Source: Luteitalea sp. (GTDB lineage Bacteria; Acidobacteriota; Vicinamibacteria; Vicinamibacterales; Vicinamibacteraceae). From it: 64,000 nucleotides of DNA. The position numbers were made by a program, and so were the translations under genes. Below are positions 1 through 64,000 of this stretch, piece by piece; the first letter of the stretch is position 1, and the number at the start of each line of letters is the position of its first letter. The stretch is taken from contig WHTZ01000008.1 in assembly GCA_009377495.1 (NCBI GenBank), positions 1 through 64,000 of the forward strand, read 5' to 3'. A model generated the notes under the pieces. The model was not told the origin of the DNA. It made no database searches and worked only from the letters and a program-made list of their open reading frames with translations.

Positions 1-147
1 GCCGCATGCGCCTCTCGGAGGCATTCAGGCGCGGGATCCCAATTGCGACGCACTCATCGAAAAATCCTGTCAAGCGACATCGTAGGTCTCGGATGAATTT
101 CGAATCTGACAAAGTAGTGCCGGAACGAGTGGGCCCATCTGTCTTTA

Positions 148-181
148 TTGACAGCCGATATCGTCTGTCGATATCATCTGT
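148..181 (+). promoter_or_regulatory. Promoter and candidate PadR operator of the first PadR gene
   Basis: A TTGACA box (148-153), an 18-bp spacer and a TATCAT box (172-177) are followed by exactly six bases and the ATG at 184. A 13-bp tandem direct repeat (CGATATCGTCTGT at 156-168, CGATATCATCTGT at 169-181) overlaps the spacer and -10 box. PadR regulators usually repress their own promoters, so this repeat is the likely operator. That is inference; the boxes and repeat are read directly. Confidence 0.6.
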
Positions 182-183
182 CC

Positions 184-516
184 ATGACAAAGGCTGCTGA
201 GCTGCTCCAAGGAACGCTCGATCTCCTCATTCTCCGCACCCTCGAGCTTCGACCGTTGCACGGGGTCGGCATTGCCGATCGAATCGAGCAGGTCACCCGC
301 GGCGTCTTCCTGGTCGGACCGGGATCCCTCTTTCCGGCGCTGCACCGACTAGCCGAGAAAGGCTGGATCGAAGGGCAGTGGGGGGCGCTGGAGAATGGCC
401 GCCGCGCCAAATTCTACACGTTGACGCGGGCCGGCCGCGCGCAGCTGACCAAGGAGAAGCGTCACTGGACCAAGGTGCAGACGGCCGTGAACCAGGTGCT
501 CGCAGAGGAGACGTGA
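184..516 (+). CDS. PadR family transcriptional regulator
   Basis: A 110-residue winged-helix regulator. The N-terminus has the PadR signature (LLQGTLDLLILRTL, with HGVGIADRIEQ following), then a wing region and basic C-terminus typical of the short PadR-s1 subfamily. In acidobacteria such genes normally sit directly upstream of an ADOP permease and control it. Here the next gene is a hydrolase, so this copy is separated from its usual partner. The ATG at 184 is preferred over the upstream GTG at 148 because the protein then begins at the family's conserved start and sits at the predicted transcription start. Its ligand and targets cannot be told from sequence. Confidence 0.85.
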   Translation: MTKAAELLQGTLDLLILRTLELRPLHGVGIADRIEQVTRGVFLVGPGSLFPALHRLAEKGWIEGQWGALENGRRAKFYTLTRAGRAQLTKEKRHWTKVQTAVNQVLAEET

Positions 517-546
517 GCCGGGTCGTGGACGAGGATCAATCCAATC

Positions 547-1785
547 ATGATGAAAGCCATCCGACTACTTCTGGTGACCATCTATGTTGGGCTCTCGATA
601 TCAACGGTTCAAGGTCAAGTTCATCAGAATCCCACGAATACAGGCACGAATACGAATGACCGGCAAGAACAATTGCCTCGTTTGGAAGATTGGTTTCTTT
701 CCACGGGAGACTGGCACGACAATCCACAATTGTATGTTCGCGAATTCGGCGATGGTTCGGAAACCATTGTCATGCTACACGGCGGATGGGGAGCCGAGCA
801 CAGCGGTCTGATAAATGCCGTGAAGGATCTAAAAAATCGATACCGCTTCGTATTCTACGATCAGCGAGGCTCTTTGCGATCTCCGTCGCCAGACTCACTG
901 ATCACCTTCGATCGTCATATCGAGGACCTAGAACCCTTGAGGACCCGAAACTTGACGCATTGTGTCAAGTTTCAGGGTTCTCAAGTGAGCGTCGGGGAGC
1001 GCGGCCCTGGCCGCGGTCCGTTAGAACTACTTCGTCAAGAGCTGAATGTGGACAAGCTGACCATCATCGGCCATTCGATGGGCGCAGTCCTGGCAAGCGC
1101 CTATGCGTCGAAGTATCCACAACGAATAGAGCAGCTGATATTGTTGTCACCGGCTTATCTGAAGAATCCCATTCCCGAGGAAGACAAAGATCTACAGCAC
1201 CAAGGATACGTGTCGTCCCAAATGTTCATGAATAGACCAGAAGTGGTGCAAGAACTTGATAAGTATCTGCTTAACAGGAGGGATCCACCTTTGTCGTCGA
1301 GAGAAAAGACGAGCAAGTGTCGTATCGACTTTGCTAGCAGGATGCTTTACGACATTGGCAAATGGCGTCGTCTAACTGGTGGCAGAGCCCTATACAAGGG
1401 CCATGTAGGTGAGCTCACCTCTCGAACGTATCCGGAATCTGGTTGGGATTACCTCCAGGAATTCAAGAGCAGAGCATATCCTGTCGGCATTATCACTGGC
1501 GATCACGACTTCTTGGATTTTGGCAATCCTCTCATGAAAAAGTGGGTCACCGGGATATCTCAGATCGAACTGAGCATAGTCGAAGGCGCCGGACACCTGA
1601 TCTGGCTAGATCAGCCAGAGATCGTCGCGAAGGAACTGCTGCGGCACTTGGAAAGACGGCAAGCAGACGCCGAGAGGGCACAACCCGATCTTGATAACCC
1701 CTCCTACCCTATTGTGCGCAGGCGTAGATCAAACAACAGAGAGGGACAGCATTCATGCAAAGACGCCGCATGCTACAGACCATGA
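547..1785 (+). CDS. Secreted alpha/beta hydrolase, proline-iminopeptidase-like, with an in-frame palindromic insertion
   Basis: A 412-residue protein with an N-terminal signal peptide (about residues 1-23). The alpha/beta-hydrolase fold is shown by the oxyanion HGG motif (78-80), the nucleophile elbow GHSMG (Ser177), an Asp in GDHD (about 319) and a His in GAGH (about 349). The substrate is unknown; proline iminopeptidases and related esterases are the nearest family. Residues 130-160 are an insertion absent from the expected fold and come from a palindromic element (935-1027). Removing it restores HIEDLELLRQEL running into the elbow strand. Base composition looks more AT-rich than the neighbours, hinting at transfer. 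The last 11 codons overlap the next gene, so the natural stop may have been lost. Confidence 0.8.
   Translation: MMKAIRLLLVTIYVGLSISTVQGQVHQNPTNTGTNTNDRQEQLPRLEDWFLSTGDWHDNPQLYVREFGDGSETIVMLHGGWGAEHSGLINAVKDLKNRYRFVFYDQRGSLRSPSPDSLITFDRHIEDLEPLRTRNLTHCVKFQGSQVSVGERGPGRGPLELLRQELNVDKLTIIGHSMGAVLASAYASKYPQRIEQLILLSPAYLKNPIPEEDKDLQHQGYVSSQMFMNRPEVVQELDKYLLNRRDPPLSSREKTSKCRIDFASRMLYDIGKWRRLTGGRALYKGHVGELTSRTYPESGWDYLQEFKSRAYPVGIITGDHDFLDFGNPLMKKWVTGISQIELSIVEGAGHLIWLDQPEIVAKELLRHLERRQADAERAQPDLDNPSYPIVRRRRSNNREGQHSCKDAACYRP
929..1027. repeat. 93-bp palindromic element inserted in frame inside a coding gene, with 6-bp target duplication
   Basis: TAGAAC occurs at 929-934 and again at 1022-1027. 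The inserted length, counting one copy, is 93 bp or 31 codons. Inside are a large near-perfect hairpin (arms 936-956 and 964-985, 7-nt loop, arms ending CTTGAG and CTCAAG) and a second small hairpin (GCGGCC at 1001-1006, GGCCGC at 1009-1014). The reading frame stays open throughout. This is the layout of a small non-autonomous palindromic element, comparable to the Rickettsia palindromic elements known to insert within genes. No second copy was noticed in the window. Confidence 0.75.
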
Positions 1786-2681
1786 GCGCTGGCGCGGTCG
1801 CACTGTTCGGACAGCTCCCCGGCAGGGCCGACCAAGTCGATCCCCGCACCGGCGCGCAGCTTGTTCGCAAACGCTACGAGAGCAAGGCCACCGGCGCGCC
1901 GCGCGAGTATTTCTTGTACCTGCCCGTGGGATATCAGTCGGAGACCGCGAAGAAGTGGCCGGTGATTCTGTTTCTTCACGGCGGAGGCGAGCGCGGCGAC
2001 GGGCTTGAAGAGCTCAAGTACACCTTGAGGTACGGCCCGCTGATGGAAGCTTGGACTCAGGGGCGCGATCTTCCGTTTATCATCATCAACCCGCAGATGC
2101 CGATGTTCGAGCCGCCGCAGCATGAGCGGCCGCCGCTGCCGGAACGTTCGCCGGAAGGGGCCGCCCCGCCACGCGATTACGGCAACCGGCCTTCGCAGCC
2201 GATGGCGCGCGAGGCGGCGAACGAGGAGCCGCCGCCGCAGAGTCCCAGATATCCGCCATGGATGCGCTGGGAAACGCTCGAAGACGAAGTGCTCGCCATG
2301 GTGGATAACACACTCGCCGACTACCGCGCCGATACGGGTCGCGTTTACCTGACCGGGCTAAGTTATGGCGGCTATGGCACGTGGTTTCTGGGCACGCGCC
2401 ATCCCAAGCGCTGGGCAGCCATCGCGCCCATCTGCGGCGACGGCGATCCGAAGCTGGTCGATCGCCTGGTGGCGCAAGAGCTGCCGCTTTGGATCTTTCA
2501 TGGCGGCCGTGATACGGTCGTCCAGCCGTGGCGCTCACTCGAGATGGCCGTCGCGCTCGAAGCCGCCGGACACCCCGACGTCCGCCTTACCGTCCACGAA
2601 GATCTGGGGCACAATGTGTGGACGCGCGTCTACGAAGGCCAAGACCTCTATTCCTGGTTCCTCAAACACCGCCGCGAATAA
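1755..2681 (+). CDS. Secreted esterase / prolyl-oligopeptidase-like hydrolase
   Basis: A 308-residue protein with a twin-arginine-like leader (RRRMLQT in a short N-terminal segment ending near residue 25). It has the alpha/beta-hydrolase layout of LpqC/PHB-depolymerase-like esterases: FLHGGGERGDG (oxyanion region), nucleophile motif GLSYGGYG (Ser203), a DTVV acid region (about 252) and His286 in DLGHNVW. A proline- and arginine-rich linker lies between the first strand block and the nucleophile. It starts 31 bp inside the end of the previous hydrolase gene, so the two are probably cotranscribed. It likely acts in the periplasm on an ester or short peptide; the substrate is not evident. Confidence 0.8.
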   Translation: MQRRRMLQTMSAGAVALFGQLPGRADQVDPRTGAQLVRKRYESKATGAPREYFLYLPVGYQSETAKKWPVILFLHGGGERGDGLEELKYTLRYGPLMEAWTQGRDLPFIIINPQMPMFEPPQHERPPLPERSPEGAAPPRDYGNRPSQPMAREAANEEPPPQSPRYPPWMRWETLEDEVLAMVDNTLADYRADTGRVYLTGLSYGGYGTWFLGTRHPKRWAAIAPICGDGDPKLVDRLVAQELPLWIFHGGRDTVVQPWRSLEMAVALEAAGHPDVRLTVHEDLGHNVWTRVYEGQDLYSWFLKHRRE

Positions 2682-2760
2682 GAGCCGATGAAGCTATCCC
2701 GCTTGACGCCGGCCGCCACGTCGTCACGCGGGCTCGGCCGCAATGCGATCGAGAAACGGC

Positions 2761-3372
2761 TTACTCGGCGCTGGCTGTCGACCACGGTGGGACGATACCG
2801 TTCATGCGCGCGTACGCGATGGCCTGTCCCATGTGCTCGTGGTTGTGGACCAGGACGCGCAGTAACACGAAATCGGAGGTTGTCTCCTGGCCCAAGAACT
2901 GCACCTTCTTTTGTCTGTCCGCGCTCGGATAGCTCGTGCGGACCGCGTCGAGCGACTCCTGCAGCCACTTGATCACCTCCGCCTTGTCGGTGATGCTCTT
3001 CTCGGGATCCTCGGGCACTTTCGATAGGCCTCCCGGGATCTTGACGCCGGCTTGCTCGAGGAGCCAGAAGTTTCCAACGGCGACGTGCACGTAGACTTCG
3101 CCGATGGACCGCACGCCGGCCGCTGGCCGCCAGCTGAACTTCTCCGCGGGTGTTGCGTCGGCGAGCTCCACAAGCTGGCGCGCAGCCAGGTTGAACTCAG
3201 GCAGCCAACCCTGGCCGAGCTCTGGGGCCTGTGCTACCGTGACTTGCGAGAGCAGCGCCGCGCCCATCGCCACACCAACCACCGAAGAGACAAGAGGTCC
3301 GAGCCGCCGTCGCCTCGGATGGTGGGCTTTCCAGATCGTGTATCGGTTGCTGTTCATTGTGCGTCTGGCCAT
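2761..3372 (-). CDS. DinB-like damage-inducible family protein with signal sequence
   Basis: A 203-residue protein. After a basic N-terminus and a hydrophobic segment ending in VAQA comes a DinB/YfiT-type four-helix bundle: FNLAARQLVELADATPAEKFSW, then GEVYVHVAVGNFWLLEQ, and a C-terminal HNHEHMGQAIAYARMNGIVPP. The regularly spaced histidines match the family's metal-binding triad. Many acidobacterial members carry signal peptides, and their reaction is unknown; some relatives are metal-dependent thiol transferases. The ATG at 3372 is chosen because AAAGGA lies just upstream; an in-frame extension to 3609 has no ribosome-binding site. It diverges from the DUF6454-like gene. Confidence 0.75.
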   Translation of the reverse strand: MARRTMNSNRYTIWKAHHPRRRRLGPLVSSVVGVAMGAALLSQVTVAQAPELGQGWLPEFNLAARQLVELADATPAEKFSWRPAAGVRSIGEVYVHVAVGNFWLLEQAGVKIPGGLSKVPEDPEKSITDKAEVIKWLQESLDAVRTSYPSADRQKKVQFLGQETTSDFVLLRVLVHNHEHMGQAIAYARMNGIVPPWSTASAE

Positions 3373-3721
3373 CGACGATTTTCCTTTCGTGACGCTCGTC
3401 ATGGTGGGTGCGTGGACGTTCGCGGCGGCACTGCCGGTCTGTCGGAGATGATACGCTTCGTGGAAGGCGATGTTAGCCCAGCAGCGTTCCGATGGTCTCA
3501 TTCGGATTACCCGTTGGACTGAAACGCGAGGACTGTTGGATCCATGGCTTGCCCCCTCATGAGTGCCGCCTGCGCGGCGCTTCCGCCGGGTGATTGATGA
3601 CGTGTTCACGGAAATATTACAGGCGCGTCACCCATCTGCTACGCGTGCGTCGCTAATATCGATGCGGCGCGACGCCTCGGCACCAGCGCGGAGCGGGCCG
3701 CGCCCGCGTGGGGTGAACATC
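3373..3721. other. Divergent intergenic region, no recognisable gene
   Basis: This 349-bp stretch separates the DinB-like gene from the DUF6454-like gene. Open frames here are extensions of the flanking genes without family similarity. It must contain both promoters, but no consensus pair stands out. The downstream gene has GGGGTGA just before its ATG. Confidence 0.5.
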
Positions 3722-4762
3722 ATGGAATGCATGCAACTTCTCGTAATCGGCCTGCTCTTGAGCGCGAACGCCGAAGGGCTCGCGGGCCAAGAGGTGAGTG
3801 GCGTAGGGAACCACACGCGGGAGGCCTCTTGGGAGCTGTCGCATCGGCGTTCGCGTGACAACGAGACGACGAAGGTCTTTCGCCTCATGGGAAAGAATAC
3901 GATCTGGACGCACGTCGATACCGTCGACATGAGTTGGCCGACGTTTCACACCCAAGGTCTCGTCAAGATTGGTGACACCTTCTACGTGTCGGCCGTGGAG
4001 GTGGTCGAGAGCACCGTGCGCAATGAGACGGTAACCGATGCGCTCTATGACTTCTCGATCGATCGCTCGACGGGCAGCGGGCGTGGCTGGCTGTTCAAGT
4101 TCGATGCAACCGGCCAGTTGATCGGCAAGGTCGAGCTGACCGACGGCACGAAGTATCATCCCGGCGGCATCGACTACGACGGCGAGCACATCTGGGTGCC
4201 CGTGGCCGAATATCGGCCGAACAGCAAGAGCAACATCTACCGTGTCGACCCGAAGACGCTTGCGGCCGAGCTCGTCTTCACCGAGAACGACCATGTCGGC
4301 GGTGTCGTACACAACGTGCACCGAGGCAGGCTCCACGGCGTCAGCTGGGGCTCACGGCGCCTGTACACGTGGCAGCTCGCTGAGCGCAAGCGCAAGCCCA
4401 AAGTCGTGTCCTCCAACTGGACACCAAACGCTCAGTCGTACATCGACTATCAGGACTGCCACTACCAAGGTGTCGAGTACATGCTGTGCGGCGGGGTCGG
4501 CGGCTACACGACTCCATTCGGCAACGTCGCGTTCGGCGGCTTGGACCTCGTTGATTTGCGCCGCGCCCGTCCCGAGCACCAGATTCCGGTCAACCTGTTC
4601 ATCGACGAGGGCACAGGAGACAATGCCGGCCTCGCGCTCACACACAATGCCTTCTGGGTCGAGCCGCTCGGCAATGGCTCCATGCGTGCCTATTTCATGA
4701 CCGAGAGCGACAATCAGGCTGATCTGCTCGTCTACGATGCGACACCGTGGGTCAATCGCTAG
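3722..4762 (+). CDS. Secreted DUF6454-like beta-propeller protein
   Basis: A 346-residue protein starting with a clear signal peptide (hydrophobic LLVIGLLLSANAEGLAGQ). The body contains repeated beta-rich segments such as GWLFKFDATGQLIG, HPGGIDYDGEHIWVPVAEY and SNIYRVDPKTL, which read like propeller blades. I recognise it as resembling the DUF6454 family of secreted proteins, but no activity is established there. The start at 3722 is supported by GGGGTGA five bases upstream and by the signal peptide. It is transcribed alone and followed by a 35-bp dispersed repeat. Calling it a carbohydrate- or lipid-related protein would be a guess. Confidence 0.65.
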   Translation: MECMQLLVIGLLLSANAEGLAGQEVSGVGNHTREASWELSHRRSRDNETTKVFRLMGKNTIWTHVDTVDMSWPTFHTQGLVKIGDTFYVSAVEVVESTVRNETVTDALYDFSIDRSTGSGRGWLFKFDATGQLIGKVELTDGTKYHPGGIDYDGEHIWVPVAEYRPNSKSNIYRVDPKTLAAELVFTENDHVGGVVHNVHRGRLHGVSWGSRRLYTWQLAERKRKPKVVSSNWTPNAQSYIDYQDCHYQGVEYMLCGGVGGYTTPFGNVAFGGLDLVDLRRARPEHQIPVNLFIDEGTGDNAGLALTHNAFWVEPLGNGSMRAYFMTESDNQADLLVYDATPWVNR

Positions 4763-4771
4763 CGCGCGCTT

Positions 4772-4806
4772 GTCCGCCGAAGCGCGAAGCGCGAAGGCGG
4801 AAGGCC
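4772..4806 (+). repeat. 35-bp dispersed hairpin repeat, copy 1
   Basis: The repeat begins GTCCGCCGAAGCGCGAAG and ends GGCGGAAGGCC. CCGCC and GGCGG can pair around a GCGC-rich middle. An identical 35-bp copy in the opposite orientation lies at 58872-58906, inside the end of the sigma-factor gene. Here it sits just after the stop codon of the DUF6454-like gene, where it could also act as a transcript-end hairpin. Confidence 0.8.
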
Positions 4807-4916
4807 CCTCGCTAACACAACCTGTATCCACGCACGCGACGCGCGGCGCGAGGGAGGCAAACTGAAATTTTTGACTTTACATATCGCTGACCGTCGAGAT
4901 AGAGTCGGCCGCACTG

Positions 4917-6977
4917 ATGCGATACGTGCGACGATTCGCGGCGATGCTCGCGCTCGTGGCGCTGAGCGCCGGCCCCCAGGCCACGCTCGCCGAGCGCGGG
5001 CGGACCATGGCGAAGGGCCGACCCTTCGTCAATCAGGCCGGCTATAACCTCGGCGAGGCCAAGCGGCTCACTTGTCCCGGTGCGCCCGACGGCACGCCCT
5101 TTCGCATCGTTCGCGTGACGGACAACGCGACGCTGTTTCGCGGCGAGATTCGCGGCTTCGTGGGCGAGTTCACCGCGTTCGATCCGCCCGCGTCGCGCGG
5201 CGACTACGTCGCCGAGGTCGAGGGCTACGGGCGCTCCGTGCCGTTCGCGATCGCGGACCACCTCATGGAGCGGATCTCCTCCCGTCTCGCCTACCAGTTC
5301 TTCATCGATGTGCGCGGCGGCTACACGCCGCTGTTGAGCCCCGCGAACGTGACCGGCGGCGGACCGTCCAGGGACGGCGGAGGGCAGGGCCTCGAAGCGA
5401 CATTCGAGGGGCTGCTCTATGCCTCGAACCCCGCGCTGTTCGATCGCTGGGCCACGGAGCTGGACGTGCGCGGCGAGCGGTGGCTGATGACGGCGGACCT
5501 GCCGCCGCTGGACCCACGCGATCCCATCCTGGAGCTGCATCCGGCCCAAGATGGCAGCGTGCCGCGGGAGCGGATGCCGGACCTGATCAAGCTACTGCTC
5601 TGGCACGCGGAGTTCGCCTACAACAATCACACCTACAACGGTCGCACGGGCGGCCACGAGGCGCGGCCGGAAGGCTACGAAGCCGGGGTCCGGCAGTTCG
5701 GTTATACGGACGATGCGCTTCAAAATTTCGATTATCAGAACTTGCTCGATCAGCTGGCGGCGGCGTGCGCCTACTATCACGCCTTCCTCAAGCCGTACAT
5801 GAGCCGCGCGACCTACGAGAAGTATCGCAAGGTCTGTCTCGAAAAGTGGGAAGCCTACGACCGGCAGAAGGAAGTACGGTACTGGGTGAAGAGCCGCAAG
5901 TGGATTGATGAAGGGCGCCTCGAGTTCAACGAACAGGGCAGCGCGTTCGGCCAGGGCCTGTTGCGCAATCTGCTGATGTATCTTGCGGAGCGCGAAGAGC
6001 CGAACGGCGAGGCGGAACGCTTCCTGCGCTATGCGCGCGCCTGCGCGGAGGACATCATCCGGCACTGGGACTTCAACAATCCGGTGCACACCTGGCGCGC
6101 GCGCAACGCGGAGCACATCACGCCGCAAGCGCTCGCGCTGTTCCTGCTCGCGGCGCCGGAGCAGGCGCCGGCCGGGACCCGGGAGAAGCTGGCCGCCTGG
6201 CGCGAGTACCTGCGCTCGCGCACGGACAACCTGTGGCAGTACCGGACGCACGACGATCACGAGTGGGCGCACCCGAAGAGCAAGGAGGTAGGCACGGTCG
6301 CCGGCATGGGCGGGTCGGCGTTCGCGGTGGCCGCCGTGCTGGACGATCCGGCGCTCCGCGCCATCGCCTGGTCGCAGGTGGACTTCGTCTTTGGCCGGAA
6401 CCCCGCGGGCGCGCACTTGAGCCACAAGAGCCGGCTACGCGTGGCGATGGGCGGCTATTGGCCGGATGTCGAGGTCGGGTGGCCGCACCTCCACGGGCAC
6501 GGCACGGGCGAGCTCGCTGCCGTGCGCGGCACACTGGACGGCTCGCCGACCGACCAGGCGTTTCCGTTCAAGCCGCCTGAAGCCGCGATCGCGGACAGGC
6601 CAGGCGTCTACGGCACCGAGGGCTGGTCGATCACGAATCGGGCGTGGATGTCGACCGTGACGTTTTCGACGCTGGGATCGCACGCCATCCGCATCCTCGA
6701 TCCCGTCAGCGGCGAGGCGCTGCGCACCGTGACGCGCGGCCAGAGGATTCGCGTGGAGCTGCGCGCCGCGTTGAACCTCGATCCGGCGCGCGCGGAGACG
6801 GGGTGGATTGAGGTGACGCAAGGCGGAGCCTCTCGCCGCGTGCTGGTGAGGGAGACGGGGCCGGACACGAGTCGATTCGCGGCCGACGTGACGATCGCGC
6901 CGGACGCGTCAGAGCCATTCCGGGCCGCGTACGGTTATCTCGCGTTTCGCAAGACGGCGGACGTGACCATTCAATGA
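4917..6977 (+). CDS. Secreted glycoside hydrolase family 9-like protein
   Basis: A 686-residue protein with an N-terminal signal peptide (about residues 1-25). The first domain (about 36-115) begins VNQAGYNLGEAKRL, the hallmark of the N-terminal Ig-like (CelD_N) domain of GH9 cellulases. A long alpha-helical region follows, as expected for an (alpha/alpha)6 barrel. Near the C-terminus VFGRNPAGAHLSHKSR and EGWSITNRAWMSTVTF occupy the positions of the GH9 signature regions. A short beta-rich tail follows. The likely role is periplasmic or extracellular breakdown of a beta-glucan or related glycan; the usual catalytic residues could not be aligned by eye. Codon use is very GC-rich and typical of the window. 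Confidence 0.7.
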   Translation: MRYVRRFAAMLALVALSAGPQATLAERGRTMAKGRPFVNQAGYNLGEAKRLTCPGAPDGTPFRIVRVTDNATLFRGEIRGFVGEFTAFDPPASRGDYVAEVEGYGRSVPFAIADHLMERISSRLAYQFFIDVRGGYTPLLSPANVTGGGPSRDGGGQGLEATFEGLLYASNPALFDRWATELDVRGERWLMTADLPPLDPRDPILELHPAQDGSVPRERMPDLIKLLLWHAEFAYNNHTYNGRTGGHEARPEGYEAGVRQFGYTDDALQNFDYQNLLDQLAAACAYYHAFLKPYMSRATYEKYRKVCLEKWEAYDRQKEVRYWVKSRKWIDEGRLEFNEQGSAFGQGLLRNLLMYLAEREEPNGEAERFLRYARACAEDIIRHWDFNNPVHTWRARNAEHITPQALALFLLAAPEQAPAGTREKLAAWREYLRSRTDNLWQYRTHDDHEWAHPKSKEVGTVAGMGGSAFAVAAVLDDPALRAIAWSQVDFVFGRNPAGAHLSHKSRLRVAMGGYWPDVEVGWPHLHGHGTGELAAVRGTLDGSPTDQAFPFKPPEAAIADRPGVYGTEGWSITNRAWMSTVTFSTLGSHAIRILDPVSGEALRTVTRGQRIRVELRAALNLDPARAETGWIEVTQGGASRRVLVRETGPDTSRFAADVTIAPDASEPFRAAYGYLAFRKTADVTIQ

Positions 6978-7025
6978 CCTGGCCAGGGTGACAGCAATGC
7001 TCACGGTGCGGGCCGAGGTGTTGCC

Positions 7026-7751
7026 CTACTCGTGCCGGAGGGCGACCAGCGGATCGACTCTCGTCGCGCGGCGGGCGGGCACAAAGGCGGCCAACGTCGC
7101 GACGAGCCCAAAAATCAGCGACACGGCGACGAGCGTCGTCGGGTCGAGCGGCGTGAGGCCGAACAGCATTCCCTCGAGAGAGCGCGTGAGCGCCGCAGAC
7201 GCCGCCAGTCCCAGCGTCATCCCAATCGTGGCCAGTATCGTGCTCTGGCGCAGCACGAGGCCCATCACGTTCGAGCGCTGCGCGCCGAGCGCGATTCGGA
7301 TGCCGATCTCGCGCGTGCGCTGCGTCACGGAGTAGGCGATGATGCCGAAGACACCGCTGGCCGCCAGCGCCACGGCTACGGCGGCGAAGGTGCCGAGGAG
7401 CACGGCGTACACACGAGGACGCGCAATCGTCGTCGCGACCAGCTGTTCCATCGCAGCAACGTTGAACAGCGCCGCCTGTGCGTCGAGCTCGTGGACAATC
7501 CCACGCAGGCTCGAGATGATGGCCGTGGAGTCGCCGTCTGTGCGTACTGTGTAGTAGGCCCCGATGGGAAAGAGGGGACCGCTCCCTGGCCATTGACGCA
7601 AGTCTGCAAAGAACTGCGGCTCAGGCACTCGATTGAGCCCGAACTGGCGAACGTCTTCGACGACGCCCACGATTTCCCACGGCGTCGTGTCCGACCCGAT
7701 GTAGACGAGCTGCCCGGCCGGATTCTCACTCGCGAAATCACGGCGCGCCAG
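7026..7751 (-). pseudogene. C-terminal remnant of an ADOP/MacB-type ABC permease
   Basis: The open frame (214 residues from an internal ATG at 7670) encodes the last part of a MacB/FtsX permease: end of the periplasmic domain, then three membrane helices around SGVFGIIAYSVTQRTREIGI and the terminal PARRATRVDPLVALRHE motif that closes ADOP proteins. Upstream in the same frame the family motif continues (LLARRDFASENPAGQ, then GVVEDVRQF) to about 7751 and stops abruptly, where the frame becomes a ParE toxin in another phase. About three quarters of the usual 800-plus residues are missing, so this is a truncated gene. Confidence 0.8.
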
Positions 7752-7966
7752 TAGATGTAGTAGCGAACCCGTCCGAGGAGCAGCCGCCGCACGCCCTCGA
7801 GCCGAGAATGGGCGACCGGTTCCCCCGCGTCGGGGAGCATAGAAATAAGCTCAAATCCCTGTTCGATCTCGTCCGTGAACGCTTCGGGTGCCTTTGGCCG
7901 GTTTGCAAGCCACCAATCCTGGGCACGGCGGATTTGCTCAGGCGCGATCCGGATCGTGAAGCTTAC
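7742..7966 (-). pseudogene. ParE/RelE-type toxin relic lacking start codon and C-terminus
   Basis: About 75 codons read as a ParE-family toxin: SFTIRIAPEQIRRAQDWWLAN, then PKAPEAFTDEIEQGFELI, and LEGVRRLLLGRVRYYIYWR. The frame has no ATG, GTG, TTG or CTG before the toxin begins. Its first codon position reads GTA, overlapping the antitoxin stop as GTAA, where a functional pair would carry GTGA. At WRA (7742) the toxin sequence ends and permease sequence takes over out of phase, so the C-terminal strand is missing. I infer a dead toxin left beside an intact antitoxin. No annotation by start-codon rules would report it. Confidence 0.75.
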
Positions 7967-8190
7967 CTGGCCTCGCGAGACCGGAGCTCGGCAAGGAGAT
8001 CCGTGCCGCTGATGTATTCGCCACGACGGATCGCGTCCATTGCCGCTAGCAGCTCGCGCTCTTGCTCTCCGGTTAGAGCGATCGGCTCTGCGGGATCGGG
8101 CGCGAGGACGGCGACGTGGGATCCTTCCCCAAGAGCGTCGGCGGGCAGATCAACCTGGCCGTGGACGACCGTACCGGTGATGATCTTCAT
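7963..8190 (-). CDS. Antitoxin of a decayed ParE-type module
   Basis: A 75-residue protein. The N-terminus (MKIITGTVVHGQVDLPADAL) forms a small beta strand pair as in AbrB-like or short antitoxin N-domains. The C-terminus (EQERELLAAMDAIRRGEYISGTDLLAELR) is a helix pair like those that cover ParE toxins. It directly precedes and overlaps the toxin relic. The start at 8190 is chosen because the upstream extension to 8280 lacks similarity. With the partner dead, it may persist as an orphan that could still neutralise related toxins; that is inference. Confidence 0.7.
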   Translation of the reverse strand: MKIITGTVVHGQVDLPADALGEGSHVAVLAPDPAEPIALTGEQERELLAAMDAIRRGEYISGTDLLAELRSREAR

Positions 8191-8310
8191 GAGCCTAATT
8201 GTAGCGTGTCCACACCGAAGGAGGTAGGCCTGCGCATCGTTTCGTAGGGCGGACCCTATCGCTCGATTTCGACAGCTCATAGCTCCCTGTGTTGGCGAAT
8301 TGATGATTTT

Positions 8311-9594
8311 CTACCGGAGCCCCATGCAGTTGGCGTAGTAAGTCACCGGCGCGGCCCAGTCGGAGAAGACGCCGAGAATGCCGACGTCCCTGGCAAGCAC
8401 GTCGAGCACCCTCATCAAGTCGCCCTCGCGTGTGATGGCCGCATCGATGGTCTGGTAGTAGAACCCGTTGTCCCCATCGGCCAGGATGCCCGAGCGCTCC
8501 AGGGTCCAGGTAATGATGTCGAGGCGGGCGCGCCTGGCGTCTCTGGCGTACTGCGACGGCACGATCCGATTGCGCCCGTCGAGGGAAAGTAGCGCAAACG
8601 TGGGTGGCGCGACAATGTTGATGCCCATGGACTTGTAGCTGACCAGCTCGGAGAAGCTCGGGAGCTCAGACACGTCGTTGGCGTCGTCGAGATACACCGC
8701 TTGCCTGCCGAAGGCCGGCTCATGCGTGATCCAGTACAAAACGTCGTCCTGGATGAAGGACTGCGGCCATACATCGTTGGGCGAAATGCCGGCATGCTTG
8801 TACTCGTCAATCATCTTCTGGGCGTAGGCCTCTTGCGTGAACCCGTTGAACGGCATGGCTACGCTTGGCGCCTTGAGCTCCGGCGTCATCTTTAGACCCA
8901 GCCTCTTGAACAGCGCGATGCTTTCCTTGTGACTCAGGAGGTGGCCGCTCGTAGGACCAGCGTACACATCCGTGCGAACGCTCGGCGTGCCGCCAACGAA
9001 TTGCTCTGGAGTTTGGGCGGCAGGGTTGAAGGCGTCCATCTTGCCGGTTAGCGTCTTGAACTCGGCCAGCGTGAGGTCGCTGGTACGGCACTCTGCCGTG
9101 GCAGGCGTGAGGATGCTGCCATCGGGCCCGAGCACGGCGGGCGTAAACGGCGTCGTGCACTTGCTCGCCAGGGGCGTGACCAGAATGTTCGTGGTGGTGT
9201 GCAGATCGCTCTGCGAGTGCCGGCACACGAGCTCCAGGTCCTGGGTGAAGGTTACGTCGCACTCGAGGATGCCCGCGCCCATGCGCGCGGCCGCTTCGTA
9301 GGACTCGCGTGCGTGCTCCGGGAACTGCAGCGCCGCCCCGCGGTGGCCGATCGAGAAGTCGGTCTTCTCGAACCGCCCGGCGGAGCAGCCCTGGAGCCTG
9401 CGCTTGAGCCAACTGTCTTCCATGTCGTTGACGAGGAAGAACGGGCGCGGGCCGAGCTGCACGCGATCTCCGCGGCGCTCCTCCCGATGCTTGTGATTGG
9501 GATGCCAACCGGCGTCCTGAGCGATGTCTTCCAGTGCAAGTCCGGACGCGCCGAAGGTTGCGATGAGGCAGAGAACGATGACGTGCTGGCGCAT
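8311..9594 (-). CDS. glpQ: Secreted glycerophosphodiester phosphodiesterase
   Basis: A 427-residue protein with an N-terminal signal peptide (about residues 1-21). The GDPD TIM-barrel catalytic set is visible: [13 protein letters not shown] (His84), [19 protein letters not shown] (Glu111, Asp113, His126), then TPELKAPS and a C-terminal VFSDWAAPV. It hydrolyses glycerophosphodiesters from phospholipids to glycerol 3-phosphate and an alcohol, probably in the periplasm. At about 430 residues it is longer than cytoplasmic UgpQ and closer to the large periplasmic/plant-type enzymes; an insertion between 130 and 215 accounts for this. GAGGGGG lies upstream of the ATG. It is a single gene. Confidence 0.85.
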
Positions 9595-9755
9595 GGATGC
9601 CCCCTCTCAGAGTTCCGATGCCAAAGATGGCCGCGTCTGAGTGAAACCAAGGGGATGGTATTGCGCCCTCGTGGCAAACCTGTGACGAGGTGGTGTCGCT
9701 CGGATCACATCTTTCCGAAGCCCCACGTTCTGAAAAGGGGTTTCTCAGCACCCTG

Positions 9756-11306
9756 CTACAATGCCGGCCGCCGCTTGTGCCAGTCGGTCGCCGCCTCGTA
9801 CGCGTGGGCGATGGCGAGGACCAGCGCGTCCTGGAAGGGCGAGGCGCTGATCTGCAGGCCAATCGGCAGACCCGGGGGATCGGTCGAAAAGCCGCAGGGC
9901 ACCGAAATCGCCGGGAACCCGCACAGATTCCACCAGGATCGGAACGTTTGCGGAGCGCTCGCCGGGACACCCGCCGGGGACGGCATGGTTGGGCTCAGCA
10001 AGGCGTCCAGGGGCTCGTAGACGGCGTGCATATCCTCGATGAAGAGCCTGCGGGCGCGCTGTGCCTGGAGGTATTGCGCGGCGGTCAGTAGTGACCCGGC
10101 CTCCACGTTCGTCCGCACCCGTGAAACGCCAGGTCCGGAACGCCCGACGTCGGAGATGTACCGCTTCGCCGCGTCGGTCACGAGGAACTGCCGGTGATAC
10201 GCGGCCGCCTCGCAGATCCGGATGATGCCCTGTGCGCCACCGGCTACGTTCATACGCGTGGGAAAGCTAACCTCGCGGATCTGTGCTCCAAGACCCTCTA
10301 GCACCTTCACCGCCGTCAGAAATGATTTCTTCGTGTCGGGGTGGAACTGCTCGATTTCAGCAAGAGCGATGACCCCGAGGCGCCTCCCCTGAATACTCCG
10401 CCGCAGCAGGCGAGGGTAATCCGGAACCGGTGCCTGCACGCTGCAACCGTCCCTGCGGTCGTAGCCTGCGATCACCTTGAGGAGAATGGCCGTGTCTTCC
10501 ACCGTCTTCGCCATCGGGCCGAGGTGGTCGAGCGTCCAACTGATGGGAACGACCCCGTAGCGGCTAACCACGCCGAAGGTCGGTTTGAGGCCGACGATGC
10601 CGTTCGTGCTCGCTGGATTGCGAATCGAGCCGGACGTGTCGCCCCCCGTCGCGCCGAGCAGCAGGGTCGCCGCGAGCGCCGCACCGGAACCGCCGCTCGA
10701 TCCGCCGGCGTTGCGCGTTAGATCCCACGGGTTGTTGCAGCCGGGCGTGTAGCCGCCAAAGGAGAACTCCGGCAGGGCGAGCTTGCCGATCAGGATCGCT
10801 CCGGCTGCCTTCATTCGCTCCACGATCGTGCAGTCGAACGCGGGGACAAAGTCTTGCAGCACCGGAGTGGCCGCCGTCGTCCGGATGCCCTTCGTGTAGT
10901 GCGTATCCTTGACGCCCACCGGGATGCCGTGGAGAGGACCGCGATACCGCCCTCGTTGAATCTCGCGCTCCGCGACCCGCGCCGCCTCCATGGCCTGGTC
11001 GCCTGCCACCGTGATGAACGCACCGACCCTGGGATCCAGCGCATCGATGCGAGCCAGTACGGCCTCGGTTAGCTCCACGGGTGAGAGCTGCTTTCTCGAA
11101 ATCTGGCTCGCCGCCTCGGTAATCGTGAGGGCGGGAAGGTCTAGCGCGCCGCCAGCGGACGGAGAGGACGGCCGTGACTGCGGCACCACGGGCAGTGCAG
11201 CGGGCTCGCCGACCGCCGAGTGTGCAAGACCTGGCAGAGCCGCCGCTGACATCTCGAGGAATCTGCGCCGGGTCGTTCGAGTGAGCTCTTCGAGCTGCCT
11301 GGCCAT
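9756..11306 (-). CDS. Amidase (amidase-signature family), Tat-exported
   Basis: A 516-residue amidase-signature enzyme. A twin-arginine-type leader (RTTRRRFLEMSAAAL) precedes the catalytic domain. The Ser-cisSer-Lys triad is visible: Lys133 in GVKDT, the cis-Ser in GGSSGGSG (about 203) and the nucleophile Ser227 in GGDTSGSIRNP. The family hydrolyses amides to carboxylates plus ammonia; the substrate here is unknown. A glycine/proline/serine-rich linker (about 32-55) separates leader and domain. It lies just downstream of, and in the same direction as, a small DUF4089-like protein, the arrangement seen for AtzE/AtzG-type amidases with a GatC-like helper. Confidence 0.85.
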   Translation of the reverse strand: MARQLEELTRTTRRRFLEMSAAALPGLAHSAVGEPAALPVVPQSRPSSPSAGGALDLPALTITEAASQISRKQLSPVELTEAVLARIDALDPRVGAFITVAGDQAMEAARVAEREIQRGRYRGPLHGIPVGVKDTHYTKGIRTTAATPVLQDFVPAFDCTIVERMKAAGAILIGKLALPEFSFGGYTPGCNNPWDLTRNAGGSSGGSGAALAATLLLGATGGDTSGSIRNPASTNGIVGLKPTFGVVSRYGVVPISWTLDHLGPMAKTVEDTAILLKVIAGYDRRDGCSVQAPVPDYPRLLRRSIQGRRLGVIALAEIEQFHPDTKKSFLTAVKVLEGLGAQIREVSFPTRMNVAGGAQGIIRICEAAAYHRQFLVTDAAKRYISDVGRSGPGVSRVRTNVEAGSLLTAAQYLQAQRARRLFIEDMHAVYEPLDALLSPTMPSPAGVPASAPQTFRSWWNLCGFPAISVPCGFSTDPPGLPIGLQISASPFQDALVLAIAHAYEAATDWHKRRPAL

Positions 11307-11312
11307 GACGAG

Positions 11313-11528
11313 TCACCTCCCGCTTTCAGGCGGCGTGGCCGCCGGTGGTGTAAGCGAATACAGGATCGCCGGCTCCGTTTCCCTCGGAAGCGGCAGCGTA
11401 TCGAGCTCCGCCATCGTCCGCATGAAGCGCTCGTACTGCCGGAGAACCAATTCGAGGCGCTCGTCTGGTATCTCGAGCCCGTTGGCCGCTGCTAGGCTTT
11501 TCACGAGCTCTTTGGTTGGTTCTGTCAT
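11313..11528 (-). CDS. Small GatC/AtzG-like amidase partner
   Basis: A 71-residue protein starting MTEPTKELVKSLAAANG. The pattern of two helices with a hydrophobic face and PDERLELVLRQYERFMRTMAELDTLPL resembles DUF4089/AtzG-type proteins, which stabilise amidase-signature enzymes much as GatC does GatA. The ATG at 11528 overlaps the stop of the upstream hydrolase as ATGA, and the amidase begins six bases after its stop, so the three genes form one translationally coupled operon. The start is preferred over an in-frame upstream codon at 11558 because of this overlap. It has no signal peptide, although the amidase has one, so direct partnership is uncertain. Confidence 0.65.
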   Translation of the reverse strand: MTEPTKELVKSLAAANGLEIPDERLELVLRQYERFMRTMAELDTLPLPRETEPAILYSLTPPAATPPESGR

Positions 11529-12922
11529 GGCGTACTCCTTTCGGGCTGCGTCAGCCACTTCAGTGCGGCGACCAGCCCTCCGGCTAGCTCGCGCGGTTTC
11601 TCGATATGCCCGTAGTGGGTCATCGGAGTGTCGAAGAGCAGGACGCGGACAGGGATGCCAGGATTTGCCTTGCGGAACTCATTGGCCACCCGAACTTCCC
11701 GTGCCGCGGCCGGCTTCTCGTTCCAGTGACCGGCGTCGAGCTTCGCCACGGTCCAGATCATTTTCCTGTAGCCGCGAACCGGCGAGCGCATGGTGGTGAA
11801 CAGATCGCCGATGACCTCGGCGGCTTCGATACCAAGCTGATTGCCCTTCAGCACCTGCCTGATCTGGGACGCCACGTGATCCCGCAGATTGTCAGCGCTG
11901 TTGTGTTCGATGTTCTGAAGCGTCTGCTTGAATTGCGGCCGCCTAGTCTCTTCCAGACCCATCCACCGGGTCGCCACCTCCAGGCGACTCTTGTCAGAGT
12001 CCCACACAGGATTCAGCGGTCCGAGGTATCCACGCGAGTAGGCGCCGGGAGGTCGCGGATTCAGGTCCCAGATGGCGGGGTAGTCGTCTGCAGTGCGTTC
12101 GCCCCGAAACGCCCGCATGGCGGTCAGGGAAGCCGGACCGCCGGTGCCCCATCCCATCGAGAGCCCTTGCAGGCGGTCCTTCAGACTCGAGTCCTTCAGG
12201 ATGAACTGGATTTCGCCGCCGGTAGAATGTCCTACTAGGACGACCGGACCAGTGGTGACCGTTTCAACCAGCTGTTTCACGCCGTCGGTGACGACTCGGA
12301 ACGTATACACCGAGTGCCGAATCCTGGCTTCCTCGGCCGAGACGTCGCGATCCAGCAGATAGCCCGGAATCCGCTTCTCGTACGGCTTGGTCGTCCAGCC
12401 GCCGTGCCGGTAATTGCCCGGGATGGTGATCAGCAACACCGGTACGCGTTGTGCGAGGAACTGCCCGAGTCCCGGTCCGTTGAGCGGGTCGATGAAGAAC
12501 TCGTACCAGTTGGCCGAGCCGCCGTTGATGATCGCCAGCGTCGGCATATTCGGGATGGGCTCGGTCGGCGTGAGCTGCAGGGCGGGAATGTCCCAGTCCA
12601 TCCCGTATACCGTGTAGCGCACCTCGTGCCACTTCGCACGGTAGCCAAGTTTATCCGCGGGGACCGACTCGAGCTTACGCGGATCGAAGGCGCCGCCTGG
12701 CGCGGCTTCGGCTAGCGCCTTCACCGTGGCGCCTCCGTCCGGCAGCGCCCAGCCCAACTCGTCGAACAGCTCCGGCGGGACCCGATGATATGGCCGGTCC
12801 TGCTTCAGCATCTGCACGACCTGCTCGTCCTCAGTGCCCAGCCCCGCCTGTCCTGCGACCGTGTGCCCCGCCACGATGAAGGCGAGGAACGGTCCCGGCA
12901 ACATCCTCTTCCACCCGCTCAT
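11525..12922 (-). CDS. Secreted alpha/beta hydrolase, first gene of the amidase operon
   Basis: A 465-residue protein with a signal peptide (about residues 1-24). Beta-strand and elbow features of an alpha/beta hydrolase are present: LAIINGGSANWYEFFID as oxyanion region, LVGHSTGGE with nucleophile Ser233, and a C-terminal strand RVLLFDTPMTHYGHIEK carrying a probable His. The sequence between 240 and 400 is long and may form a lid. It ends in an ATGA overlap with the small amidase-partner gene. Substrate is unknown; the operon suggests stepwise hydrolysis of an ester/amide compound imported to the periplasm, which is inference. Confidence 0.7.
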   Translation of the reverse strand: MSGWKRMLPGPFLAFIVAGHTVAGQAGLGTEDEQVVQMLKQDRPYHRVPPELFDELGWALPDGGATVKALAEAAPGGAFDPRKLESVPADKLGYRAKWHEVRYTVYGMDWDIPALQLTPTEPIPNMPTLAIINGGSANWYEFFIDPLNGPGLGQFLAQRVPVLLITIPGNYRHGGWTTKPYEKRIPGYLLDRDVSAEEARIRHSVYTFRVVTDGVKQLVETVTTGPVVLVGHSTGGEIQFILKDSSLKDRLQGLSMGWGTGGPASLTAMRAFRGERTADDYPAIWDLNPRPPGAYSRGYLGPLNPVWDSDKSRLEVATRWMGLEETRRPQFKQTLQNIEHNSADNLRDHVASQIRQVLKGNQLGIEAAEVIGDLFTTMRSPVRGYRKMIWTVAKLDAGHWNEKPAAAREVRVANEFRKANPGIPVRVLLFDTPMTHYGHIEKPRELAGGLVAALKWLTQPERSTP

Positions 12923-13205
12923 TGGAATCCGCCCTTCAGTGGTCTGACCTTTACTCGCGCCAGCGGTTCCATTCTCTTTGAAATCGCCTACGTCGAGAAG
13001 TGTAGCGACGGGAGCGGCTCGTGAGAGAAGAGTGACCGATTTCGGGACGCTCAGTCCCGCGCGCGGACAGCAACCGGGTGGCTCCGGGATTGGAATCTAC
13101 CGCCAAGGTGCAGACAGCAAAGGTTTACCTGGTCACATCGGGTGTTGGCACATCATTCGCTCCGGATAAACTCTCGAGGGAAGTTCCGTTCTGGGGTTGA
13201 GGCCT

Positions 13206-15623
13206 ATGCGAACCTTCATCTGGGACATGCGATACGTTGTGCGAAGCCTTGCCGCGAGTCCCGCCGTAACCGTCGCAGCCATCGTGACGATTGCCCTCGG
13301 AATCGGCGCGGCGACCACGACCTACAGCGTCGTGGAAGCTGTCGTGCTACGGCCGCTGCCCTTTCATGAGCCAGACCGCCTATTTCTCCTCCATGTGGCG
13401 CCAGCCAAGTGGCGGAGCTCCACAATCGGCGGCTCACCGTCTCGTTACACGTTTGAGCGGATTCGGTCGGGCAGCCGGGTGTTCGAGGGTGTGGCGGGCC
13501 AGGACTCTGCAGCGCCGATCCTGACCGGGCTCGGCGAACCCGAGAGGATCCGGGTTTGGCAGGTCACGTCCAATCTGTTCAGTCTCTTGGGTGTACAGCC
13601 GCTGATCGGCAGAGCCTTCACCGTTCAGGAGGAGCAGCCTGGAAGCAACGACGTCGTCATCCTGAGCTATTCATTCTGGGTCAGCCGCTTCGACGGCGTC
13701 CCTGCGGTTCTGGGCCGGACGGTCACGCTCGACGGCCAACCATCCGAAATCGTCGGTGTGATGCCGCCGCACATGAACTATCCCGCCGATACGGCAATGT
13801 GGCGGGCATTTGGCGCGACTTTCACCTCGCGCGTCGCGCCGCCCAGCGACCCGCAAGGAAGGTACTGGGTACTCGGCCGCCTTCGAGACGGCATTTCTCT
13901 CGAGCAAGCATCCGCGAACCTCGATGCGCTGACGGCACGCATCGCGGAGGACGAGCCGCGGTTCGACGGTTGGGTCGCAAATCTCACGCCCCTGCACGAC
14001 TATTTCTTCAGCCGTACGCGCACACCGCTTCTGCTCATGCTCGGAGCGGTAGCGTTGGTTCTCCTGGTCGCATGCGCCAACGTCGCCAACCTGTTGCTCG
14101 CCCGCGTGCTGGCGCGTGAGCGCGAGATCTCTATCCGTCTGGCGCTTGGGTCGAGCCGCGGACGGATCGTGCGTCAGGTGCTGTCGGAGTCTGTCACGCT
14201 AGCGCTCGCGGCTGGCGGCCTGGGCGTTCTCATCGCGACCTGGGGCGTGCCTGCGGTGGTGTGGTTCGCGGCCTCGGAAATTCCCGCGCTTGCCACCACC
14301 TCCCTGAATGGTCACGTGCTCGCCGTCTGCGTCGCCACGACGCTCTTGACGGGCATCTTGTTCGGCCTCGTTCCCGCATGGCATGCCTCGCGTGACACGA
14401 GCCCCACGGCACTTCGGTACAAGGGCGCTTCGGTAGCGAGCTGGCGGCATCGCGCGAGTGACGTCTTCGTTGTCTCCCAAGTGGCCGTCACCCTCGTCTT
14501 GGTCATCGGCGCGGGCCTTCTCGTGGGAAGCTTTTTGCGAATCATCAGCGTGGAACCAGGTATCGATGCGGATCGCGTCGTGACGGCGCAGGTAGGGCTC
14601 CCAGCCGAACGCTATGGAGAGGACGCGGAGATTGTGGCATTTTCCAACCGGGCACTGGAACGGCTTCGGGCTCTGCCTGGGGTCAGCGTCGCCTCTGTCA
14701 GTACTGGCGTTGCTTTCTCCTCCGCCGCCATCGGCACCTTTACGGTGGTGGATCGCCCGGACGCCGAGCTTCCCATGGCGCTGATCTCTTCTGTATCTCC
14801 CGAGTACTTTCGTACGTTCGGCATTCGACTACGCCGCGGACGTGTATTCCAGCCTGCGGAGCGCAATGTCAGAGCCCCGGTGATCATCAATGAATGGCTG
14901 GCCGACCAGGCCTTTCCGGGTAGAGATCCGCTAGGGAAGCAGATCACGTTCTACGGAGGCCAAGTCACGGGGACAATCGTGGGCGTTGTCTCCAACACGC
15001 GCCAGCCGTCACTTCTCGTGGGCGCTGGCCCCGAACGGAAAGTGGGTCCGGAGATCTATACGTCGCTGGCGAATCTCCCGTCGAGCGGCTTGAAGTTGAA
15101 CGTCCGCGCGGGCCGCGACACCCACCTTCTCATCCCCGCCATGCGTCGCGCGATTCGGGAGATCGATCCGCTGCTGCCGATCGACAGGATCAGTACGATG
15201 AGCGCCCTCATCTCTGACACGCTGACTCGACAGCGCTTCTATACGGTGCTGCTCTCCCTGTTTGCGGCGTTGACGCTGCTCGTCGCTGCGGCGGGAGTGT
15301 TCGGCATGATGACCTTCGCGGTCACGAAGAGGACACATGAGTTCGGGATACGCATCGCGCTTGGCGCCCGGAGCGGCCAGATTCTGTCGGCGGCTCTTCG
15401 ACCCGCGGCCGTGCTCACGTTCGTCGGCTTGGCCGCCGGTCTTCTGGGCGCGCAGCTCGCTTCGCGTCTGTTGAGCTCGTTCCTGTACGGCATCAGCCCG
15501 TCCGAGCCCTACGTGATCGCTGGTAGCGCCCTGGTCGTCGTCGCCGCCGCGATGGCTGCCGGACTGCTGCCAGCATGGCGCGCCACCCGCGTCGATCCTG
15601 CGATGACGTTACGCGCCGAATGA
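13206..15623 (+). CDS. ADOP-type ABC transporter permease without prefix domain
   Basis: An 805-residue MacB/FtsX-family permease with internally duplicated halves. Each half has a membrane helix, a periplasmic MacB core domain and three more helices: the first ends near LLLARVLAREREISIRLALG, the second near MMTFAVTKRTHEFGIRIALG, and the protein closes with PAWRATRVDPAMTLRAE. Such acidobacterial duplicated orphan permeases lack an adjacent ATPase gene; their cargo is unknown. The ATG at 13206 is preceded by GAGG and fits the first helix (MRYVVRSLAASPAVTV) better than the TTG at 13197. No PadR gene is beside it, unlike the second ADOP gene here. Confidence 0.85.
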   Translation: MRTFIWDMRYVVRSLAASPAVTVAAIVTIALGIGAATTTYSVVEAVVLRPLPFHEPDRLFLLHVAPAKWRSSTIGGSPSRYTFERIRSGSRVFEGVAGQDSAAPILTGLGEPERIRVWQVTSNLFSLLGVQPLIGRAFTVQEEQPGSNDVVILSYSFWVSRFDGVPAVLGRTVTLDGQPSEIVGVMPPHMNYPADTAMWRAFGATFTSRVAPPSDPQGRYWVLGRLRDGISLEQASANLDALTARIAEDEPRFDGWVANLTPLHDYFFSRTRTPLLLMLGAVALVLLVACANVANLLLARVLAREREISIRLALGSSRGRIVRQVLSESVTLALAAGGLGVLIATWGVPAVVWFAASEIPALATTSLNGHVLAVCVATTLLTGILFGLVPAWHASRDTSPTALRYKGASVASWRHRASDVFVVSQVAVTLVLVIGAGLLVGSFLRIISVEPGIDADRVVTAQVGLPAERYGEDAEIVAFSNRALERLRALPGVSVASVSTGVAFSSAAIGTFTVVDRPDAELPMALISSVSPEYFRTFGIRLRRGRVFQPAERNVRAPVIINEWLADQAFPGRDPLGKQITFYGGQVTGTIVGVVSNTRQPSLLVGAGPERKVGPEIYTSLANLPSSGLKLNVRAGRDTHLLIPAMRRAIREIDPLLPIDRISTMSALISDTLTRQRFYTVLLSLFAALTLLVAAAGVFGMMTFAVTKRTHEFGIRIALGARSGQILSAALRPAAVLTFVGLAAGLLGAQLASRLLSSFLYGISPSEPYVIAGSALVVVAAAMAAGLLPAWRATRVDPAMTLRAE

Positions 15624-15667
15624 CTGGCTGCACGCAGACGTCACCTAGCGCGCGGACGACCTCGCCG

Positions 15668-16315
15668 CTACTGGTCCGCGTACCGCTTGGCCGCCGCGAG
15701 GTCGCGGCGCAGCTCCTCCGCGGTGCGACGCGGACCGTAGCCGGGCGTATCACGCTGGATTCGCCACCCCTCTTTCAGCGGGCCCGCGTCCACCGTGTCG
15801 AAGCCGAACTGGTCGAGTAGGCGCGTGACCGTCGCCTTGGCCTCTCGGTCGTCGCCGGCGATGACCAACGCGCGACGATTCGTCGCGCCAGCCGGTCGCC
15901 CGTCGGTGGTGAGCTGCGCGGCGTAGATATGGTTGAACGCCTTGACGACCTTCGAGGTCGGCAGGTGTGCCTGCAAGAGCTCGGCGGTGGTGGTCGACTC
16001 ATTGTCGAGCTCGGGGATATGACCGTCACGTTCCAAGTAGTAGTTGTTCGTGTCGATCACGACCTTGCCCGCGAGAGGCTCGACCGGAACGCCCTGGTAG
16101 CTCTTGAGCGGCACCGAGACCACGACAATGTCTCCGGCCTTCGCCGCGTCGACGGCGGTCGCCGCGCGGGCTTTGGGTCCGAGCTCTGCGACGAGCGCCG
16201 ATAACGTCTCTGGTCCGCGTGAATTGCTGAGCACGACGTTGTAGTCGTTTGCCACCGCGAGTCGCGCGACCTGGCTTCCGATGTGCCCCGCACCGATGAA
16301 TCCAATGGTTATCAT
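15668..16315 (-). CDS. NADPH-dependent F420 reductase-like oxidoreductase
   Basis: A 215-residue Rossmann protein. The dinucleotide-binding motif GFIGAGHIGS is at residues 5-14, followed by the NSRGPETL stretch that reads the nucleotide phosphate, the VVVSVPLKSY strand and a KAFNHI segment. This is the layout of the NADP oxidoreductase, coenzyme F420-dependent family (F420_oxidored), many of which in bacteria do not use F420 itself. The ATG at 16315 is chosen because the GxGxxG motif then begins normally and because a promoter ends six bases before it. It is convergent with the ADOP permease at 13206 and separated by 14 bp from the next gene. Confidence 0.75.
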   Translation of the reverse strand: MITIGFIGAGHIGSQVARLAVANDYNVVLSNSRGPETLSALVAELGPKARAATAVDAAKAGDIVVVSVPLKSYQGVPVEPLAGKVVIDTNNYYLERDGHIPELDNESTTTAELLQAHLPTSKVVKAFNHIYAAQLTTDGRPAGATNRRALVIAGDDREAKATVTRLLDQFGFDTVDAGPLKEGWRIQRDTPGYGPRRTAEELRRDLAAAKRYADQ

Positions 16316-16321
16316 GACTCC

Positions 16322-16349
16322 AATATAATCTACTCTTCTTGGATGGCAA
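16322..16349 (-). promoter_or_regulatory. Promoter of the F420-reductase-like gene, leaderless type
   Basis: On the minus strand TTGCCA (16349-16344) and TATATT (16327-16322) are separated by 16 bp. The ATG at 16315 follows the -10 box after six bases, so transcription would start on or beside the start codon. The promoter lies within the final codons of the oppositely named but co-oriented ADOP gene. Confidence 0.5.
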
Positions 16350-18981
16350 TGCGCGGCTCCACCCGCGAGGCGCGCCACGCCGGTAGGCACGCGGCGAGCA
16401 ACGCCACGACCGTCAGGAGCACCGCCGTGGCGACTAACACGCGACGGTCCGACGCACTGGTCTCGAAGAGGAGCGACGCGAGTGCACGGCCGAGCGCATG
16501 CGCTCCCGCAATCCCGACCACCAGGCCAATGCCGACCACGACAGCCGCCTGACGCAGGACCAACGCGCGGACATGAGCGGCGGTTGCGCCGAGCGCGATC
16601 CGAATGCCGATCTCCCGCGTGCGCTGTCGTACCGCGTAAGCGAGCACGCCGTAGAGCCCAAGGGCCGCGAGCATCAGCGCCACCACCGCGAAGGCGACCA
16701 TCAACACCAACGCGAACCGCTCGCGGCTGATCTCTCGGCCAACGACCTCAGCCATTGGCGCCGTGCGATGAACCACCAGCTCTGGATCAAGGGCCGCGAC
16801 CTCAGCCAGGACGGCCGGGAGGATCCGCTCGGGTGGCAGTTCCGTTGCCACGACCTGCGAGAGCGCCCAGTTGCGGTTACTTGCGAACTGGCGGTGGGCG
16901 TGATAGACGATGAGTGTCGGTGTTCCGTAGGGGTCGAGCGTCACATCACCCACGACGCCGATGATCTCGCGCTCGAACTCTCCCAGCGATGTGATGCGCT
17001 GTCCGATCGCGTCCTCGAACGGCATATCTGGAAAAGCCCGCCGGGCAAACCTTGCACTCACCACAGCGCGCGACGGAGCGTTGGCATCGTCCCGCGCGTC
17101 GAAGGTCCGCCCGGCAAGCAGAGGAATCTCGAGCGCCGCGAAGAAGTCGCCGCTCACGGTCCGCTGCTGAATCTTGAGTGGCTGACACACGCATGTTCCG
17201 GCGAGGGGGCCACTCTCGATCTGGGTGCCCCATGGATGGTAGCTGCCGGTGGCCGGAAGGCGGGAGGTTCCGCCGGCGGCTGTCGCGCCCGGGATTGTCT
17301 CAATCCGGCGGGCCAACTCCTCCTGAAAGGCCGCGCGTTGCTCCGCATCGTAGCGGACGGTCGGAACGCTCACATCAAAGGTCAGCACACGCTCCACGCG
17401 AAAGCCAAGATCTACTTGCTGCAGGCGGTGGAAGCTGGCCATCAACGCGCCAGCGCCGACCAGCAGAGTCAGGGCGAGAGCAAGCTGTGCAGCGGCCAGG
17501 CCGCTACGGAGCCGTCCGTGCCCGCGTGCGCCTGTGGCAGACCGCGATTGCTGGCTGAGCGTCCTGTTCGGGTCTATGCCGCCGAACCGTACCGCTGGCG
17601 CGACACCGGACACGACGGCCGTGGCCAGCGTCACCGCCACGGCAAAGCCCAGCACCGCGGGGTCGAATCCGACGTCGTCGAGCCGCGGGATCCCGTCGCT
17701 GCCGAGGACTGTTAGAACGTTGACGCCGAACCCGGCCAGCACGAGCCCCAGCGACCCGCCGAGCACAGCGAGGATCCCGCTCTCGACCAAGAGCTGTCGG
17801 GCGATCCGAACACCGCCAGAACCCAGCGCTGCCCGGATCGCAAACTCGTGGAGGCGGCCTGTCGCACGCACGAGAACGAGGTTGGCTACATTCACGCACG
17901 CGACCAGGAGCACGAGTCCTACGGCGACGAGCAGCAGCTGCAGTGGGGCCCGCGAGGTCGCCACCAGATCCTCCTTCAGCGGCAGGGCGACGACCGTGTT
18001 CCTCTCCGCGCGCGGCCAGCGTTCTGCTATGGACGGATTCAGTGCGTCGAGCTCCGCCCGCGCCTGCTCCACATTCACCCCGCTCCGCAATCGGCCAATC
18101 GTGGTCACTGAGTAGTTCTGGTCAAACGTATCTCCCACCAGGTCGTACGGGAGCCAGGCATCTACGTGGCCAACCAACGGATCCTCGAAGTCCTGAGGCG
18201 CGATCCCTACGACCTCGTATGGCTCGCCGCTCAGGTGAATGGTCGCGCCAAGAATCGACGGATCGCCGTCAAAGCGCGTCCGCCACAATCCATCACTCAG
18301 CACCACACGAGGAGTGCCAACCTCGTCATCACGGTCGAATCCCGGCCCGCGTAGCGGGCCCGAGCGGAGCGTACGGAAGTAGTCGCTCGTCACCTCCAGG
18401 ACGCGGAGCCGCTCAGCCTGCCCATCCTCGACCAGATCCAGCCCCGTCTCAGAGTACGTGTAGAGCCCGGCGACGTCCTCGAAAGAGGCCGCCTCATCGC
18501 GAAGCGCCATGAGCTGCGGACCCGAGAAAGAAGCCCGAGTGGAGGGATCGTCTGGCTCCTGCAGGTATAAGCGAACGAGCTGCCCGGGCTCCTCGTAAGG
18601 TAAAGGCGCCAGCAGCACAGCCTGCACGACGCTGAACACCGCGGTCGTCCCGCCGATCCCCAATGCGAGAGTGGCGACCACAACCGCGGCGAAGCCGGGG
18701 CTGCGGCGAAGCTGTCGAAGGGCGTAGCGCACGTCCTGGGTCAATCCCTCGACCCACGCGATGCTGTTCATGTCGTAGATCTCCTGGCGCACCAACGTCG
18801 TGTTGCCGAGTTGCCGCCGTGCCGCGGTGTACGCCTCGTCGGGTGTCAGGCCCGAGCGGAGGTATCGGTCCGTCAGCAGGTCGATGTGGGCATCGAGCTC
18901 GTACCGGACGTCCTCGTCGAGGTGCCGGCGAGCCCAGGCGCAGCGGAGCCATGAGACGTACGAGAGCAGTCGCTCCCACAT
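16330..18981 (-). CDS. ADOP-type ABC transporter permease with N-terminal prefix domain
   Basis: An 883-residue permease. Residues 1-75 form the helical ADOP prefix domain (LDEDVRYELDAHIDLLTDRYLRSG and a following DEAYTAARRQLG). Then come two MacB-type halves: first helix near ALRQLRRSPGFAAVVVATLALGI, repeat REIGIRIALGA near 790, and closing PAWRASRVEPRIAIQEE. It is one base from the stop of the PadR gene upstream and certainly cotranscribed with it. The family's role is proposed to be membrane-protein or macrolide-type transport, but the ATPase partner and cargo are not known. It differs from the 13206 gene in keeping the prefix domain. Confidence 0.88.
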   Translation of the reverse strand: MWERLLSYVSWLRCAWARRHLDEDVRYELDAHIDLLTDRYLRSGLTPDEAYTAARRQLGNTTLVRQEIYDMNSIAWVEGLTQDVRYALRQLRRSPGFAAVVVATLALGIGGTTAVFSVVQAVLLAPLPYEEPGQLVRLYLQEPDDPSTRASFSGPQLMALRDEAASFEDVAGLYTYSETGLDLVEDGQAERLRVLEVTSDYFRTLRSGPLRGPGFDRDDEVGTPRVVLSDGLWRTRFDGDPSILGATIHLSGEPYEVVGIAPQDFEDPLVGHVDAWLPYDLVGDTFDQNYSVTTIGRLRSGVNVEQARAELDALNPSIAERWPRAERNTVVALPLKEDLVATSRAPLQLLLVAVGLVLLVACVNVANLVLVRATGRLHEFAIRAALGSGGVRIARQLLVESGILAVLGGSLGLVLAGFGVNVLTVLGSDGIPRLDDVGFDPAVLGFAVAVTLATAVVSGVAPAVRFGGIDPNRTLSQQSRSATGARGHGRLRSGLAAAQLALALTLLVGAGALMASFHRLQQVDLGFRVERVLTFDVSVPTVRYDAEQRAAFQEELARRIETIPGATAAGGTSRLPATGSYHPWGTQIESGPLAGTCVCQPLKIQQRTVSGDFFAALEIPLLAGRTFDARDDANAPSRAVVSARFARRAFPDMPFEDAIGQRITSLGEFEREIIGVVGDVTLDPYGTPTLIVYHAHRQFASNRNWALSQVVATELPPERILPAVLAEVAALDPELVVHRTAPMAEVVGREISRERFALVLMVAFAVVALMLAALGLYGVLAYAVRQRTREIGIRIALGATAAHVRALVLRQAAVVVGIGLVVGIAGAHALGRALASLLFETSASDRRVLVATAVLLTVVALLAACLPAWRASRVEPRIAIQEE

Positions 18982-18982
18982 G

Positions 18983-19345
18983 TCAGGGCTGCTCCCCGGT
19001 GAGCCGGAGGCGAGCGATCACGCCCACGATGCGATCCCAGTTCTCGACTTCACGTGCCAGTTGCCGGCGGCCCGCGTTGGTGATCGCGTAGAACTTGGCC
19101 TTCCGGTTGTTCTCGGAGGCACCCCAGCTCGCCGAGATCCAGCGGTGATGCTGAAGCCGCATGAGCGACGCGTACACGGTGCCCTCGTTCAACCGCAGGA
19201 TGTCGTCGCTGATCTGCTCGATGCGCCGGGCGATCCCGTATCCGTGCTGCGGCCCCAGGCTGTCGAGCGTCTGGAGCACCATCAAGTCGAGGGTGCCTTG
19301 CAGCACGTCCAGGCGTGTCGAGGAGGTTGTCGTATCTTTGGTCAC
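18983..19345 (-). CDS. PadR family transcriptional regulator of the ADOP permease
   Basis: A 120-residue PadR protein: LDVLQGTLDLMVLQTLDSLGP then HGYGIARRIEQISDD, a wing (RWISASWGASENNRKAKFYAI) and a basic amphipathic helix. It sits immediately upstream of the ADOP gene with one base between stop and start, the standard PadR-ADOP cassette. The GTG at 19345 is chosen because it lies eight bases after a TATTCT -10 box; an earlier GTG at 19369 would lie between the -35 and -10 boxes and so outside the transcript. It probably represses its own operon through the palindrome at 19365-19391. Confidence 0.8.
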   Translation of the reverse strand: MTKDTTTSSTRLDVLQGTLDLMVLQTLDSLGPQHGYGIARRIEQISDDILRLNEGTVYASLMRLQHHRWISASWGASENNRKAKFYAITNAGRRQLAREVENWDRIVGVIARLRLTGEQP

Positions 19346-19353
19346 TGCAAAGG

Positions 19354-19391
19354 AGAATACCAACCACACCTTTGCGATGTCAATAGGTGTG
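19354..19391 (-). promoter_or_regulatory. PadR-ADOP operon promoter with palindromic operator
   Basis: On the minus strand TTGACA (19383-19378) and TATTCT (19359-19354) are 18 bp apart. A perfect 7-bp inverted repeat, CACACCT (19365-19371) and AGGTGTG (19385-19391), flanks the -35 box. A regulator bound there would block RNA polymerase, which fits PadR autoregulation. The boxes and dyad are read directly; the regulator assignment is inference. Confidence 0.6.
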
Positions 19392-19601
19392 CTTCAGCGG
19401 GGTGCTTAACGGAAATGGGGGTCGCGAGATCTGGAGGGTCGGAAAAAGGGGACAGGCCCCTTTTTCGAGAACCAACGCCGACGAAAAAGGGGCCTGTCCC
19501 CTTTTTCTCAGCCGGCGACGCCGTCCGCCGTCGCTGTCAGTGGGGCCTACAACGACGTACCCGGCCGCGACCCCCAGAACCGTTAAGCACCCGCTTCAGC
19601 G
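19391..19601. mobile_element. MITE-like element of 193 bp with 9-bp target duplication and nested hairpins
   Basis: GCTTCAGCG occurs at 19391-19399 and 19593-19601 as a 9-bp direct repeat. Between them (19400-19592) are 27-bp terminal inverted repeats starting GGGTGCTTAACGG, with three mismatches. The centre carries two exact inverted 25-bp copies of a palindrome (19442-19466 and 19483-19507) built on AAAAAGGGG and CCCCTTTTT. There is no transposase gene, so it is a non-autonomous element. The family of the helper transposase is not known to me. The nested hairpins could also terminate transcripts in both directions. Confidence 0.75.
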
Positions 19602-19621
19602 GCACTGGTGGCAGCCACGGC

Positions 19622-19650
19622 TTGACGTGCGCGCAGCCCCGAGTCATATT
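19622..19650 (+). promoter_or_regulatory. Promoter of the VapBC-like module, leaderless type
   Basis: TTGACG (19622-19627) and CATATT (19645-19650) are 17 bp apart. Six bases (ACTTCT) separate the -10 box from the ATG at 19657, so the antitoxin mRNA would begin at its start codon. It begins just outside the MITE-like element. Confidence 0.5.
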
Positions 19651-19656
19651 ACTTCT

Positions 19657-19887
19657 ATGGCACTCGCACGAATGAAGGCGACCACGATCGCCCTCGACCC
19701 GGAGGTGGACCAGCTGCTCACGCGAGCCGCGCGCGAGCGCGGCGTTTCGCGGGCGGAGTTCATCCGCCAGCAGCTCGCCCTGGTGCTGGAGCAGTACCGT
19801 CGCCATCCCAAGCCGCGAAGCGCGGGCATTATCCGATCGTTGTCCGAGCGCGGCGACGAGCGCGAGCTGTTCGGTGGCCGTCGGTAA
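19657..19887 (+). CDS. Ribbon-helix-helix antitoxin, VapB-like
   Basis: A 76-residue protein. The N-terminal half (MKATTIALDPEVDQLLTRAARERG, then VSRAEFIRQQLALVLEQ) is a classic ribbon-helix-helix DNA-binding fold. The basic, flexible C-terminus (about 50-76) would wrap the toxin. It overlaps the downstream PIN-domain toxin gene by 14 bp, indicating coupled translation. It should repress its own promoter together with the toxin. An in-frame extension upstream to 19387 runs through the MITE-like element and is not credible. Confidence 0.8.
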   Translation: MALARMKATTIALDPEVDQLLTRAARERGVSRAEFIRQQLALVLEQYRRHPKPRSAGIIRSLSERGDERELFGGRR

Positions 19888-20320
19888 CACGGCGGCGTTG
19901 ATCTGCGATACGGGAGCGCTCCTCGACTACCTCGTTGAAAGCGCGCCGGACCATCGGCGCTTTCGGGACGCCATCGGGCAGGCGCGCACGCGCTACGTTC
20001 CAGGCCTGGTCCTGGCGGAGGTGGACTACTTCCTGCGCAACGAGCGGTCAGCCATGAAGGTGTTCATGGATGACGTCGCGCGCGGGGCATTCACCTACGC
20101 GCCCCCCGCCCTCGATCAACTCTCGCGGGCCATGGAAATCGACCGGCGCTACGCGGATCTCGGCCTTGGCCTCGTGGATGCGTCTGTCGTGGCGCTCGCC
20201 GAAGACCTCGGCATCCGCCGCCTTGCGACGCGAGACGTCCGGCACTTCGCGGCCGTCCGGCTGCGCGATGGCAGCGCGTTCGAGCTGGTTGTTCACCCGA
20301 CGGACCCGGACCAATCCTGA
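19874..20320 (+). CDS. PIN-domain toxin, VapC-like ribonuclease
   Basis: A 148-residue PIN-domain protein. The acidic metal-binding set is visible: Asp12 in ICDTGALLDYL, Glu49 in VLAEVDYFL, Asp102 in GLVDASVVALAE and Asp121 in LATRDVRHF. VapC toxins are Mg-dependent endoribonucleases that cut tRNA or rRNA; the target here is unknown. The GTG at 19874 lies inside the end of the antitoxin gene. All four acidic residues are kept, so the toxin is probably active. The module stands directly beside the MITE-like element. Confidence 0.85.
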   Translation: MAVGNTAALICDTGALLDYLVESAPDHRRFRDAIGQARTRYVPGLVLAEVDYFLRNERSAMKVFMDDVARGAFTYAPPALDQLSRAMEIDRRYADLGLGLVDASVVALAEDLGIRRLATRDVRHFAAVRLRDGSAFELVVHPTDPDQS

Positions 20321-20371
20321 CTGCGCTCGCGTGGGAGTTGCCTCGCGGGCGTATACTTTGAAGAGGTGCCT

Positions 20372-20722
20372 ATGCGGGTCGATGAGTTCTCATTCGGTCA
20401 CATCACCATCGACGGTGTGAGGTACGACCACGATGTGGTGATCGACCACGGGAAGATCCTGAGGCGCAAGAAGAAGCCGTCCAAGAAATTTCGCGACGAC
20501 TTCGGGCATACGCCGCTGTCGGCGAAAGAGGAGATTCCCTGGGACTGCCGCCGGCTGGTCGTTGGCACCGGAGCTTACGGTAACCTACCCGTCATGGATG
20601 ACGTGAAGCAGGAGGCTGTGCGACGCGCGATCGACCTGGTGATCGTGCCGACTGCCGAGGCCATTCGCCTGGTGGGGAAGGCCGCAAAGGACACGAACGC
20701 AGTCCTGCACGTGACCTGCTGA
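20372..20722 (+). CDS. Mth938-like (DUF498) domain protein
   Basis: A 116-residue protein of the Mth938/NDUFAF3 fold. The N-terminal part (FGHITIDGVRYDHDVVI) is followed by a lysine-rich loop and the characteristic VVGTGAYGNLPVMDDV, with a C-terminal IRLVGKAAKDTNAVLHVTC. Eukaryotic relatives help assemble respiratory complex I; the bacterial role is not established. The ATG at 20372 has GAGG seven bases upstream. A TATACT box lies about 14 bases before the start. It is a single-gene unit between the VapC gene and a convergent membrane-protein gene. Confidence 0.75.
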   Translation: MRVDEFSFGHITIDGVRYDHDVVIDHGKILRRKKKPSKKFRDDFGHTPLSAKEEIPWDCRRLVVGTGAYGNLPVMDDVKQEAVRRAIDLVIVPTAEAIRLVGKAAKDTNAVLHVTC

Positions 20723-20727
20723 TCCAC

Positions 20728-21231
20728 TCACGGATCCCGTTGGACGAACTCGCGGGCTGCGACCCTGGAGGCCGAGCGTCGGACCTTCTTCGGAACCCGC
20801 CAACGCTGCACGCGCCGCGAGAAGGTGACGCTCATAGGGCCGCCCGTGCTCGTCTGTCTCGTCGCGACGAGCTCGGAATGGTGCCAGCGTCCGGAGAGAT
20901 TCCGGTAGTACACGTGAATCGTCGCGCCAACCATGGGGGAGCTTGCCAGAAGGAAACGTCCCTGCGCGCCGGCTGCGATTCCGCTGATCTGCTCGAGCTC
21001 GTTCGGGAGCGCCTTCCCGGTCGCGACCACGTTGAGCGCAACGCCTCGCCCGCAGTTCGCGAGGATGAGGTAGTCTTGCGCCACGTGCCCGACGATCACG
21101 GGTGTCTCGGCCGAGTCCCAAAGACGCCACGCACGGTACGTGAAGGCGATCACCGCGAAACAGGTTGCGAGCAACACGAAGAACGTCGGCGGATCTGCAG
21201 GCGGCCACCAATCGGTCCAGAGAGTCTCCAT
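20728..21231 (-). CDS. Hypothetical single-span membrane protein
   Basis: A 167-residue protein with one strong membrane helix near the N-terminus (about residues 16-33, FFVLLATCFAVIAFTYRA). The rest is beta-rich (VIVGHVAQDYLILANCGRGVALNVVATG) and ends in a very basic tail (RRVQRWRVPKKVRRSASRV). AGGTGAGG precedes the ATG. No family was recognised. The soluble part probably lies in the cytoplasm given the basic tail, but topology is not certain. It is convergent with the Mth938-like gene, five bases apart. Confidence 0.55.
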   Translation of the reverse strand: METLWTDWWPPADPPTFFVLLATCFAVIAFTYRAWRLWDSAETPVIVGHVAQDYLILANCGRGVALNVVATGKALPNELEQISGIAAGAQGRFLLASSPMVGATIHVYYRNLSGRWHHSELVATRQTSTGGPMSVTFSRRVQRWRVPKKVRRSASRVAAREFVQRDP

Positions 21232-21333
21232 TCCTCACCTTTCTTGAGTCGAAAATCGACAACCTGAAGCGTGACAAAATAGATGACGAGCTGAATCGCA
21301 CGACGGGAGCATAGCGCACAGCGCCGCTGCAGC

Positions 21334-22149
21334 ATGCCGCAAATTGCGGGTACGTACGTCACGGAGTGGAACGATGGCACCGCGCGCCGGCTTGCCGACG
21401 CGGTGGTCGTCGAGGCGCCGCTCGAGGTGCGCGTCAACGGGACGCCAGTTGTGGTGACCATGCGTACGCCAGGGCATGATGAGGAGCTCGCCGCGGGATG
21501 GTTGTTCACAGAGGGCTTCATCCGTGATCGGCGCGCTCTCGCGGGCATCGCTGCCGCGCCGGACGCGGCGGACGATGTAGTCGAGGTCACGCTGCACGAG
21601 AGCGTGGCGTTCGATCCAGAGACGCGGGTCCGTCGCGTCATCGCCACGTCCGGTTGCGGTCTGTGTGGCGTGGTGGAACGCGGCGCCGTGCGGGTACCCG
21701 GACTGACGCGGGTGACCTCTCAGCTACCGCTAGACCCAAATGTGCTGTGTGGGTTGCCGGCGGTGCTGCGCCACGCGCAAACGGTGTTCGCGCGAACCGG
21801 TGGCCTGCACGCCGCAGCGCTGTTTCAGGCCGACGGCGCGCTCCTCGTGATTCGCGAAGACGTCGGTCGCCACAATGCTGTCGACAAGGCGGTGGGCTGG
21901 GCGCTGGTGGAAGGCCGCGTGCCGCTGGCAACGTCCGTTTTGCTCGTGAGCGGACGAGGCGGCTACGAGATTATTCAAAAGGCGTGTGCGGCCGGTGTGC
22001 CCATCATCGCGGCGGTGTCAGCGCCGTCGAGCTTGGCGGTTGCGCTGGCGCGTGAGCTCGACGTCACCCTCGTGGGATTTCTGCGTGACCGCCGGTTCCT
22101 CGTCTACGCAGGCAGCCAGCGTCTTGGGCTTGGAACGTCCGGAGCCTAG
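21334..22149 (+). CDS. fdhD: Formate dehydrogenase accessory sulfurtransferase FdhD
   Basis: A 271-residue FdhD protein. The catalytic C-x2-C lies in TSGCGLCG (Cys108, Cys111), preceded by PGHDEELAAGWLFTEGFI and followed by HAAALFQADGALLVIREDVGRHNAVDKAVG, all family hallmarks. FdhD moves sulfur from IscS to the molybdenum cofactor and is needed for active formate dehydrogenase. No formate dehydrogenase subunit is in the window, so its partner must lie elsewhere. It is transcribed alone and converges on the immunity gene with nine bases between stops. Confidence 0.92.
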   Translation: MPQIAGTYVTEWNDGTARRLADAVVVEAPLEVRVNGTPVVVTMRTPGHDEELAAGWLFTEGFIRDRRALAGIAAAPDAADDVVEVTLHESVAFDPETRVRRVIATSGCGLCGVVERGAVRVPGLTRVTSQLPLDPNVLCGLPAVLRHAQTVFARTGGLHAAALFQADGALLVIREDVGRHNAVDKAVGWALVEGRVPLATSVLLVSGRGGYEIIQKACAAGVPIIAAVSAPSSLAVALARELDVTLVGFLRDRRFLVYAGSQRLGLGTSGA

Positions 22150-22158
22150 CGCGGGCCG

Positions 22159-22494
22159 TCACGCTGGAGCGCGCAGCACATTGCGAAGCTCCGCCAGACT
22201 GCGCGGTGCCCACGCCGAACCAAACTCCTGCACGAGGATCTTCCGGATCGCGGTGATTGTGGCACCATCGACCAAGCGGAGAAACCGCTCAACCTCGCGA
22301 TCGAATCGCGTGCGCTCCTCGTCCGACGCGTCGCATCGGTACGCAGCAACGGCCTGATGCGCCGAGCCGTGCTCAACGGCGTAGTCCTCGTGCAAGTAGC
22401 CCTGCACTACCAGCGCGAGCTCCGGGAAATCCTCGACGGCAGTCGGCGGCGCCGGCCGCTCGGCCGTCCGCTTTCGAGCCTTGCGGGACGTCAC
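22159..22494 (-). CDS. CdiI-like immunity protein
   Basis: A 111-residue acidic-to-basic protein. The central segment (FPELALVVQGYLHEDYAVEHGSA, then a helix with FDREVERFLRLVDGA) matches the CdiI_2-type immunity family linked to contact-dependent growth inhibition. A lysine/arginine-rich leader precedes it and no signal peptide is seen, so it should act in the cytoplasm. Its ATG overlaps the stop of the RNase A-like toxin gene (ATGA at 22494-22491). The tight coupling makes it the obvious protector against that toxin. Specific binding is inferred from position and family only. Confidence 0.7.
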   Translation of the reverse strand: MTSRKARKRTAERPAPPTAVEDFPELALVVQGYLHEDYAVEHGSAHQAVAAYRCDASDEERTRFDREVERFLRLVDGATITAIRKILVQEFGSAWAPRSLAELRNVLRAPA

Positions 22495-22982
22495 GATTGC
22501 CCCTCTGGATAGGCGGTCAGCACGAAGAACATGCCGAGGCCGTCATCCCATCTCAACACGATACGAGCGCGCCAGCAGGCTTGGGTGCGCCGTTCACCAC
22601 GCCGGAGTGAGCGGCCAATTGGGTCGTCTGGATCGCCACGAAACTGAACCACGAGATTTGGACGACGCCCGCGACGCCGGGCCCAGCGTTCGATCTGCGC
22701 GCGCGAGGCTGCGATCGCCGACGCAACGACGCGCTCCGCCGTCTCGCGGTCGTCAAAGGTGGACGCTGCAGCGATCTCTTCTCGATCGAGTCGCGCGCGC
22801 AGATCCCCATCGGAGAGGCCGACGTGGCGCGCGAGCGTGTGGCCGCCGTGCGCCTCGTCCCACGCCAGGTCAGCGTCACGTGAACGACTCGCGGTGTCTG
22901 GTGGTGTCGCAAGCTGACAGGCCGCGCAGAGGCTCGAGAGGACGAGCGCGACGATCCATCGATGACGCGTTACTGTGAGCAT
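22491..22982 (-). CDS. RNase A-like toxin domain lipoprotein
   Basis: A 163-residue protein with a signal peptide ending in a lipobox-like LCAAC (Cys22). The remainder is one domain of the bacterial RNase A type used as a CdiA C-terminal toxin: GGHTLARHVG (His48), LRARLDREEIAAASTFDDRETAERV, and the closing FVLTAYPE (Thr156, Tyr158). In studied CdiA-type RNases a His, an Arg, a Thr and a Tyr form the active site; His, Thr and Tyr are here and Arg62 or Arg64 may serve. There is no delivery domain, so it is free-standing. The ATG at 22982 lies 13 bp inside the upstream gene. Confidence 0.75.
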   Translation of the reverse strand: MLTVTRHRWIVALVLSSLCAACQLATPPDTASRSRDADLAWDEAHGGHTLARHVGLSDGDLRARLDREEIAAASTFDDRETAERVVASAIAASRAQIERWARRRGRRPNLVVQFRGDPDDPIGRSLRRGERRTQACWRARIVLRWDDGLGMFFVLTAYPEGQS

Positions 22983-23989
22983 ACGCCCGCGGTCGTTGCG
23001 AATAGCGGCTCGAGCTTCCGTGATGCGGGGTCGAGGATCTCGTACTGCTCGTGGCCCCAGGTGGACCACTGTACGACCCACAGCCGTTTCGCGTTCAGAT
23101 GAAGGACGCCAAGTGGATGCATAATCGCGACCGAGTTGTAGTCACAGGCCGTGACCTCGGCCCCGATACGAGCGGCGGCAACGCGATCGCTCTTGTCGGC
23201 GTGTACCCACCCGTGGATGAACGATAGGACATCGCAGTCTGCGTCCCGGTCACCCGGCTGTCGCTTGTACCGTTTCGTGGCTTCGACGTAATAGATGCGG
23301 TTGCCCGATGTGCGCGCACCGGGTGCGGCGTAGACGGCCTCTAGCGTGGGGGATGTTCGCTGGCGGACCTCCTTCGCCGTGGGATGGCGCCAGCGGAATC
23401 CTTCCTGTCGCTCGATTGCTTTCTGCTCTTGCTCGGTCATGGCGGCGGCCAGCTCGCGGGCGAGGCGCCGCCACGTTGGCGTGTCAGACGTCAGGATCTC
23501 GACGGGCTCGACGGTCGCATCACCGGTCCAGGCGAGGCCTTCCTTGGGATACGGCTGCACCTCCGGCGGCGGTGGCGGCGTGGCTGCTCGATAGTCCGTC
23601 AGCAGTGCCGTCTGCTGTTGGCACTGGACGGGCACCCAAATCGGGCTCTCGACGTCGAGCGACCTGGCCCGTCCCTCGAGCGGCTGAAAGTGCCACTGGG
23701 TCTGCGGTTGCTCATCCGGCCACCAGTCGGATGGCACCGCATCGAGCGTCGCGGGAACGTCCGCGCGGCGCGTGGCTTCAGGCCAAGATCGCTGGAACTT
23801 CTCTCCGGTGAACGTGGCAAACGGCACGAGGACACCATCGCGACGCACGACGGCCAGCGTGAAGGTCGGGGAGGAGCGGGACTCCAGCCCACGCGGGCCG
23901 CCCGCGTGCAAACCCCGCTCTGCAACGAGCGGGATGCTCGTGACGATCAACCCCAGCACGAGGCCGATCGACGCTACGCATGTGCGCAT
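22970..23989 (-). CDS. Secreted protein of unknown function, first gene of the toxin-immunity operon
   Basis: A 339-residue protein with a signal peptide (about residues 1-23). Visible features are a proline run (PPPPPEVQPYPKEG), a helical charged stretch (about 170-205) and a C-terminal region with DADCDVLSFIHGWVH, then ACDYNSVAIMHPLG and VQWSTWGHEQYEILDP. Cysteines at VQC, DADC, TAC and GVC could form disulfides. I do not recognise the family. It overlaps the RNase A-like gene, so it is cotranscribed with it; whether it helps export, anchors or activates the toxin is unknown. Its ATG follows a TATAAT box after six bases. Confidence 0.65.
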   Translation of the reverse strand: MRTCVASIGLVLGLIVTSIPLVAERGLHAGGPRGLESRSSPTFTLAVVRRDGVLVPFATFTGEKFQRSWPEATRRADVPATLDAVPSDWWPDEQPQTQWHFQPLEGRARSLDVESPIWVPVQCQQQTALLTDYRAATPPPPPEVQPYPKEGLAWTGDATVEPVEILTSDTPTWRRLARELAAAMTEQEQKAIERQEGFRWRHPTAKEVRQRTSPTLEAVYAAPGARTSGNRIYYVEATKRYKRQPGDRDADCDVLSFIHGWVHADKSDRVAAARIGAEVTACDYNSVAIMHPLGVLHLNAKRLWVVQWSTWGHEQYEILDPASRKLEPLFATTAGVCSQ

Positions 23990-23995
23990 GACGGA

Positions 23996-24003
23996 ATTAT
24001 AAT
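23996..24003. promoter_or_regulatory. Bidirectional overlapping -10 boxes
   Basis: ATTATAAT contains TATAAT on the plus strand (23998-24003) and TATAAT on the minus strand (24001-23996). The minus-strand box is six bases from the ATG at 23989. The plus-strand box precedes the radical SAM gene at 24017. No good -35 box was found on either side, so polymerase recognition would rely on the perfect -10 or an activator. Confidence 0.5.
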
Positions 24004-24016
24004 CACGGAGGCTAGT

Positions 24017-25525
24017 ATGCGCATCCTGCTCCTATCGATGCCGGATTCGTTCGAGCACACACCGATTCTCGCGGTCCGCATGCCCAACGGGGCGCTGGCG
24101 TCGCTCGCGGGCAATGTCGATCCGCACCACCAGGTGGCGGTCGCGGATCTGGTGGTCGCGCATGACCGGGTGCGCGAGACCGTCACTCGACTCGTACAGG
24201 AGCACCGGCCCGATCTGGTGGGCTTCTCGGTGATGACGTTTCAGCGTCGCACAGCGCACCGCCTTGCTCGGCTCGTTCACACGCTCGTCCCCCATGCCCA
24301 CATCGTCATCGGCGGATACGATCCCAGTCTGGCCACAGAGGCGTACGAGGACCCGACGTTGGGCATCGACTTCGTTGTGCGCGGGGAGGGGGATCTGACG
24401 TTCCGCGCCCTGGTGCGGGCGCTCGAGCAAGGAGATCCGGTCGACGACATCGCCGGGCTCTCGTGGCACGACGGCCAACGGTTTCGACACAACGCCGACC
24501 GGCACGTGACGCGGCTGGAGGCCGAGACCGTCCGACCGCCCAACCGTGCGGCACGTGTCCTGTCCGGTTACACGTTCATGGGGCGTGGCGTCGACGTCGT
24601 CGAGACATCGCGCGGTTGTACGTACGACTGTAGCTTTTGCGCGATCATCGAGATGCGCGGCCGGAACTTCCACACCTTCCCTCTCGAGCGTGTCATCGAC
24701 GATATTCGCGATGCTCGCGCACGCGGTGGCAACGTGATCTTTCTCGTCGATGACAACATCACGCTCGATGTGCATCGGTTCACGGCGCTCTGTGAGGCGA
24801 TCATCGATGCTGGCCTGAACGACGACGAGTTCATCGTGCAGGCCATGACCTCGGCTATCGCGCAGCACGGCACTCACCTCGCACCACTGATGAAGCGCGC
24901 CGGCTTCCGCTATGTGTTTCTCGGTATCGAGAACATCCTCGATGAGGATCTGCTGTTCCTGAAGGCGCGGGCGAAGAACGCGGCGCGCGAGCACGGGAGA
25001 ATTGTCGGCAATGCCACGCTGGCGGCCATTGATCACCTCCACCGTAACGGCATGTACGTCGTGGGGGGACTGATCGTTGGCAATCCTGACGACACCGTCG
25101 CGTCGATTCTCGCGAATCTGGCCTTCGCGCGACGGTACGTCGACTGGCCGTACATCCAGCACCCGACGCCCTATCCACGGACGCCGATGTCAAAGGAGTT
25201 CCGTGAGCGCGGTCTCATCGTCAACGAGCGCCTCGAGGAGTGGGACGGGACGACGGCTGTCGTCAAGACCGCGCACGTCACAGCCGAGGACGTGGAGTTT
25301 CTGCGCTGGCGAGCGGAGCGATGGATGAAGGTCCGGCACCTTCCGCGCGCCATGGTGCACTACCCACGGTTCGCGCTGCGCCACTGGCGCGGCATGCTGG
25401 CGCACACGTTTCGGGGCGCCACGTGGCGGTCGTTCGTGGGACTCGAAGATGCGCGCGCGACGTTCCACCGCTATAAGGCGGTACGGGCCCGCGAGCGCGA
25501 TTACCTTGATGAGGACGTTCTATGA
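24017..25525 (+). CDS. B12-binding radical SAM protein
   Basis: A 502-residue radical SAM enzyme. The N-terminal domain (about 1-150) is the cobalamin-binding type (VGFSVMTFQRRTAHRLARL, then VIGGYDPSL). The iron-sulfur motif C-x3-C-x2-C is at Cys201, Cys205 and Cys208 (SRGCTYDCSFC), followed by a TIM-barrel-like domain with VFLVDDNITLD and YVFLGIENI. The C-terminal 120 residues are basic and carry KVRHLPRAMVHYPRFALRHW, seen in BchE/HpnJ-like proteins. The substrate is unknown. GGAGG five bases before ATG supports the start. It overlaps the next small gene by four bases. Confidence 0.85.
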   Translation: MRILLLSMPDSFEHTPILAVRMPNGALASLAGNVDPHHQVAVADLVVAHDRVRETVTRLVQEHRPDLVGFSVMTFQRRTAHRLARLVHTLVPHAHIVIGGYDPSLATEAYEDPTLGIDFVVRGEGDLTFRALVRALEQGDPVDDIAGLSWHDGQRFRHNADRHVTRLEAETVRPPNRAARVLSGYTFMGRGVDVVETSRGCTYDCSFCAIIEMRGRNFHTFPLERVIDDIRDARARGGNVIFLVDDNITLDVHRFTALCEAIIDAGLNDDEFIVQAMTSAIAQHGTHLAPLMKRAGFRYVFLGIENILDEDLLFLKARAKNAAREHGRIVGNATLAAIDHLHRNGMYVVGGLIVGNPDDTVASILANLAFARRYVDWPYIQHPTPYPRTPMSKEFRERGLIVNERLEEWDGTTAVVKTAHVTAEDVEFLRWRAERWMKVRHLPRAMVHYPRFALRHWRGMLAHTFRGATWRSFVGLEDARATFHRYKAVRARERDYLDEDVL

Positions 25526-25776
25526 TTGTCGATTCGGTCGAGCGGGCGCGACGGGCGCTCACGCGTGTACCAGCTTCCTATCCACTCAATGACGCGGTCG
25601 TGACCGACGTGGCTGTGGCCATTCGCGATACGGTCCGGGCCGCATTGCTCGAGGCGGTCGCGGCCGTCAACAGTCGCACCTACGAGGGCGTGGCGCTGGG
25701 CGAAGCGACCGAGCGGCGCACGGAGGCTCAGGCGATCGCCAAGCAACTGGAGAAGCTCGCAAGAGAGTTCAAGTAA
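25522..25776 (+). CDS. Small helical protein coupled to the radical SAM gene
   Basis: An 84-residue protein that is almost entirely helical (VTDVAVAIRDTVRAALLEAVAAVN, then EATERRTEAQAIAKQLEKLAREFK). Its ATG overlaps the radical SAM stop as ATGA. It has no signal peptide and no family I recognise. The coupling suggests a dedicated partner or regulator of the radical SAM enzyme, which is inference only. Confidence 0.5.
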   Translation: MIVDSVERARRALTRVPASYPLNDAVVTDVAVAIRDTVRAALLEAVAAVNSRTYEGVALGEATERRTEAQAIAKQLEKLAREFK

Positions 25777-25862
25777 GCGGCGCCGCGCTCGTCACGTTTG
25801 TTCCCCACTTATCGGCTCCCCCAGCGACCGGATCATCGTGTGTCCGCGTTAGGGAGAATGTC

Positions 25863-26668
25863 ATGACGACAACTGATCGTTTGGTGTGGCGACTTGTACG
25901 TGGTTGCAGGTGCTTTCTCGTGGCAGCACTGGCTTTGGTGATTGGTGCGGCGTCTGCGCGTGCCCAAACGCCGGAGCCCTGTCCCTGTCCGGAGGAACCC
26001 GCGGGACCGCCTCCCCTCTGGACTGGGTCCATCGGTGCCGGCGTCTCGGCCACCACTGGGAATACCGACACGTCCACTTACAACCTCGGCTTCGAGCTCA
26101 CACGTGACCCGCAAACGCGTACCGTCTTCGAGACGGACGGCCTGCTGTTGCGTGGCAGCAAGGACGGCGAGGACACCGTCGACCGTCTCACGCTCAACGG
26201 CCGCGTCGAGTACACGCTCAACGAGCGCACCTACGCATTTGGCCAGTTCGGTTACTTGCGTGACCAGTTCAAGGAGATCGACTATTTCCTGGCACCATTG
26301 GTGGGTGTTGGCTATAAGCTCCTCGACACCGATCGCACCGCCCTGGACGTCGATGGTGGCCTCGGTGCTATCTGGGAGAAGAATCCAGGGCTCGACGTCA
26401 GAACTGACGCGTCGGTGGGCGCGGGCGAGAAGCTCACGTACAAGCTCACTGATACGGCGAGCATCACGCGCACAGTGCCACGGCGCTTTGGACGATCGAC
26501 GATTTTGGTGATGCGCTGTATACCATTGGTGCTGGCGTCGCGGCCGGCGTGACCTCACGGGTCCAGCTCAAGGTCGAGGTGCTCGAGGGCTACAAGACGC
26601 GGCCGCCTAACGAGGAGACACGAAAGAGCGACGTCGCGTTCTTGACGTCGATCGTCTACAGGCTCTAG
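25863..26668 (+). pseudogene. DUF481 outer-membrane protein gene interrupted by a frameshift
   Basis: The first frame gives a signal peptide, a cysteine-proline segment (PEPCPCPEEPAGPP) and DUF481 beta strands (GSIGAGVSATTGNTDTSTYNLGFEL, RVEYTLNERTYAFGQFGYL). Near 26469 the beta-barrel pattern breaks. If the two bases CG at 26469-26470 are ignored, translation continues as ITHSATALWTIDD and onward to VAFLTSIVYRL and a stop at 26668, ending like an outer-membrane barrel. So the gene is either recently disrupted by a CG slippage insertion or carries a sequencing error. Unbroken it would encode about 267 residues. Confidence 0.75.
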
Positions 26669-26677
26669 GAGGATGTC

Positions 26678-27133
26678 ATGTTGAAGGAGTTCAGAGAGTT
26701 CGCGATACGTGGGAACGTGGTAGACATGGCCGTGGGCATCATCATTGGTGGTGCCTTTGGGGCCATCGTGGCGTCGCTCGTCAATGACGTGCTGATGCCG
26801 CTTCTAGGCCTGCTGACCGGCGGCGCGGATTTCGCGAACCTGTTCGTGGTCTTGCGCGAGGGGACGACTGTACCCGCGGGCGGCTACGAGACGCTACAGG
26901 CCGCCCAAGAGGCCGGTGCGATCACCATCAACTACGGGCTGTTCGTCAACACGATCATCACGTTCATCTTCGTGGCGTTTGCTGTGTTTCTGCTCGTCCG
27001 TTCGATGAACCGCATGCGCCGTCAGCAGGCCGCCGCCGAGCCCACGACGAAAGCCTGCCAGTTCTGTGCGACGGACGTCCCGCTCGCTGCGACGCGCTGC
27101 CCGCACTGCACGTCCGAGCTTGCGGCGGCGTAG
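26678..27133 (+). CDS. mscL: Large-conductance mechanosensitive channel with C-terminal zinc ribbon
   Basis: A 151-residue MscL. The N-terminal helix [37 protein letters not shown] is the first transmembrane segment with the gate; the second (about 90-109) is [17 protein letters not shown]. The channel opens under membrane tension to release solutes during osmotic downshock. Residues 127-144 form C-x2-C and C-x2-C (Cys127, Cys130, Cys141, Cys144), a zinc-ribbon-like tail not present in the E. coli protein. AGGAGG lies nine bases before ATG and the gene starts nine bases after the DUF481 stop, so the pair is probably cotranscribed. Confidence 0.92.
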
Positions 27134-27139
27134 CCTCGA

Positions 27140-27480
27140 GCGAGGGCGATGGAAACCACGACACGAAAGGCCACCGTACGTGAGACGAAGAAGGGCCAAT
27201 TGGCAGGCCGTGTCAATAGCAATCTCGTGTTCGAATTTGGCGACGTGCACCTCACGTCGTATGGGGGTTGGAGTTGGTCCATCGGTATCTGCTGGGTATG
27301 CGGTTCAACGCGCTGGTCCCGCAGGCGTTCGCGGGTGCCCCATCGTGGAGCAACTTCGGCGTGGTGGCGATGGTGCGGCTGCTGACCGGTCTGCTGGTGG
27401 TCGGGGACCCGTCGGGAGGAACATGTGGCGTATGTGCAGGATGACCTTAGTTACCGTGCGTTGACCACGTGAATGCTCTA
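27140..27480 (+). pseudogene. Remnant of an IS1380-like transposase gene
   Basis: The stretch begins with METTTRKATVRETKKGQLAG and LTSYGG, which resembles an IS1380-type transposase N-terminus. The pattern then continues in other frames: LELVHRYLLGMRFNALV, VVAMVRLLTGLLVVG and HVAYVQDDL. At least two frameshifts and an in-frame stop break it, and the catalytic part is missing. No inverted repeats bounding it were found. The family assignment is moderate; that it is a decayed transposase is more secure than which one. Confidence 0.5.
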
Positions 27481-28111
27481 CGAGACCAGTGATCTGGTCG
27501 GGCGTACCCCGGAACAAATTCTTTCGCCAAGGACCCAAGAAACCACTTGACAAGATCTTGGGGGCCAGTGCGCCTTTGTGTGGCAACGCCTGAGAATCTC
27601 TCGTTGCGCTGTCGGCGCCACAACGTGCATGAGGCGGAGCAAGTCTTCGGGCCGTGGCGGGGCACGGCCGTGCGAGAACGTCGTCCCCCCGCCGCTCCAG
27701 AGGGCGTGGCCGCCAGCGCGGCGCGATCCCGCATCCTCGTGCGACCCGTCTTTACGGCACGCGGCGCGGACCGACCGGACTCGCTGGACGAACCCCGGCA
27801 GTCCTGCCCGCCACTCCACACAGGCCGGCGATCAACCCGCGGACTCCACAACTGGCCGCGCGGCCAGTTGGAGGGCCGCACCACGACGCTGTTGGCGTGG
27901 GCGTCGACGAAGGTACCCTCACCGCACACATCTCGGCACCCAACATCACGACCGCCGCGCCCATCCACGCGGCTGCGAAGTGGTCTCGTTCACGCGCAGG
28001 ATTGGGCCCGCGGGTTGGAGACGATCCCACGCTCCCCACGCCCGGAAGCGGTCTGAGCTTGAGCGCTCGAAATGACGTTTTGTCGGATTAGGGTTAATTG
28101 CACGAGAAACT
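27481..28111. other. Gene-poor region with a 22-bp palindrome
   Basis: Apart from the HNH-like fragment, open frames here have no family similarity and overlap each other on both strands. A perfect palindrome at 27849-27870 (CAACTGGCCGC and its complement) is extended by CTCC and GGAG outside. The region looks like degraded mobile-element DNA. I see no convincing gene. Confidence 0.5.
27586..27651 (+). pseudogene. Possible remnant of an HNH endonuclease
   Basis: One frame reads TPENLSLRCRRHNVHEAEQVFG, whose NLxLRCxxHN core is the C-terminal half of an HNH nuclease motif, as at the ends of many phage- or intron-like HNH endonucleases. No upstream HNH half was found. The fragment is short, so the call is tentative. 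Confidence 0.35.
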
Positions 28112-28187
28112 ATCTTCGTTCTCTTCGTGCTCGTGGTTAGATCTTCGTGCCCTTCGTGGTTGAACCTTCGTGCCCTTGGTGGTTCGA
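28112..28187. repeat. Degenerate tandem repeat (CTTCGTGCCCTTCGTGG type) forming the HutU tail
   Basis: Three imperfect units of about 23-29 bp occur at 28112-28140, 28141-28163 and 28164-28187, each with CTTCGT and GTGGTT. Two units run through the 3' end of hutU on the minus strand and are translated as [14 protein letters not shown]. This repeat family is common in intergenic DNA of similar bacteria. Confidence 0.75.
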
Positions 28188-29867
28188 ATCGCCGACGTTG
28201 GCCATCGGCAAGTCAATCCCACGTGTCCGCGCGGCTTGAATCGCCGACTCATAGCCGGCGTCGGCATGACGCATGACGCCGGTGCCCGGGTCAGCGGTGA
28301 GCACGCGTTGGAGCCGTCTATCGGCGGCCTCGGTGCCATCCGCGACGACGACCATGCCGGCATGCACCGAGTAGCCAATCCCGACGCCACCACCGTGGTG
28401 AATCGAGACCCACGTCGCGCCGCACGCGGTGTTGAGCAACGCGTTCAGCAGCGGCCAGTCAGCAATCGCGTCCGACCCGTCACGCATCCCCTCGGTCTCG
28501 CGGTTGGGAGATGCCACCGAGCCCGCATCGAGATGATCGCGACCGATGACGAGGGGTGCCTTCACCTTGCCGTGACCGACGAGCCAGTTGAACCGGAGCC
28601 CGGCCTCTGCGCGCTCGCCGTACTCGAGCCAACAGATCCGCGCCGGAAGTCCCTGGAATCTCACACGCTCGCGCGCGATCCGCAGCCAATGGCTCACCCG
28701 CTCCTTTTGCGGAAAGAGCTCCATCAGGGCAGCGTCGGTCGCACGGATGTCCTCCGGATCCCCCGAGAGCGCGACCCAACGAAACGGCCCCGCGCCACGA
28801 CAGAAGAGCGGTCGGATGAACGCGGGCACGAAGCCCGGAATCGTGAACGCCTCGGCAAGGCCGCGGCGGTCGGCCACCTGTCCGCGCAGGTTGTTGCCGT
28901 AGTCGAATGCCACCGCGCCGCGCTTCTTCAGCGTGAGCAAGGCATTGACGTGTACCACCATGGAATCGAGGACGGCCGCTTCGTAGTCTGCTGGGCTCGT
29001 CTCGCGCCATCGGGTGGCCTCGGTCAGCGTCACGCCGACCGGGATGTAGCCGACGCGGAGATCATGGGCCGCCGTTTGGTCCGTGAGCACATCTGGCACG
29101 ACGTGGCGGCGCACCAGCTCTGGCAGCACGTCAGCAATGTTCCCGACGAGGCCGATCGAGAGGGGCTGCTTCGCACGCTGAGCCCGGTCGCAGCGCTCGA
29201 GCGCGCGATCGAGATCCGTTTCCAGCTCGTCGCAATAGCCCGCCTCGACGCGACGCGTGGCCCGGGCCGAGTCGACCTCGACGGCCAGGCACACGCCACC
29301 GTTCATCGTGACGGCAAGTGGCTGGGCACCACCCATCCCGCCCAGGCCCGCGGTGACGACGAGCCGACCGGCGAGGGAGCCGCCGAAATGCTGCGCGGCG
29401 CACTCGGCGAGCGTCTCGTAGGTGCCCTGGAGAATCCCTTGCGTCCCAATGTAAATCCAAGACCCGGCCGTCATCTGGCCAAACATCGTCAGGCCAAGGG
29501 CCTCCAGACGACGGAATTCATCCCAGCTCGCCCACCGCGGGACCAGATTGGCGTTGGCCAACAACACGCGCGGCGCATCCGGGTGCGTCTTGAACACGCC
29601 CACGGGCTTGCCACTTTGCACGAGCAGCGTCTCGTCGCCTTCCAGGCGGCGGAGTGTGTCGATCATCGCCTCGAACGATGCCCAATCGCGTGCGGCCTTG
29701 CCCGCGCCGCCATAAACCACCAGCTCCTCTGGGCGCTCGGCCACGTCCGGGTCGAGATTGTTCATCAGCATGCGCAGCGCGGCTTCTTGCAGCCAGCCCT
29801 TGCAAGAAATCTCCGGCCCACGCGGCGCGCGAATGGTGCGTGGAACGGTGGGAGCGGGCATGCTCAT
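28137..29867 (-). CDS. hutU: Urocanate hydratase
   Basis: A 576-residue urocanase (family about 555). It converts urocanate to imidazolonepropionate, the second step of histidine breakdown, with bound NAD as electrophile. The family features are clear: [21 protein letters not shown] at the N-terminus, [34 protein letters not shown] (NAD region) and [19 protein letters not shown] in the C-terminal domain. The last 17 or so residues ([14 protein letters not shown]) come from an intergenic repeat and are not family sequence, so the native stop was displaced. It diverges from ftcD with 20 bp between starts. Its ATG follows a TAGGAT box after six bases, implying a leaderless transcript. Confidence 0.93.
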
Positions 29868-29872
29868 GCTGG

Positions 29873-29879
29873 TATCCTA
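29873..29879. promoter_or_regulatory. Overlapping bidirectional -10 boxes between hutU and ftcD
   Basis: TATCCT (29873-29878, plus strand) and TAGGAT (29879-29874, minus strand) share the same bases in a 20-bp gap between two start codons. The minus-strand box is six bases from the hutU ATG; the plus-strand box is nine bases from the ftcD ATG. A short dyad GGTA-N3-TACC covers the site and could bind a regulator. -35 boxes are weak. Confidence 0.4.
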
Positions 29880-29887
29880 CCGCCGGT

Positions 29888-31561
29888 ATGCCCCGACTCG
29901 TCGAGTGTGTGCCCAATTTTTCGGAAGGCCGCAGCCGCCTCGTCATTGACGCGATTGCGCAGGCCATCTCGAGTGTTCCAAGCGTCAAACTCTTGGATGT
30001 CGATCCGGGCGCCGATACCAACCGAACGGTCTATACGTTCGTTGGTGAGCCGAATGCCGTGCAGGACGCAGCCGTCAGGGCGGCACACGCCGCGTCCGAG
30101 CACATCGACATGCGCCAGCACCAGGGCGCGCACCCGAGAATTGGCGCCATGGACGTGTGCCCGTTCGTGCCCGTGGCCGAGGTGACGATGGAGGAGTGCG
30201 TGGCCATGGCGCGTGCGGTGGGACAGCGCATTGGGGACGAGCTCCAGGTGCCGGTGTACTTTTACGAGTATGCGGCCTCGTCTACCGCGCGGCACAGCCT
30301 GGCCGATATTCGTGCTGGCGAGTACGAAGGCCTCGAGCACAAGCTGCGGGATCCGGCTTGGCAGCCCGACTGCGGGCCCGCGCGCTTCGACGCGCGATTT
30401 GGCGCCGCCGTCGTCGGTGCACGCGACTTCCTGCTCGCCTACAATGTCAATCTCAACACGCGCGACCGGCGCTTGGCGCACGAGATCGCCCTCACCGTGC
30501 GCGAAGCCGGGCGCGCGAAGCGCGATGCGGCGGGACACATCGTCCGTGGGCCGGATGGTCAGGCCGCGCGCGTGCCGGGTCGGCTGCCTCGTGTGCGGGC
30601 CATTGGCTGGTATATCGAGGAATATCGTCAGGCGCAGGTGTCCATCAACCTGCTCGATTACAAGACCACGCCGTTGCACGTCGTATTCGAAGTGGTGTGC
30701 GAGGAAGCGGCAAAGCTCGGCATTCGCGTGACAGGGTCCGAGCTGGTCGGGATGACGCCGCGCGAGCCGCTCGTCGAGGCGGGACGCTATTACCTGCGAC
30801 GGCAAGGCAAGTCGACCGGCGTCGCGATGGCCGACGTGGTCGAGATGGCCGTGCGCTCGCTCGGTCTGGATCAAATCGCGCCCTTCGATGCCAGCAAGAA
30901 GATCATCGAAGCGTACTTCGAGCCAGAGGCGCCGTTGCTGAGGCTGACGGTCCAGCGATTCATCGACGAGGTTGCGTCGGAGACACCCGCGCCGGGCGGC
31001 GGATCTGTCGCCGCGCTTGCGGGAAGCCTTGGCGCAGCGCTGGCCGCCCTTGTGGCAAACGTGACCGTGGGGCGGCCGGGTTTTGAAGAGGCGTCAGCGG
31101 CGCTCAGCGCGGAAGCCGAGCGCGCCCAGGCGCTGAAGGCTCGACTTGCCACGCTCGTAGACGAGGACACGCGCGCCTTCAGCGACGTCGTGGCTGCGCG
31201 CCGATTGCCCAAGGGCACTCCCGCCGACGACTCGGCACGCGCGGCGGCCATCGAGTCGGCGCTGCAGCGTGCAGCAGCCGTCCCACGCGAGACGATGCGG
31301 CTGTGCGTTGACGCGCTACGTGTCGCACTGGCGGTTGTCGAGCAGGGGAATCCGAACGCCGCCTCCGATGCCGGCGTTGCGGGCCTCATGGCGCGTGCGG
31401 GCGCCGCGGCCGCGGCGCTCAACGTCTTGATCAACCTCGGGTCCATCCAAGACGAGGCGTTCACGCGCGCGTGCCGAGACGAGGTGGCCGAGGTGCGTGC
31501 GGAGGCCGCACGGCTCGCAGAGGCACTGGCGCAGGCCGTCGACGAGCGGGGGGTCGCCTGA
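29888..31561 (+). CDS. ftcD: Fused glutamate formimidoyltransferase / formimidoyltetrahydrofolate cyclodeaminase
   Basis: A 557-residue bifunctional enzyme. Residues 1-325 are the transferase domain (VECVPNFSEGRSRLVIDAI, HPRIGAMDVCPFVPV, AYNVNLNTRD). Residues about 345-557 are the cyclodeaminase (FIDEVASETPAPGGGSVAALAGSLGAALAALVANVT). It moves the formimidoyl group of formimidoylglutamate to tetrahydrofolate and releases ammonia, the last step of histidine degradation, avoiding a separate HutG hydrolase. The ATG at 29888 is right for MPRLVECVPNFS; a much longer in-frame extension upstream is antisense to hutU. It shares a divergent promoter with hutU. Confidence 0.93.
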   Translation: MPRLVECVPNFSEGRSRLVIDAIAQAISSVPSVKLLDVDPGADTNRTVYTFVGEPNAVQDAAVRAAHAASEHIDMRQHQGAHPRIGAMDVCPFVPVAEVTMEECVAMARAVGQRIGDELQVPVYFYEYAASSTARHSLADIRAGEYEGLEHKLRDPAWQPDCGPARFDARFGAAVVGARDFLLAYNVNLNTRDRRLAHEIALTVREAGRAKRDAAGHIVRGPDGQAARVPGRLPRVRAIGWYIEEYRQAQVSINLLDYKTTPLHVVFEVVCEEAAKLGIRVTGSELVGMTPREPLVEAGRYYLRRQGKSTGVAMADVVEMAVRSLGLDQIAPFDASKKIIEAYFEPEAPLLRLTVQRFIDEVASETPAPGGGSVAALAGSLGAALAALVANVTVGRPGFEEASAALSAEAERAQALKARLATLVDEDTRAFSDVVAARRLPKGTPADDSARAAAIESALQRAAAVPRETMRLCVDALRVALAVVEQGNPNAASDAGVAGLMARAGAAAAALNVLINLGSIQDEAFTRACRDEVAEVRAEAARLAEALAQAVDERGVA

Positions 31562-31593
31562 CGTGGTGACAGAGATGGACACAGATATGCAGA

Positions 31594-32100
31594 ATGAAAA
31601 TGGACACGGATAGATCAATCGCGAGCCCGGGATTATCCCGCAGGGCATGGCTGACCCTCGTGGCAGCGGCGGCTGGAGCCGGAGGGGCGTTCTACCTGCG
31701 CCTCGGCCGCGACGAGCTCCACGCATGGGAGCAGGAAGCCGTCGAACGACTCAGCCGCCATCTCGCGCTCGGCGATGAGCTGGATACGCTAGGACCAGCG
31801 GCCATCGAAGCGATCGGCGAGGATCGACCGGGCGAGCTAGCCGCGCGTCTCTTCCGCACCGCCGACCGGTTTCGCGGGCGCGATGCCGAGGGGGCGCTCG
31901 AGCTCCTTCAGGACGCGATGCGACGGGACTACGCATCGGGACGCACGCTCCCCGTCGGGCACTGGGAGCTCTCCCAGACCGAGGCACGCCTGTTCGCCGT
32001 GCTCTACACCACACACCGGTCCGAGCTCAGTCGAACGACGACGCGCACAGGCGCGTCGAGGGGCCCTGAGCCCGCCACAGCGAGGCGGGCGCGGTTCTGA
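31594..32100 (+). CDS. Tat-leader small protein preceding a GMC oxidoreductase
   Basis: A 168-residue protein with a twin-arginine leader (SRRAWLTLVAAAAGAGGAFY). The body is helical, with RLSRHLALGDELDTLGPAAIEAI and LRDALELL-like stretches. Small Tat proteins encoded directly before GMC oxidoreductases are usually their gamma subunits (gluconate/fructose dehydrogenase subunit 3), which escort the folded flavoprotein through the Tat system. I infer that role here. Its stop overlaps the next ATG as TGATG, showing coupled translation. The first residues include a MDTDRS stretch from a short intergenic repeat, so the true start may be slightly later. Confidence 0.6.
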   Translation: MKMDTDRSIASPGLSRRAWLTLVAAAAGAGGAFYLRLGRDELHAWEQEAVERLSRHLALGDELDTLGPAAIEAIGEDRPGELAARLFRTADRFRGRDAEGALELLQDAMRRDYASGRTLPVGHWELSQTEARLFAVLYTTHRSELSRTTTRTGASRGPEPATARRARF

Positions 32101-33509
32101 TGTTCCAAGACTCCCGGTCAGTGGAGCGTGACGTCAAGCTAACGGCCGATGTGTGCGTGGTCGGTGGCGGGGCGGCGGGAATTACGTTGGCCACCGCGTT
32201 CGCTAAGAGCGGTATCAACACCTGTGTCATCGAAGCTGGTGGCATGGGGATCGATGTCGGGACCCAGGCCCTCTATCGCGGCCGGGTCACCGGCGGGACC
32301 TTGGCGCACAACTACCTGGTGACGTCTCGCCTGCGACAGTTCGGGGGCACGACCAATCATTGGGGTGGCCACACGCTGCCGATCAATGCCCACGTGTTCG
32401 GTCACCGTCCGGGCGTGCCTGGCGGCGAATGGCCGTTCCCCAAGAGCGAGCTCGATCCGTACTACGAGCGGGCAGCCGTGTTCCTCGGAGCAAAGAAGCC
32501 GTATCAGATCGACGCGTCAGAATCGGCGGATACGTCGTTCCTGAAGGTGACCAACTATCCGATCGAGCACCTGAGAGTCGGCCAGGTATATCGCGAGACG
32601 CTGGAGCAGGCCGCCTCAGTACGCGTCCTGCTGTTCGGCAACGTCGTGGAGTTCGAGACGGCGCGCGATGGTGGGCGGCTGCGCGCGGTAAGGGTCGCCA
32701 CGCTCGGCGGCAACCGCTTCTCCGTGTCCGCGCGTGTGTTCGTGCTGGCGACAGGAGCCATCGAGAACGCCCGGCTGCTCCTGCAACCGAGTAGGACGAG
32801 CCCGCGAGGCATCGGCAACGAGCACGACCTGGTGGGACGCTACTTCATGGAGCACCTCTACTTGCTCCCGGGCTTGGCGGTTCGCACCTCCGGCAAATGG
32901 CCGCGGTTCACGGCGCTCGCTCCTGGACTGCAGGCTCGACATCAGCTCTCGGATGTCGGGCTACACCTTCGCGATCCTCCCCAGAAGCCGGACGAGCTCA
33001 GTCGCGCCATGCTTTCGGCGGCACGGGTGCTGGATGGGTTCGCCAGAAAACCGGACCTGTACCGAGCGGTGCTGTACGGCGAAGTGCTACCGAACCGGAA
33101 CAACCGGGTGCAGTTGGCGACCGAGCGTGACGAGCTCGGCCAACTGAGGTGCGACCTCCGCTTCGAGATCTCCGACGTCGACTGGCGCAATTTGCAGGAA
33201 ACACAGAGAGTTGCCGCCGGGATCGTTGGAGAGCGAGGATGGGGGAGGCTTCGCCTGGTGGAAACTCCGAGTCCGTTCGGCATTGGCAACCACCACATGG
33301 GTACGACACGGATGAATCCGAATCCACGCCTCGGAGTGGTCGATGGTTGGTGTCGGGTCCACAGTCTGTCGAATCTTTTCATTGCCGGTAGCTCAGTCTT
33401 CCCGAGCACGGGATTGGCCAACCCCACCTTTACCCTCGTGGCGCTGGCATACCGCCTGGCCGACCACCTGATTCAGGGCATCCAGCAGCGCGCCTTCAAT
33501 AGCACTTAG
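32100..33509 (+). CDS. GMC-family FAD-dependent oxidoreductase
   Basis: A 469-residue flavoprotein. The FAD-binding motif VCVVGGGAAGITLA is at residues 18-31. GGTTNHWGGHTLPI follows at about 82, and the C-terminal GMC domain has HHMGTTRMNPNPRLGVVDG with the catalytic-type His and the LANPTFTLVALAYRLAD closure. Such enzymes oxidise alcohols or sugars, here likely in the periplasm through the preceding Tat-borne partner, as this protein has no signal peptide of its own. The substrate is unknown. No cytochrome subunit gene is nearby, so the electron acceptor is not evident. Confidence 0.8.
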   Translation: MFQDSRSVERDVKLTADVCVVGGGAAGITLATAFAKSGINTCVIEAGGMGIDVGTQALYRGRVTGGTLAHNYLVTSRLRQFGGTTNHWGGHTLPINAHVFGHRPGVPGGEWPFPKSELDPYYERAAVFLGAKKPYQIDASESADTSFLKVTNYPIEHLRVGQVYRETLEQAASVRVLLFGNVVEFETARDGGRLRAVRVATLGGNRFSVSARVFVLATGAIENARLLLQPSRTSPRGIGNEHDLVGRYFMEHLYLLPGLAVRTSGKWPRFTALAPGLQARHQLSDVGLHLRDPPQKPDELSRAMLSAARVLDGFARKPDLYRAVLYGEVLPNRNNRVQLATERDELGQLRCDLRFEISDVDWRNLQETQRVAAGIVGERGWGRLRLVETPSPFGIGNHHMGTTRMNPNPRLGVVDGWCRVHSLSNLFIAGSSVFPSTGLANPTFTLVALAYRLADHLIQGIQQRAFNST

Positions 33510-33516
33510 CCATAGG

Positions 33517-35982
33517 CTAGTCGGTAGCGTCACGGAGCACCAGGAACGCGGCGTTATCGAAGATCGCGTAGACCTCGATCAGGCGCTCGTCCGGCACGAG
33601 AGCTGGGGCAACGTCGGTCATGATCCCGGAGTCGGTGAACGCATCGCTGTGATGTTTGGCCACGTCTCGTCGCGGCCTGGTGTCCACAACCTGGACGACC
33701 CGCCCTCGATAAACAATGAGAAAGGCCCTGGGCGTCTGCTGGCGCGCGAGATCGGCCGCCCATCCATTAATCGACACGACTCGAGCGGTCCACCTGACGT
33801 GATCGAGCATCCCGACGAAGCCTTCCTTCTCCAGTGATAGCGTGCGACCGTCACTGACGTTGAAGCCCACAATCTTCTGGTTGGCGTCCGATACGACGCG
33901 GTACGTCAGTTGGCTGGCTAGCGGGAAAGGTCTCAGCCTAGCGGCGGATTCGACGCGGTAGACCTCGATGCTGTTGCGACCACGAGAAAAATAGCGTGGC
34001 GACAACATGATCCCAAGTCGAACGTCTCCCGAGTCCTCGTAGGTCCATCCCGTGCCGGCAATCGAGCCGTTCACGGCCACCGCGACCGGCGTCGATGGGG
34101 TGACGCCGCCGCTCACCGTGCCCGTCAGCATCGCTGGGACGAAGGGGCCGCTCGGGTCGACATTCTGGTACGCCGCTACATCGTCGAGGCGCACTTGCAC
34201 GCCGGCATGACTGGCTGGGAGGAGGGTGATCGCACTGACGGATGTCCCCACGAGATCCCGATGGGGACCGAATCGATAGAGGTCGTCTTGGTCACCTCCC
34301 GGTCCAAATAGCTGCTCGATCCGCCGGGATATGCGATCGATGCCGTTAATCGAGCGGCCGAACCGTCGCACCTTCTGCTGCCTGGACATGAAGACCCGCT
34401 TGTAGCCGCGCTCGGGATCGTCACGCCGCAGGGATGCACCATCCATCGCCCACGGCACCCGAACGCCGAGGACATCCGCAACCGTGGGCAAGACGTCGAT
34501 GAGCTCCGCGTTGCGCGTGTCCACGGATCCTTGTTGCTGGCCGGGATATTTGACGAAGAGTGGCACGGGAAGAATCTCCGCGGTGTTCTTTCCATCCAGA
34601 GACCGCCGGCTGCCGCCCGCACGGAACGCGGCGCCGTGGTCGGCGAGTACCAGGAGGAGAGACTCATCGAAGAGACCGGCGCTCTCGATTCGATCAAGGA
34701 GCCTGCCGAGCAGGCGGTCGGCGGCCTTGAGCTGCAGGAGGTGGCGCTGCAGCGAGTGATCGAGCGCGGGCTGACTGGGTCCCCACTGCCCATTGGCCCG
34801 GAGTCCAGGTCTCGAGTGACCAGCATAGGCCTGCAGGGTGGGGAGGAAGCGCCATGGTTCGTGAGGAAAGCCAATGTGTACGTACCACAGTGCCGGCGAC
34901 TCGGCGCGGCTGATGCGACCAGTGATGCTCACGAATCGAGCGATCGGATCGCGCCCGGCGTCTGCCCGCCTCCACTCCGAGAAATCGTTCCTCGTCGGAG
35001 CGCCCGACCCACCAAAGCCAGTCCAACGGTCACCCAGCGGTGGCAAGCCGTCCTCTGCCATGTCTGCCGGTGACGCGGCGTGGAGGTACACGATGCCGGC
35101 ATCCGTGAGCAGCGACCAAAAGCTGCCGCGGTCCGACGGGCCGATGCAGGTGGGCGGACACATCCTCGTGATGAATTCGGTCGCGTGAATGGTGTAGCCG
35201 CCGCTGAGGAGCGTGAAGAGGGTCTCCGGATAGGCGCTTGCCGCCGGAATCTTGCTCTCCTCCGCCACTCTCCCCGTCAAGAGGGAAGGGATGACGCGAG
35301 AGGTCTGTTCCGCGTTCGTCGTGGCGTTGCGGTACCAGGTAGATGACTTGGCAAGGCGCGCGAAGTTGGGATACCGGCTCTCATGGATCGTTCCGTCGGA
35401 GCGTAGCAGACTGGCGAGGGGCAGCTCGTCGAACACGAGCATCACAATCGGCACGTCGGCCTTTACACCGGCGCTCACCGCTTCGACTTCGGCTCGGATC
35501 TGAGCCGGGAGTAGAAGATACCGCACGGAACTGCCGAAGAGAAATACCGCCAGGAAAACCACCGGGGCCGCTGCCATCCATGTCAGCATCTCGCCGAACC
35601 GAGGCCATCGACTGTAGGCGCCGATCGCCAGGACACCGACCCCCAGCAAGATCGCCAGCCACCCGGCTGTGCCGAGCTGTAGCAGCCTCGTCACGGGTGG
35701 CGCAATCGTTAGTCCCGCGAGCCCACCAATCGCAGCGTTGTGGAGCATTCGATGCGCGGGAGACCAGAGGAGGCCCACCAATCGTGTGGCCGTGACGATG
35801 AGCAGGGGGGGGCCGAAGAGGAGCACGGCCGAAAAGAGGAGCACCTCGGTGACGGCCGACCCTTGCGCCACAAAAAAGGTTGCGTCGCGACCGAGCACAT
35901 CGAACAGTGGCTGAGCAATGGCGAATGCAGAGAGGGCGAAGATGTGGAGCGCCTCACGTGAGTGGTCCGAGAGTCGACGCAT
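33517..35982 (-). CDS. Membrane-anchored sulfatase-superfamily enzyme
   Basis: An 821-residue protein. Residues 1-165 form four to five membrane helices. The catalytic domain starts with IVMLVFDELPLASLL, has a Thr/Ser cluster (ATTNAEQTSRVIPSLLTG) at the nucleophile position, LLVLADHGAAF and FVKYPGQQQGSVD, and ends about 560 with DVLGVRVPWAMDGASL. This is the alkaline-phosphatase/sulfatase fold, closer to LTA-synthase or phosphotransferase-like enzymes than to formylglycine sulfatases, as no C/S-x-P-x-R motif is visible. A beta-rich tail (about 600-821) follows. It likely modifies a surface polymer. It ends a methyltransferase cluster and is six bases from the next gene. Confidence 0.65.
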   Translation of the reverse strand: MRRLSDHSREALHIFALSAFAIAQPLFDVLGRDATFFVAQGSAVTEVLLFSAVLLFGPPLLIVTATRLVGLLWSPAHRMLHNAAIGGLAGLTIAPPVTRLLQLGTAGWLAILLGVGVLAIGAYSRWPRFGEMLTWMAAAPVVFLAVFLFGSSVRYLLLPAQIRAEVEAVSAGVKADVPIVMLVFDELPLASLLRSDGTIHESRYPNFARLAKSSTWYRNATTNAEQTSRVIPSLLTGRVAEESKIPAASAYPETLFTLLSGGYTIHATEFITRMCPPTCIGPSDRGSFWSLLTDAGIVYLHAASPADMAEDGLPPLGDRWTGFGGSGAPTRNDFSEWRRADAGRDPIARFVSITGRISRAESPALWYVHIGFPHEPWRFLPTLQAYAGHSRPGLRANGQWGPSQPALDHSLQRHLLQLKAADRLLGRLLDRIESAGLFDESLLLVLADHGAAFRAGGSRRSLDGKNTAEILPVPLFVKYPGQQQGSVDTRNAELIDVLPTVADVLGVRVPWAMDGASLRRDDPERGYKRVFMSRQQKVRRFGRSINGIDRISRRIEQLFGPGGDQDDLYRFGPHRDLVGTSVSAITLLPASHAGVQVRLDDVAAYQNVDPSGPFVPAMLTGTVSGGVTPSTPVAVAVNGSIAGTGWTYEDSGDVRLGIMLSPRYFSRGRNSIEVYRVESAARLRPFPLASQLTYRVVSDANQKIVGFNVSDGRTLSLEKEGFVGMLDHVRWTARVVSINGWAADLARQQTPRAFLIVYRGRVVQVVDTRPRRDVAKHHSDAFTDSGIMTDVAPALVPDERLIEVYAIFDNAAFLVLRDATD

Positions 35983-35988
35983 GGTTAG

Positions 35989-37311
35989 TTAGACGACCCG
36001 ACACGGAACCTCGAGCGGTCTCGTGCCGCGCTCGGCAAACCAGGTTGCTCCTTCGATGACGAGGTCACACACGACCAGGTAGTTGCCTGGCTCCTGAATG
36101 GCGGGCAGGGTGACGACCAGGTGGACGTTCTGCTCCGGGGCCACGTCCTGCGGTAGCGAAGCGCGCACCCAATCATAGTCGACGAGAGTCCGGTCGCTAT
36201 GGTAGAGGTGCGCACCGAACCGGGTCCATCCGGCAGCGTTCTCTCCTCGCAACCAGTGCGTGTCGCCCGCATTGTGCACGTCGAACATGAGCTCGATGGG
36301 CTTGCCGCGCGAGATCTGCAGAGCGCGCCGTGGGCCGATCCGCCTGATGTTTGCCACCAGCCGCTTCGGCCGACGTGTCGTCGGCTCAGGATCACCCGCA
36401 AACAGCAGGATGTAGTGGTGGCTATCCAGGGCTGTGCAGAGATTCTTCCAGTATCGGCCAAAGCTGCGTCCACCCATGAACGGCCGTAGGTCTCTGGCGT
36501 CGATCTCCAGAAGTGAGGGCGGCCTCCCGGACAGGATCACACGAGCGGCGACGAAACCGGAGGCCAGCGCACGCTCAGCAATTTCTTCTAGAGCGAGCTC
36601 GTTCTCGAGCACACCGGTGGCGGCCGTCTCAGCGAGGCTGGATGGGCTGGTGCTATGCCCGCGCCCCGGCTCAGACATGGCAACGATCCCGTTCGGGCGG
36701 AGCACACGGCGCATCTCACCTAGAAGTTGCCACGGGTTGGGAATGTGGTGGAACGCGTCGTACAAGACCACACGGTCCACCGTGCCCGCGTCTAGCGGCA
36801 GCGTGTGTCCATCGTAGACGTGGAACTCAGGCTCGAGATGCCAATTGGTTCGCGGATCCCGCTCGAACAGACTGCGCCCCATCGAGAGGGCGGTCGGCGA
36901 CACATCGACCACGATGGTCTTACAGCCGTACCGGTTGAGCAGGTGCGAGAGCCAGCACGTGCCAGCTCCCAGCTCCAGCACCACGTCACCAGGGCGCAGG
37001 CGCAAGCCGTCAACCAAGACACCGACGTCAATCAATCGCTGCGAAAAGAACTCAGGCTCTGAGAACGGCTTGTCGAGGAGACGGTCAGGATCGGGGTATG
37101 CGGCGAAGTAGTGTTCGGCTTCACGGTTGAATTCGTCTGTCTTCAATTCCAGCATCGCGGCGTCATCCGCATTCGACGAGGGGCGGGCGCGCCGGTACGG
37201 AAACAACGCGGGTCGAACGAGGAGGTCTACGCTCCCGAGTGCCAGGGTTCTGAGCCACGGTGCTCGCTGAAAGAGCGGCCGCAGGGCTCGACGAAGGATA
37301 TCGCTGATCAT
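35989..37311 (-). CDS. Class I SAM methyltransferase with C-terminal beta domain
   Basis: A 440-residue protein. The methyltransferase domain (about 95-270) has VVLELGAGTCWLSHLL as SAM-binding motif I, and AFHHIPNPWQLLGEM before the second motif. The C-terminal domain (about 315-440), with VHNAGDTHWLRGENAAGW, YDWVRASLPQDVAPEQNV and CDLVIEGATWFAERG, is an immunoglobulin-like domain often attached to glycan-modifying enzymes. The ATG at 37311 follows a neighbour's stop closely; an extension to 37554 is antisense-free but without similarity. It likely methylates a polysaccharide or lipid-linked glycan, with the tail binding the substrate; this is inference. Confidence 0.65.
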   Translation of the reverse strand: MISDILRRALRPLFQRAPWLRTLALGSVDLLVRPALFPYRRARPSSNADDAAMLELKTDEFNREAEHYFAAYPDPDRLLDKPFSEPEFFSQRLIDVGVLVDGLRLRPGDVVLELGAGTCWLSHLLNRYGCKTIVVDVSPTALSMGRSLFERDPRTNWHLEPEFHVYDGHTLPLDAGTVDRVVLYDAFHHIPNPWQLLGEMRRVLRPNGIVAMSEPGRGHSTSPSSLAETAATGVLENELALEEIAERALASGFVAARVILSGRPPSLLEIDARDLRPFMGGRSFGRYWKNLCTALDSHHYILLFAGDPEPTTRRPKRLVANIRRIGPRRALQISRGKPIELMFDVHNAGDTHWLRGENAAGWTRFGAHLYHSDRTLVDYDWVRASLPQDVAPEQNVHLVVTLPAIQEPGNYLVVCDLVIEGATWFAERGTRPLEVPCRVV

Positions 37312-37318
37312 CAAGTGT

Positions 37319-38086
37319 TCATTGGATGTCGGCTTCGGGCCGCGACGAGCCACGGATGGCGTGAAAAACCGCGCGGTCTTGACTGAACGCGAGATCGATA
37401 CGGTTGCGGCCGCGCACGTGGTGAGAAACGGCGCGGAGCGCGCGGTAGAGTGCCGATGGCCTGGGCGTAACGGTGCGTACGCGATGGAATCCGACGGTCT
37501 GGAGCATCGCGTGAACCGCAGGGGCGTTGGGGCCCCACCAGTTCGTCGGATCACGATTGAGCTCTGCGCCCGGATAGAAGGCCGCAGCCGGGCGCTTGAT
37601 CCCGACGAGATCCACCACGGTCTCGAGAATCAACAGCTCGCGCGTCACCGATGCGATACGCTCGAGAGCCAGGAGCGGATTGGGCAGGTGATACAAGACG
37701 CCGAGGAAGAGCACGACGTCGAAGGTCCCGACCCGCTCCGGCGATAGCTCCACGACATCGATGTTGACATCTTCCACACGCGAGTTGAGCGCCTGACGTG
37801 CCAGATTGAAACCGTCCTTGGTGCCCCAGCCCGGGCCGTCCCAGGAGTAGGAGTCCGTGGCCAGGACGCGTGTGGCTCCACGCTTTTCGGCTTCAAACGA
37901 GAAGAAGCCGTCCCAGGCGCCCACGTCGAGCACGGTCTTGCCAGCCAGCGATGCGGGCAGGTTCAGGCTCGCAAGCCGGCGCGGCGTGTCGTCCACACCG
38001 CGGGTGACCACTCCGACACCGAGCTCGATGGTGTGGTACCAGCGGAGCGCAGCGGCCTTCGATTGCAGCTCGTCAGCGGCCATCAT
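37319..38086 (-). CDS. DUF1698/CmoB-like SAM methyltransferase
   Basis: A 255-residue methyltransferase. Motif I is TVLDVGAWDGFFSFEAEKRGA, followed by VLFLGVLYHLPNPLLALERI and a C-terminal helical tail. WYHTIELGVGV and VVTRGVDDT at the N-terminus match DUF1698 proteins, the family of CmoB, which makes a tRNA wobble uridine modification, and of numerous surface-glycan methyltransferases. No carboxy-SAM residue set could be identified, so CmoB activity is not claimed. It heads the gene series followed by a second methyltransferase and a sulfatase-fold enzyme, each within 8 bp. Confidence 0.7.
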   Translation of the reverse strand: MMAADELQSKAAALRWYHTIELGVGVVTRGVDDTPRRLASLNLPASLAGKTVLDVGAWDGFFSFEAEKRGATRVLATDSYSWDGPGWGTKDGFNLARQALNSRVEDVNIDVVELSPERVGTFDVVLFLGVLYHLPNPLLALERIASVTRELLILETVVDLVGIKRPAAAFYPGAELNRDPTNWWGPNAPAVHAMLQTVGFHRVRTVTPRPSALYRALRAVSHHVRGRNRIDLAFSQDRAVFHAIRGSSRPEADIQ

Positions 38087-38173
38087 CTGCGAAGAATTCT
38101 ACAAGCACCATCCAGACGCCGTCCCAGGGCGCGCACGACGCTAGTCGGTGAGGGCCGTCAGTCAGCCTCCCAG

Positions 38174-39397
38174 CTACGCCCCGCCGAACACGCACCGGCC
38201 GCGTACGTAGGTGGCGAGGCACGCATTCGGCCGGAAGTGATAGAGCCACTCGACGTGATCGGCTGCGTCGATAATCGCGAAGTCCGCAGATTTGCCTTCC
38301 TCGAGAGACCCAACCTCATGGTCCAAGCCAATAGCGCGCGCGGCGACGAGCGTTGCACCTTTCAGTGCCTCGTCTGGCGTCATGCGTTGCACGGTGCACG
38401 CGAGCAGCAGGGCAAGGGGCAAATGGTAGCTCGGTGCTGATCCGGGATTGAAATCAGTGGCCACCGCCACGGGTACGCCCGCATCAATCAGCCGACGCGC
38501 CGGCATTGGCTCCTGCCGGAGATAAAGCGTCGCCAGTGGGAGGCTGACGGCCGTCACACCGGTAGACGCGAGCCGGTCGATCGCCTCAGCCGAGACCTGC
38601 TCGAGGTGATCCGCCGAGACGGCGCCAATGTCCGCCGCTAGCGCGGCGCCACCGCCATCCGAGAGCTGATCAGCGTGCAGCTTGGCGCCGAGCCCAAGGA
38701 CTTGGGCGCGCGTGAGAATGGTGCGCGCCTCCGCAACGGTGAAGGCAGTGCGCTCCACGAACACGTCACAATAGCGGGCAAGCCGACGCTCGACCACGGC
38801 GGGCAGCAGAACATCCGTGATGAGCCGCACGTACGCGGCGCGATTGTCTCGATACTCACGAGGCACGACGTGCGCGGCCAGGCAGGTTGGCACGAGTCGC
38901 AGCGGCCCTTCTGCATCCAGACGCTGATAGACCTCGAGCAGCTTCAGCTCGTTGTCGACGTCCAGGCCGTAGCCGCTCTTGCACTCGACGGTCGTGACGC
39001 CGAGCGCGGCCATGGCCCACAGATGCGCTCGGCTGCGCGCCGCGAGGTCGTCAACCGAGGCTGCGCGCGTCGCGTCAACGGTCTGTTGGATGCCACCGCC
39101 AGCACGGGCGATGTCCAGATATGACGCGCCACGCAACCGCGCCACGAAGTCATGGGCACGCCAGCCAGCGAAGGCGGTGTGCGTATGACAGTCGACGAGA
39201 CCGGGCACGACGAGTCGGCTCCTCGCGTCGACACGCGTCTCACCGGCAAAGCGTGCGGGCAGGCCCGAGACTCGGCCCACCCATTGAACCCTGTCTCCCA
39301 CCCACACCAGCGCAGCATCGCCGATGACGCCGACGTCATCTTGGCCGCCTTCCGATCGGCAGGTCGCAAGGGTGGCAATGTTCACAAGGACAGGCAC
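38174..39397 (-). CDS. hutI: Imidazolonepropionase
   Basis: A 407-residue amidohydrolase. The metal ligands are in VDCHTHTAFAG; ECKSGYGLDV, HADQLSDGGGAALAA and ATDFNPGSAPSYHLPLAL are family motifs. It hydrolyses 4-imidazolone-5-propionate to formimidoylglutamate, the third step of histidine breakdown. It starts with GTG at 39397, two codons' distance from the hutH stop, and is cotranscribed with hutH. The rest of the pathway (hutU and ftcD) lies about 8 kb away on the other side of an unrelated gene block. Confidence 0.92.
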   Translation of the reverse strand: MPVLVNIATLATCRSEGGQDDVGVIGDAALVWVGDRVQWVGRVSGLPARFAGETRVDARSRLVVPGLVDCHTHTAFAGWRAHDFVARLRGASYLDIARAGGGIQQTVDATRAASVDDLAARSRAHLWAMAALGVTTVECKSGYGLDVDNELKLLEVYQRLDAEGPLRLVPTCLAAHVVPREYRDNRAAYVRLITDVLLPAVVERRLARYCDVFVERTAFTVAEARTILTRAQVLGLGAKLHADQLSDGGGAALAADIGAVSADHLEQVSAEAIDRLASTGVTAVSLPLATLYLRQEPMPARRLIDAGVPVAVATDFNPGSAPSYHLPLALLLACTVQRMTPDEALKGATLVAARAIGLDHEVGSLEEGKSADFAIIDAADHVEWLYHFRPNACLATYVRGRCVFGGA

Positions 39398-39401
39398 CCT
39401 A

Positions 39402-40937
39402 TCACCCCCTCACGGGTGAGGCGTCTCCGAGCGCGAACGCATCCTCGTCTACCAGGCGTGCCAGCGCTTCGATATCCGGCCCGAGGGGCCGATCCGTTGT
39501 CAGCGGCGGCACGACCGTCCGGACGGCCTGCCGGGCGCGCTCGACGACGTCGCCGGAGTGCAGCGGGCTGTGGAGATCCAGTCCCTGCGCGGCGCAGAGG
39601 AGCTCGATTGCGACCACGAAGCGCGCGAGCTCCAGGGCGCGCCGTGCTTTCCGACCGGCGTGCGGCCCGAACGAGTTGTAGTCTTCGATGCCGGCGCTCG
39701 TCTGGAGGTTCGCGACGGTTGCCGGCGTTGCGAGACCAATGAGCTCGTTGCAGCAAGCGGCGGCCGTGTATTGCGCCAGCATCAGGCCGGAGCAGAGGCC
39801 AGGCTTTGGGCTCAAGTGCGGCACGAGCCCGCTCTCCGGATCGCGGGCAGCCAACAGGGCGAACACCCGTTGCTGAGAGATGCCCGCGACGTGCGTGAGC
39901 AGCACGCCAAGAACATCGAGCGGCAGTGCCACGGTCATCCCGTGAAAGCTTCCCGCCGCAATGATCGCATCGTCTGGGAAGACGAGCGGATTATCGGTCA
40001 CGGCGGCGAGCTCGTCTTTTACGCGATCGCGCACGTAGCGAAACGCGTCGAGTACGGCGCCGAGAACCAACGGTGCGCACCTGAACGAGTACGGATCTTG
40101 GACGCGCGGATCGTTGGTGCGATGTGATTCGACGACCGTCGAGCCCACCAGGCAGTAGCGGAGCGCGGCAGCAACGGTGGCTGGTCCAGGTTGGGCGCGT
40201 ACGTCGTAGACGCGTGGATCGAGGAACGCGTCGGTGGCCTTCGCCGCGTCGTGCGACATCGCGTTGGCGACGAGCGCCGCATCGAATAGCCGCTCGACGT
40301 CAGCACAGAGGAGCGCGGCCTCCGCCGCCATGAGGTGTGTGCCGTTGACGAGGGCCAGGCCTTCCTTTGCTTCGAGCTGGAGTGGCGTCACGCCGAGCGC
40401 GGCGTGCGCCTGCGTGACGTCGAGCGGCTGGCCATCGCGTGTCGCCTGCCCCTCGCCGATGAGGACGAGCGCAACGTGGGCGAGCGGCGCGAGGTCGCCC
40501 GACGCGCCAACGGAGCCAATGCTCGGGACGACGGGCGTCACGTGCTCATTGAGGAGCAACACGATGCGTTCGACGACCTCGAGGCGAATGCCGGAGTGCC
40601 CGCGGCAGAGAGAAGCGGCCAGCACGAGCATGGTGGCGCGCACAAGCCAGTCTGGCAGCGGAACGCCAACGGCCGCGGCATGCGAGCGCACGAGGTTGTG
40701 CTGGAGATCGCGGAGCGCCTTGCGCGGAATGCGCGCGAGCGAGAGCGATCCAAAGCCGGTGTTGATGCCGTAGAGGACCCGCCCCGAGGGAAGGACGGCT
40801 TCGACCCGCTCACGGGATGCGCGCACACGCGCGTATGCCGTGGGGCCGAGACGGACGAGTGCGCCGCGGCGGGCGACGCGTTCCACCTCGGCGATGGTCA
40901 GACGGCCAGCATCGAGCGTGACGGGGTCAAGGGGCAA
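39402..40937 (-). CDS. hutH: Histidine ammonia-lyase
   Basis: A 511-residue ammonia-lyase. The MIO prosthetic group forms from Ala145-Ser146-Gly147 in SVGASGDLAPLAH; YGINTGFGSLS at 56 and the QDPYSFRC-type segment (DPRVQDPYSFRC) and NYNSFGPHAG-like region near the C-terminus are family marks. It removes ammonia from histidine to yield urocanate, the first step of the pathway. The start is TTG at 40937; AGGAGG lies 14 bases upstream, longer than usual, and no better in-frame start is visible. It overlaps nothing and ends five bases before hutI. Confidence 0.92.
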   Translation of the reverse strand: MPLDPVTLDAGRLTIAEVERVARRGALVRLGPTAYARVRASRERVEAVLPSGRVLYGINTGFGSLSLARIPRKALRDLQHNLVRSHAAAVGVPLPDWLVRATMLVLAASLCRGHSGIRLEVVERIVLLLNEHVTPVVPSIGSVGASGDLAPLAHVALVLIGEGQATRDGQPLDVTQAHAALGVTPLQLEAKEGLALVNGTHLMAAEAALLCADVERLFDAALVANAMSHDAAKATDAFLDPRVYDVRAQPGPATVAAALRYCLVGSTVVESHRTNDPRVQDPYSFRCAPLVLGAVLDAFRYVRDRVKDELAAVTDNPLVFPDDAIIAAGSFHGMTVALPLDVLGVLLTHVAGISQQRVFALLAARDPESGLVPHLSPKPGLCSGLMLAQYTAAACCNELIGLATPATVANLQTSAGIEDYNSFGPHAGRKARRALELARFVVAIELLCAAQGLDLHSPLHSGDVVERARQAVRTVVPPLTTDRPLGPDIEALARLVDEDAFALGDASPVRG

Positions 40938-40955
40938 GGTGCAACGTTTTCCCTC

Positions 40956-41714
40956 CTAGAGCTTCCGGATCCAGATATTGCGGAAGCGCACGGGGTTTCC
41001 GTGGTCCTGGAGCGTCAACGGGAGCTCAGCCGCGTGCGCCTCGTACTTCGGCGCACCTTTGTGGGAGGTGGCCCCCTTCACCTCGGCATGGTCTTGGACG
41101 AGCACGCCGTTCCAGAGCACGGTGATGTAGGCAGGGGTTGTGACCGTGCCGCTCGCGTCGAAGGTCGGCGCTCGAAACACGATGTCGTACGTCTGCCATT
41201 CACCCGGCTTGCGCGCCGCGTTCACGAGCGGGGCGTACTGCTTGTAGACCGAGCCAGCCGTCCCGTGGAAGTACGTTTCGTTCTCGTACGCGTCGAGGAC
41301 CTGCACTTCGTAGCGCTCCTGGAGATACACGCCGCTGTTGCCACGTCCCTGTCCGTCGCCCTCAACCTGTGAGGGCGCCGACCACTCGATGTGAAGCTGG
41401 CAATCGCCGAAGCGCTCCTTGGTGGCGATGCCGCTGGTGCCTTTGACGACCTCCACGTAGCCATTCTCGACCTTCCAGCCGGGCGCGCCGTCCTTTTGGC
41501 CTACCCAGCTCGAGAGATCCTGGCCATCGAACAAGACGATGGCGTCCGCGGGTGGGCCCGTTCCCTCGCCCGGTGCGACAACGGGCGGTGCCTCAGCAGG
41601 TGGGGGAATCTCGCCGGGCGTTGGCTCGTAGCCTTGCTGGGCAACGACAAGCGTGCCCGCCACCATCGTGACCGTGAGACAAGAAGCTGGGCAGAACCGG
41701 AGCCATCGTTTCAT
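40956..41714 (-). CDS. Secreted DUF1080 (3-keto-disaccharide hydrolase-like) protein
   Basis: A 252-residue protein with a signal peptide (about 1-26) and a proline-rich linker. The DUF1080 concanavalin-like domain begins IVLFDGQDLSSWVGQKDGAPGW and continues through IATKERFGDCQLHIEWSAP, NSGVYLQERYEVQVLD and NPVRFRNIWIRKL. Proteins of this family bind or cleave glycosides, and a 3-keto-disaccharide hydrolase activity has been shown for some. The ATG follows the S9 peptidase stop directly (TAG then ATG), so it is the second gene of that operon. Its stop lies close to the hutH start region. Confidence 0.85.
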   Translation of the reverse strand: MKRWLRFCPASCLTVTMVAGTLVVAQQGYEPTPGEIPPPAEAPPVVAPGEGTGPPADAIVLFDGQDLSSWVGQKDGAPGWKVENGYVEVVKGTSGIATKERFGDCQLHIEWSAPSQVEGDGQGRGNSGVYLQERYEVQVLDAYENETYFHGTAGSVYKQYAPLVNAARKPGEWQTYDIVFRAPTFDASGTVTTPAYITVLWNGVLVQDHAEVKGATSHKGAPKYEAHAAELPLTLQDHGNPVRFRNIWIRKL

Positions 41715-43970
41715 CTAGTCCTCCATTTCAGGTCTACTTTCAGTGCCGACAGGGGCCGAGCCGTCCTCGCCCAGGAGATGACGAACCCAGAAGTCGTGGC
41801 TGTCGCGCGCAGCATGGGCGCGCTGCGAGTACCGATGCCGGCTGTCAGGATAGAGCATGACGTCCACGCGCCTGTTGTTCGTCGTGAGCCAGTCAATCAC
41901 CTGGAGGGAGTTCTGCGTGTGCACGTTGTCGTCAGTCGTGCCGTGTGTGATCCGGAGCGGTCCCTTGTAGCGATCGATCCACGTGAGGACGGCACCGTTG
42001 CGGTAGCCCTCGGGGTTCTCCGTCGGCGTGTCCATGTAGCGCTCCGTGTAGACCGTGTCGTACAGCCGCCAGTCGGTGACCGCCGCGCTCGCTTCGCCAA
42101 CGTTGAAGTGGTCTGCTCCGCGGGTGAGCGCCATCATGGTCACGTAGCCGCCGTAGCTGTGACCCGTGATGCCAATCCGATCCTTGGCGACAAACGGCTT
42201 CGTCCGGAGCCAGGTGGCCGCGGCGATGTAGTCGTGCATCTCCCACTTGCCAAGGGCCCGATGCATCAGGGCGACGCCCCGCTTGCCGAAGTGCCCGCTG
42301 CCTCGGTGGTCCACACTCATGTAGATGATGCCGCGCTCGGCCCAATAGTGTGGTGCGAGACCGGGCCACTGATTGCGCACCCTACCGGCGTCTGGGCCCC
42401 CATAGACGGAGATGATGACCGGATACTGCCGTCGCTCATCGAAGTCGGGTGGGAGCACCCACGATGCCGGAAGGTCGTATCCGTCGCCTGAGGGGATGGT
42501 GAAGAGCTCCGCCGTGCCCCAGGCGTACTGGGTCATGTCGCGGCCACGCGCATCGCCAAGCTTGCGCACGAGGGTGCCATCACCCTTGTACAATGCCATC
42601 TGCGCCACCGCCGTCAGGGTGCTGAATGTGTCAATGAAGTATGTCCCCTCTGGGGAAACGCGGACGTCGTGCGTGCCACCTGCCTCGGTAAGCTGCTGGA
42701 GCCCCGTGCCGTCGAGGCGAACGCGCATGAGGTGAGTGTTCCAGGTCGGGTCTTGATGCGCGGTGAAGTACACCCAGCCCGCGGTCTCGTCGACAGCCTC
42801 GATGCTCATCACGCGCCATTCGCCCGAGGTGAGTCGTCGCGCGAGTGAGCCATCCATGTTGTGGAGATAGAGGTGGTCCCAGCCGTCGACGTTGCTGCGA
42901 AGAAGGAAGCCGCCCCCCTCCTCCAAGTACGTCAGGTCTTCGAAGAACGTCACCCAGGACGCTTGCTGTTCCTCGTGGATTAAGGTCTTCCTGGCCGTGA
43001 CCGGATCGCAGTTGTACAGGCGAAGCGTATCCTGGCCGCGATTCATCCACTGCACGGTCAGCGTCTGGCTATCTGGCGTCCACACCGGCCACGCGATGTA
43101 GTGATCGGCCTTCTCCTCGAAGTCCATCCAGACGACCTTTCTCGTGTCGATGGTCGCCACTCCCATCCGCACCCACGGATTTGGATCGCCAGCCTTGGGA
43201 TAACGCTCCTGCTCGAGCTCGCCGCGCGTGCCACGGCTATGGTAGATGGGGAAGAGCGGCACTGGTCGATCGTCGAACCGCATGAAGGCAAGTCGCGTGC
43301 TGTCCGGCGACCACCAAAACGCCGCATAGCGGCTCGCGCGTCCGAGAATCTCCTCGTAGTAGACCCACGACGCCCAGCCGTTGTAGACCGTGTCGCTGCC
43401 ATCGGTCGTGAGCTGATGCTCGAGGTCGTCTGTCAGGTCGTACGCGAAGAGGTTGTGCTCACGCGTGTAGGCGATCCGCTTCCCGTCCGGTGAGAATCGC
43501 GGGTTCTGTTCGCCAGCGGACGTGGCCGTGAGTTGTCGGACGCGCTTGGCTGTGAGGTCGAAATAGTAGAGGTCGTCGTCCTTGTCGAACACAAAAGCGT
43601 TGTGATCGGGTGAGGTGGCCGCCGCGTCGCGCAACCGCCATCCCTTCGGCAAGCCGGCCTCAAGACGCGCTTCGTCTCGATGCAGCATGGCACGGCCATC
43701 GGGCACGCTCACCACGTAGAAAGTCCGATTCTCGTCTTGGCTCTCTTCACGTGCCTCGAGATACCGCTCCTCGTCCAGCCAATCCGTGATGTCCGGAAGA
43801 TCCGCCACGAGGTCTGTCGATGACACCGGCGTCGTGCCCTCGTAGGGCAGCTCGAAGGCCAGCTCGTATGAGAGGTGCTTCTTGCCAGGTGTTTGAGCGA
43901 TCGGCGCGACGAAACCCGCAAGGACGAGGAGGAGCGCGGTGGCCACAACGGTGCGGTGCGTACACATCAA
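41715..43970 (-). CDS. S9 family peptidase, dipeptidyl-peptidase IV-like
   Basis: A 751-residue secreted serine peptidase with a signal peptide (about 1-25). Residues about 60-480 form the beta-propeller; the alpha/beta-hydrolase domain follows. The nucleophile is Ser605 in GHSYGGYV; the acid is in GTTDDNVH and the His in DSRHRYS near the C-terminus. DPP-IV enzymes release X-Pro dipeptides from peptide N-termini, and the propeller motif region has DVTERYL-like strands. It is probably periplasmic and supplies peptides for nutrition. It forms a pair with the DUF1080 gene downstream. Confidence 0.9.
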   Translation of the reverse strand: MMCTHRTVVATALLLVLAGFVAPIAQTPGKKHLSYELAFELPYEGTTPVSSTDLVADLPDITDWLDEERYLEAREESQDENRTFYVVSVPDGRAMLHRDEARLEAGLPKGWRLRDAAATSPDHNAFVFDKDDDLYYFDLTAKRVRQLTATSAGEQNPRFSPDGKRIAYTREHNLFAYDLTDDLEHQLTTDGSDTVYNGWASWVYYEEILGRASRYAAFWWSPDSTRLAFMRFDDRPVPLFPIYHSRGTRGELEQERYPKAGDPNPWVRMGVATIDTRKVVWMDFEEKADHYIAWPVWTPDSQTLTVQWMNRGQDTLRLYNCDPVTARKTLIHEEQQASWVTFFEDLTYLEEGGGFLLRSNVDGWDHLYLHNMDGSLARRLTSGEWRVMSIEAVDETAGWVYFTAHQDPTWNTHLMRVRLDGTGLQQLTEAGGTHDVRVSPEGTYFIDTFSTLTAVAQMALYKGDGTLVRKLGDARGRDMTQYAWGTAELFTIPSGDGYDLPASWVLPPDFDERRQYPVIISVYGGPDAGRVRNQWPGLAPHYWAERGIIYMSVDHRGSGHFGKRGVALMHRALGKWEMHDYIAAATWLRTKPFVAKDRIGITGHSYGGYVTMMALTRGADHFNVGEASAAVTDWRLYDTVYTERYMDTPTENPEGYRNGAVLTWIDRYKGPLRITHGTTDDNVHTQNSLQVIDWLTTNNRRVDVMLYPDSRHRYSQRAHAARDSHDFWVRHLLGEDGSAPVGTESRPEMED

Positions 43971-44019
43971 GAGCTCGGTTCGGAGGACGCGGATTATGCT
44001 AACAGATCGGCGGGAGGGT

Positions 44020-44170
44020 GACGGGGTGAGGGGGTGACAAGGTGAAGGGGTGACACGGTGACACGGGGGGAGGTGATTCGCTGGTCGGGGTAGAGGTCAG
44101 CTGAGGCTACCGCGTCCTCCGACTTCCGCTGGAACGACCCCCGTCACCGTGTCACCGTGTCACCGTGTGG
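44020..44170. repeat. GTGACA-rich intergenic repeat
   Basis: Short units such as GGGGTGACA and CACGGTGACA repeat from 44020 to 44070; their complement (GTCACCGTGTCACC) recurs at 44140-44168, so the two blocks could pair. A 27-bp segment here (44036-44062) is repeated with one mismatch at 58033-58059. It lies between two divergent genes. Confidence 0.6.
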
Positions 44171-44244
44171 AACCCCCACCCTCCCACGCCCGTCTTTCGA
44201 AGAAGACGGCCCGGGCCGGTCTGGTTGAAAATGTACGGGTTACG

Positions 44245-44961
44245 ATGCGGATTCGCCCTCGACAGATACCAAGACGACTACTAGCCGCCGGCGCTCTATT
44301 GGTCGCGTTGACGGCGTGTACCGACGAGCGGCCCGATCCCACCCACTCAGATCCAACCCCGAGCGCCGAAGGGGCGGCCGCGGCCGAGACGACGCCTGCT
44401 CGACCGCGTGTGGTGGTGCTGGGCGACAGCATTACCGCCGGCTTGGGCCTTCCCCCGCGCGAAGCGTTTCCCGCCGTGCTGCAGCAGAGGCTCGACGAAG
44501 CGGGATACGACTTCGAGGTGGTCGCGGCCGGCGTGTCCGGCGATACCTCGGCGGGCGGGCTGCGGCGCCTCGACTGGGTGCTCGAGGGCGACGTGCGCAT
44601 CCTTGTCCTCGAGCTGGGCGGCAACGATGGGTTACGTGGCTTGACCGTGAAACAAATGAAACAGAATCTCGATGCAATCATCGAGCGTACCGAAGCGCGC
44701 GGCATCGACGTGCTACTGTGCGGGATGGAGGCACCGGCGAACTTCGGGGCGTCATACACGGCTGATTTCCGGCGCGCGTTCCAGGATCTCGCTCGCGCGC
44801 GGGATGTGCCGTTGCTGCCGTTCGTGCTCGAGGGCGTCGCGGGCGTGACGGCCCTGAACCAACCGGACGGCATTCACCCGAACGCCGAGGGGGCACGACG
44901 CGTGGCTGACAACGTCTGGAAGATGCTCGAGCCCATGCTCGCGCCCGCGGCCGCATCATGA
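44245..44961 (+). CDS. tesA: Arylesterase / SGNH-hydrolase lipoprotein, TesA-like
   Basis: A 238-residue SGNH hydrolase. A signal peptide ends at a lipobox LTAC (Cys25). The catalytic set is visible: GDSITAG (Ser62), GGNDGLRG (Asn), and DGIHPNAEG (Asp and His). E. coli TesA is a periplasmic thioesterase/lysophospholipase of the same family. The start at 44245 gives the lipoprotein signal; the earlier in-frame start is not supported. The stop overlaps the ATPase gene start as ATGA. Gene order tesA-ybbA-ybbP is a known conserved arrangement, here with all three in the same direction. Confidence 0.85.
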   Translation: MRIRPRQIPRRLLAAGALLVALTACTDERPDPTHSDPTPSAEGAAAAETTPARPRVVVLGDSITAGLGLPPREAFPAVLQQRLDEAGYDFEVVAAGVSGDTSAGGLRRLDWVLEGDVRILVLELGGNDGLRGLTVKQMKQNLDAIIERTEARGIDVLLCGMEAPANFGASYTADFRRAFQDLARARDVPLLPFVLEGVAGVTALNQPDGIHPNAEGARRVADNVWKMLEPMLAPAAAS

Positions 44962-45653
44962 TTGAGCTGCGCGCGGTTTCGAAGACGGTCATGAGCGGCG
45001 GCGACCCGCTCGTGATTCTCCACCCGCTGGACCTCATCGTGCCGGCAGGGCAAACGATCGCGATCGTCGGACCATCCGGCAGCGGCAAGTCGACGCTGCT
45101 CGGCTTAATGGCCGGCCTCGACGAGCCGACCACCGGCGACATCATCGTGGACGGCACCGAGATCACAGCTATGTCGGAAGACGCCGTGGCTCGCCTGCGC
45201 GGCGAGAAGATAGGCTTCGTGTTCCAGTTCTTTCACTTGATGCCGTCGCTCACCGCCTTGGAGAACGTCATGGTGCCCATCGAGCTCCGAGGCGGTCGCG
45301 ACGCGGCTGAGCGCGGGCGGGCGTTGTTGGGGGAGGTTGGTCTCACTGGCCGGGCGCACCACTACCCATCGCAGCTTTCCGGTGGTGAACAGCAGCGCGT
45401 CGCGCTTGCCCGTGCCCTGGCGAACGACCCACCCATCTTGCTGGCGGACGAGCCGACCGGCAACCTCGATACGGAGAACGGTCGACACGTCATCGATCTG
45501 CTGTTCGCCGTCCACGACCGGCGCGATACGACGCTCGTGCTCGTGACGCACGATGTCGAGCTCGCAGAGCGCGCCGACGTTCGGTTGCACCTTCGTGACG
45601 GTCGGATCGCGCGACGCGAAGAGGCAGGGAGATCAGTTGCGGTGACAGGGTGA
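44958..45653 (+). CDS. ybbA: ABC transporter ATP-binding protein, YbbA-like
   Basis: A 231-residue ATPase. Walker A is GPSGSGKS (residues 38-45), the signature is LSGGEQQRVALARAL, and Walker B is ILLADEP. The Q-loop region VFQFFHLMPSLTALENV is typical of the LolD/MacB/YbbA subfamily. It should drive the permease whose gene overlaps its 3' end (start at 45650). With TesA as a lipoprotein neighbour, a role in moving lipids or lipoproteins across the envelope is likely but unproven. Confidence 0.92.
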   Translation: MIELRAVSKTVMSGGDPLVILHPLDLIVPAGQTIAIVGPSGSGKSTLLGLMAGLDEPTTGDIIVDGTEITAMSEDAVARLRGEKIGFVFQFFHLMPSLTALENVMVPIELRGGRDAAERGRALLGEVGLTGRAHHYPSQLSGGEQQRVALARALANDPPILLADEPTGNLDTENGRHVIDLLFAVHDRRDTTLVLVTHDVELAERADVRLHLRDGRIARREEAGRSVAVTG

Positions 45654-48259
45654 TGCTCTTCATCTGCCGCATGACCCTTCGTGAGCTGCGTGCCGTATGG
45701 CGCCGGCTGCTGTTCTTCTTTCTGTGCGTCGCCATCGGCGTCGGTGCGATTGCGGCCTTGCGCTCCGTGATTCAGAACGTGCGCAGCGCGATCGCTCGGG
45801 AAGCGCGCACGCTGACGGCGGGTGATCTGGTGCTGCAATCGAACCAACCGCTCGAGGCGGGCCTTCGGGATCGCGTGGTCCGCGTGCTCGACGCAGCGGA
45901 CGTTCGCGGGCGTGCCGAATCGATTGAAACAGCAACGATGGTTCGTCCCGCCGATCCGGCCAAGGCTATGGCCCGCATGGTAGAGCTAGAGGGTGTTGAC
46001 GCAGCATATCCCCTCTACGGCACCGTGACCCTAGCCGAGGGCCACCGGTATACGCATCGGCTCGTGCACGGTTGGGGTGCGCTCGTGCGACCAGAGCTGC
46101 TCGTGCAGCTCGGCGTCTCGGTGGGCGAGCGGATTGTTATTGGCCGCGGCACATTCGAGATTCGTGGCTTGTTGCTTTCCGAGCCAGGCCGCCGCCTTGG
46201 CGGGTTCAGCTTCGGCCCGCGCGTGCTGATCGACCGGGCGGATCTCCTCGAGATCGATCTCCTGCGATTTGGCAGCCGCGCGCGCTACGTGACCCGCCTA
46301 CGCGTCCCGGACGCGTCGTTGGCACGGCTGGAGACCCAGCTCCGCGACCTGCTCAGGCCGGCGTTGGTGTCCGTCCGCTCGTATCGTAGTACCGAGGACC
46401 GGATTGGTGATCGACTCGAGACGAGCGAGAACTATCTGAGCCTGGTGGGCTTCGTCATGGTGGTTCTCGGCGGTGTCGGCGTGTGGAGCGTCACGCGCGT
46501 CTTCGTGCGCCAGAAGCTCAAGAGCGTCGCCGTGCTGAAGTGCCTCGGGGCGGCGAGTGGCCAGATACTTGCGGTCTACATCACGCAGGTTGCGCTGCTG
46601 GCTGTCATCGGGAGCGCATGCGGCCTGGCCATGGCCGCGATTGCCGTGCCGTTCGTGCCGCCGAGCGCTGTGCCGGATCTGGAATCGATCCGTTTGGGGC
46701 TCACGTGGAGCGCGGCGCTGCAGGCTGGCGGCGTGGGAGTACTGACATCGCTGCTTTTTGCGCTGGTGCCCTTGCTGGAAGTCCGCCGGGTGAAACCGCT
46801 GCTCCTGCTGCGCGATGAGGCGGCGCGGTTGTCGCTGGCCGTCCAGAGACCGCGACCTATGGGAGCAGGGCTGGCATCGCCTGGCATCGCCCGCCGACTC
46901 GCGAATCGCCTGCAGCGTATCGACACCACCCAGGCGGTGGTTGCCAGTCTCGTCATCGCCGCGTTGGTGGGCCTTGCAGCGTGGCAAGCTGGATCGCTCC
47001 GCGTTGGTGCAGCCGTCTCACTCGGATTCGTGGGCGTGACGCTGACCTTATCGGCTGCCGCCAGCCTCTTGGTCCGCCTCGTGCAACCGCTGGCCTCGAG
47101 CACGTGGTTTCCGCTTCGACATGCGGTGCTCGCGGTCAGTCGGCCGGGTAATCAAACGCGCGTGATCCTCCTCGCCGTGGGCCTCGGCACGTTCTTCATC
47201 CTTGGCGTCCGTTTGGTCGAAGCCAACCTCTTGCGCGAGCTGGCCATCGAGCTGCAGAGCGACGCGCCGGACATGTTCCTCATCGATGTGCAGGAGGACC
47301 AGGTGTCTCCGGTCGAGGCGTTCGCGCGGAAGTGGCGCCTCGACGGGGGCATCCAGCTGATGCCGGTACTGCGCGCGCGCGTCGTCGGCATTCGCGGACG
47401 CCGACTCAACGCGGGCAGTCCGGAGGAGGTGCGGGAGCGCGGTGGCCCGTCGCGCGAGTACACCGTGACGTATCGCGATCACCTCGCCTCGAACGAGCGC
47501 GTCGTGGCCGGTGAGCTCTGGCCAGCCCAGCAGGGCTCGATACCAGACGTGTCCATTGAGCAGAACCTGCGTGAAGATGGGCTCGAGCTGGGGGACCTCA
47601 TCCGGTTCGACATCGCCGGCCGCGTCATTGCCGCCCGCGTCACGAGCGTCCGCGAGGTGGACTGGAGCGACGCACGCAACGGCGGCTTCATGTTCGTGTT
47701 TCGACCGGGTGCGCTGGCGGGTGCGCCGCACTGGTATCTCGGGGTGTTGCGCGCGCCGGCGCATACGCTCGCCCGCGCCAGATTCCAGCGCGATCTCGTC
47801 GCGGCGTTTCCCAACGTGTCTGCGGTGGATGTCCGCGAGGTCCTGCGCACACTGCAGGCCATCGTGTCGAACATCACGCTGGCCATCTCGGTGGTGGGCG
47901 GTCTCGCCTTGGCTTCGGGCCTGCTGATTCTCATTGGCGCCGTCGCCATGACAAAGTTCCAGCGTCTCTACGAGGCGGCTATCCTCAAGACCGTCGGCGC
48001 AAGCGGGCGTACTGTGGCGACGATGCTCGCGATCGAGTACGTGACGCTCGGTGCGCTCGCGGCAACGGTTGGAGCGTCCGGCGCTTGTCTCCTCAGTTGG
48101 TTCGTCACCGAGCAAGTCTTCGACCTGTCCTGGCAGTTGCTTCCGGGCCTGGTGGCGGGGACGATCGTGGTCGTCGCGTTTGGTGTGGGCGCGGTGGGTG
48201 TTGCCGCTAGCGTGGACGTGCTCCGCCGCCGGCCGCTGGGTGTGCTACGCGCCGAGTAA
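45650..48259 (+). CDS. ybbP: ABC transporter permease, YbbP-like FtsX family
   Basis: An 869-residue permease. One helix (about 18-38, LLFFFLCVAIGVGAIAAL) precedes a periplasmic MacB-type domain; clusters of helices near 265-400 and 430-510, and a final FtsX domain (about 745-869, ending VLRRRPLGVLRAE), match YbbP. LKSVAVLKCLGAASGQI and LYEAAILKTVGASGRT are the paired FtsX coupling motifs. It is translated from a start overlapping the ATPase stop by four bases. It differs from the ADOP permeases in this window because its ATPase is adjacent. Confidence 0.9.
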   Translation: MMLFICRMTLRELRAVWRRLLFFFLCVAIGVGAIAALRSVIQNVRSAIAREARTLTAGDLVLQSNQPLEAGLRDRVVRVLDAADVRGRAESIETATMVRPADPAKAMARMVELEGVDAAYPLYGTVTLAEGHRYTHRLVHGWGALVRPELLVQLGVSVGERIVIGRGTFEIRGLLLSEPGRRLGGFSFGPRVLIDRADLLEIDLLRFGSRARYVTRLRVPDASLARLETQLRDLLRPALVSVRSYRSTEDRIGDRLETSENYLSLVGFVMVVLGGVGVWSVTRVFVRQKLKSVAVLKCLGAASGQILAVYITQVALLAVIGSACGLAMAAIAVPFVPPSAVPDLESIRLGLTWSAALQAGGVGVLTSLLFALVPLLEVRRVKPLLLLRDEAARLSLAVQRPRPMGAGLASPGIARRLANRLQRIDTTQAVVASLVIAALVGLAAWQAGSLRVGAAVSLGFVGVTLTLSAAASLLVRLVQPLASSTWFPLRHAVLAVSRPGNQTRVILLAVGLGTFFILGVRLVEANLLRELAIELQSDAPDMFLIDVQEDQVSPVEAFARKWRLDGGIQLMPVLRARVVGIRGRRLNAGSPEEVRERGGPSREYTVTYRDHLASNERVVAGELWPAQQGSIPDVSIEQNLREDGLELGDLIRFDIAGRVIAARVTSVREVDWSDARNGGFMFVFRPGALAGAPHWYLGVLRAPAHTLARARFQRDLVAAFPNVSAVDVREVLRTLQAIVSNITLAISVVGGLALASGLLILIGAVAMTKFQRLYEAAILKTVGASGRTVATMLAIEYVTLGALAATVGASGACLLSWFVTEQVFDLSWQLLPGLVAGTIVVVAFGVGAVGVAASVDVLRRRPLGVLRAE

Positions 48260-48340
48260 GGGCGCCCCCTCATAGCCCAGCCGTGCTATGATCAACCGTT
48301 AACGGCCCGGTCGCGGGCCGGTGCGAGGAACCGAACGTCG

Positions 48341-48679
48341 ATGGAAGAAGTGGTGGACTTTCAGGAGATGCTCCTCAAGAAGCGGAGCGAGCTCCTCTCG
48401 AACGGCGGGCTTCGAGTGCTGCAAGCTTCGATGGACGTGAACTCGCGGCAGGGTGACCTCGCCGACCAGGCGACGGGCAACAACGAGGTGCACATCCAGC
48501 TCAGGCTCAAGCAGACCGACGCCAAGATCCTGCAAGCGATCGAAGAGGCGCTTGCGCGCATCGAGAAAGGGACGTACGGCCTCTGCCGAGACTGCGGCCA
48601 GTCCATTTCTGCGGCGCGGTTGCAGGCGATTCCCTGGACGCGCGTCTGCATCTCCTGTAAGGAAAAGCAAAGCGCGTGA
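48341..48679 (+). CDS. TraR/DksA family zinc-finger protein
   Basis: A 112-residue protein. The N-terminal coiled coil (about 5-75) is followed by a C4 zinc finger: Cys82, Cys85, Cys103 and Cys106 in CRDCGQSI and CISC. DksA-type proteins enter the RNA polymerase secondary channel; here the acidic tip residues are not the canonical pair, so ppGpp co-regulation is not certain. It overlaps the downstream gene by four bases (GTGA) and is probably cotranscribed. Confidence 0.85.
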   Translation: MEEVVDFQEMLLKKRSELLSNGGLRVLQASMDVNSRQGDLADQATGNNEVHIQLRLKQTDAKILQAIEEALARIEKGTYGLCRDCGQSISAARLQAIPWTRVCISCKEKQSA

Positions 48680-49167
48680 AGCCGACGGAGCTCCTTGCGT
48701 TGCTGCAGGATTTCTATCGCGAGCGTCTGGCGCTCTTCGATCGGCATGTCAAGGGCGCGCAGGCGGTGGCCGATTACGAGATCAACAACACCTACCAGTA
48801 CATCATCGTCCGTGAAGAGACGCACCTGACGTGGCTGCGGACGGCATTGGTCGATCTCGGCGGAGACGTGCCCGCAGAGTTTCAGGCGCTAGCGGTCCCG
48901 GCGCGAGGGGCGGGGGAACCTCGCCAACACGCGGTCATCGAGGACGATCTGCAGCAGCAGAGAGACTTCGTCGAGCGCTGGACACCGCGTGTCGAGGCCA
49001 TCACGCACGCGCGCCACCGCAACATGTTGAAGGTCGTCCTTGGTGAGGCGCTCGAACATCGCCGCTTCTTCGAGCAAGCGCTCGCCGGGCGTGACGACCT
49101 GCTCGGCCGTCGGCGTGGGGGCGCGACGACAGGGGGCGGGGTCCTGCCGGTCCGCTGGGTCGAGTAG
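48676..49167 (+). CDS. Ferritin-like/rubrerythrin-like helical protein
   Basis: A 163-residue protein made of long helices. QYIIVREETHLTWLRTALVDLGG, HAVIEDDLQQQRDFVERW and HRNMLKVVLGEALEHRRFFEQAL carry Glu and His residues spaced as in ferritin-like four-helix bundles (ExxH-type). It starts with GTG overlapping the DksA-like stop. A C-terminal tail (RRRGGATTGGG) is low complexity. I call it ferritin-like on helix pattern; iron binding has not been shown for close relatives. Confidence 0.6.
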   Translation: MKPTELLALLQDFYRERLALFDRHVKGAQAVADYEINNTYQYIIVREETHLTWLRTALVDLGGDVPAEFQALAVPARGAGEPRQHAVIEDDLQQQRDFVERWTPRVEAITHARHRNMLKVVLGEALEHRRFFEQALAGRDDLLGRRRGGATTGGGVLPVRWVE

Positions 49168-49202
49168 ACTCGGTGCATTTCAATGCCGTATAGCATTGAT
49201 GC

Positions 49203-49679
49203 ATGCGCGCTGGAGGATCGCTCGTACGCGTAGCCATTGCGCTGGGGAGCAACCTTGGTGATCGTCGTACCCATCTCGAGTACGCGCTGGTGCGCTTGGC
49301 CGAGCATGTTTCGAGCCTCACCACCTCCTCGGTTCATGACACCACGGCCGTTGCTCCCGAGCCGCAACCAGACTTCCTGAACGCGGCTGTCGTCGGCGTG
49401 ACAGTGCTCGCCCCGCGGGAACTTCTGGATTTCCTTCTGCAAATCGAACAAGAGCGGGGGCGCTCGCGCCTGCATGCCTGTGCGCCACGTACGCTCGATC
49501 TCGACCTCATTTTGTACGGCGAGCGCATCGTCGACGAGCCGGGGCTGCACGTCCCACATCCGCGCTTTCGCGACCGCCTGTTCGTGCTCGACCCGCTCAG
49601 TGAGATCGCATCCGACTGGATCGATCCCATCACGGGTATGACCGTCGCCTCGCTTCGAGCGCGTCTACTGAAGGGGTGA
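49203..49679 (+). CDS. folK: 2-amino-4-hydroxy-6-hydroxymethyldihydropteridine pyrophosphokinase
   Basis: A 158-residue HPPK. VAIALGSNLGDRRTHLEYAL is the N-terminal substrate site, ERGRSRLHACAPRTLDLDLILYG is the hallmark with the magnesium-binding Asp pair, and VPHPRFRDRLFVLDPLSEI closes the fold. It transfers pyrophosphate from ATP to hydroxymethyldihydropterin in folate synthesis. HACA replaces the usual short spacer before the APRTLDLD motif, a slight variation. No other folate genes are adjacent. Confidence 0.92.
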   Translation: MRAGGSLVRVAIALGSNLGDRRTHLEYALVRLAEHVSSLTTSSVHDTTAVAPEPQPDFLNAAVVGVTVLAPRELLDFLLQIEQERGRSRLHACAPRTLDLDLILYGERIVDEPGLHVPHPRFRDRLFVLDPLSEIASDWIDPITGMTVASLRARLLKG

Positions 49680-49700
49680 GGGGCGAGGGGCGAGGTCTAA

Positions 49701-49713
49701 GGGCTGTCTCAGG
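49701..49713 (+). repeat. GGGCTGTCTCAGG repeat, copy 1
   Basis: This 13-bp sequence lies between the convergent folK and RND genes. Near-identical copies are at 54250-54262 (one T for C) and 60517-60529. Confidence 0.6.
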
Positions 49714-49727
49714 CGATTCCTCTGTGG

Positions 49728-52700
49728 TTAGGCGCGCCGGCCGACCGCAACCTCCGGCGCCTGTGCTGCACGCTCCCGGCCAGGCGTTCGGCGCAAGCCC
49801 TTGAAGCCTTCTTCGAAGATGGTGTACAGCGTCGGCACGAAGACGAGCGTGATGAGCGTGGACGTCGCGAGGCCGCCAATCACGACGCGGGCCAACGGCG
49901 CCTGGAGCTCGGCACCCTCACCATAGCCGAGCGACATGGGCACGAGGCCGAGGATGGTCGTCAGCGTGGTAATCAAGATAGGCCGGAGTCGCGTGCGGCC
50001 AGCGAGCTCCACGGCTTCCCGCAGTGGCACGTTGTCTCGCCGCCTGAGCGTGGTCGTGTAGTCCACCAGCAGAATCGCGTTGTTCACCACGATCCCCGCC
50101 AGCATGATCACGCCAATGAACGCCTGCAAGCTGAACGACGTGTTGGTGAGCCACAGGATGCCGACAACGCCAATCGCGGCGAGCGGGACAGAGAACATGA
50201 TGATGAACGGGTCGCGCAGCGACTCGTACTGCGATGCCATCACCGCATAGACGAGGAGAATCGCAAGCACGAGCAACAACTGGAGCTGCCGGAAGGTCTT
50301 CTGCTGCTCCTCGAGCTCCGCGCCAAATCCCACCGTGAAATCGTGTGGAACATCGAGCCGAGGCAGGATCGCCTGGACGCGGGAGACGGCTTCGCTGAGC
50401 GGTACCTCGATCTCCGCGTTCACGTTGGTGATCCGCTGCTGATTCTTCCGCTCGATCTCGGTAGGGCCAGCGTCGGGCTGCAGGTTCAGGAGGTTCTTGG
50501 CTTGGACGATGTTCCCGGACGGGGTGGTGACGAGCACGTCGCCCACGTCGGTCACGCGCTGCCGGTCCTCTTCGCGAAGGCGCACGATAATCGGGTACTC
50601 CTCGCCGCGCTCGCGATAGAAGGCAGCCTGTCGACCAGCGATGTTGGTTTGCAGCGTCTCGGCAACCTGCCCAACGCCCATGCCGAGTGTGGCTGCCTTG
50701 TCACGGTCGACCCGAATCGCCATCTCGGGACGCCCTTCCTCGCGTTCGATACGGACGTCGGCAATGCCTGGAATGGTCTGCATGGCGTCGCGGGCCGCCA
50801 GGGCTAGGCGCCTGGCGTCCTCGAGATCGTGCCCGCGAATCTCGAGCGAGAGACGAGACTCGGCCTGGTCGCCGAGGATGCGGCCCAGCGCAAAGTTGCC
50901 ACCCGAGGCGCGCGCACGCACTTCCACGCCAGGAAGACCTGCCAGGTCTCGCCGTAACGCTTGTGCGATCTGCTCGCTGGAGCGCGTGCGCTCCTCCTTG
51001 CGCGTCAGCTGGATGTTGATCTCACCGGTGTGCGTCGAGCCGCCCCCCCACCCGCCACCGCCCCCCTCCGTGAAGAGGCTCGTCGCCTCGGGGACAGCCT
51101 TTCGGACCATCTGTTCGAGCTGGGTCATGACCTGCTCGGTCCGCTCGATGCGCGTGCCCACGGGGAGCTCGACGTCTACCTCGACCTCGCCCTCGTCGGT
51201 CTGCGGCATCAGCTCGAAGTGGAGCAGCGGCAGCAGGAAGAGAGCGAGGACGAACAGGCCCGTCCCGGCGGCGAGGACCGTCGGCCGGTGAGCGAGCGCG
51301 CGATGCAGGAAGCCACGGTAACCGTCATCGACGCCCTGCAACCACCGCTCGCTCGTCTCGAACATTCGACCGGCCCTCCCAGCACGTGCCTCGCCCTTGG
51401 TGGGCACCTTCAACAGCGTCGCGCACAGCACGGGCACGAGCGTCACGGCCACGAACAGCGACATCATGAGCGAGAAGATCACCACGACCGAGAGCTGCCT
51501 GAAGAGAATGCTCGAGAAGCCGGCGAGGAAGAAGAGCGGCACGAAGACAGCGATGTGGGTCAGCGTGGAGGCCACGATTGCCGACCAGATTTCCTCACTG
51601 CCATCGATGGCCGCCTGCACCCGGTCCTTGCCCAGCTCCATGTGCCGCTGCGCGTTCTCGAGCACGACGATCGACGCGTCGACGATCATGCCCACCCCGA
51701 GGGCGAGGCCCCCGAAGGTCATGGTGTTCAGCGTGTAGCCACCGAAATAGAGCAACGCAAACGTGCCGATGATCGAAATGGGGATCGACGCGCAGATGAT
51801 CAGCGTCGAGCGAAAGCTTCGCAGGAAGATGAAGATGATCAGGACGACCAGCACGGAGCCGAGCATCACGGCCTCGCGCACCGCGGCAATCGACTGCTGG
51901 ATGAAGACCGACATATCGCGCGTGATCCGCAAATTGACGCTTGGCATCTCGCGATTGATGCGCTCCATCTCCGCGCGGAGCCGCTCGGCCACGGCAACCG
52001 TGTTCTCGCCAGACTGCTTCGTGATCATCAGGCGGATGCCGGGCTTTCCATCGAGTGTCACGAAGGACCGGCGATCCTCGGTCGCGTCGCGTACCTCGGC
52101 GACATCACGGAGGTAGACCGGCACGCCGAAGGCCGAGGAGGCCGTCTGCGGCGTCGTTGACGAGACACCGCCGCGCGTCATCACGGCGATATTGCGAATA
52201 TCGTCCAGGGTCGTGAACTGGCCCGGGCTGCGAAGGAGGTACGTGAGGTCGCCTTGGTCGATTTCGCCGATGGGGACGTTCTGATTCTCGCTCTGGAGGA
52301 GCTGGACCACCTGATCAACGGGGAGTCCGAGCGCCGTGGTCTTTTCGCGCGAGAGCTCGACGAGAATCTGTCGGGCGAGGCCGCCTCGCACCTCGACCGC
52401 CGCGACGCCCGAGATGCGCTCGAAGCGCGGCATGAGATCGTTCTCCGTGAGCTCGCGCAGCGTGACCGGATCGAAGTCGCCAGCGACCGCGATGAAGATA
52501 ATGGGGAACTGGGACGAGTCGAACTTGTAGAGCGTGGGCTGGTCGGCATCCTCTGGAAGCTGGCCGCGCACGCGATCGAGCCGGGCGCGCACATCGTCGG
52601 CGGCGACGTCGATGTTGGTGCCCCACGTGAAGTTGAGGCGCACTTGGCTGCTGCCCTCCTCCGAGCTCGAATTGATCTGATCGAGCCCGGCGACGGCGGC

Positions 52701-52913
52701 AACGGACCGCTCGATCGGCCGCGTGATCGACTCCTCGATCTCGCGCGGGCCAACGCCCTCGTAGCCCACCCGGATACTCAGGCTCGGCATCTCGAGGTCT
52801 GGCATCAGGTCTACGGGCAACCGGAGCAGCGCAATCGCGCCGAGCAGCACGACGACGCTGCAGAGCATGAAGACCGTGATGGGACGATGGATGGCGAGGC
52901 GGGGGATGCTCAT
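49728..52913 (-). CDS. RND efflux pump inner-membrane transporter (HAE1-type)
   Basis: A 1061-residue RND pump. Two repeats of six helices and two large periplasmic loops are visible: N-terminal [22 protein letters not shown] and the internal repeat start near [12 protein letters not shown]. The TM4 region reads [19 protein letters not shown], so the first relay Asp is present but the second is Ala, a common variant in this group. AGNITVL-like second-repeat motifs ([18 protein letters not shown]) are present. It pumps small toxic compounds or metals. The ATG at 52913 fits the family start; an extension to 53111 reads through two REP hairpins. It is the last gene of a four-gene operon. Confidence 0.93.
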
Positions 52914-52929
52914 GGGTGGTCCTAGTAAC

Positions 52930-52991
52930 GGACGCCTCGGCGAGGCGTCCCTACCTTCTGCCAATGGTAGGGCGCGTTCGCCGAACGCGCC
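52930..52991. repeat. REP-like double hairpin between RND and adaptor genes
   Basis: Two 21-bp palindromes with 9-bp arms lie at 52930-52950 (GGACGCCTC arms) and 52971-52991 (GGCGCGTTC arms), and CCCTACC/GGTAGGG can pair between them. The compact pair in a 82-bp operon gap could stabilise the upstream mRNA or alter stoichiometry. No protein function is implied. Confidence 0.7.
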
Positions 52992-52995
52992 GTGC

Positions 52996-54213
52996 TCAGT
53001 CTTCACTCCGTGGCTTTGGTGACGCCGGCCTGTTCTCCGCGCGGGACGTTCCGCCCGCAGGTCGCTGACCGGCCACCTGCACGGGGTCACCGTGCCGGAG
53101 TCCCGCGGCACCGGTCGTGATGACCTGTTGGCCCTCGGTCAGACCGCTGAGCACCTCAATCCGCTGCGGCTCTTCGATTCCCGTGCGGACTTCCGTAAAG
53201 TGCGCCGTTCGTTGATTCACGAGGAATACGCCGCGTCGACCTTCCTGGTCGACCACGGCATTTCTGGGCACCACAAGCGCATTGTCCTCGTGCGCCGTTT
53301 GGATCTCGACCCGCGCATACATGCCGGGCTTGAGCCGCGCGTCCTCGTTGGGAACCTCCACCTCCATCTGGGCGGTCCGCGTCGCCGGGTCGAGCACGGG
53401 CGCGAGACGCGCCACGCGACCCTCGAAGGTTTGGCCCGGATACGCGTCCACCTGCACGGCGGCGGGCACGCCCGCTTGAACGCGCCGGAGGTCCTTTTCC
53501 ACCAGATTGACGACGAGGCGCACGAGGCTAATGTCGACCACCGAGACCACAGGGCCGGCGGGAGAGACCTGGGCGCCGGGATCGACGTAGCGCTTCGCCA
53601 CGAAGCCATCGACCGGCGAGACAATCCGCGTGTTGGCCAAGGTGATGCGGAGCTCTTCGAGGCGATACCCCGCCTGTGCAAACTGTGCGCGGGCCAGATC
53701 GAGCTGCGCCCGCGCCGACTGTGCGTTTGCCTCGGCGTCTTCGAGCATCTGCTGAGCAAGGATCTTGCGCTCGAACAAGCTGCGCGAGCGCCGCGCGTTC
53801 GATTCTGCAACGCCCAAGTCGGCCTCGCTCTGTCGAATGCTGGCCTTCCCAACCTCGTACGCCGACTCCTGTTGTCGCACTTGCTCGCGCAGCTCGCGGT
53901 CCTCGACGAGCGCGAGACGTTGACCTCGGCGCACGCGGTCGCCGATGCGCACGTCCACAGCCTCCAGCCGACCGTTGACCTTAGGCGCGACGTCGACGGT
54001 CTGTGCCCCCACCAGATTGCCAACGACGGTGAGGCTGTCGGTGATCTCGCCGCGGGCAACCGTGCCGAGCTCGATGGTCGGGGTCTGGCGTTCCCCCGCC
54101 ATCATCCCGCCCCTCGGTGATCCTTCCGACCGAGAACCACCGGAGCGGCTATAGAAAAAAATGCCTGCCGCCGCGACCACGAAAAGCGCGAAGGCAATCA
54201 GGAACTTACGCAT
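52996..54213 (-). CDS. RND periplasmic adaptor subunit (HlyD/MFP)
   Basis: A 405-residue membrane-fusion protein. Residues 1-20 anchor it in the membrane. The beta-barrel and lipoyl half-motifs are visible: VGAQTVDVAPKVNGRLEAVDVRIGDRV and TRIVSPVDGFVAKRYVDPGAQV, with a helical hairpin (about 110-185) between them. It links the RND pump to the TolC channel. It ends five bases after a REP-like hairpin pair and begins about 130 bp downstream of tolC. An alanine-rich SRAENRPASPKPRSED tail is disordered. Confidence 0.9.
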   Translation of the reverse strand: MRKFLIAFALFVVAAAGIFFYSRSGGSRSEGSPRGGMMAGERQTPTIELGTVARGEITDSLTVVGNLVGAQTVDVAPKVNGRLEAVDVRIGDRVRRGQRLALVEDRELREQVRQQESAYEVGKASIRQSEADLGVAESNARRSRSLFERKILAQQMLEDAEANAQSARAQLDLARAQFAQAGYRLEELRITLANTRIVSPVDGFVAKRYVDPGAQVSPAGPVVSVVDISLVRLVVNLVEKDLRRVQAGVPAAVQVDAYPGQTFEGRVARLAPVLDPATRTAQMEVEVPNEDARLKPGMYARVEIQTAHEDNALVVPRNAVVDQEGRRGVFLVNQRTAHFTEVRTGIEEPQRIEVLSGLTEGQQVITTGAAGLRHGDPVQVAGQRPAGGTSRAENRPASPKPRSED

Positions 54214-54249
54214 AAAAAGTAGGTGCCAGGTGAAAGGTGCCAGGTGCCA

Positions 54250-54262
54250 GGGTTGTCTCAGG
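54250..54262 (+). repeat. GGGTTGTCTCAGG repeat, copy 2
   Basis: A one-base variant of the GGGCTGTCTCAGG sequence found at 49701 and 60517. It lies in the tolC-adaptor gap, after a run of GGTGCCA units. Confidence 0.6.
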
Positions 54263-54311
54263 TAGTAGGGATCAGCCCGCAGGGATCAGTCGGCAGGGCG
54301 CTCCTTTGTAG

Positions 54312-54331
54312 GGCGCCCCTTTAGGGGCGCC
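54312..54331. repeat. GGCGCCCCT hairpin
   Basis: A 20-bp palindrome with 9-bp arms lies 15 bp after the tolC stop, in the gap before the adaptor gene. It resembles REP-type hairpins of similar genomes and may partially terminate or protect the transcript. Confidence 0.6.
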
Positions 54332-54345
54332 AGACCTCACATTTC

Positions 54346-56157
54346 TCAAGGCACTGTCCCGCCGCCTCCAGGCGGGCCGCTGCCCGTACCGTTGCCTCCG
54401 GTCACGCCGTTGCCCGCGCCGCTCGTGGTGGCCCCCACACCGTTCACGCCGCCACCGCCCACCCCACCCAGGCTATTGGCGCCGGACACGGCCAGCGACG
54501 GTCCGCCGCTGGACGGTGTCAGTTGCACGCGCTCGAAATCGACGAGCGCTTTGCGATGGTCGAGCACGGCGCGGAGCTCCACGTTTGCCGCATCTGCCAG
54601 ATCGCGTTGCGCCTGCACCACGAAAAAAGCGGTCGACAAGCCCACGTCAAACCTGGTTTGTTCCGCTTCGAGCCGCTGTTCGGCCAACTCGCGCGCCGCC
54701 CGTGCGGCATCTACCTGCTCGAGCGTGCTGTCCACCTGCAGCCCCGCATTCGTGACCTCGGTGGCAACCTGCAGCTCGAGCGCTTTCATGCTCATCGCGG
54801 CCTGCTCGCGCTGGATACGCGCACGCTGGTAACTCGCAGCCGCTGGGCTGTGCCCAATCGGATAGCTGAATTGGAGCTGGATGTTCCATGTCGGGAAGTC
54901 GCGGCCGGCCATCCGCTGAAGCGCGTCCCCGAAATCGCCTGGAATGGTCTCGGTGACGTCACCGCCAAGGCCACCGTCGCGAAGGATTTCAGTGCCGCCA
55001 ATGCCCTGTAGACCGTACGACGCGATCAGATCCGCGGTGGGCAGCGACTGGTTCCTGTAGAGGCGCATGTTCAGATCAGTGGCCTCCAGTCCGCGTTCCC
55101 CCTCAGCCAGGTCGGTGCGACTCGCCAGCGCATTTTTCAGCGCCTCCGCCACATCCGCTTTCTCGTTGCTGACGCCCGGCTGGTCCACGGGGTTGAGACG
55201 GGCGTGCCAGCGCGGATCGTTCGTTCCCGTGACGATCAGGCGCTTGAGGGACAGCTCCGCGATCCGGTGCGTCGCTTCGGCCTGCGCCAACGTCTGCCGC
55301 CGGGCCGCCGCTTCGGCCTCCGCTTGGACGACATCGAGCGGCGCCATCGCGCCCACTTCGACGCGCGCCTTGTTGTCCTCAACCAGCTTGTTCGCGAGCG
55401 AGAGCGACTGCCGTGTGACGTCCACCGCCTGAATCGCGTAGACCAGATCCCAGTACGCGTTGCGGACATCGGCCGCGGTATTCGTCAAGGTCGCCCGCAG
55501 CTGCAGGTTTGCCACGCTGCGGTTTATCTGCGCGAGGCTGATCTGCGTACGCGTGTCGTCGGTCCGAAAGTTTCGTAGCAGAGGCTGCGTCAGCAGCAGA
55601 TCGAGCGAGCTGTTGTACTGCGGATTGAAGGTGTTGAAGTTGCTCGACGATTCCTGTCTGCGGTTGAGCCAAGAAACCTGGAGCGCTCCGCCGCCCAATG
55701 GTAGCGCCTGGTCTGCCCCAAACTCATACGTCTGCGTGTCGTCTTGGACACGATCGCCGCCCGTGAGCTGATTCCGCGGCAGTTGCACGGTGTTGTTCTG
55801 CGAGATCGTCGTTTGGAGCACGGGTCGGTAGTTGCCACGCAGGCTGGCCAGGCTGAGCTCTTCGAGCCGAGGATTCAGCCGTTCGGCGGCCACATCCGGG
55901 TTGCGCTCGAGGGCAAGCGATACTGCCTCGTCCAGCCGGAGGTCGAGGACCGCCGCCTCATTGGTTGGCGGCTGATTTGGAACCGCCTGCTGCGCGCGCA
56001 CGGCTGCCAGCAGCTCTTCGACCCTGGCGTCTGCGGCTTCCGGGGAGCCGGCTGGCGCTGGTACGTTCGCCGTCGTCTGGGCCGCGGTCTGGACAGGCGT
56101 GCCGAACCAGGCGACGGCCGCGACCACGGCCGCGCACACGAGTCGTCGCGGCGTCAC
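54346..56157 (-). CDS. TolC-family outer-membrane efflux channel
   Basis: A 603-residue protein with a signal peptide (about 1-28). The two structural repeats of OEP channels are recognisable: LRLDEAVSLALERNPDVAAERL and the second near ALKNALASRTDLAEGERGLEA, each followed by long helices (AEAEAAARRQTLAQAEATHRIAELSLKRL). The C-terminal 45 residues are glycine-rich low complexity (GGVGGGGVNGVG). The start is GTG at 56157, overlapping the Spy-like stop as GTGA, which supports it over the longer frame. It provides the outer-membrane exit for the RND pump. Confidence 0.9.
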   Translation of the reverse strand: MTPRRLVCAAVVAAVAWFGTPVQTAAQTTANVPAPAGSPEAADARVEELLAAVRAQQAVPNQPPTNEAAVLDLRLDEAVSLALERNPDVAAERLNPRLEELSLASLRGNYRPVLQTTISQNNTVQLPRNQLTGGDRVQDDTQTYEFGADQALPLGGGALQVSWLNRRQESSSNFNTFNPQYNSSLDLLLTQPLLRNFRTDDTRTQISLAQINRSVANLQLRATLTNTAADVRNAYWDLVYAIQAVDVTRQSLSLANKLVEDNKARVEVGAMAPLDVVQAEAEAAARRQTLAQAEATHRIAELSLKRLIVTGTNDPRWHARLNPVDQPGVSNEKADVAEALKNALASRTDLAEGERGLEATDLNMRLYRNQSLPTADLIASYGLQGIGGTEILRDGGLGGDVTETIPGDFGDALQRMAGRDFPTWNIQLQFSYPIGHSPAAASYQRARIQREQAAMSMKALELQVATEVTNAGLQVDSTLEQVDAARAARELAEQRLEAEQTRFDVGLSTAFFVVQAQRDLADAANVELRAVLDHRKALVDFERVQLTPSSGGPSLAVSGANSLGGVGGGGVNGVGATTSGAGNGVTGGNGTGSGPPGGGGTVP

Positions 56158-56660
56158 AGCTCCCTCCGGACGCCCGCCTGCTCTTGGGACGGCTGCCGTT
56201 CCTGGTTGTGGCGCTCCGAGAACGCCTTGAGCTTTCGCCGCTGATCCGGCGACAACACTTTGTACATGCGATAGAGCATCAGGGCCCAACTGCGACCGAG
56301 GTCACTGCGCGCGTCCTCGACGCGGTCGATCGCCTCGCGAACCTTCTCTTCTTTCGACCCTTCCACAAGGAGGGTGGAGAGGTGTGTTTCACGCCGATCG
56401 AGCTCGCCCTTCTGTCGGTGAAGGTCGGGGACGAAGCTTTGAAAGATCGCCTCGAGCTTGTCAGACTGCTCATCGGTGATGCCGACCTCCGCCTTGCAGA
56501 GGTCCCATCGCCACCACTTGCGTGCCTTTTTCTCGTCGAGCGTTTCGATGCCCGGATGCTCGGCAACGAGGCACCCGCGCGTCCCAGCCAGTGCCAGGGA
56601 CGGTGCCCCGAGAAACGCACCAAGGATGAGGAATGGCAGGATGATCTTGCGGAGCGGCAT
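56154..56660 (-). CDS. Spy/CpxP-like periplasmic protein
   Basis: A 168-residue protein with a signal peptide (about 1-25). The body is helical and acidic-basic (LCKAEVGITDEQSDKLEAIFQSF, LHRQKGELDRRETHLSTLL, RMYKVLSPDQRRKLKAFSERHNQ), with a methionine-rich centre. Spy/CpxP family proteins chaperone or sense misfolded envelope proteins and heavy metals. It is the first gene of the efflux operon, joined to tolC by a GTGA overlap. ATG at 56660 is chosen because AGGGG lies upstream; an extra in-frame ATG at 56678 is possible. Confidence 0.75.
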   Translation of the reverse strand: MPLRKIILPFLILGAFLGAPSLALAGTRGCLVAEHPGIETLDEKKARKWWRWDLCKAEVGITDEQSDKLEAIFQSFVPDLHRQKGELDRRETHLSTLLVEGSKEEKVREAIDRVEDARSDLGRSWALMLYRMYKVLSPDQRRKLKAFSERHNQERQPSQEQAGVRREL

Positions 56661-56786
56661 GCACGAGCCCCTATCCATGTAATTACGACGGCGCGAAGGG
56701 CGCTATTTACGGCAAACCTCGATTGCACGGGGCTTTAGCAAGCGTTGCCGTCTGCCTACCGTGCATCTCTACGCCGGGACGAATCC

Positions 56787-57995
56787 TCACGCCAGAAAGG
56801 CCGCCAGCCGCTCGACCGTTTGCCCGATGATGCTGTTCGGCGTCGACGCGCCGGCCGTCAAGCCGACACGGATCTCGGCCCGGGCAGTCCGCTTGGGGTG
56901 GAGCCAACTACGCTCGACCGTTTCACGCGCCGCGTGCAAAGGGGTGCCCGCGGCTGGCACCGGCCGATGGCGGATCTCGTCGGCTGAGACGAGGCAGGCA
57001 GGCTCGGCGACGTGAAACGTGGGGACGTGCTCCGCGCAAATGCGTGCGAGGTTGCAGGTGTTGCTACTGTTGTAGCCGCCAAGGACGAGCATCAGATCGA
57101 GCGTGTGCTCGCCCAGCAGCTCGACGACGGCGTCCTGTCGCTCTTGCGTGGCGCTGCAGATCGTGTCGAAGTGGCGGTAGTGGTCGACGAGTGCCGACTC
57201 GCCGTATCGGTCCCGAATCGCCACACGGAACATGTCGGCAATCGCGAGCGACTCCGACATCAACATCGTCGTTTGGTTGGCCAGTCCGACCCGGACCAGG
57301 TCGCGATCGGGGTCGAAGCCAGGTGACGCTGCGGGAGCAAAGCGCGCGAGGAACGCGGGTCGATCGCCGCCATGGCGAATGTAGTCGCACGCCGCGTCTG
57401 CCTCGGCGCGATCGAGCACGACCAGGTAACGGCCTTGCGGATACTTCAGGGCTTGCGAAGCGGTGGCGCGCGTCTCTTCGTGCTTCACCTTGCCATGAAT
57501 GATGGCTGTGAACCCTTCGCGCGCGTAGCGTGTGACGTTCTTCCAGACATTGAGCACGGAGCCGCACGTGGTGTCGACCAGCGTGCAGCCGCGCGCCTGC
57601 AAGCACTGTAGGTCGTCGACGCTCACGCCGAACGCCGGCAGGATCACGACGTCGTCTGGGCTGAGTGTGTCGAGCGATTCACCCGGATCGCTCAAGAAAC
57701 GAATGCCGGCCGCGCGCAGCCGCCCGTTCACGTGCGGGTTGTGAATGATCTCACCCGTGAGGTACACGCGCTGGTCCGCGAACTTCTTGCGCGCTTGATA
57801 CGCGTAATCGACGGCGCGGTCGACGCCATAACAGAAGCCGAACTCGCGCGCGAGGTGGACAATCAGCCGGCCCGACTCGTATCGGAAGCCGTTCTGCCTG
57901 ATGCGATCCACCAGGTTACTGTGGTAATCCTCGGCGAGCGCGTCCGCGACGACGTGCTTGAGGTCGAGCCCTTTGCGGAAAATCAACGACGGCAC
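56787..57995 (-). CDS. ispH: 4-hydroxy-3-methylbut-2-enyl diphosphate reductase, plant/cyanobacterial type
   Basis: A 402-residue IspH, longer than the E. coli 316. It uses a 4Fe-4S cluster to reduce HMBPP to isopentenyl and dimethylallyl diphosphates in the MEP pathway. The three cluster cysteines are Cys55 (FGFCYGVDRA), Cys144 (VDTTCGS) and Cys314 (SNTCNLARI); the long N-terminus and the TICSATQERQDAV stretch fit the cyanobacterial/plant subtype. The start is GTG at 57995, nine bases after a TATAAT box. It stands between the efflux operon and the sigma/anti-sigma pair and seems to be a single gene. Confidence 0.92.
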   Translation of the reverse strand: MPSLIFRKGLDLKHVVADALAEDYHSNLVDRIRQNGFRYESGRLIVHLAREFGFCYGVDRAVDYAYQARKKFADQRVYLTGEIIHNPHVNGRLRAAGIRFLSDPGESLDTLSPDDVVILPAFGVSVDDLQCLQARGCTLVDTTCGSVLNVWKNVTRYAREGFTAIIHGKVKHEETRATASQALKYPQGRYLVVLDRAEADAACDYIRHGGDRPAFLARFAPAASPGFDPDRDLVRVGLANQTTMLMSESLAIADMFRVAIRDRYGESALVDHYRHFDTICSATQERQDAVVELLGEHTLDLMLVLGGYNSSNTCNLARICAEHVPTFHVAEPACLVSADEIRHRPVPAAGTPLHAARETVERSWLHPKRTARAEIRVGLTAGASTPNSIIGQTVERLAAFLA

Positions 57996-58032
57996 AACCT
58001 ATTCATTATAGAGGGGTAGAGGGGTAAAGGGG

Positions 58033-58059
58033 GACAAGGTGAGGGGGTGACACGGTGAC
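58033..58059. repeat. GACAAGGTGA-type repeat, second copy
   Basis: A 27-bp segment nearly identical (one mismatch) to 44036-44062. It lies just after the stop of the anti-sigma gene on the minus strand, next to the ispH promoter. Confidence 0.55.
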
Positions 58060-58062
58060 CTG

Positions 58063-58752
58063 TTAGCGCCCTAGATTGCCCGGGTATTGGGCGGACGCGA
58101 AGGTGGCGTACGTGCGCGGTGTGAGGTCGTCGAGCGCCCTGAGCTCAGGGCTGCGGAGTGACGTCAACGCGGCGTCGACTTCGACGAGAAGCGCCTCCCC
58201 ATCATCCGGAGTCGACGGGAGCGGAGCATTCGGGCGTTCCGCCGCAGGTGCTGACGCGGTGCGCCACGCCGCGTGATTCGCGAGCCGAGCCGCGGTCCCG
58301 TCCAGCGAGAGGAACTGGCCACTGACGAGACCAAGCAGCAGACCGCCGGCCGCAGCGAGCGCAATCCAGCGGCGCGGCGAGACGGCCGAGCCGAGACGTG
58401 CCGCGGTGCGGGTCGGGAAGGGCAATATCCGCCCACGCTCCCGGCCGACGTCGAGCCGACGCATCACGGCCGCGACTTGACGCTCCAGGCGGGCCGTTGG
58501 AAAGAACGTATCCAGCGTGTCGCACGCTGCCAGCGACAGATCGTCAAGCGCGGCACGTTGCTGGCTCGCACGGCGCCGGCAAACGTGGCACCCAGCCGCA
58601 TGCTCCACCATGCGGCGCTCAGCGGCGTCGGGACCGGGCGCCGCTCGAGCCGACAGAGCCGGTGTGTCCTGAGGGAGCGTTGCGAGGCGCAGCACCTCCT
58701 GGTCGGTGAGATGCGGTTCCCGGCGCCATGCTGTCCACAACGTGTCGAACAC
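58063..58752 (-). CDS. Anti-sigma factor with zinc-binding N-terminus
   Basis: A 229-residue protein. The N-terminal HEHAAGCHVCRRR-type motif (His51, Cys55, Cys58) is the zinc-finger anti-sigma signature. A single membrane helix follows (about 130-150, WIALAAAGGLLLGLVSG). The soluble N-domain should bind and silence the ECF sigma factor encoded directly upstream, releasing it on an envelope signal sensed by the C-terminal part (about 150-229). Its own DNA targets are unknown. The gene follows the sigma gene after a REP-containing gap. Confidence 0.75.
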   Translation of the reverse strand: MFDTLWTAWRREPHLTDQEVLRLATLPQDTPALSARAAPGPDAAERRMVEHAAGCHVCRRRASQQRAALDDLSLAACDTLDTFFPTARLERQVAAVMRRLDVGRERGRILPFPTRTAARLGSAVSPRRWIALAAAGGLLLGLVSGQFLSLDGTAARLANHAAWRTASAPAAERPNAPLPSTPDDGEALLVEVDAALTSLRSPELRALDDLTPRTYATFASAQYPGNLGR

Positions 58753-58816
58753 CCACGAGCTCCCGACGCTGCAGCCTGCAAGGGCCGTTGCGTCTGTTGT
58801 TAACCGGCGCGCTTAC

Positions 58817-58906
58817 GAGGGGCCTGAAGGCCCTCGCTACGTGCTATTTGCCTCCGTCGTCTGTAGCGCGCGGCCTTCCGCCTTCGCGCTTCGCGCTTCG
58901 GCGGAC
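58817..58906 (-). repeat. REP cluster, including 35-bp dispersed repeat copy 2, in the sigma-factor 3' end
   Basis: A GAGGGGCC/GGCCCTC hairpin lies at 58817-58835. A 35-bp copy of the 4772-4806 repeat, in opposite orientation, lies at 58872-58906 and is inside the sigma gene. The repeat is translated as part of the protein's C-terminal tail. Confidence 0.75.
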
Positions 58907-59667
58907 TCGCCACCGCGGCCCGCGAGACTCGGGCCGCTAGCCAGCACTGGCTCGTCGGGTCCCGACGGGACCCGACCGGGGCGGAGGCGGTCAGGCCGCG
59001 CGGGCTCCGCCGCATGGCGACCATTTGCAAACGCCGGGTCGTCTGCCAGCAGCCGGCGGAGGCGACGGAGCGCACGGAAGAGATGCACGCGAATCGTCGC
59101 TTCGCTCAAGCCAGTGACCTCGCCCACCTCGCGTGTGCTGTAGCCTTCGATCTGACTCAGCATGATCACGGTCCGCTGGCGGTCTGGCAGCCGTTGCACG
59201 GCGTCGAGCAAACGGGCGCCCCGCTCACGGCGAAGCAGCAATGCCTCGGGCGAGGCCTCACGGGCGGCGGTGTGAACCATCACAGCCACCCTGGCGGTCT
59301 CGGTCATGGGCACCATCCACCGCTCGCGCCGCGTGCGCGCCTTCAGGCGGTCGAGGCAACCATTGACCAAGATGCGCGTAAACCAGACGTCGAACGAGCG
59401 CGTCTCATCAAAGTCGCCGAGGTGCGTGAACGTCTTGATGAACGCGTCTTGTACCGCTTCATCCGCTTCGGCGACGTCGCGCAGGTACCAATGCGCGATT
59501 CTCAGCGCGCGCCGCTGGTGGCTGCGGACGAGCTCGGCATATTGTTCGCGGGCCGCCGCGTCGCGCCCCTCTGCGAGCAGCGACTTCACCGCCACCGCGA
59601 TGTCCGAATCAGATCCCGGTCCTGGAGCGAGTGGAACCGGGGGCTGTCCGCGCACTACCATTGGCAT
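58837..59667 (-). CDS. ECF sigma factor (sigma-70 family)
   Basis: A 276-residue protein. Region 2 (about 65-115) has RALRIAHWYLRDVAEADEAVQDAFIKTF for core binding and -10 recognition; region 4 (about 160-205) has LPDRQRTVIMLSQIEGYSTREVGEVTGLSEATIRVHLFRAL for -35 recognition. ECF factors direct RNA polymerase to stress promoters. The final 60 residues have no sigma similarity; the part from about 250 (ESAEARSAKAEGRALQT) is encoded by the 35-bp dispersed repeat, so the native stop was lost or moved. It pairs with the anti-sigma gene downstream. Its regulon is not evident. Confidence 0.85.
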   Translation of the reverse strand: MPMVVRGQPPVPLAPGPGSDSDIAVAVKSLLAEGRDAAAREQYAELVRSHQRRALRIAHWYLRDVAEADEAVQDAFIKTFTHLGDFDETRSFDVWFTRILVNGCLDRLKARTRRERWMVPMTETARVAVMVHTAAREASPEALLLRRERGARLLDAVQRLPDRQRTVIMLSQIEGYSTREVGEVTGLSEATIRVHLFRALRRLRRLLADDPAFANGRHAAEPARPDRLRPGRVPSGPDEPVLASGPSLAGRGGESAEARSAKAEGRALQTTEANST

Positions 59668-59788
59668 ACGTCAGCAGTTGCTGGGCCGTTTACGGGCCCG
59701 GTACGCGGCCCCCGGTCGACGATGACAGCGGTGGGGGCGCTCGTCGCGAATTCTCAGTTTAACAAGCCGGCACGGTTTCGTCCACGCT

Positions 59789-60496
59789 ATGGTCCTTGCA
59801 CGCCGATCGCCCGGTTTCACCCTCTTCATCGACGCGGACGACACGCTTTGGGAAAACAACGTCTACTTCGACCAGGCGATCACCAAGGTGACGTCGAGCG
59901 TCGCGCGACATGGCCACTCCGCGACCGCGTTTCGCGAGACCCTGCTCACGCTCGAGCGGGCGCGTGTGCGCACCCACGGCTACGGCCTCGCGAACTTTAG
60001 GCACTGCCTGGAGCTGGCATGCCAGGCGCGACTTCCCGAGCCAGGCTTGGCCGCGGTGCTGCAGGTCGTCGACCGAGAGGTATCACTGCTCGCGCGGCGG
60101 GGCATCGAGTTTCTACCAGGCGTCACCGAGACGCTGCGCGAGCTCGCCTGGCGGCACCGGCTGATTCTGCTGACAAAAGGGGATCATGACGACCAACTGG
60201 CGAAGGTCGCGCGCTCCGGCGTGCACCTGTTCGTCCACCGTGTCGACGTCGTCCGTGAGAAGGACGCGGCCGCGTATGTCGATGCGGTACGCCGACACGG
60301 CGTCCGCACGGGCATGGGCTGGATGGTCGGTAACAGTCCGCGATCAGACATCATTCCGGCGCTGGGCGCGGGCTTGAACGCCGTGTTCATCCCCCATCCG
60401 GCGACGTGGGCGCTCGAGCTGGCCCAGATTCCCGACCTGACGTCTGAGCGGCTGCTCGTGCTCGAGCGCTTCGAAGAGCTGACAGCACACTTCTAG
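59789..60496 (+). CDS. HAD-superfamily hydrolase
   Basis: A 235-residue HAD phosphatase. Motif I is FIDADDTLWENN (nucleophile Asp15, with Asp17), motif II is near LLTKGDHDDQL and motif IV is in MGWMVGNSPRSDI. A helical cap (about 25-95) follows motif I. It hydrolyses a small phosphate ester in the cytoplasm; the substrate is not evident. It diverges from the sigma-factor gene and is separated from the S9 peptidase gene by a short repeat-containing gap. Confidence 0.75.
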   Translation: MVLARRSPGFTLFIDADDTLWENNVYFDQAITKVTSSVARHGHSATAFRETLLTLERARVRTHGYGLANFRHCLELACQARLPEPGLAAVLQVVDREVSLLARRGIEFLPGVTETLRELAWRHRLILLTKGDHDDQLAKVARSGVHLFVHRVDVVREKDAAAYVDAVRRHGVRTGMGWMVGNSPRSDIIPALGAGLNAVFIPHPATWALELAQIPDLTSERLLVLERFEELTAHF

Positions 60497-60516
60497 GGGT
60501 CAGGGGTCAGGGATCA

Positions 60517-60529
60517 GGGCTGTCTCAGG
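60517..60529 (+). repeat. GGGCTGTCTCAGG repeat, copy 3, overlapping a stop codon
   Basis: The third copy of the 13-bp sequence found at 49701 and 54250. The minus-strand stop codon of the S9A peptidase gene (60525-60527) lies inside it, so the repeat sets the end of that protein. Confidence 0.6.
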
Positions 60530-62666
60530 GATCGAGGACCCCTGGCACCTTCATTTGCCAGAGCATGAACGCGTAGTCGAAGGCAATCTCGCGCAGGCGA
60601 TCGTAGCGGCCGGACGCGCCGCCGTGTCCAGCCGCCGTGTTGGTCTTCAAAATGAGCGGGTTGTCATCCGTCTTGAGCGCGCGCATGCGCGCCACGTACT
60701 TCGCTGGCTCCCAATACATCACCTGACTATCGTCGAGCGAGGTCTTCACCAACATGGCCGGATACGCCGCCGGCTCGAGGTTCGTGTAGGGACAGTACGA
60801 TTTGATGTACTCATACTCGTCCTTCTTCGCCGGGTTACCCCATTCTTCGAACTCCGTCACCGTGAGCGGGAGTGACGCGTCCGACATCGTGTTGATGACA
60901 TCGACGAACGGGACGTGCGCGACGACCGCCGTGAAAAGATCGGGCCGCATGTTGGTCACCGCGCCCATCAGCAACCCCCCAGCGCTGCCGCCTTCGATGA
61001 CCAACCGATCCTTCGCGCCGTACCGCTCCGCAAGCAGGTGCTCGGCAACGGCGATGAAGTCGGTGAACGTGTTCTTTTTGTTCATCATCCGCCCGGCGTC
61101 GTGCCACGGCTTGCCGAGATCGCCGCCACCGCGGATGTGCGCGAGCGCGTAGACGACACCGCGATCGATGAGGCTGAAACGATTGGACGAGAACCCGACG
61201 TTGCTCGGCGCGCCGTACGAGCCATACGCCGTCAAGAACAGCGGGGCCGTCCCGTCACGCTTCAGGCTCTTCAGATACACCAGAGATACAGGCACCTTGG
61301 TCCCATCGGCCGCTGTGGCATGGATTCGTTCCGAGGTGTATTTCGTCCGGTCATAGCCCCCGAGAACTTCATCTTCTTTGAGGAGCTTCGTCTGCCGCGT
61401 GCTCATGTCGTACTCGAAGACCGAGCTCGGCGTGGTGAATGACTCGTAGCGGTAGCGAAGCGCCGTGGTGTCGAACTCGGGTCCAGGCGTCGGGAAGGAC
61501 GTATAGACGGGCTCAGGGAACTGGACGGCTTGCCACGCCGCCGTGCCGAATCGCTGGACCCGGATGCCGGGCAGCCCGTTCTCGCGTTCGGACAGGACCA
61601 GATGATCGCGGAAGAGAATCGCGCGCTGCAGCATCACGTCCGCGCGATGTGGGATGAGCTCGGTCCAATTGCCGCGGTCTGGGTTGGCTGTGGGCGCCGT
61701 CATGAGGCCGAAGTTCCGACCACCCTGATTGGTCCGGATGTAGAACAAGTCGCCCCGGTGATCGACGTCGTACTCATGGTCGTTTTCTCGTGCCGCCACG
61801 AGCTGCCACGCGGCCGTCGGCTGATCCGCGCGAAGATAGCGCACCTCGGAAGCCGTATGGCTGTCCACGTCCAAGAAGAGGTAGTCTTTGCTGCGCGAGC
61901 GCGAGACGTCCACGCGGAACCGTTCGTCCGCTTCCTCGTACAGCAGCGCGTCGTCGGTCTGACCAAGCGTGTGGCGATAGAGTCGGTACGAGCGTTTGGC
62001 CGCGTCCGGCGTCGTATAGAACAGCGTCTCGTTATCTGCCGCCCACGCCACCGCGACAACTTTGTCGACCGGGCTCTCGACCACCTTGCCGATCCGGAGA
62101 TCTTTCACGTGCAGCCGGTACTCGCGAAAGCCGGTGTTGTCCGTTGAATACGCGACGAGATTCCCATCGTCGCTCACCGCGACCGCGCCGAGGGCCATGA
62201 ACTTCTCCCCCTTTGCGAGCTCGTTGACGTCCAGATAGATCTCTTCGGGCGCGTCGAGGCTCCCTCGCTTGCGGCACAGAATCTGGTACTGCTTCCCCTG
62301 CTCCGTCCGCGTGTAGTACCAGTGATTGCCGTCTCGGTACGGCACCGACAGATCGGTCTCCTTGATGCGACCTAGCATTTCATCGTAGAGCGTTTCCTGT
62401 AGCCCCTCGAGCGGCTTCATCACCGCGTCCGTGAATGCGTTTTCCGCCTCGAGGTGCTTGGTCACCTCTGGGTTGGACTTCTCCCGTAGCCAGAAGTAGT
62501 CGTCTACGAACCGATCGCCGTGCAGCTCACGCACGTGGGGAACCTTCTTCGCCACGGGTGGCTCGCGGTCGCTGGTCGCACGCGCCCGCTCGTCCGAAGC
62601 TCCAGGCGTGAAGGCAATAGCCAGGATCAACAAACAAACGGGTAAGACGGCATACACATGTCTCAT
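60525..62666 (-). CDS. S9A prolyl oligopeptidase / oligopeptidase B-like enzyme
   Basis: A 713-residue peptidase with a signal peptide (about 1-25). A seven-bladed propeller (about 80-440) is followed by a hydrolase domain with nucleophile Ser561 in EGGSAGGLLMG, an acid in SLDDSQVMYWEPAKY and a His in AGHGGASGRYD. The family cuts short peptides after proline or basic residues. The last codons VLDP lie beside the GGGCTGTCTCAGG repeat. It is a single gene, probably periplasmic, with AGAGGA before the ATG. Confidence 0.92.
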   Translation of the reverse strand: MRHVYAVLPVCLLILAIAFTPGASDERARATSDREPPVAKKVPHVRELHGDRFVDDYFWLREKSNPEVTKHLEAENAFTDAVMKPLEGLQETLYDEMLGRIKETDLSVPYRDGNHWYYTRTEQGKQYQILCRKRGSLDAPEEIYLDVNELAKGEKFMALGAVAVSDDGNLVAYSTDNTGFREYRLHVKDLRIGKVVESPVDKVVAVAWAADNETLFYTTPDAAKRSYRLYRHTLGQTDDALLYEEADERFRVDVSRSRSKDYLFLDVDSHTASEVRYLRADQPTAAWQLVAARENDHEYDVDHRGDLFYIRTNQGGRNFGLMTAPTANPDRGNWTELIPHRADVMLQRAILFRDHLVLSERENGLPGIRVQRFGTAAWQAVQFPEPVYTSFPTPGPEFDTTALRYRYESFTTPSSVFEYDMSTRQTKLLKEDEVLGGYDRTKYTSERIHATAADGTKVPVSLVYLKSLKRDGTAPLFLTAYGSYGAPSNVGFSSNRFSLIDRGVVYALAHIRGGGDLGKPWHDAGRMMNKKNTFTDFIAVAEHLLAERYGAKDRLVIEGGSAGGLLMGAVTNMRPDLFTAVVAHVPFVDVINTMSDASLPLTVTEFEEWGNPAKKDEYEYIKSYCPYTNLEPAAYPAMLVKTSLDDSQVMYWEPAKYVARMRALKTDDNPLILKTNTAAGHGGASGRYDRLREIAFDYAFMLWQMKVPGVLDP

Positions 62667-62745
62667 GGTCGTGTCCTCTCGGGAAGGAAAGCTGTGCCAC
62701 CTACGTCATCTCACAATCCTGGCTGCACCCGATCGAACGAGGTCT

Positions 62746-63753
62746 TCACGACGTCAATCGGTCGAGCGAGACGAGACGGGCGCCCTGGAAATAGTACGTG
62801 AGGACATCGCTCGGCGTGTGCCCCGCCTTGATGCGCCCCACCATGCCCGTTTGGCAGAGACCCGCACCGTGGCCAAAGCCCTCGCCTTCGAACACGAAGG
62901 TGTCGCCGTCGCGGCGCACTGTATAACGCGGGCTCTGAAGGCTCGCGGGGCCTTCGGCTCGCATGATGGCGCTGCGCAGCTCTTCGCCGCGCATCACGTC
63001 GTTGCGCGCTCCCGTGAGGGCGACCATGAGCACGCGACCTGCCTCGTCCCGCTCCACCACCTGAAAGCCATCGAGGCGACCGTCGACGCGTGTACCAGGT
63101 GAGCCGTCGAGGGCACGCGCCAGCGTGGCGGCGGCGATGTGAAACGTCCAGTGAGCCGGTCGCTCGCGCAGGCAGAAAGGATCGCGGACGCCTCGTAGGT
63201 ACGGCAGCGGTGTCCCCGGCCAGATCACGTCGGCATCGCTCGTGTGGCCGCCGCAGTGCGCATGGAAGAGTGCCCGGATCGGCCGTCCGTCGTAGGTGAG
63301 CACCAGGCCTTGGGTCGCGTCAACTGCCGCCGCGATGACGTCATCCCACCGAGTGGGCCGCGGCGTATGCGGGAGCACCTGGCAGTGCGTGGTCGAGCAG
63401 AGATCGAACCCTTCGTCGGCGTGGCGGCCGAGGTTGGCCAACGCATATGTACGCGCCACCATGGCTTGCGCTTCGTAGATGCGCTCGGCCCAGGCGGCGT
63501 CGGCCGTCGAGACGACAATCTCCGCACCCACGGTCCTGCGGACATACTCCTCGAGATCGAGCGCCACGACGCGAGCCGCGCCATTGACGCCAATCTGCAC
63601 CCGGACCGTCGACCCGCCATGCGGTGTCGGACGCGGCCCGGATCGCGGTTGCAGCACCGGTGGCGCTTGGCCACTGCGGCACGCCGGGAGAACGATCGGA
63701 AGCATGGCGCTCACCCATACGAGCGCCGCTGATCGCAGTGCTCGGCAACGCAC
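62746..63753 (-). CDS. SpoIID/LytB-domain lipoprotein
   Basis: A 335-residue protein with a signal peptide and lipobox LPAC (Cys25). The SpoIID domain (about 70-330) has VRRTVGAEIVVSTADAAWAERIYEAQAMVARTYAL, AAVDATQGLVLTYDGRPIRALFHAHCGG and EGFGHGAGLCQTGMVGR. SpoIID is a peptidoglycan lytic transglycosylase; many relatives in non-sporulating bacteria act in cell-wall remodelling. Residues AHCGGHTS and the GxGHGxGxxQ motif are well conserved. It is a single gene convergent on nothing and followed by the divergent pckA start. Confidence 0.85.
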   Translation of the reverse strand: MRCRALRSAALVWVSAMLPIVLPACRSGQAPPVLQPRSGPRPTPHGGSTVRVQIGVNGAARVVALDLEEYVRRTVGAEIVVSTADAAWAERIYEAQAMVARTYALANLGRHADEGFDLCSTTHCQVLPHTPRPTRWDDVIAAAVDATQGLVLTYDGRPIRALFHAHCGGHTSDADVIWPGTPLPYLRGVRDPFCLRERPAHWTFHIAAATLARALDGSPGTRVDGRLDGFQVVERDEAGRVLMVALTGARNDVMRGEELRSAIMRAEGPASLQSPRYTVRRDGDTFVFEGEGFGHGAGLCQTGMVGRIKAGHTPSDVLTYYFQGARLVSLDRLTS

Positions 63754-63883
63754 GCCGCATCATACTGCGGCGAGCCGTATCCCTCAGTGCTTCCCGAAGT
63801 TGACGGATCTGACCGTGAGCGGTAGCATAAGGCTATCGCATGGTATCCATGCCCAGATGTCATGCAACGGACCCGAAGGATCC

Positions 63884-64000
63884 ATGAGCACCGACGTCCA
63901 ATTCGCGCACGCGCTCGAACAGTACGGCATCCGTCACGGGCGCGCGCACTGGAACCTCTCGGTCGCGGCTCTTTGCGAGCACGCCGTGTGCCGCGGCGAG
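63884..64000 (+). CDS. pckA: Start of ATP-dependent phosphoenolpyruvate carboxykinase (truncated by the window edge)
   Basis: Only the first 39 codons are in the window. The sequence (MSTDVQFAHALEQYGI then AHWNLSVAALCEHAVCRGE) matches the N-terminus of PckA proteins, where NLSVAALYEEAVRRGEG is typical. PckA converts oxaloacetate to phosphoenolpyruvate in gluconeogenesis. GAAGGA lies five bases before the ATG. The call rests on the N-terminal motif only. Confidence 0.7.
   Translation, partial: MSTDVQFAHALEQYGIRHGRAHWNLSVAALCEHAVCRGE

Follow-up and report, generated by a model that had tools for sequence, protein, structure and literature searches.

We found that a type II toxin-antitoxin operon on the minus strand of a Luteitalea sp. 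contig has very probably decayed, leaving a dead toxin gene next to a surviving antitoxin frame. The locus lies in the window, by which we mean the whole stretch of 64,000 nucleotides that was analysed (GenBank assembly GCA_009377495.1, contig WHTZ01000008.1, positions 1 to 64,000). Gene order and reading-frame register are those of a type II toxin-antitoxin locus, and at the place where this family has an NTGA overlap between the two genes the window reads GTAA. The antitoxin frame is intact and the toxin frame disrupted, which is the arrangement of an orphan antitoxin beside a toxin pseudogene.

The antitoxin gene (7963..8190, minus strand) has an intact frame of 75 codons, running from an ATG at 8190 to a TAA at 7965-7963. 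Its homologues adjoin the same ParE-type toxins in relatives, and the family was seen in many Acidobacteriota genomes. The window protein matched none of the families in Pfam and NCBIfam, and 17 aligned members of the antitoxin family gave scattered chance-level matches only when compared to the same two collections. A structure model of the antitoxin (pLDDT 87, pTM 0.44) had no match among PDB folds below E 1.7, a search of a plasmid collection with the antitoxin gave no match, and a scan for promoters and terminators found nothing at the antitoxin.

The toxin relic (7751..7966, minus strand) consists of 72 codons with homology to ParE-type toxins, lacking both a usual start and the C-terminal strands. 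Its frame overlaps the end of the antitoxin with a shift of one base, is in register with its relatives from the GTA of GTAA, and belongs to an open frame spanning 8149-7376 on the minus strand. From the upstream in-frame stop until an internal ATG at codon 43 (7840), this frame holds no ATG, GTG or TTG. The best match was a toxin from genome G413 (61% identity, E 4.2e-27), and a toxin on JAJCXR010000045, from an Acidobacteriota metagenome-assembled genome (JAJCXR below), matched at 60% over 60 residues. Matches at E up to 0.001 were present in 28 of the 198 genomes searched as relatives and matches at E up to 1e-9 in 13 of 396 genomes of the phylum, with the window's own genome counted in both. 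The Pfam family ParE_toxin (PF05016) matched the window toxin at E 5.8e-4 with 20.8 bits, compared to a family cut-off of 23 bits, and at E up to 1 it matched all 16 rows of the toxin alignment (best 5.4e-11). Judged by these sequence comparisons, the toxin homology is far above chance. A sequence search of the PDB with the toxin produced one match (E 0.014), which we judged to be due to chance. The structure model of the G413 toxin (pLDDT 94.7, pTM 0.86) matched ParE and RelE toxins in the PDB, the top match being ParE2 of PaaA2-ParE2 (5cw7, E 6.4e-6, TM 0.76-0.80). No stop interrupts the 72 codons of the window toxin and the invariant residues of the alignment are kept, suggesting that decay of the toxin is recent or partial.

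We then compared the overlap between the two genes with that of homologous pairs. There are 39 complete pairs among the matches listed, of which 35 overlap by the four bases NTGA; GTAA occurs at none of them, and the remaining four are spaced otherwise, with antitoxin stops TAA, TAG, TAG and TGA and an ATG or GTG start further on. In an NTGA overlap the toxin would take its start from the antitoxin stop, by translational coupling. In the window, a G at 7966 precedes the antitoxin stop, giving GTAA (7963..7966, minus strand). The two nearest relatives, at about 60% identity, are in exact register with the window at this point: JAJCXR has GTGAGCTTTCG (GTGA) and G413 has CTGAGGTACAG (CTGA) where the window has GTAAGCTTCACG (GTAA). 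Because NTGA is the rule in the family, GTAA at the exact place of the overlap is most readily explained by loss of an NTG start, a reading well supported by the homologues. The homologues stand at about 60% identity or less and come without an orthologous locus, so the ancestral base is one that we infer from them; the overlap was probably NTGA, and probably GTGA in particular, before it changed to GTAA. TAA or TAG antitoxin stops are found beside 3 of 18 broken or missing toxins versus 3 of 39 complete toxins (Fisher p=0.37), and these counts give no support to the idea that a TAA stop generally marks a dead toxin. A distant toxin-less antitoxin (L132, on G121:C58) likewise ends in GTAA.

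An orthologous locus was sought in a congener, G001, and none was found, nor any toxin match in that genome. G001 does have the neighbouring GDPD gene (85% identity), and its DNA similarity to the window covers 8312-9700 only, stopping at the end of the GDPD gene, with other genes beyond. The antitoxin of G001 is located elsewhere (G001:C24), and a short remnant, about ten toxin-like codons long, follows it. Elsewhere in the neighbourhood, window positions 4917-6977 encode a protein of 686 amino acids that has only sub-threshold matches to glycosyl hydrolase family 9; a search of six relatives, belonging to the same genus and family, did not find it.

Beyond the start, the toxin frame carries two further lesions. 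A gap of three codons (about 7937..7945, minus strand) falls near the N-terminus of the toxin, at the start of the first helix; the window row is alone in this among the 16 of the alignment, the codons being present in 15 of 15 aligned homologues, and the distance from the overlap codon to a conserved WW is three residues shorter in the window than in G413. At the other end, toxin homology stops at codons 72-74, where homology to an ADOP-type permease begins in another frame. The end points of the deletion that this junction (7745..7754, minus strand) would mark are our estimate. The window toxin breaks off at its counterpart of Y75 in the G413 toxin, a residue that lies inside the first of two strands in the G413 model (72-79 and 84-92), and the second strand, with a conserved W and R, is gone. 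The complete ParE fold, composed of an N-terminal strand, two helices and a three-stranded C-terminal sheet, is present in the G413 model and incomplete in the window frame. The toxin of JAJCXR is itself broken, by a frame change and an in-frame stop, next to an intact antitoxin frame.

The permease on the far side of the junction is likewise a remnant. It is the C-terminal fragment of an ADOP-type duplicated permease (7026..7751, minus strand) whose frame is open and whose first two thirds are missing, covering positions 568-803 of the 803 in TIGR03434; upstream of the toxin the reading frames encode the antitoxin rather than the remainder of the permease. Possible permease homology upstream of the junction (GRPFS... 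versus GRAFT...) was rejected, as the score, at 244 bits, was no higher than for a match starting at the junction itself and the stretch is covered by the toxin frame. The genome of the window (G000, 6.5 Mb) has 437 ADOP permease candidates; 150 of the 437 were scored, and all 150 matched.

An earlier note on this DNA had placed at 7742-8190 a toxin frame that has no start codon, overlaps an antitoxin ending in GTAA, and loses its own last strand where it meets permease sequence in a different frame. These observations are borne out, the coordinates being correct to a few bases; the three-codon gap had been missed. Its further proposal, that the start was lost by a change from GTGA to GTAA, gains from the prevalence of NTGA and the absence of GTAA among complete pairs and is limited by an ancestral base that is drawn from near relatives reading both GTGA and CTGA. 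It had also described the toxin as inactivated with the antitoxin retained; the relic and the intact antitoxin frame agree with this, although retention, as read here from the DNA, is the presence of an open frame.

We propose that the ancestral pair would have had an NTGA overlap, probably GTGA, with the antitoxin stop supplying the toxin start. A change from GTGA to GTAA would have exchanged one antitoxin stop for another (TGA to TAA), with no effect on the antitoxin protein, and would have removed the start of the toxin. A separate deletion, reaching from inside the toxin to inside the downstream permease gene, would have cost the toxin its C-terminal strands, where the conserved W and R lie, and the permease its front part; one deletion across both genes may thus be why both are incomplete. 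Either lesion, the start change or the deletion, should abolish a working toxin. The antitoxin would survive because loss of the toxin first is harmless and loss of the antitoxin first is not. With at least two other lesions present, it would go too far to name the loss of the start as the cause of the decay or as its first step.

In a variant of this history with another order of events, for which the chances seem about even, the toxin would have been killed by the deletion into the permease to begin with, and neutral drift would later have altered the three codons and the base in the overlap. This would agree with the antitoxins that lack a complete toxin, 15 of 18 of which (among the matches listed) still end in TGA, suggesting that toxin loss in this family usually comes about by lesions other than a start change; it would also agree with two other toxin-less antitoxins that have TAA stops (GTAA in L132 and TTAA in L100). 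However, apart from the lost start, the gap of three codons and the junction, the remaining toxin codons have no nonsense or frameshift change, and there is little sign of long drift.

Decay of the operon, with the antitoxin as survivor, was then set against the wider family, surveyed in sets of 57 antitoxins and 49 toxins drawn from the matches listed, with at most 30 loci from each search, unique by DNA sequence and selected by model coverage, and so a non-random sample. Loci L048-L071, which came from the permease and GDPD searches, were excluded from the scans, partial antitoxin matches (e.g. L102, L103, L110, L114, L128 and L133) stand outside the 57, and one locus, L152, carries two hits. 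The number of complete toxins depends on the cut-off: 46 with a model end of 94 or more and a score of 40 or more, 48 with an end of 91 or more, and 49 with a score of 15 or more. Of the 57 complete antitoxins among the matches listed, 39 lie beside a complete toxin and 18 do not; among these 18, eight lie beside a damaged toxin (the window included) and ten have no adjoining toxin hit, although in some of the ten (L043/L090, L073 and L109) a short toxin-like remnant still follows the antitoxin stop. The 49 complete toxins among the matches listed divide into 39 with a complete antitoxin, seven with a partial match to the antitoxin model and three with no model match, and at these last three, open frames of 55, 55 and 141 codons end at the toxin start. 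Not one of the 49 lacks at least a candidate upstream frame. Decay is one-sided in the sampled toxin-antitoxin family, which fits the expected constraint and will be no surprise to a specialist. At L102 (G352:C23), the leading part of an antitoxin continues directly into the second half of a toxin, which looks like a fusion of the two genes by a deletion.

The recurrence of antitoxins without a complete toxin (18 of 57 among the matches listed) would also fit an antitoxin kept for a function of its own, e.g. regulation or, as anti-addiction, the neutralising of related toxins. PMC7354431 and PMC7192599 put forward roles of this kind, and the genome of the window contains a complete related pair (G000:C14), whose overlap is GTGA. 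However, the two pairs share only 40% identity in the toxin and 46% in the antitoxin, making cross-talk uncertain, and we regard a function of this kind, which is compatible with decay of the toxin, as rather unlikely. The window antitoxin may now drift, or may neutralise related toxins. Another member of the antitoxin family without a toxin of its own lies at G000:C15:4825-5034 (L046); after it come a small gene, apparently a distinct one, that resembles an antitoxin, and a weak match to ParE.

Usual start codons were counted in the 46 complete toxins, with 14 damaged or partial toxins set aside. Among the matches listed, 43 of the 46 have an ATG, GTG or TTG near the start and three do not. 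All three are complete toxins of the ParE type. In two of them (G413:C289, L075/L092; G548:C240, L137) a CTG is the sole candidate, as part of the CTGA that the toxin shares with the antitoxin stop; the third (G420:C34, L085) reads GTAG there, has a CTG three codons further downstream and belongs with another antitoxin type. CTG is a rare start codon in bacteria. Non-canonical initiation is therefore possible in this family, and since 3 of 46 complete toxins do without a usual start, its absence alone is no proof of toxin death. The earlier note had treated the absent start as a sign of a dead toxin; the absence holds as far as codon 43, and its weight is less than was assumed.

The two toxins with CTG only in CTGA and the one with GTAG leave room for the idea that a ribosome ending the antitoxin could re-initiate on any overlap triplet, so that CTG, and weakly even GTA, could start the toxin. 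If this were true, changes in the overlap triplet would adjust toxin dose step by step before the toxin gene dies. We consider it very unlikely. Continued translation of the window toxin itself, by coupled re-initiation at a near-cognate codon (GTA, or an ATC a few codons on), with the toxin fused to an out-of-frame tail, is likewise very improbable on our assessment: complete toxins without a usual start exist, CTG standing in the overlap of two, and the window toxin frame is open to 7376, but no complete pair among the matches listed has GTAA, and a product whose C-terminal strands are gone is unlikely to fold as ParE. It is very unlikely that the locus is in truth intact and that an error of sequencing or assembly created its GTAA or its junction, for although the genome is a draft of 97 contigs at 90.7% completeness, three separate changes would be required, the junction lies inside a 142-kb contig, and the loss of two thirds of the permease is in step with truncation of the toxin.

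Decay of the toxin beside an open antitoxin frame thus remains our preferred reading, and it places the locus in the known class of degraded type II toxin-antitoxin loci with orphan antitoxins. The window toxin resembles the ParE/RelE superfamily of type II toxins (PF05016; PaaA2-ParE2 and chromosomal ParDE) in its sequence match and, through G413, in fold, and the antitoxin-toxin order and the four-base overlap in the window's relatives are those of type II ParE/RelE systems. Unlike these toxins, it is without a usual start, three codons and the last strands, and the antitoxin family, unlike those of ParE/RelE systems, has no Pfam or NCBIfam match and no confident PDB fold match. Decay of the same polarity is described in PMC7354431 for Caulobacter crescentus, in which a parE pseudogene leaves ParD without a mate, and Shigella flexneri, in which the YacB toxin is broken by a frameshift; there, as in the window, the antitoxin is kept and the toxin inactivated. 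Those cases are other systems, whereas in the window the damage extends to the stop/start overlap and the toxin is joined to a piece of a permease. In Klebsiella, orphan antitoxins are reported in 2253 occurrences, and that report discusses degrading toxin-antitoxin pairs as one source (PMC7192599); these too are antitoxin genes without a working partner, and compared to them the window toxin has remains that can still be read base by base. The locus represents gene decay of an ordinary kind that is unusually legible here, and a clear example of how, in an NTGA overlap, a change from TGA to TAA would leave the antitoxin unaltered and deprive the toxin of its start.

Follow-up and report, generated by a model that had tools for sequence, protein, structure and literature searches.

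Insertion sequences that choose promoters as targets are known from TnGBS and related elements, whose reported insertion sites lie 15-17 nt upstream of the -35 region of sigma-A promoters (PMC3942029). Target duplications of 8-9 bp are recorded for TnGBS/ISKra4-type transposases, some ISKra4 elements have the same promoter preference as TnGBS, and ISKra4 elements with nearly perfectly complementary ends have promoters on both sides (PMC3942029). REP dimers lie within longer palindromes in other bacteria, GTAG-15 of A. variabilis and CGTC-1 of H. neapolitanus, and according to the part of PMC3733652 that treats them, versions of the enclosing palindrome free of REPs were not found in these two genomes. 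The locus described here was found in a window of 64,000 nucleotides at the start of contig WHTZ01000008.1 of Luteitalea sp., where a MITE with ends like those of ISKra4-family elements encloses a REP doublet. In the MITE, RAYT-linked REPs and a DDE transposon, repeat classes whose chemistries of movement are unrelated, form a single unit whose copies land at a set distance upstream of promoters. ISKra4-derived MITEs appear to be little described, because among the papers searched the four that name both ISKra4 and MITE are, judged by title, about other subjects.

Sequence analysis of the window delimits an element between two identical 9-bp direct repeats. Its inverted ends match at 89% of their positions, and the tip GGGTGCTTAACGG is exact at both ends with no further occurrence elsewhere in the window. 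The two arms in the center are 100% complementary to each other and each contains a 10+5+10 palindrome, GAAAAAGGGG-ACAGG-CCCCTTTTTC. On either strand the element folds with a z-score of about -11 to -12. Rfam and a plasmid collection gave no match for the element, and a literature search with the tip sequence returned unrelated papers only. A sequence-only reading of this DNA had described a 193-bp MITE with a 9-bp duplication, 27-bp terminal inverted repeats with three mismatches and two inverted copies of a 25-bp palindrome in the center; the coordinates, length and duplication are correct to the base, and the repeats and palindromes are as it described them.

The element lies between a padR regulator gene and a CopG/PIN toxin-antitoxin module in gene calls that are heuristic. 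The padR promoter region is conserved without the MITE in another genome (G002). Orthologues of CopG/PIN are present in G039, G027, G017 and G018, and the CopG antitoxin orthologue of G017 has similar sequence upstream. The padR and CopG/PIN blocks were not found side by side in the relatives examined, and none of these supplied an exact empty site.

Coordinates of the MITE, its parts and the adjoining genes in the window
Feature	Position	Strand	Basis
padR regulator gene	18983..19369	-	PF03551 E=2.8e-19
padR promoter TTGACA-18-TATTCT, with its -35 box and the left MITE end 16 nt apart	19354..19383	-	consensus scan
Left 9-bp target site duplication GCTTCAGCG	19391..19399	.	sequence and copy comparison
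193-bp MITE with ISKra4-type end structure	19400..19592	.	~31 complete genomic copies; ends match ISKra4-family IS
Left terminal inverted repeat GGGTGCTTAACGGAAATGGGGGTCGCG	19400..19426	+	
REP doublet, two inverted 26-nt arms (19442-19467 and 19482-19507) with a 14-nt spacer, each arm GAAAAAGGGG-NNNNN-CCCCTTTTTC	19442..19507	.	free copies, relatives, RAYT-flanking variants
REP palindrome 1	19442..19466	.	
REP palindrome 2, inverted copy	19483..19507	.	
Frame GAYNDVPGRDPQNR*, which appears to be left over from the end of a parent-IS accessory ORF (C-terminus), stop codon inside the terminal repeat	19542..19586	+	
Right terminal inverted repeat GGGTGCTTAACGGTTCTGGGGGTCGCG	19566..19592	-	
Right 9-bp target site duplication GCTTCAGCG	19593..19601	.	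sequence and copy comparison
CopG/PIN module promoter TTGACG-17-CATATT, 29 nt from the right end of the MITE	19622..19650	+	consensus scan
CopG/RHH antitoxin gene	19657..19887	+	PF01402
PIN-domain (VapC-like) toxin gene	19874..20320	+	PF01850

The source genome (6.5 Mb, 97 contigs) contains about 31 complete copies of the MITE, a few fragments and 12 contig-edge copies, in which the contig end breaks off approximately 50 bp inside the element. In a BLAST of the element against its own genome, about 11 copies were full-length, at 96-98% identity, and a 155-bp form accounted for about 20 others. The 13-bp tip, allowing at most one mismatch, occurs 82 times in the genome versus 4 times for a reversed-pattern control. 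The BLAST copies, this tip count and the folding z-score show that the repeat family is not a product of chance. The left arm and the REP pair are common to the two main forms of 193 and 155 bp, which have different right arms, and further forms measure 133, 171 and 172 bp. Perfect 9-bp duplications border 15 of the 31 complete copies and duplications with one mismatch border 7 more, so that 22/31 match at 8-9 positions, with a different sequence at each site. Three pairs of contig-edge copies also carry a common duplication. A clear duplication is absent at the expected place in the other 9/31; in two of these a 9-bp repeat lies farther outward, by 10 bp and by 27 bp. The 193/155-bp elements are a real mobile family of short, non-coding, multicopy units with terminal inverted repeats and target site duplications. 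The earlier assignment as a MITE with a 9-bp duplication is right, and the element has many copies.

The insertion sites have a defined relationship to promoters. In the source genome, 21 of 74 flanks contain a -35 box with a correctly spaced -10 box at a distance of 15-17 nt to the junction. Other offsets have a mean of 0.09 -35 boxes with a maximum of 1, and Markov-resampled flanks have 0.15 with a maximum of 2. These counts come from a simple consensus scan for sigma-70-type promoters that misses weak ones, and a promoter is scored at 15-17 nt in only 15 of the 31 complete copies (20/31 at a looser cut). The two ends, A and B, face the promoter at a ratio of 11:10. Elements with the same ends in other genomes give 8 matches at 15-17 nt in 41 flanks; most of these elements have no such palindromes, yet the offset is the same. 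Six free REP doublets that were checked do not show this offset. The window MITE lies exactly 16 nt from the TTGACA of padR, a position that is explained by an ISKra4-type choice of targets about 16 nt upstream of a -35 box. TnGBS and ISLre2 (p-MULT 3) resemble the MITE in their 8-9-bp duplications and their insertion 15-17 nt upstream of sigma-A promoters (PMC3942029), but they have differing ends and insert in one orientation, whereas the ends of the MITE face promoters equally.

Elements with the same tip and 8-9-bp duplications are present in a few other acidobacterial genomes. One such genome (G574) carries a 2,050-bp insertion sequence, L264 (contig C47, 657-2706), with the ends GGGTGCTTAACTGTTTTGGGG / CCCCAAAACGGTTAAACACCC around its transposase ORFs; L198 in G574 likewise has ends in common with the MITE. 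The transposase ORFs of L264 match the ISKra4 model NF033572 with E=1e-54 and 5e-17 over complementary parts of the model. This copy may itself be inactive, because the transposase is split over two overlapping frames and there is no matching duplication. The end of the MITE matches the end of L264 over about 21 nt. A 143-aa accessory ORF of L264 ends in PAEAYNMIPGRDPQNS* at the terminal repeat, the right arm of the MITE reads GAYNDVPGRDPQNR* in the same position, and related tails occur in G336 and G411. The right arm thus looks like the tail of the accessory gene of this insertion sequence, which suggests that the MITE arose from it or a relative by internal deletion, although the homology extends over no more than about 16 residues. 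With ISKra4-family insertion sequences (p-MULT 4; NF033572; PMC3942029) the MITE has in common similar terminal repeats, 9-bp duplications, insertion about 16 nt upstream of -35 boxes with either end toward the promoter, and the apparently homologous accessory-ORF tail. It differs from that family in its length of 193 bp, its lack of a transposase and the REP doublet that replaces the coding region.

An origin in another family, such as ISLre2 or ISH6, with convergent ISKra4-type ends in G574, is very unlikely. ISLre2 also combines 8-9-bp duplications with a preference for sites upstream of promoters (PMC3942029) and the G574 transposase gives matches to both ISLre2 and ISH6, but these are far weaker than the match to the ISKra4 model (E=1e-14 versus 1e-54), the end sequence matches over about 21 nt, and the right arm has the same accessory-ORF tail.

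Searches by terminal-repeat pattern or right-arm sequence found no ORF-bearing parent in 396 genomes of the phylum or in the family and order, and no long element bounded by the terminal repeats is assembled in the source genome according to BLAST and a tip-pattern search, by which no ISKra4 transposase was seen there either. A parent with ORFs was found on searching the class of the Blastocatellia genome. The copy count and the search for full-length insertion-sequence relatives that had been proposed as checks both gave positive answers, with about 31 complete copies in the source genome and L264 and L198 in G574. DUF222/HNH genes beside sequence resembling the terminal repeat (C97 of the source genome; C109 of G001) were considered as autonomous partners and rejected because no second end matches there and the ends are accounted for by the ISKra4 element. 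A possible relic of the 3' end of the insertion sequence, L081 (source genome, C97:5130-5178), has an ABC permease gene on one side and a DUF222/HNH gene on the other, with 83% identity over 49 nt and the frame REAYNKMPGCAPQIR.

Two other contigs end in or carry the same terminal repeat. L211 (4030-4539) / L266 (IMGVR_UViG_3300032160_001285), on a contig classed as viral, ends in the repeat and is followed by a frame in which a resemblance to the G574 transposase N-terminus is visible by eye; this frame had no match in NCBIfam. L130 (1-98 of JAERMM010000325.1, labelled Chloroflexi) is a contig edge with the accessory-ORF tail and the terminal repeat, which suggests either a related insertion sequence in that genome or a misbinned contig.

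The 66-bp REP doublet is present in all complete MITE copies and also stands without the MITE ends at six or more sites in the source genome. The same doublet occupies many sites in the sister species G001, the only other genome of the genus searched, which is without the MITE and where the doublets lack its ends. Several additional genomes of the order give weaker matches. The single Y1_Tnp (RAYT) gene of the source genome, at C41:20293, scores above the cut-off of PF01797 and reaches 61.7 bits with NF047646, under the cut-off of 80. It is flanked on both sides by palindromes of the same pattern, AAAAAGGGG-NCAGG-CCCCTTTT. The MITE center is a REP doublet, with the inverted palindrome pairs, free copies and RAYT gene flanked by variants that characterize REP/BIME sequences. 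It differs from other REP/BIME doublets in its enclosure by DDE-transposon ends with target duplications. The bases at the palindrome foot vary from copy to copy, and no consistent GTAG or CGTC tag was seen among them. The copies, their duplications, the free doublets and the variants flanking the RAYT gene bear out the earlier suggestion that a REP hairpin pair is enclosed by a pair of transposon ends.

One RAYT with related REPs in the genome and a REP doublet in every complete copy could also mean that the RAYT moves the whole unit and that the outer ends belong to an extended REP/BIME, making the element a REPIN variant rather than an IS-derived MITE. This is extremely improbable, since DDE transposition is typically marked by 9-bp duplications and 27-bp ends such as these, other genomes have the same ends without these REPs, the ends also bound an ISKra4 transposase, and the doublets of G001 occur without the ends. 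GTAG-15 and CGTC-1 likewise have a REP dimer centered in a larger multicopy inverted repeat, but the enclosing palindrome is not tied to an insertion-sequence family, a duplication or a promoter offset in the part of PMC3733652 that treats them. In a Candidatus Solibacter MAG (G410), same-ended MITEs (L129, L134, L132) enclose a different, unrelated REP pair, which also stands alone at many sites in that genome. REP capture by the MITE of G410 was apparently independent of that in the source genome.

These features make it very probable that the MITE is a non-autonomous descendant of an ISKra4-family insertion sequence, moved in trans to promoter targets, with an accessory-gene leftover in its right arm and the REP doublet as a passenger. 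The two 27-bp ends would be the recognition sites of an ISKra4-type DDE transposase, which we infer mobilizes the MITE in trans and duplicates 9 bp of the target. At sigma-70 promoters the transposase would insert the element about 16 nt upstream of the -35 box. The near symmetry of the ends would allow either orientation, and the target of the window copy would have been the padR promoter. The right arm would derive from the 3' end of the accessory gene. In the presumed order of events, a REP doublet of the family tied to the genome's RAYT entered an ancestral MITE copy, which has multiplied it ever since as a passenger and spread it to new places.

Any effect of the MITE on neighboring genes is conjectural. 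The element is unlikely to be chiefly a mobile insulator, kept as a family because its REP hairpins, as bidirectional terminators, protect the adjoining promoter from upstream transcription. Each palindrome is built like a two-way terminator, with an A-tract, GC-stem and T-tract, the element folds very stably and the copies lie just upstream of promoters, but the choice of targets by the transposase already explains this placement, and same-ended elements elsewhere, most without such palindromes, keep the same offset. A terminator scan with its own consensus definition found no site. Neither neighboring promoter in the window transcribes through the MITE because both point away from it, and since no transcript from either enters the element, insulation between them by termination is not needed to explain its position. 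The proposal of the sequence-only reading that the MITE insulates the padR promoter from the toxin-antitoxin promoter is not supported for the same reasons. Flanking genes are divergent in 11 of 28 cases and convergent in 2, and divergent gaps make up 38% of the intergenic bases in the window; the orientation classes roughly follow intergenic length. It is likewise doubtful that REP doublets benefit promoter-targeting ISKra4 MITEs as portable terminators 16 nt upstream of promoters. If they did, such elements would be mobile promoter-proximal insulators, a class with at least two separate origins, in the source genome and in the Solibacter MAG with different REPs. The copies provide a large natural set of insertions for testing site choice by promoter-targeting transposases and what an inserted hairpin pair does to a promoter.

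Sequence variants occur among the copies of the source genome. In L095 (C7:80963-81133) and L096 (C66:109240-109394) the 14-bp spacer of the REP doublet has the opposite orientation with respect to the left arm, as expected from inversion across perfect inverted arms. L016 (C24:16853-17007), L012 (C67:19193) and L093 (C19:16997) have a common extension of 9-10 bp, GGCTACGCC(C), past an altered right tip. The 9-bp duplication of L016 lies outside this extension, which suggests that an alternative end was used.
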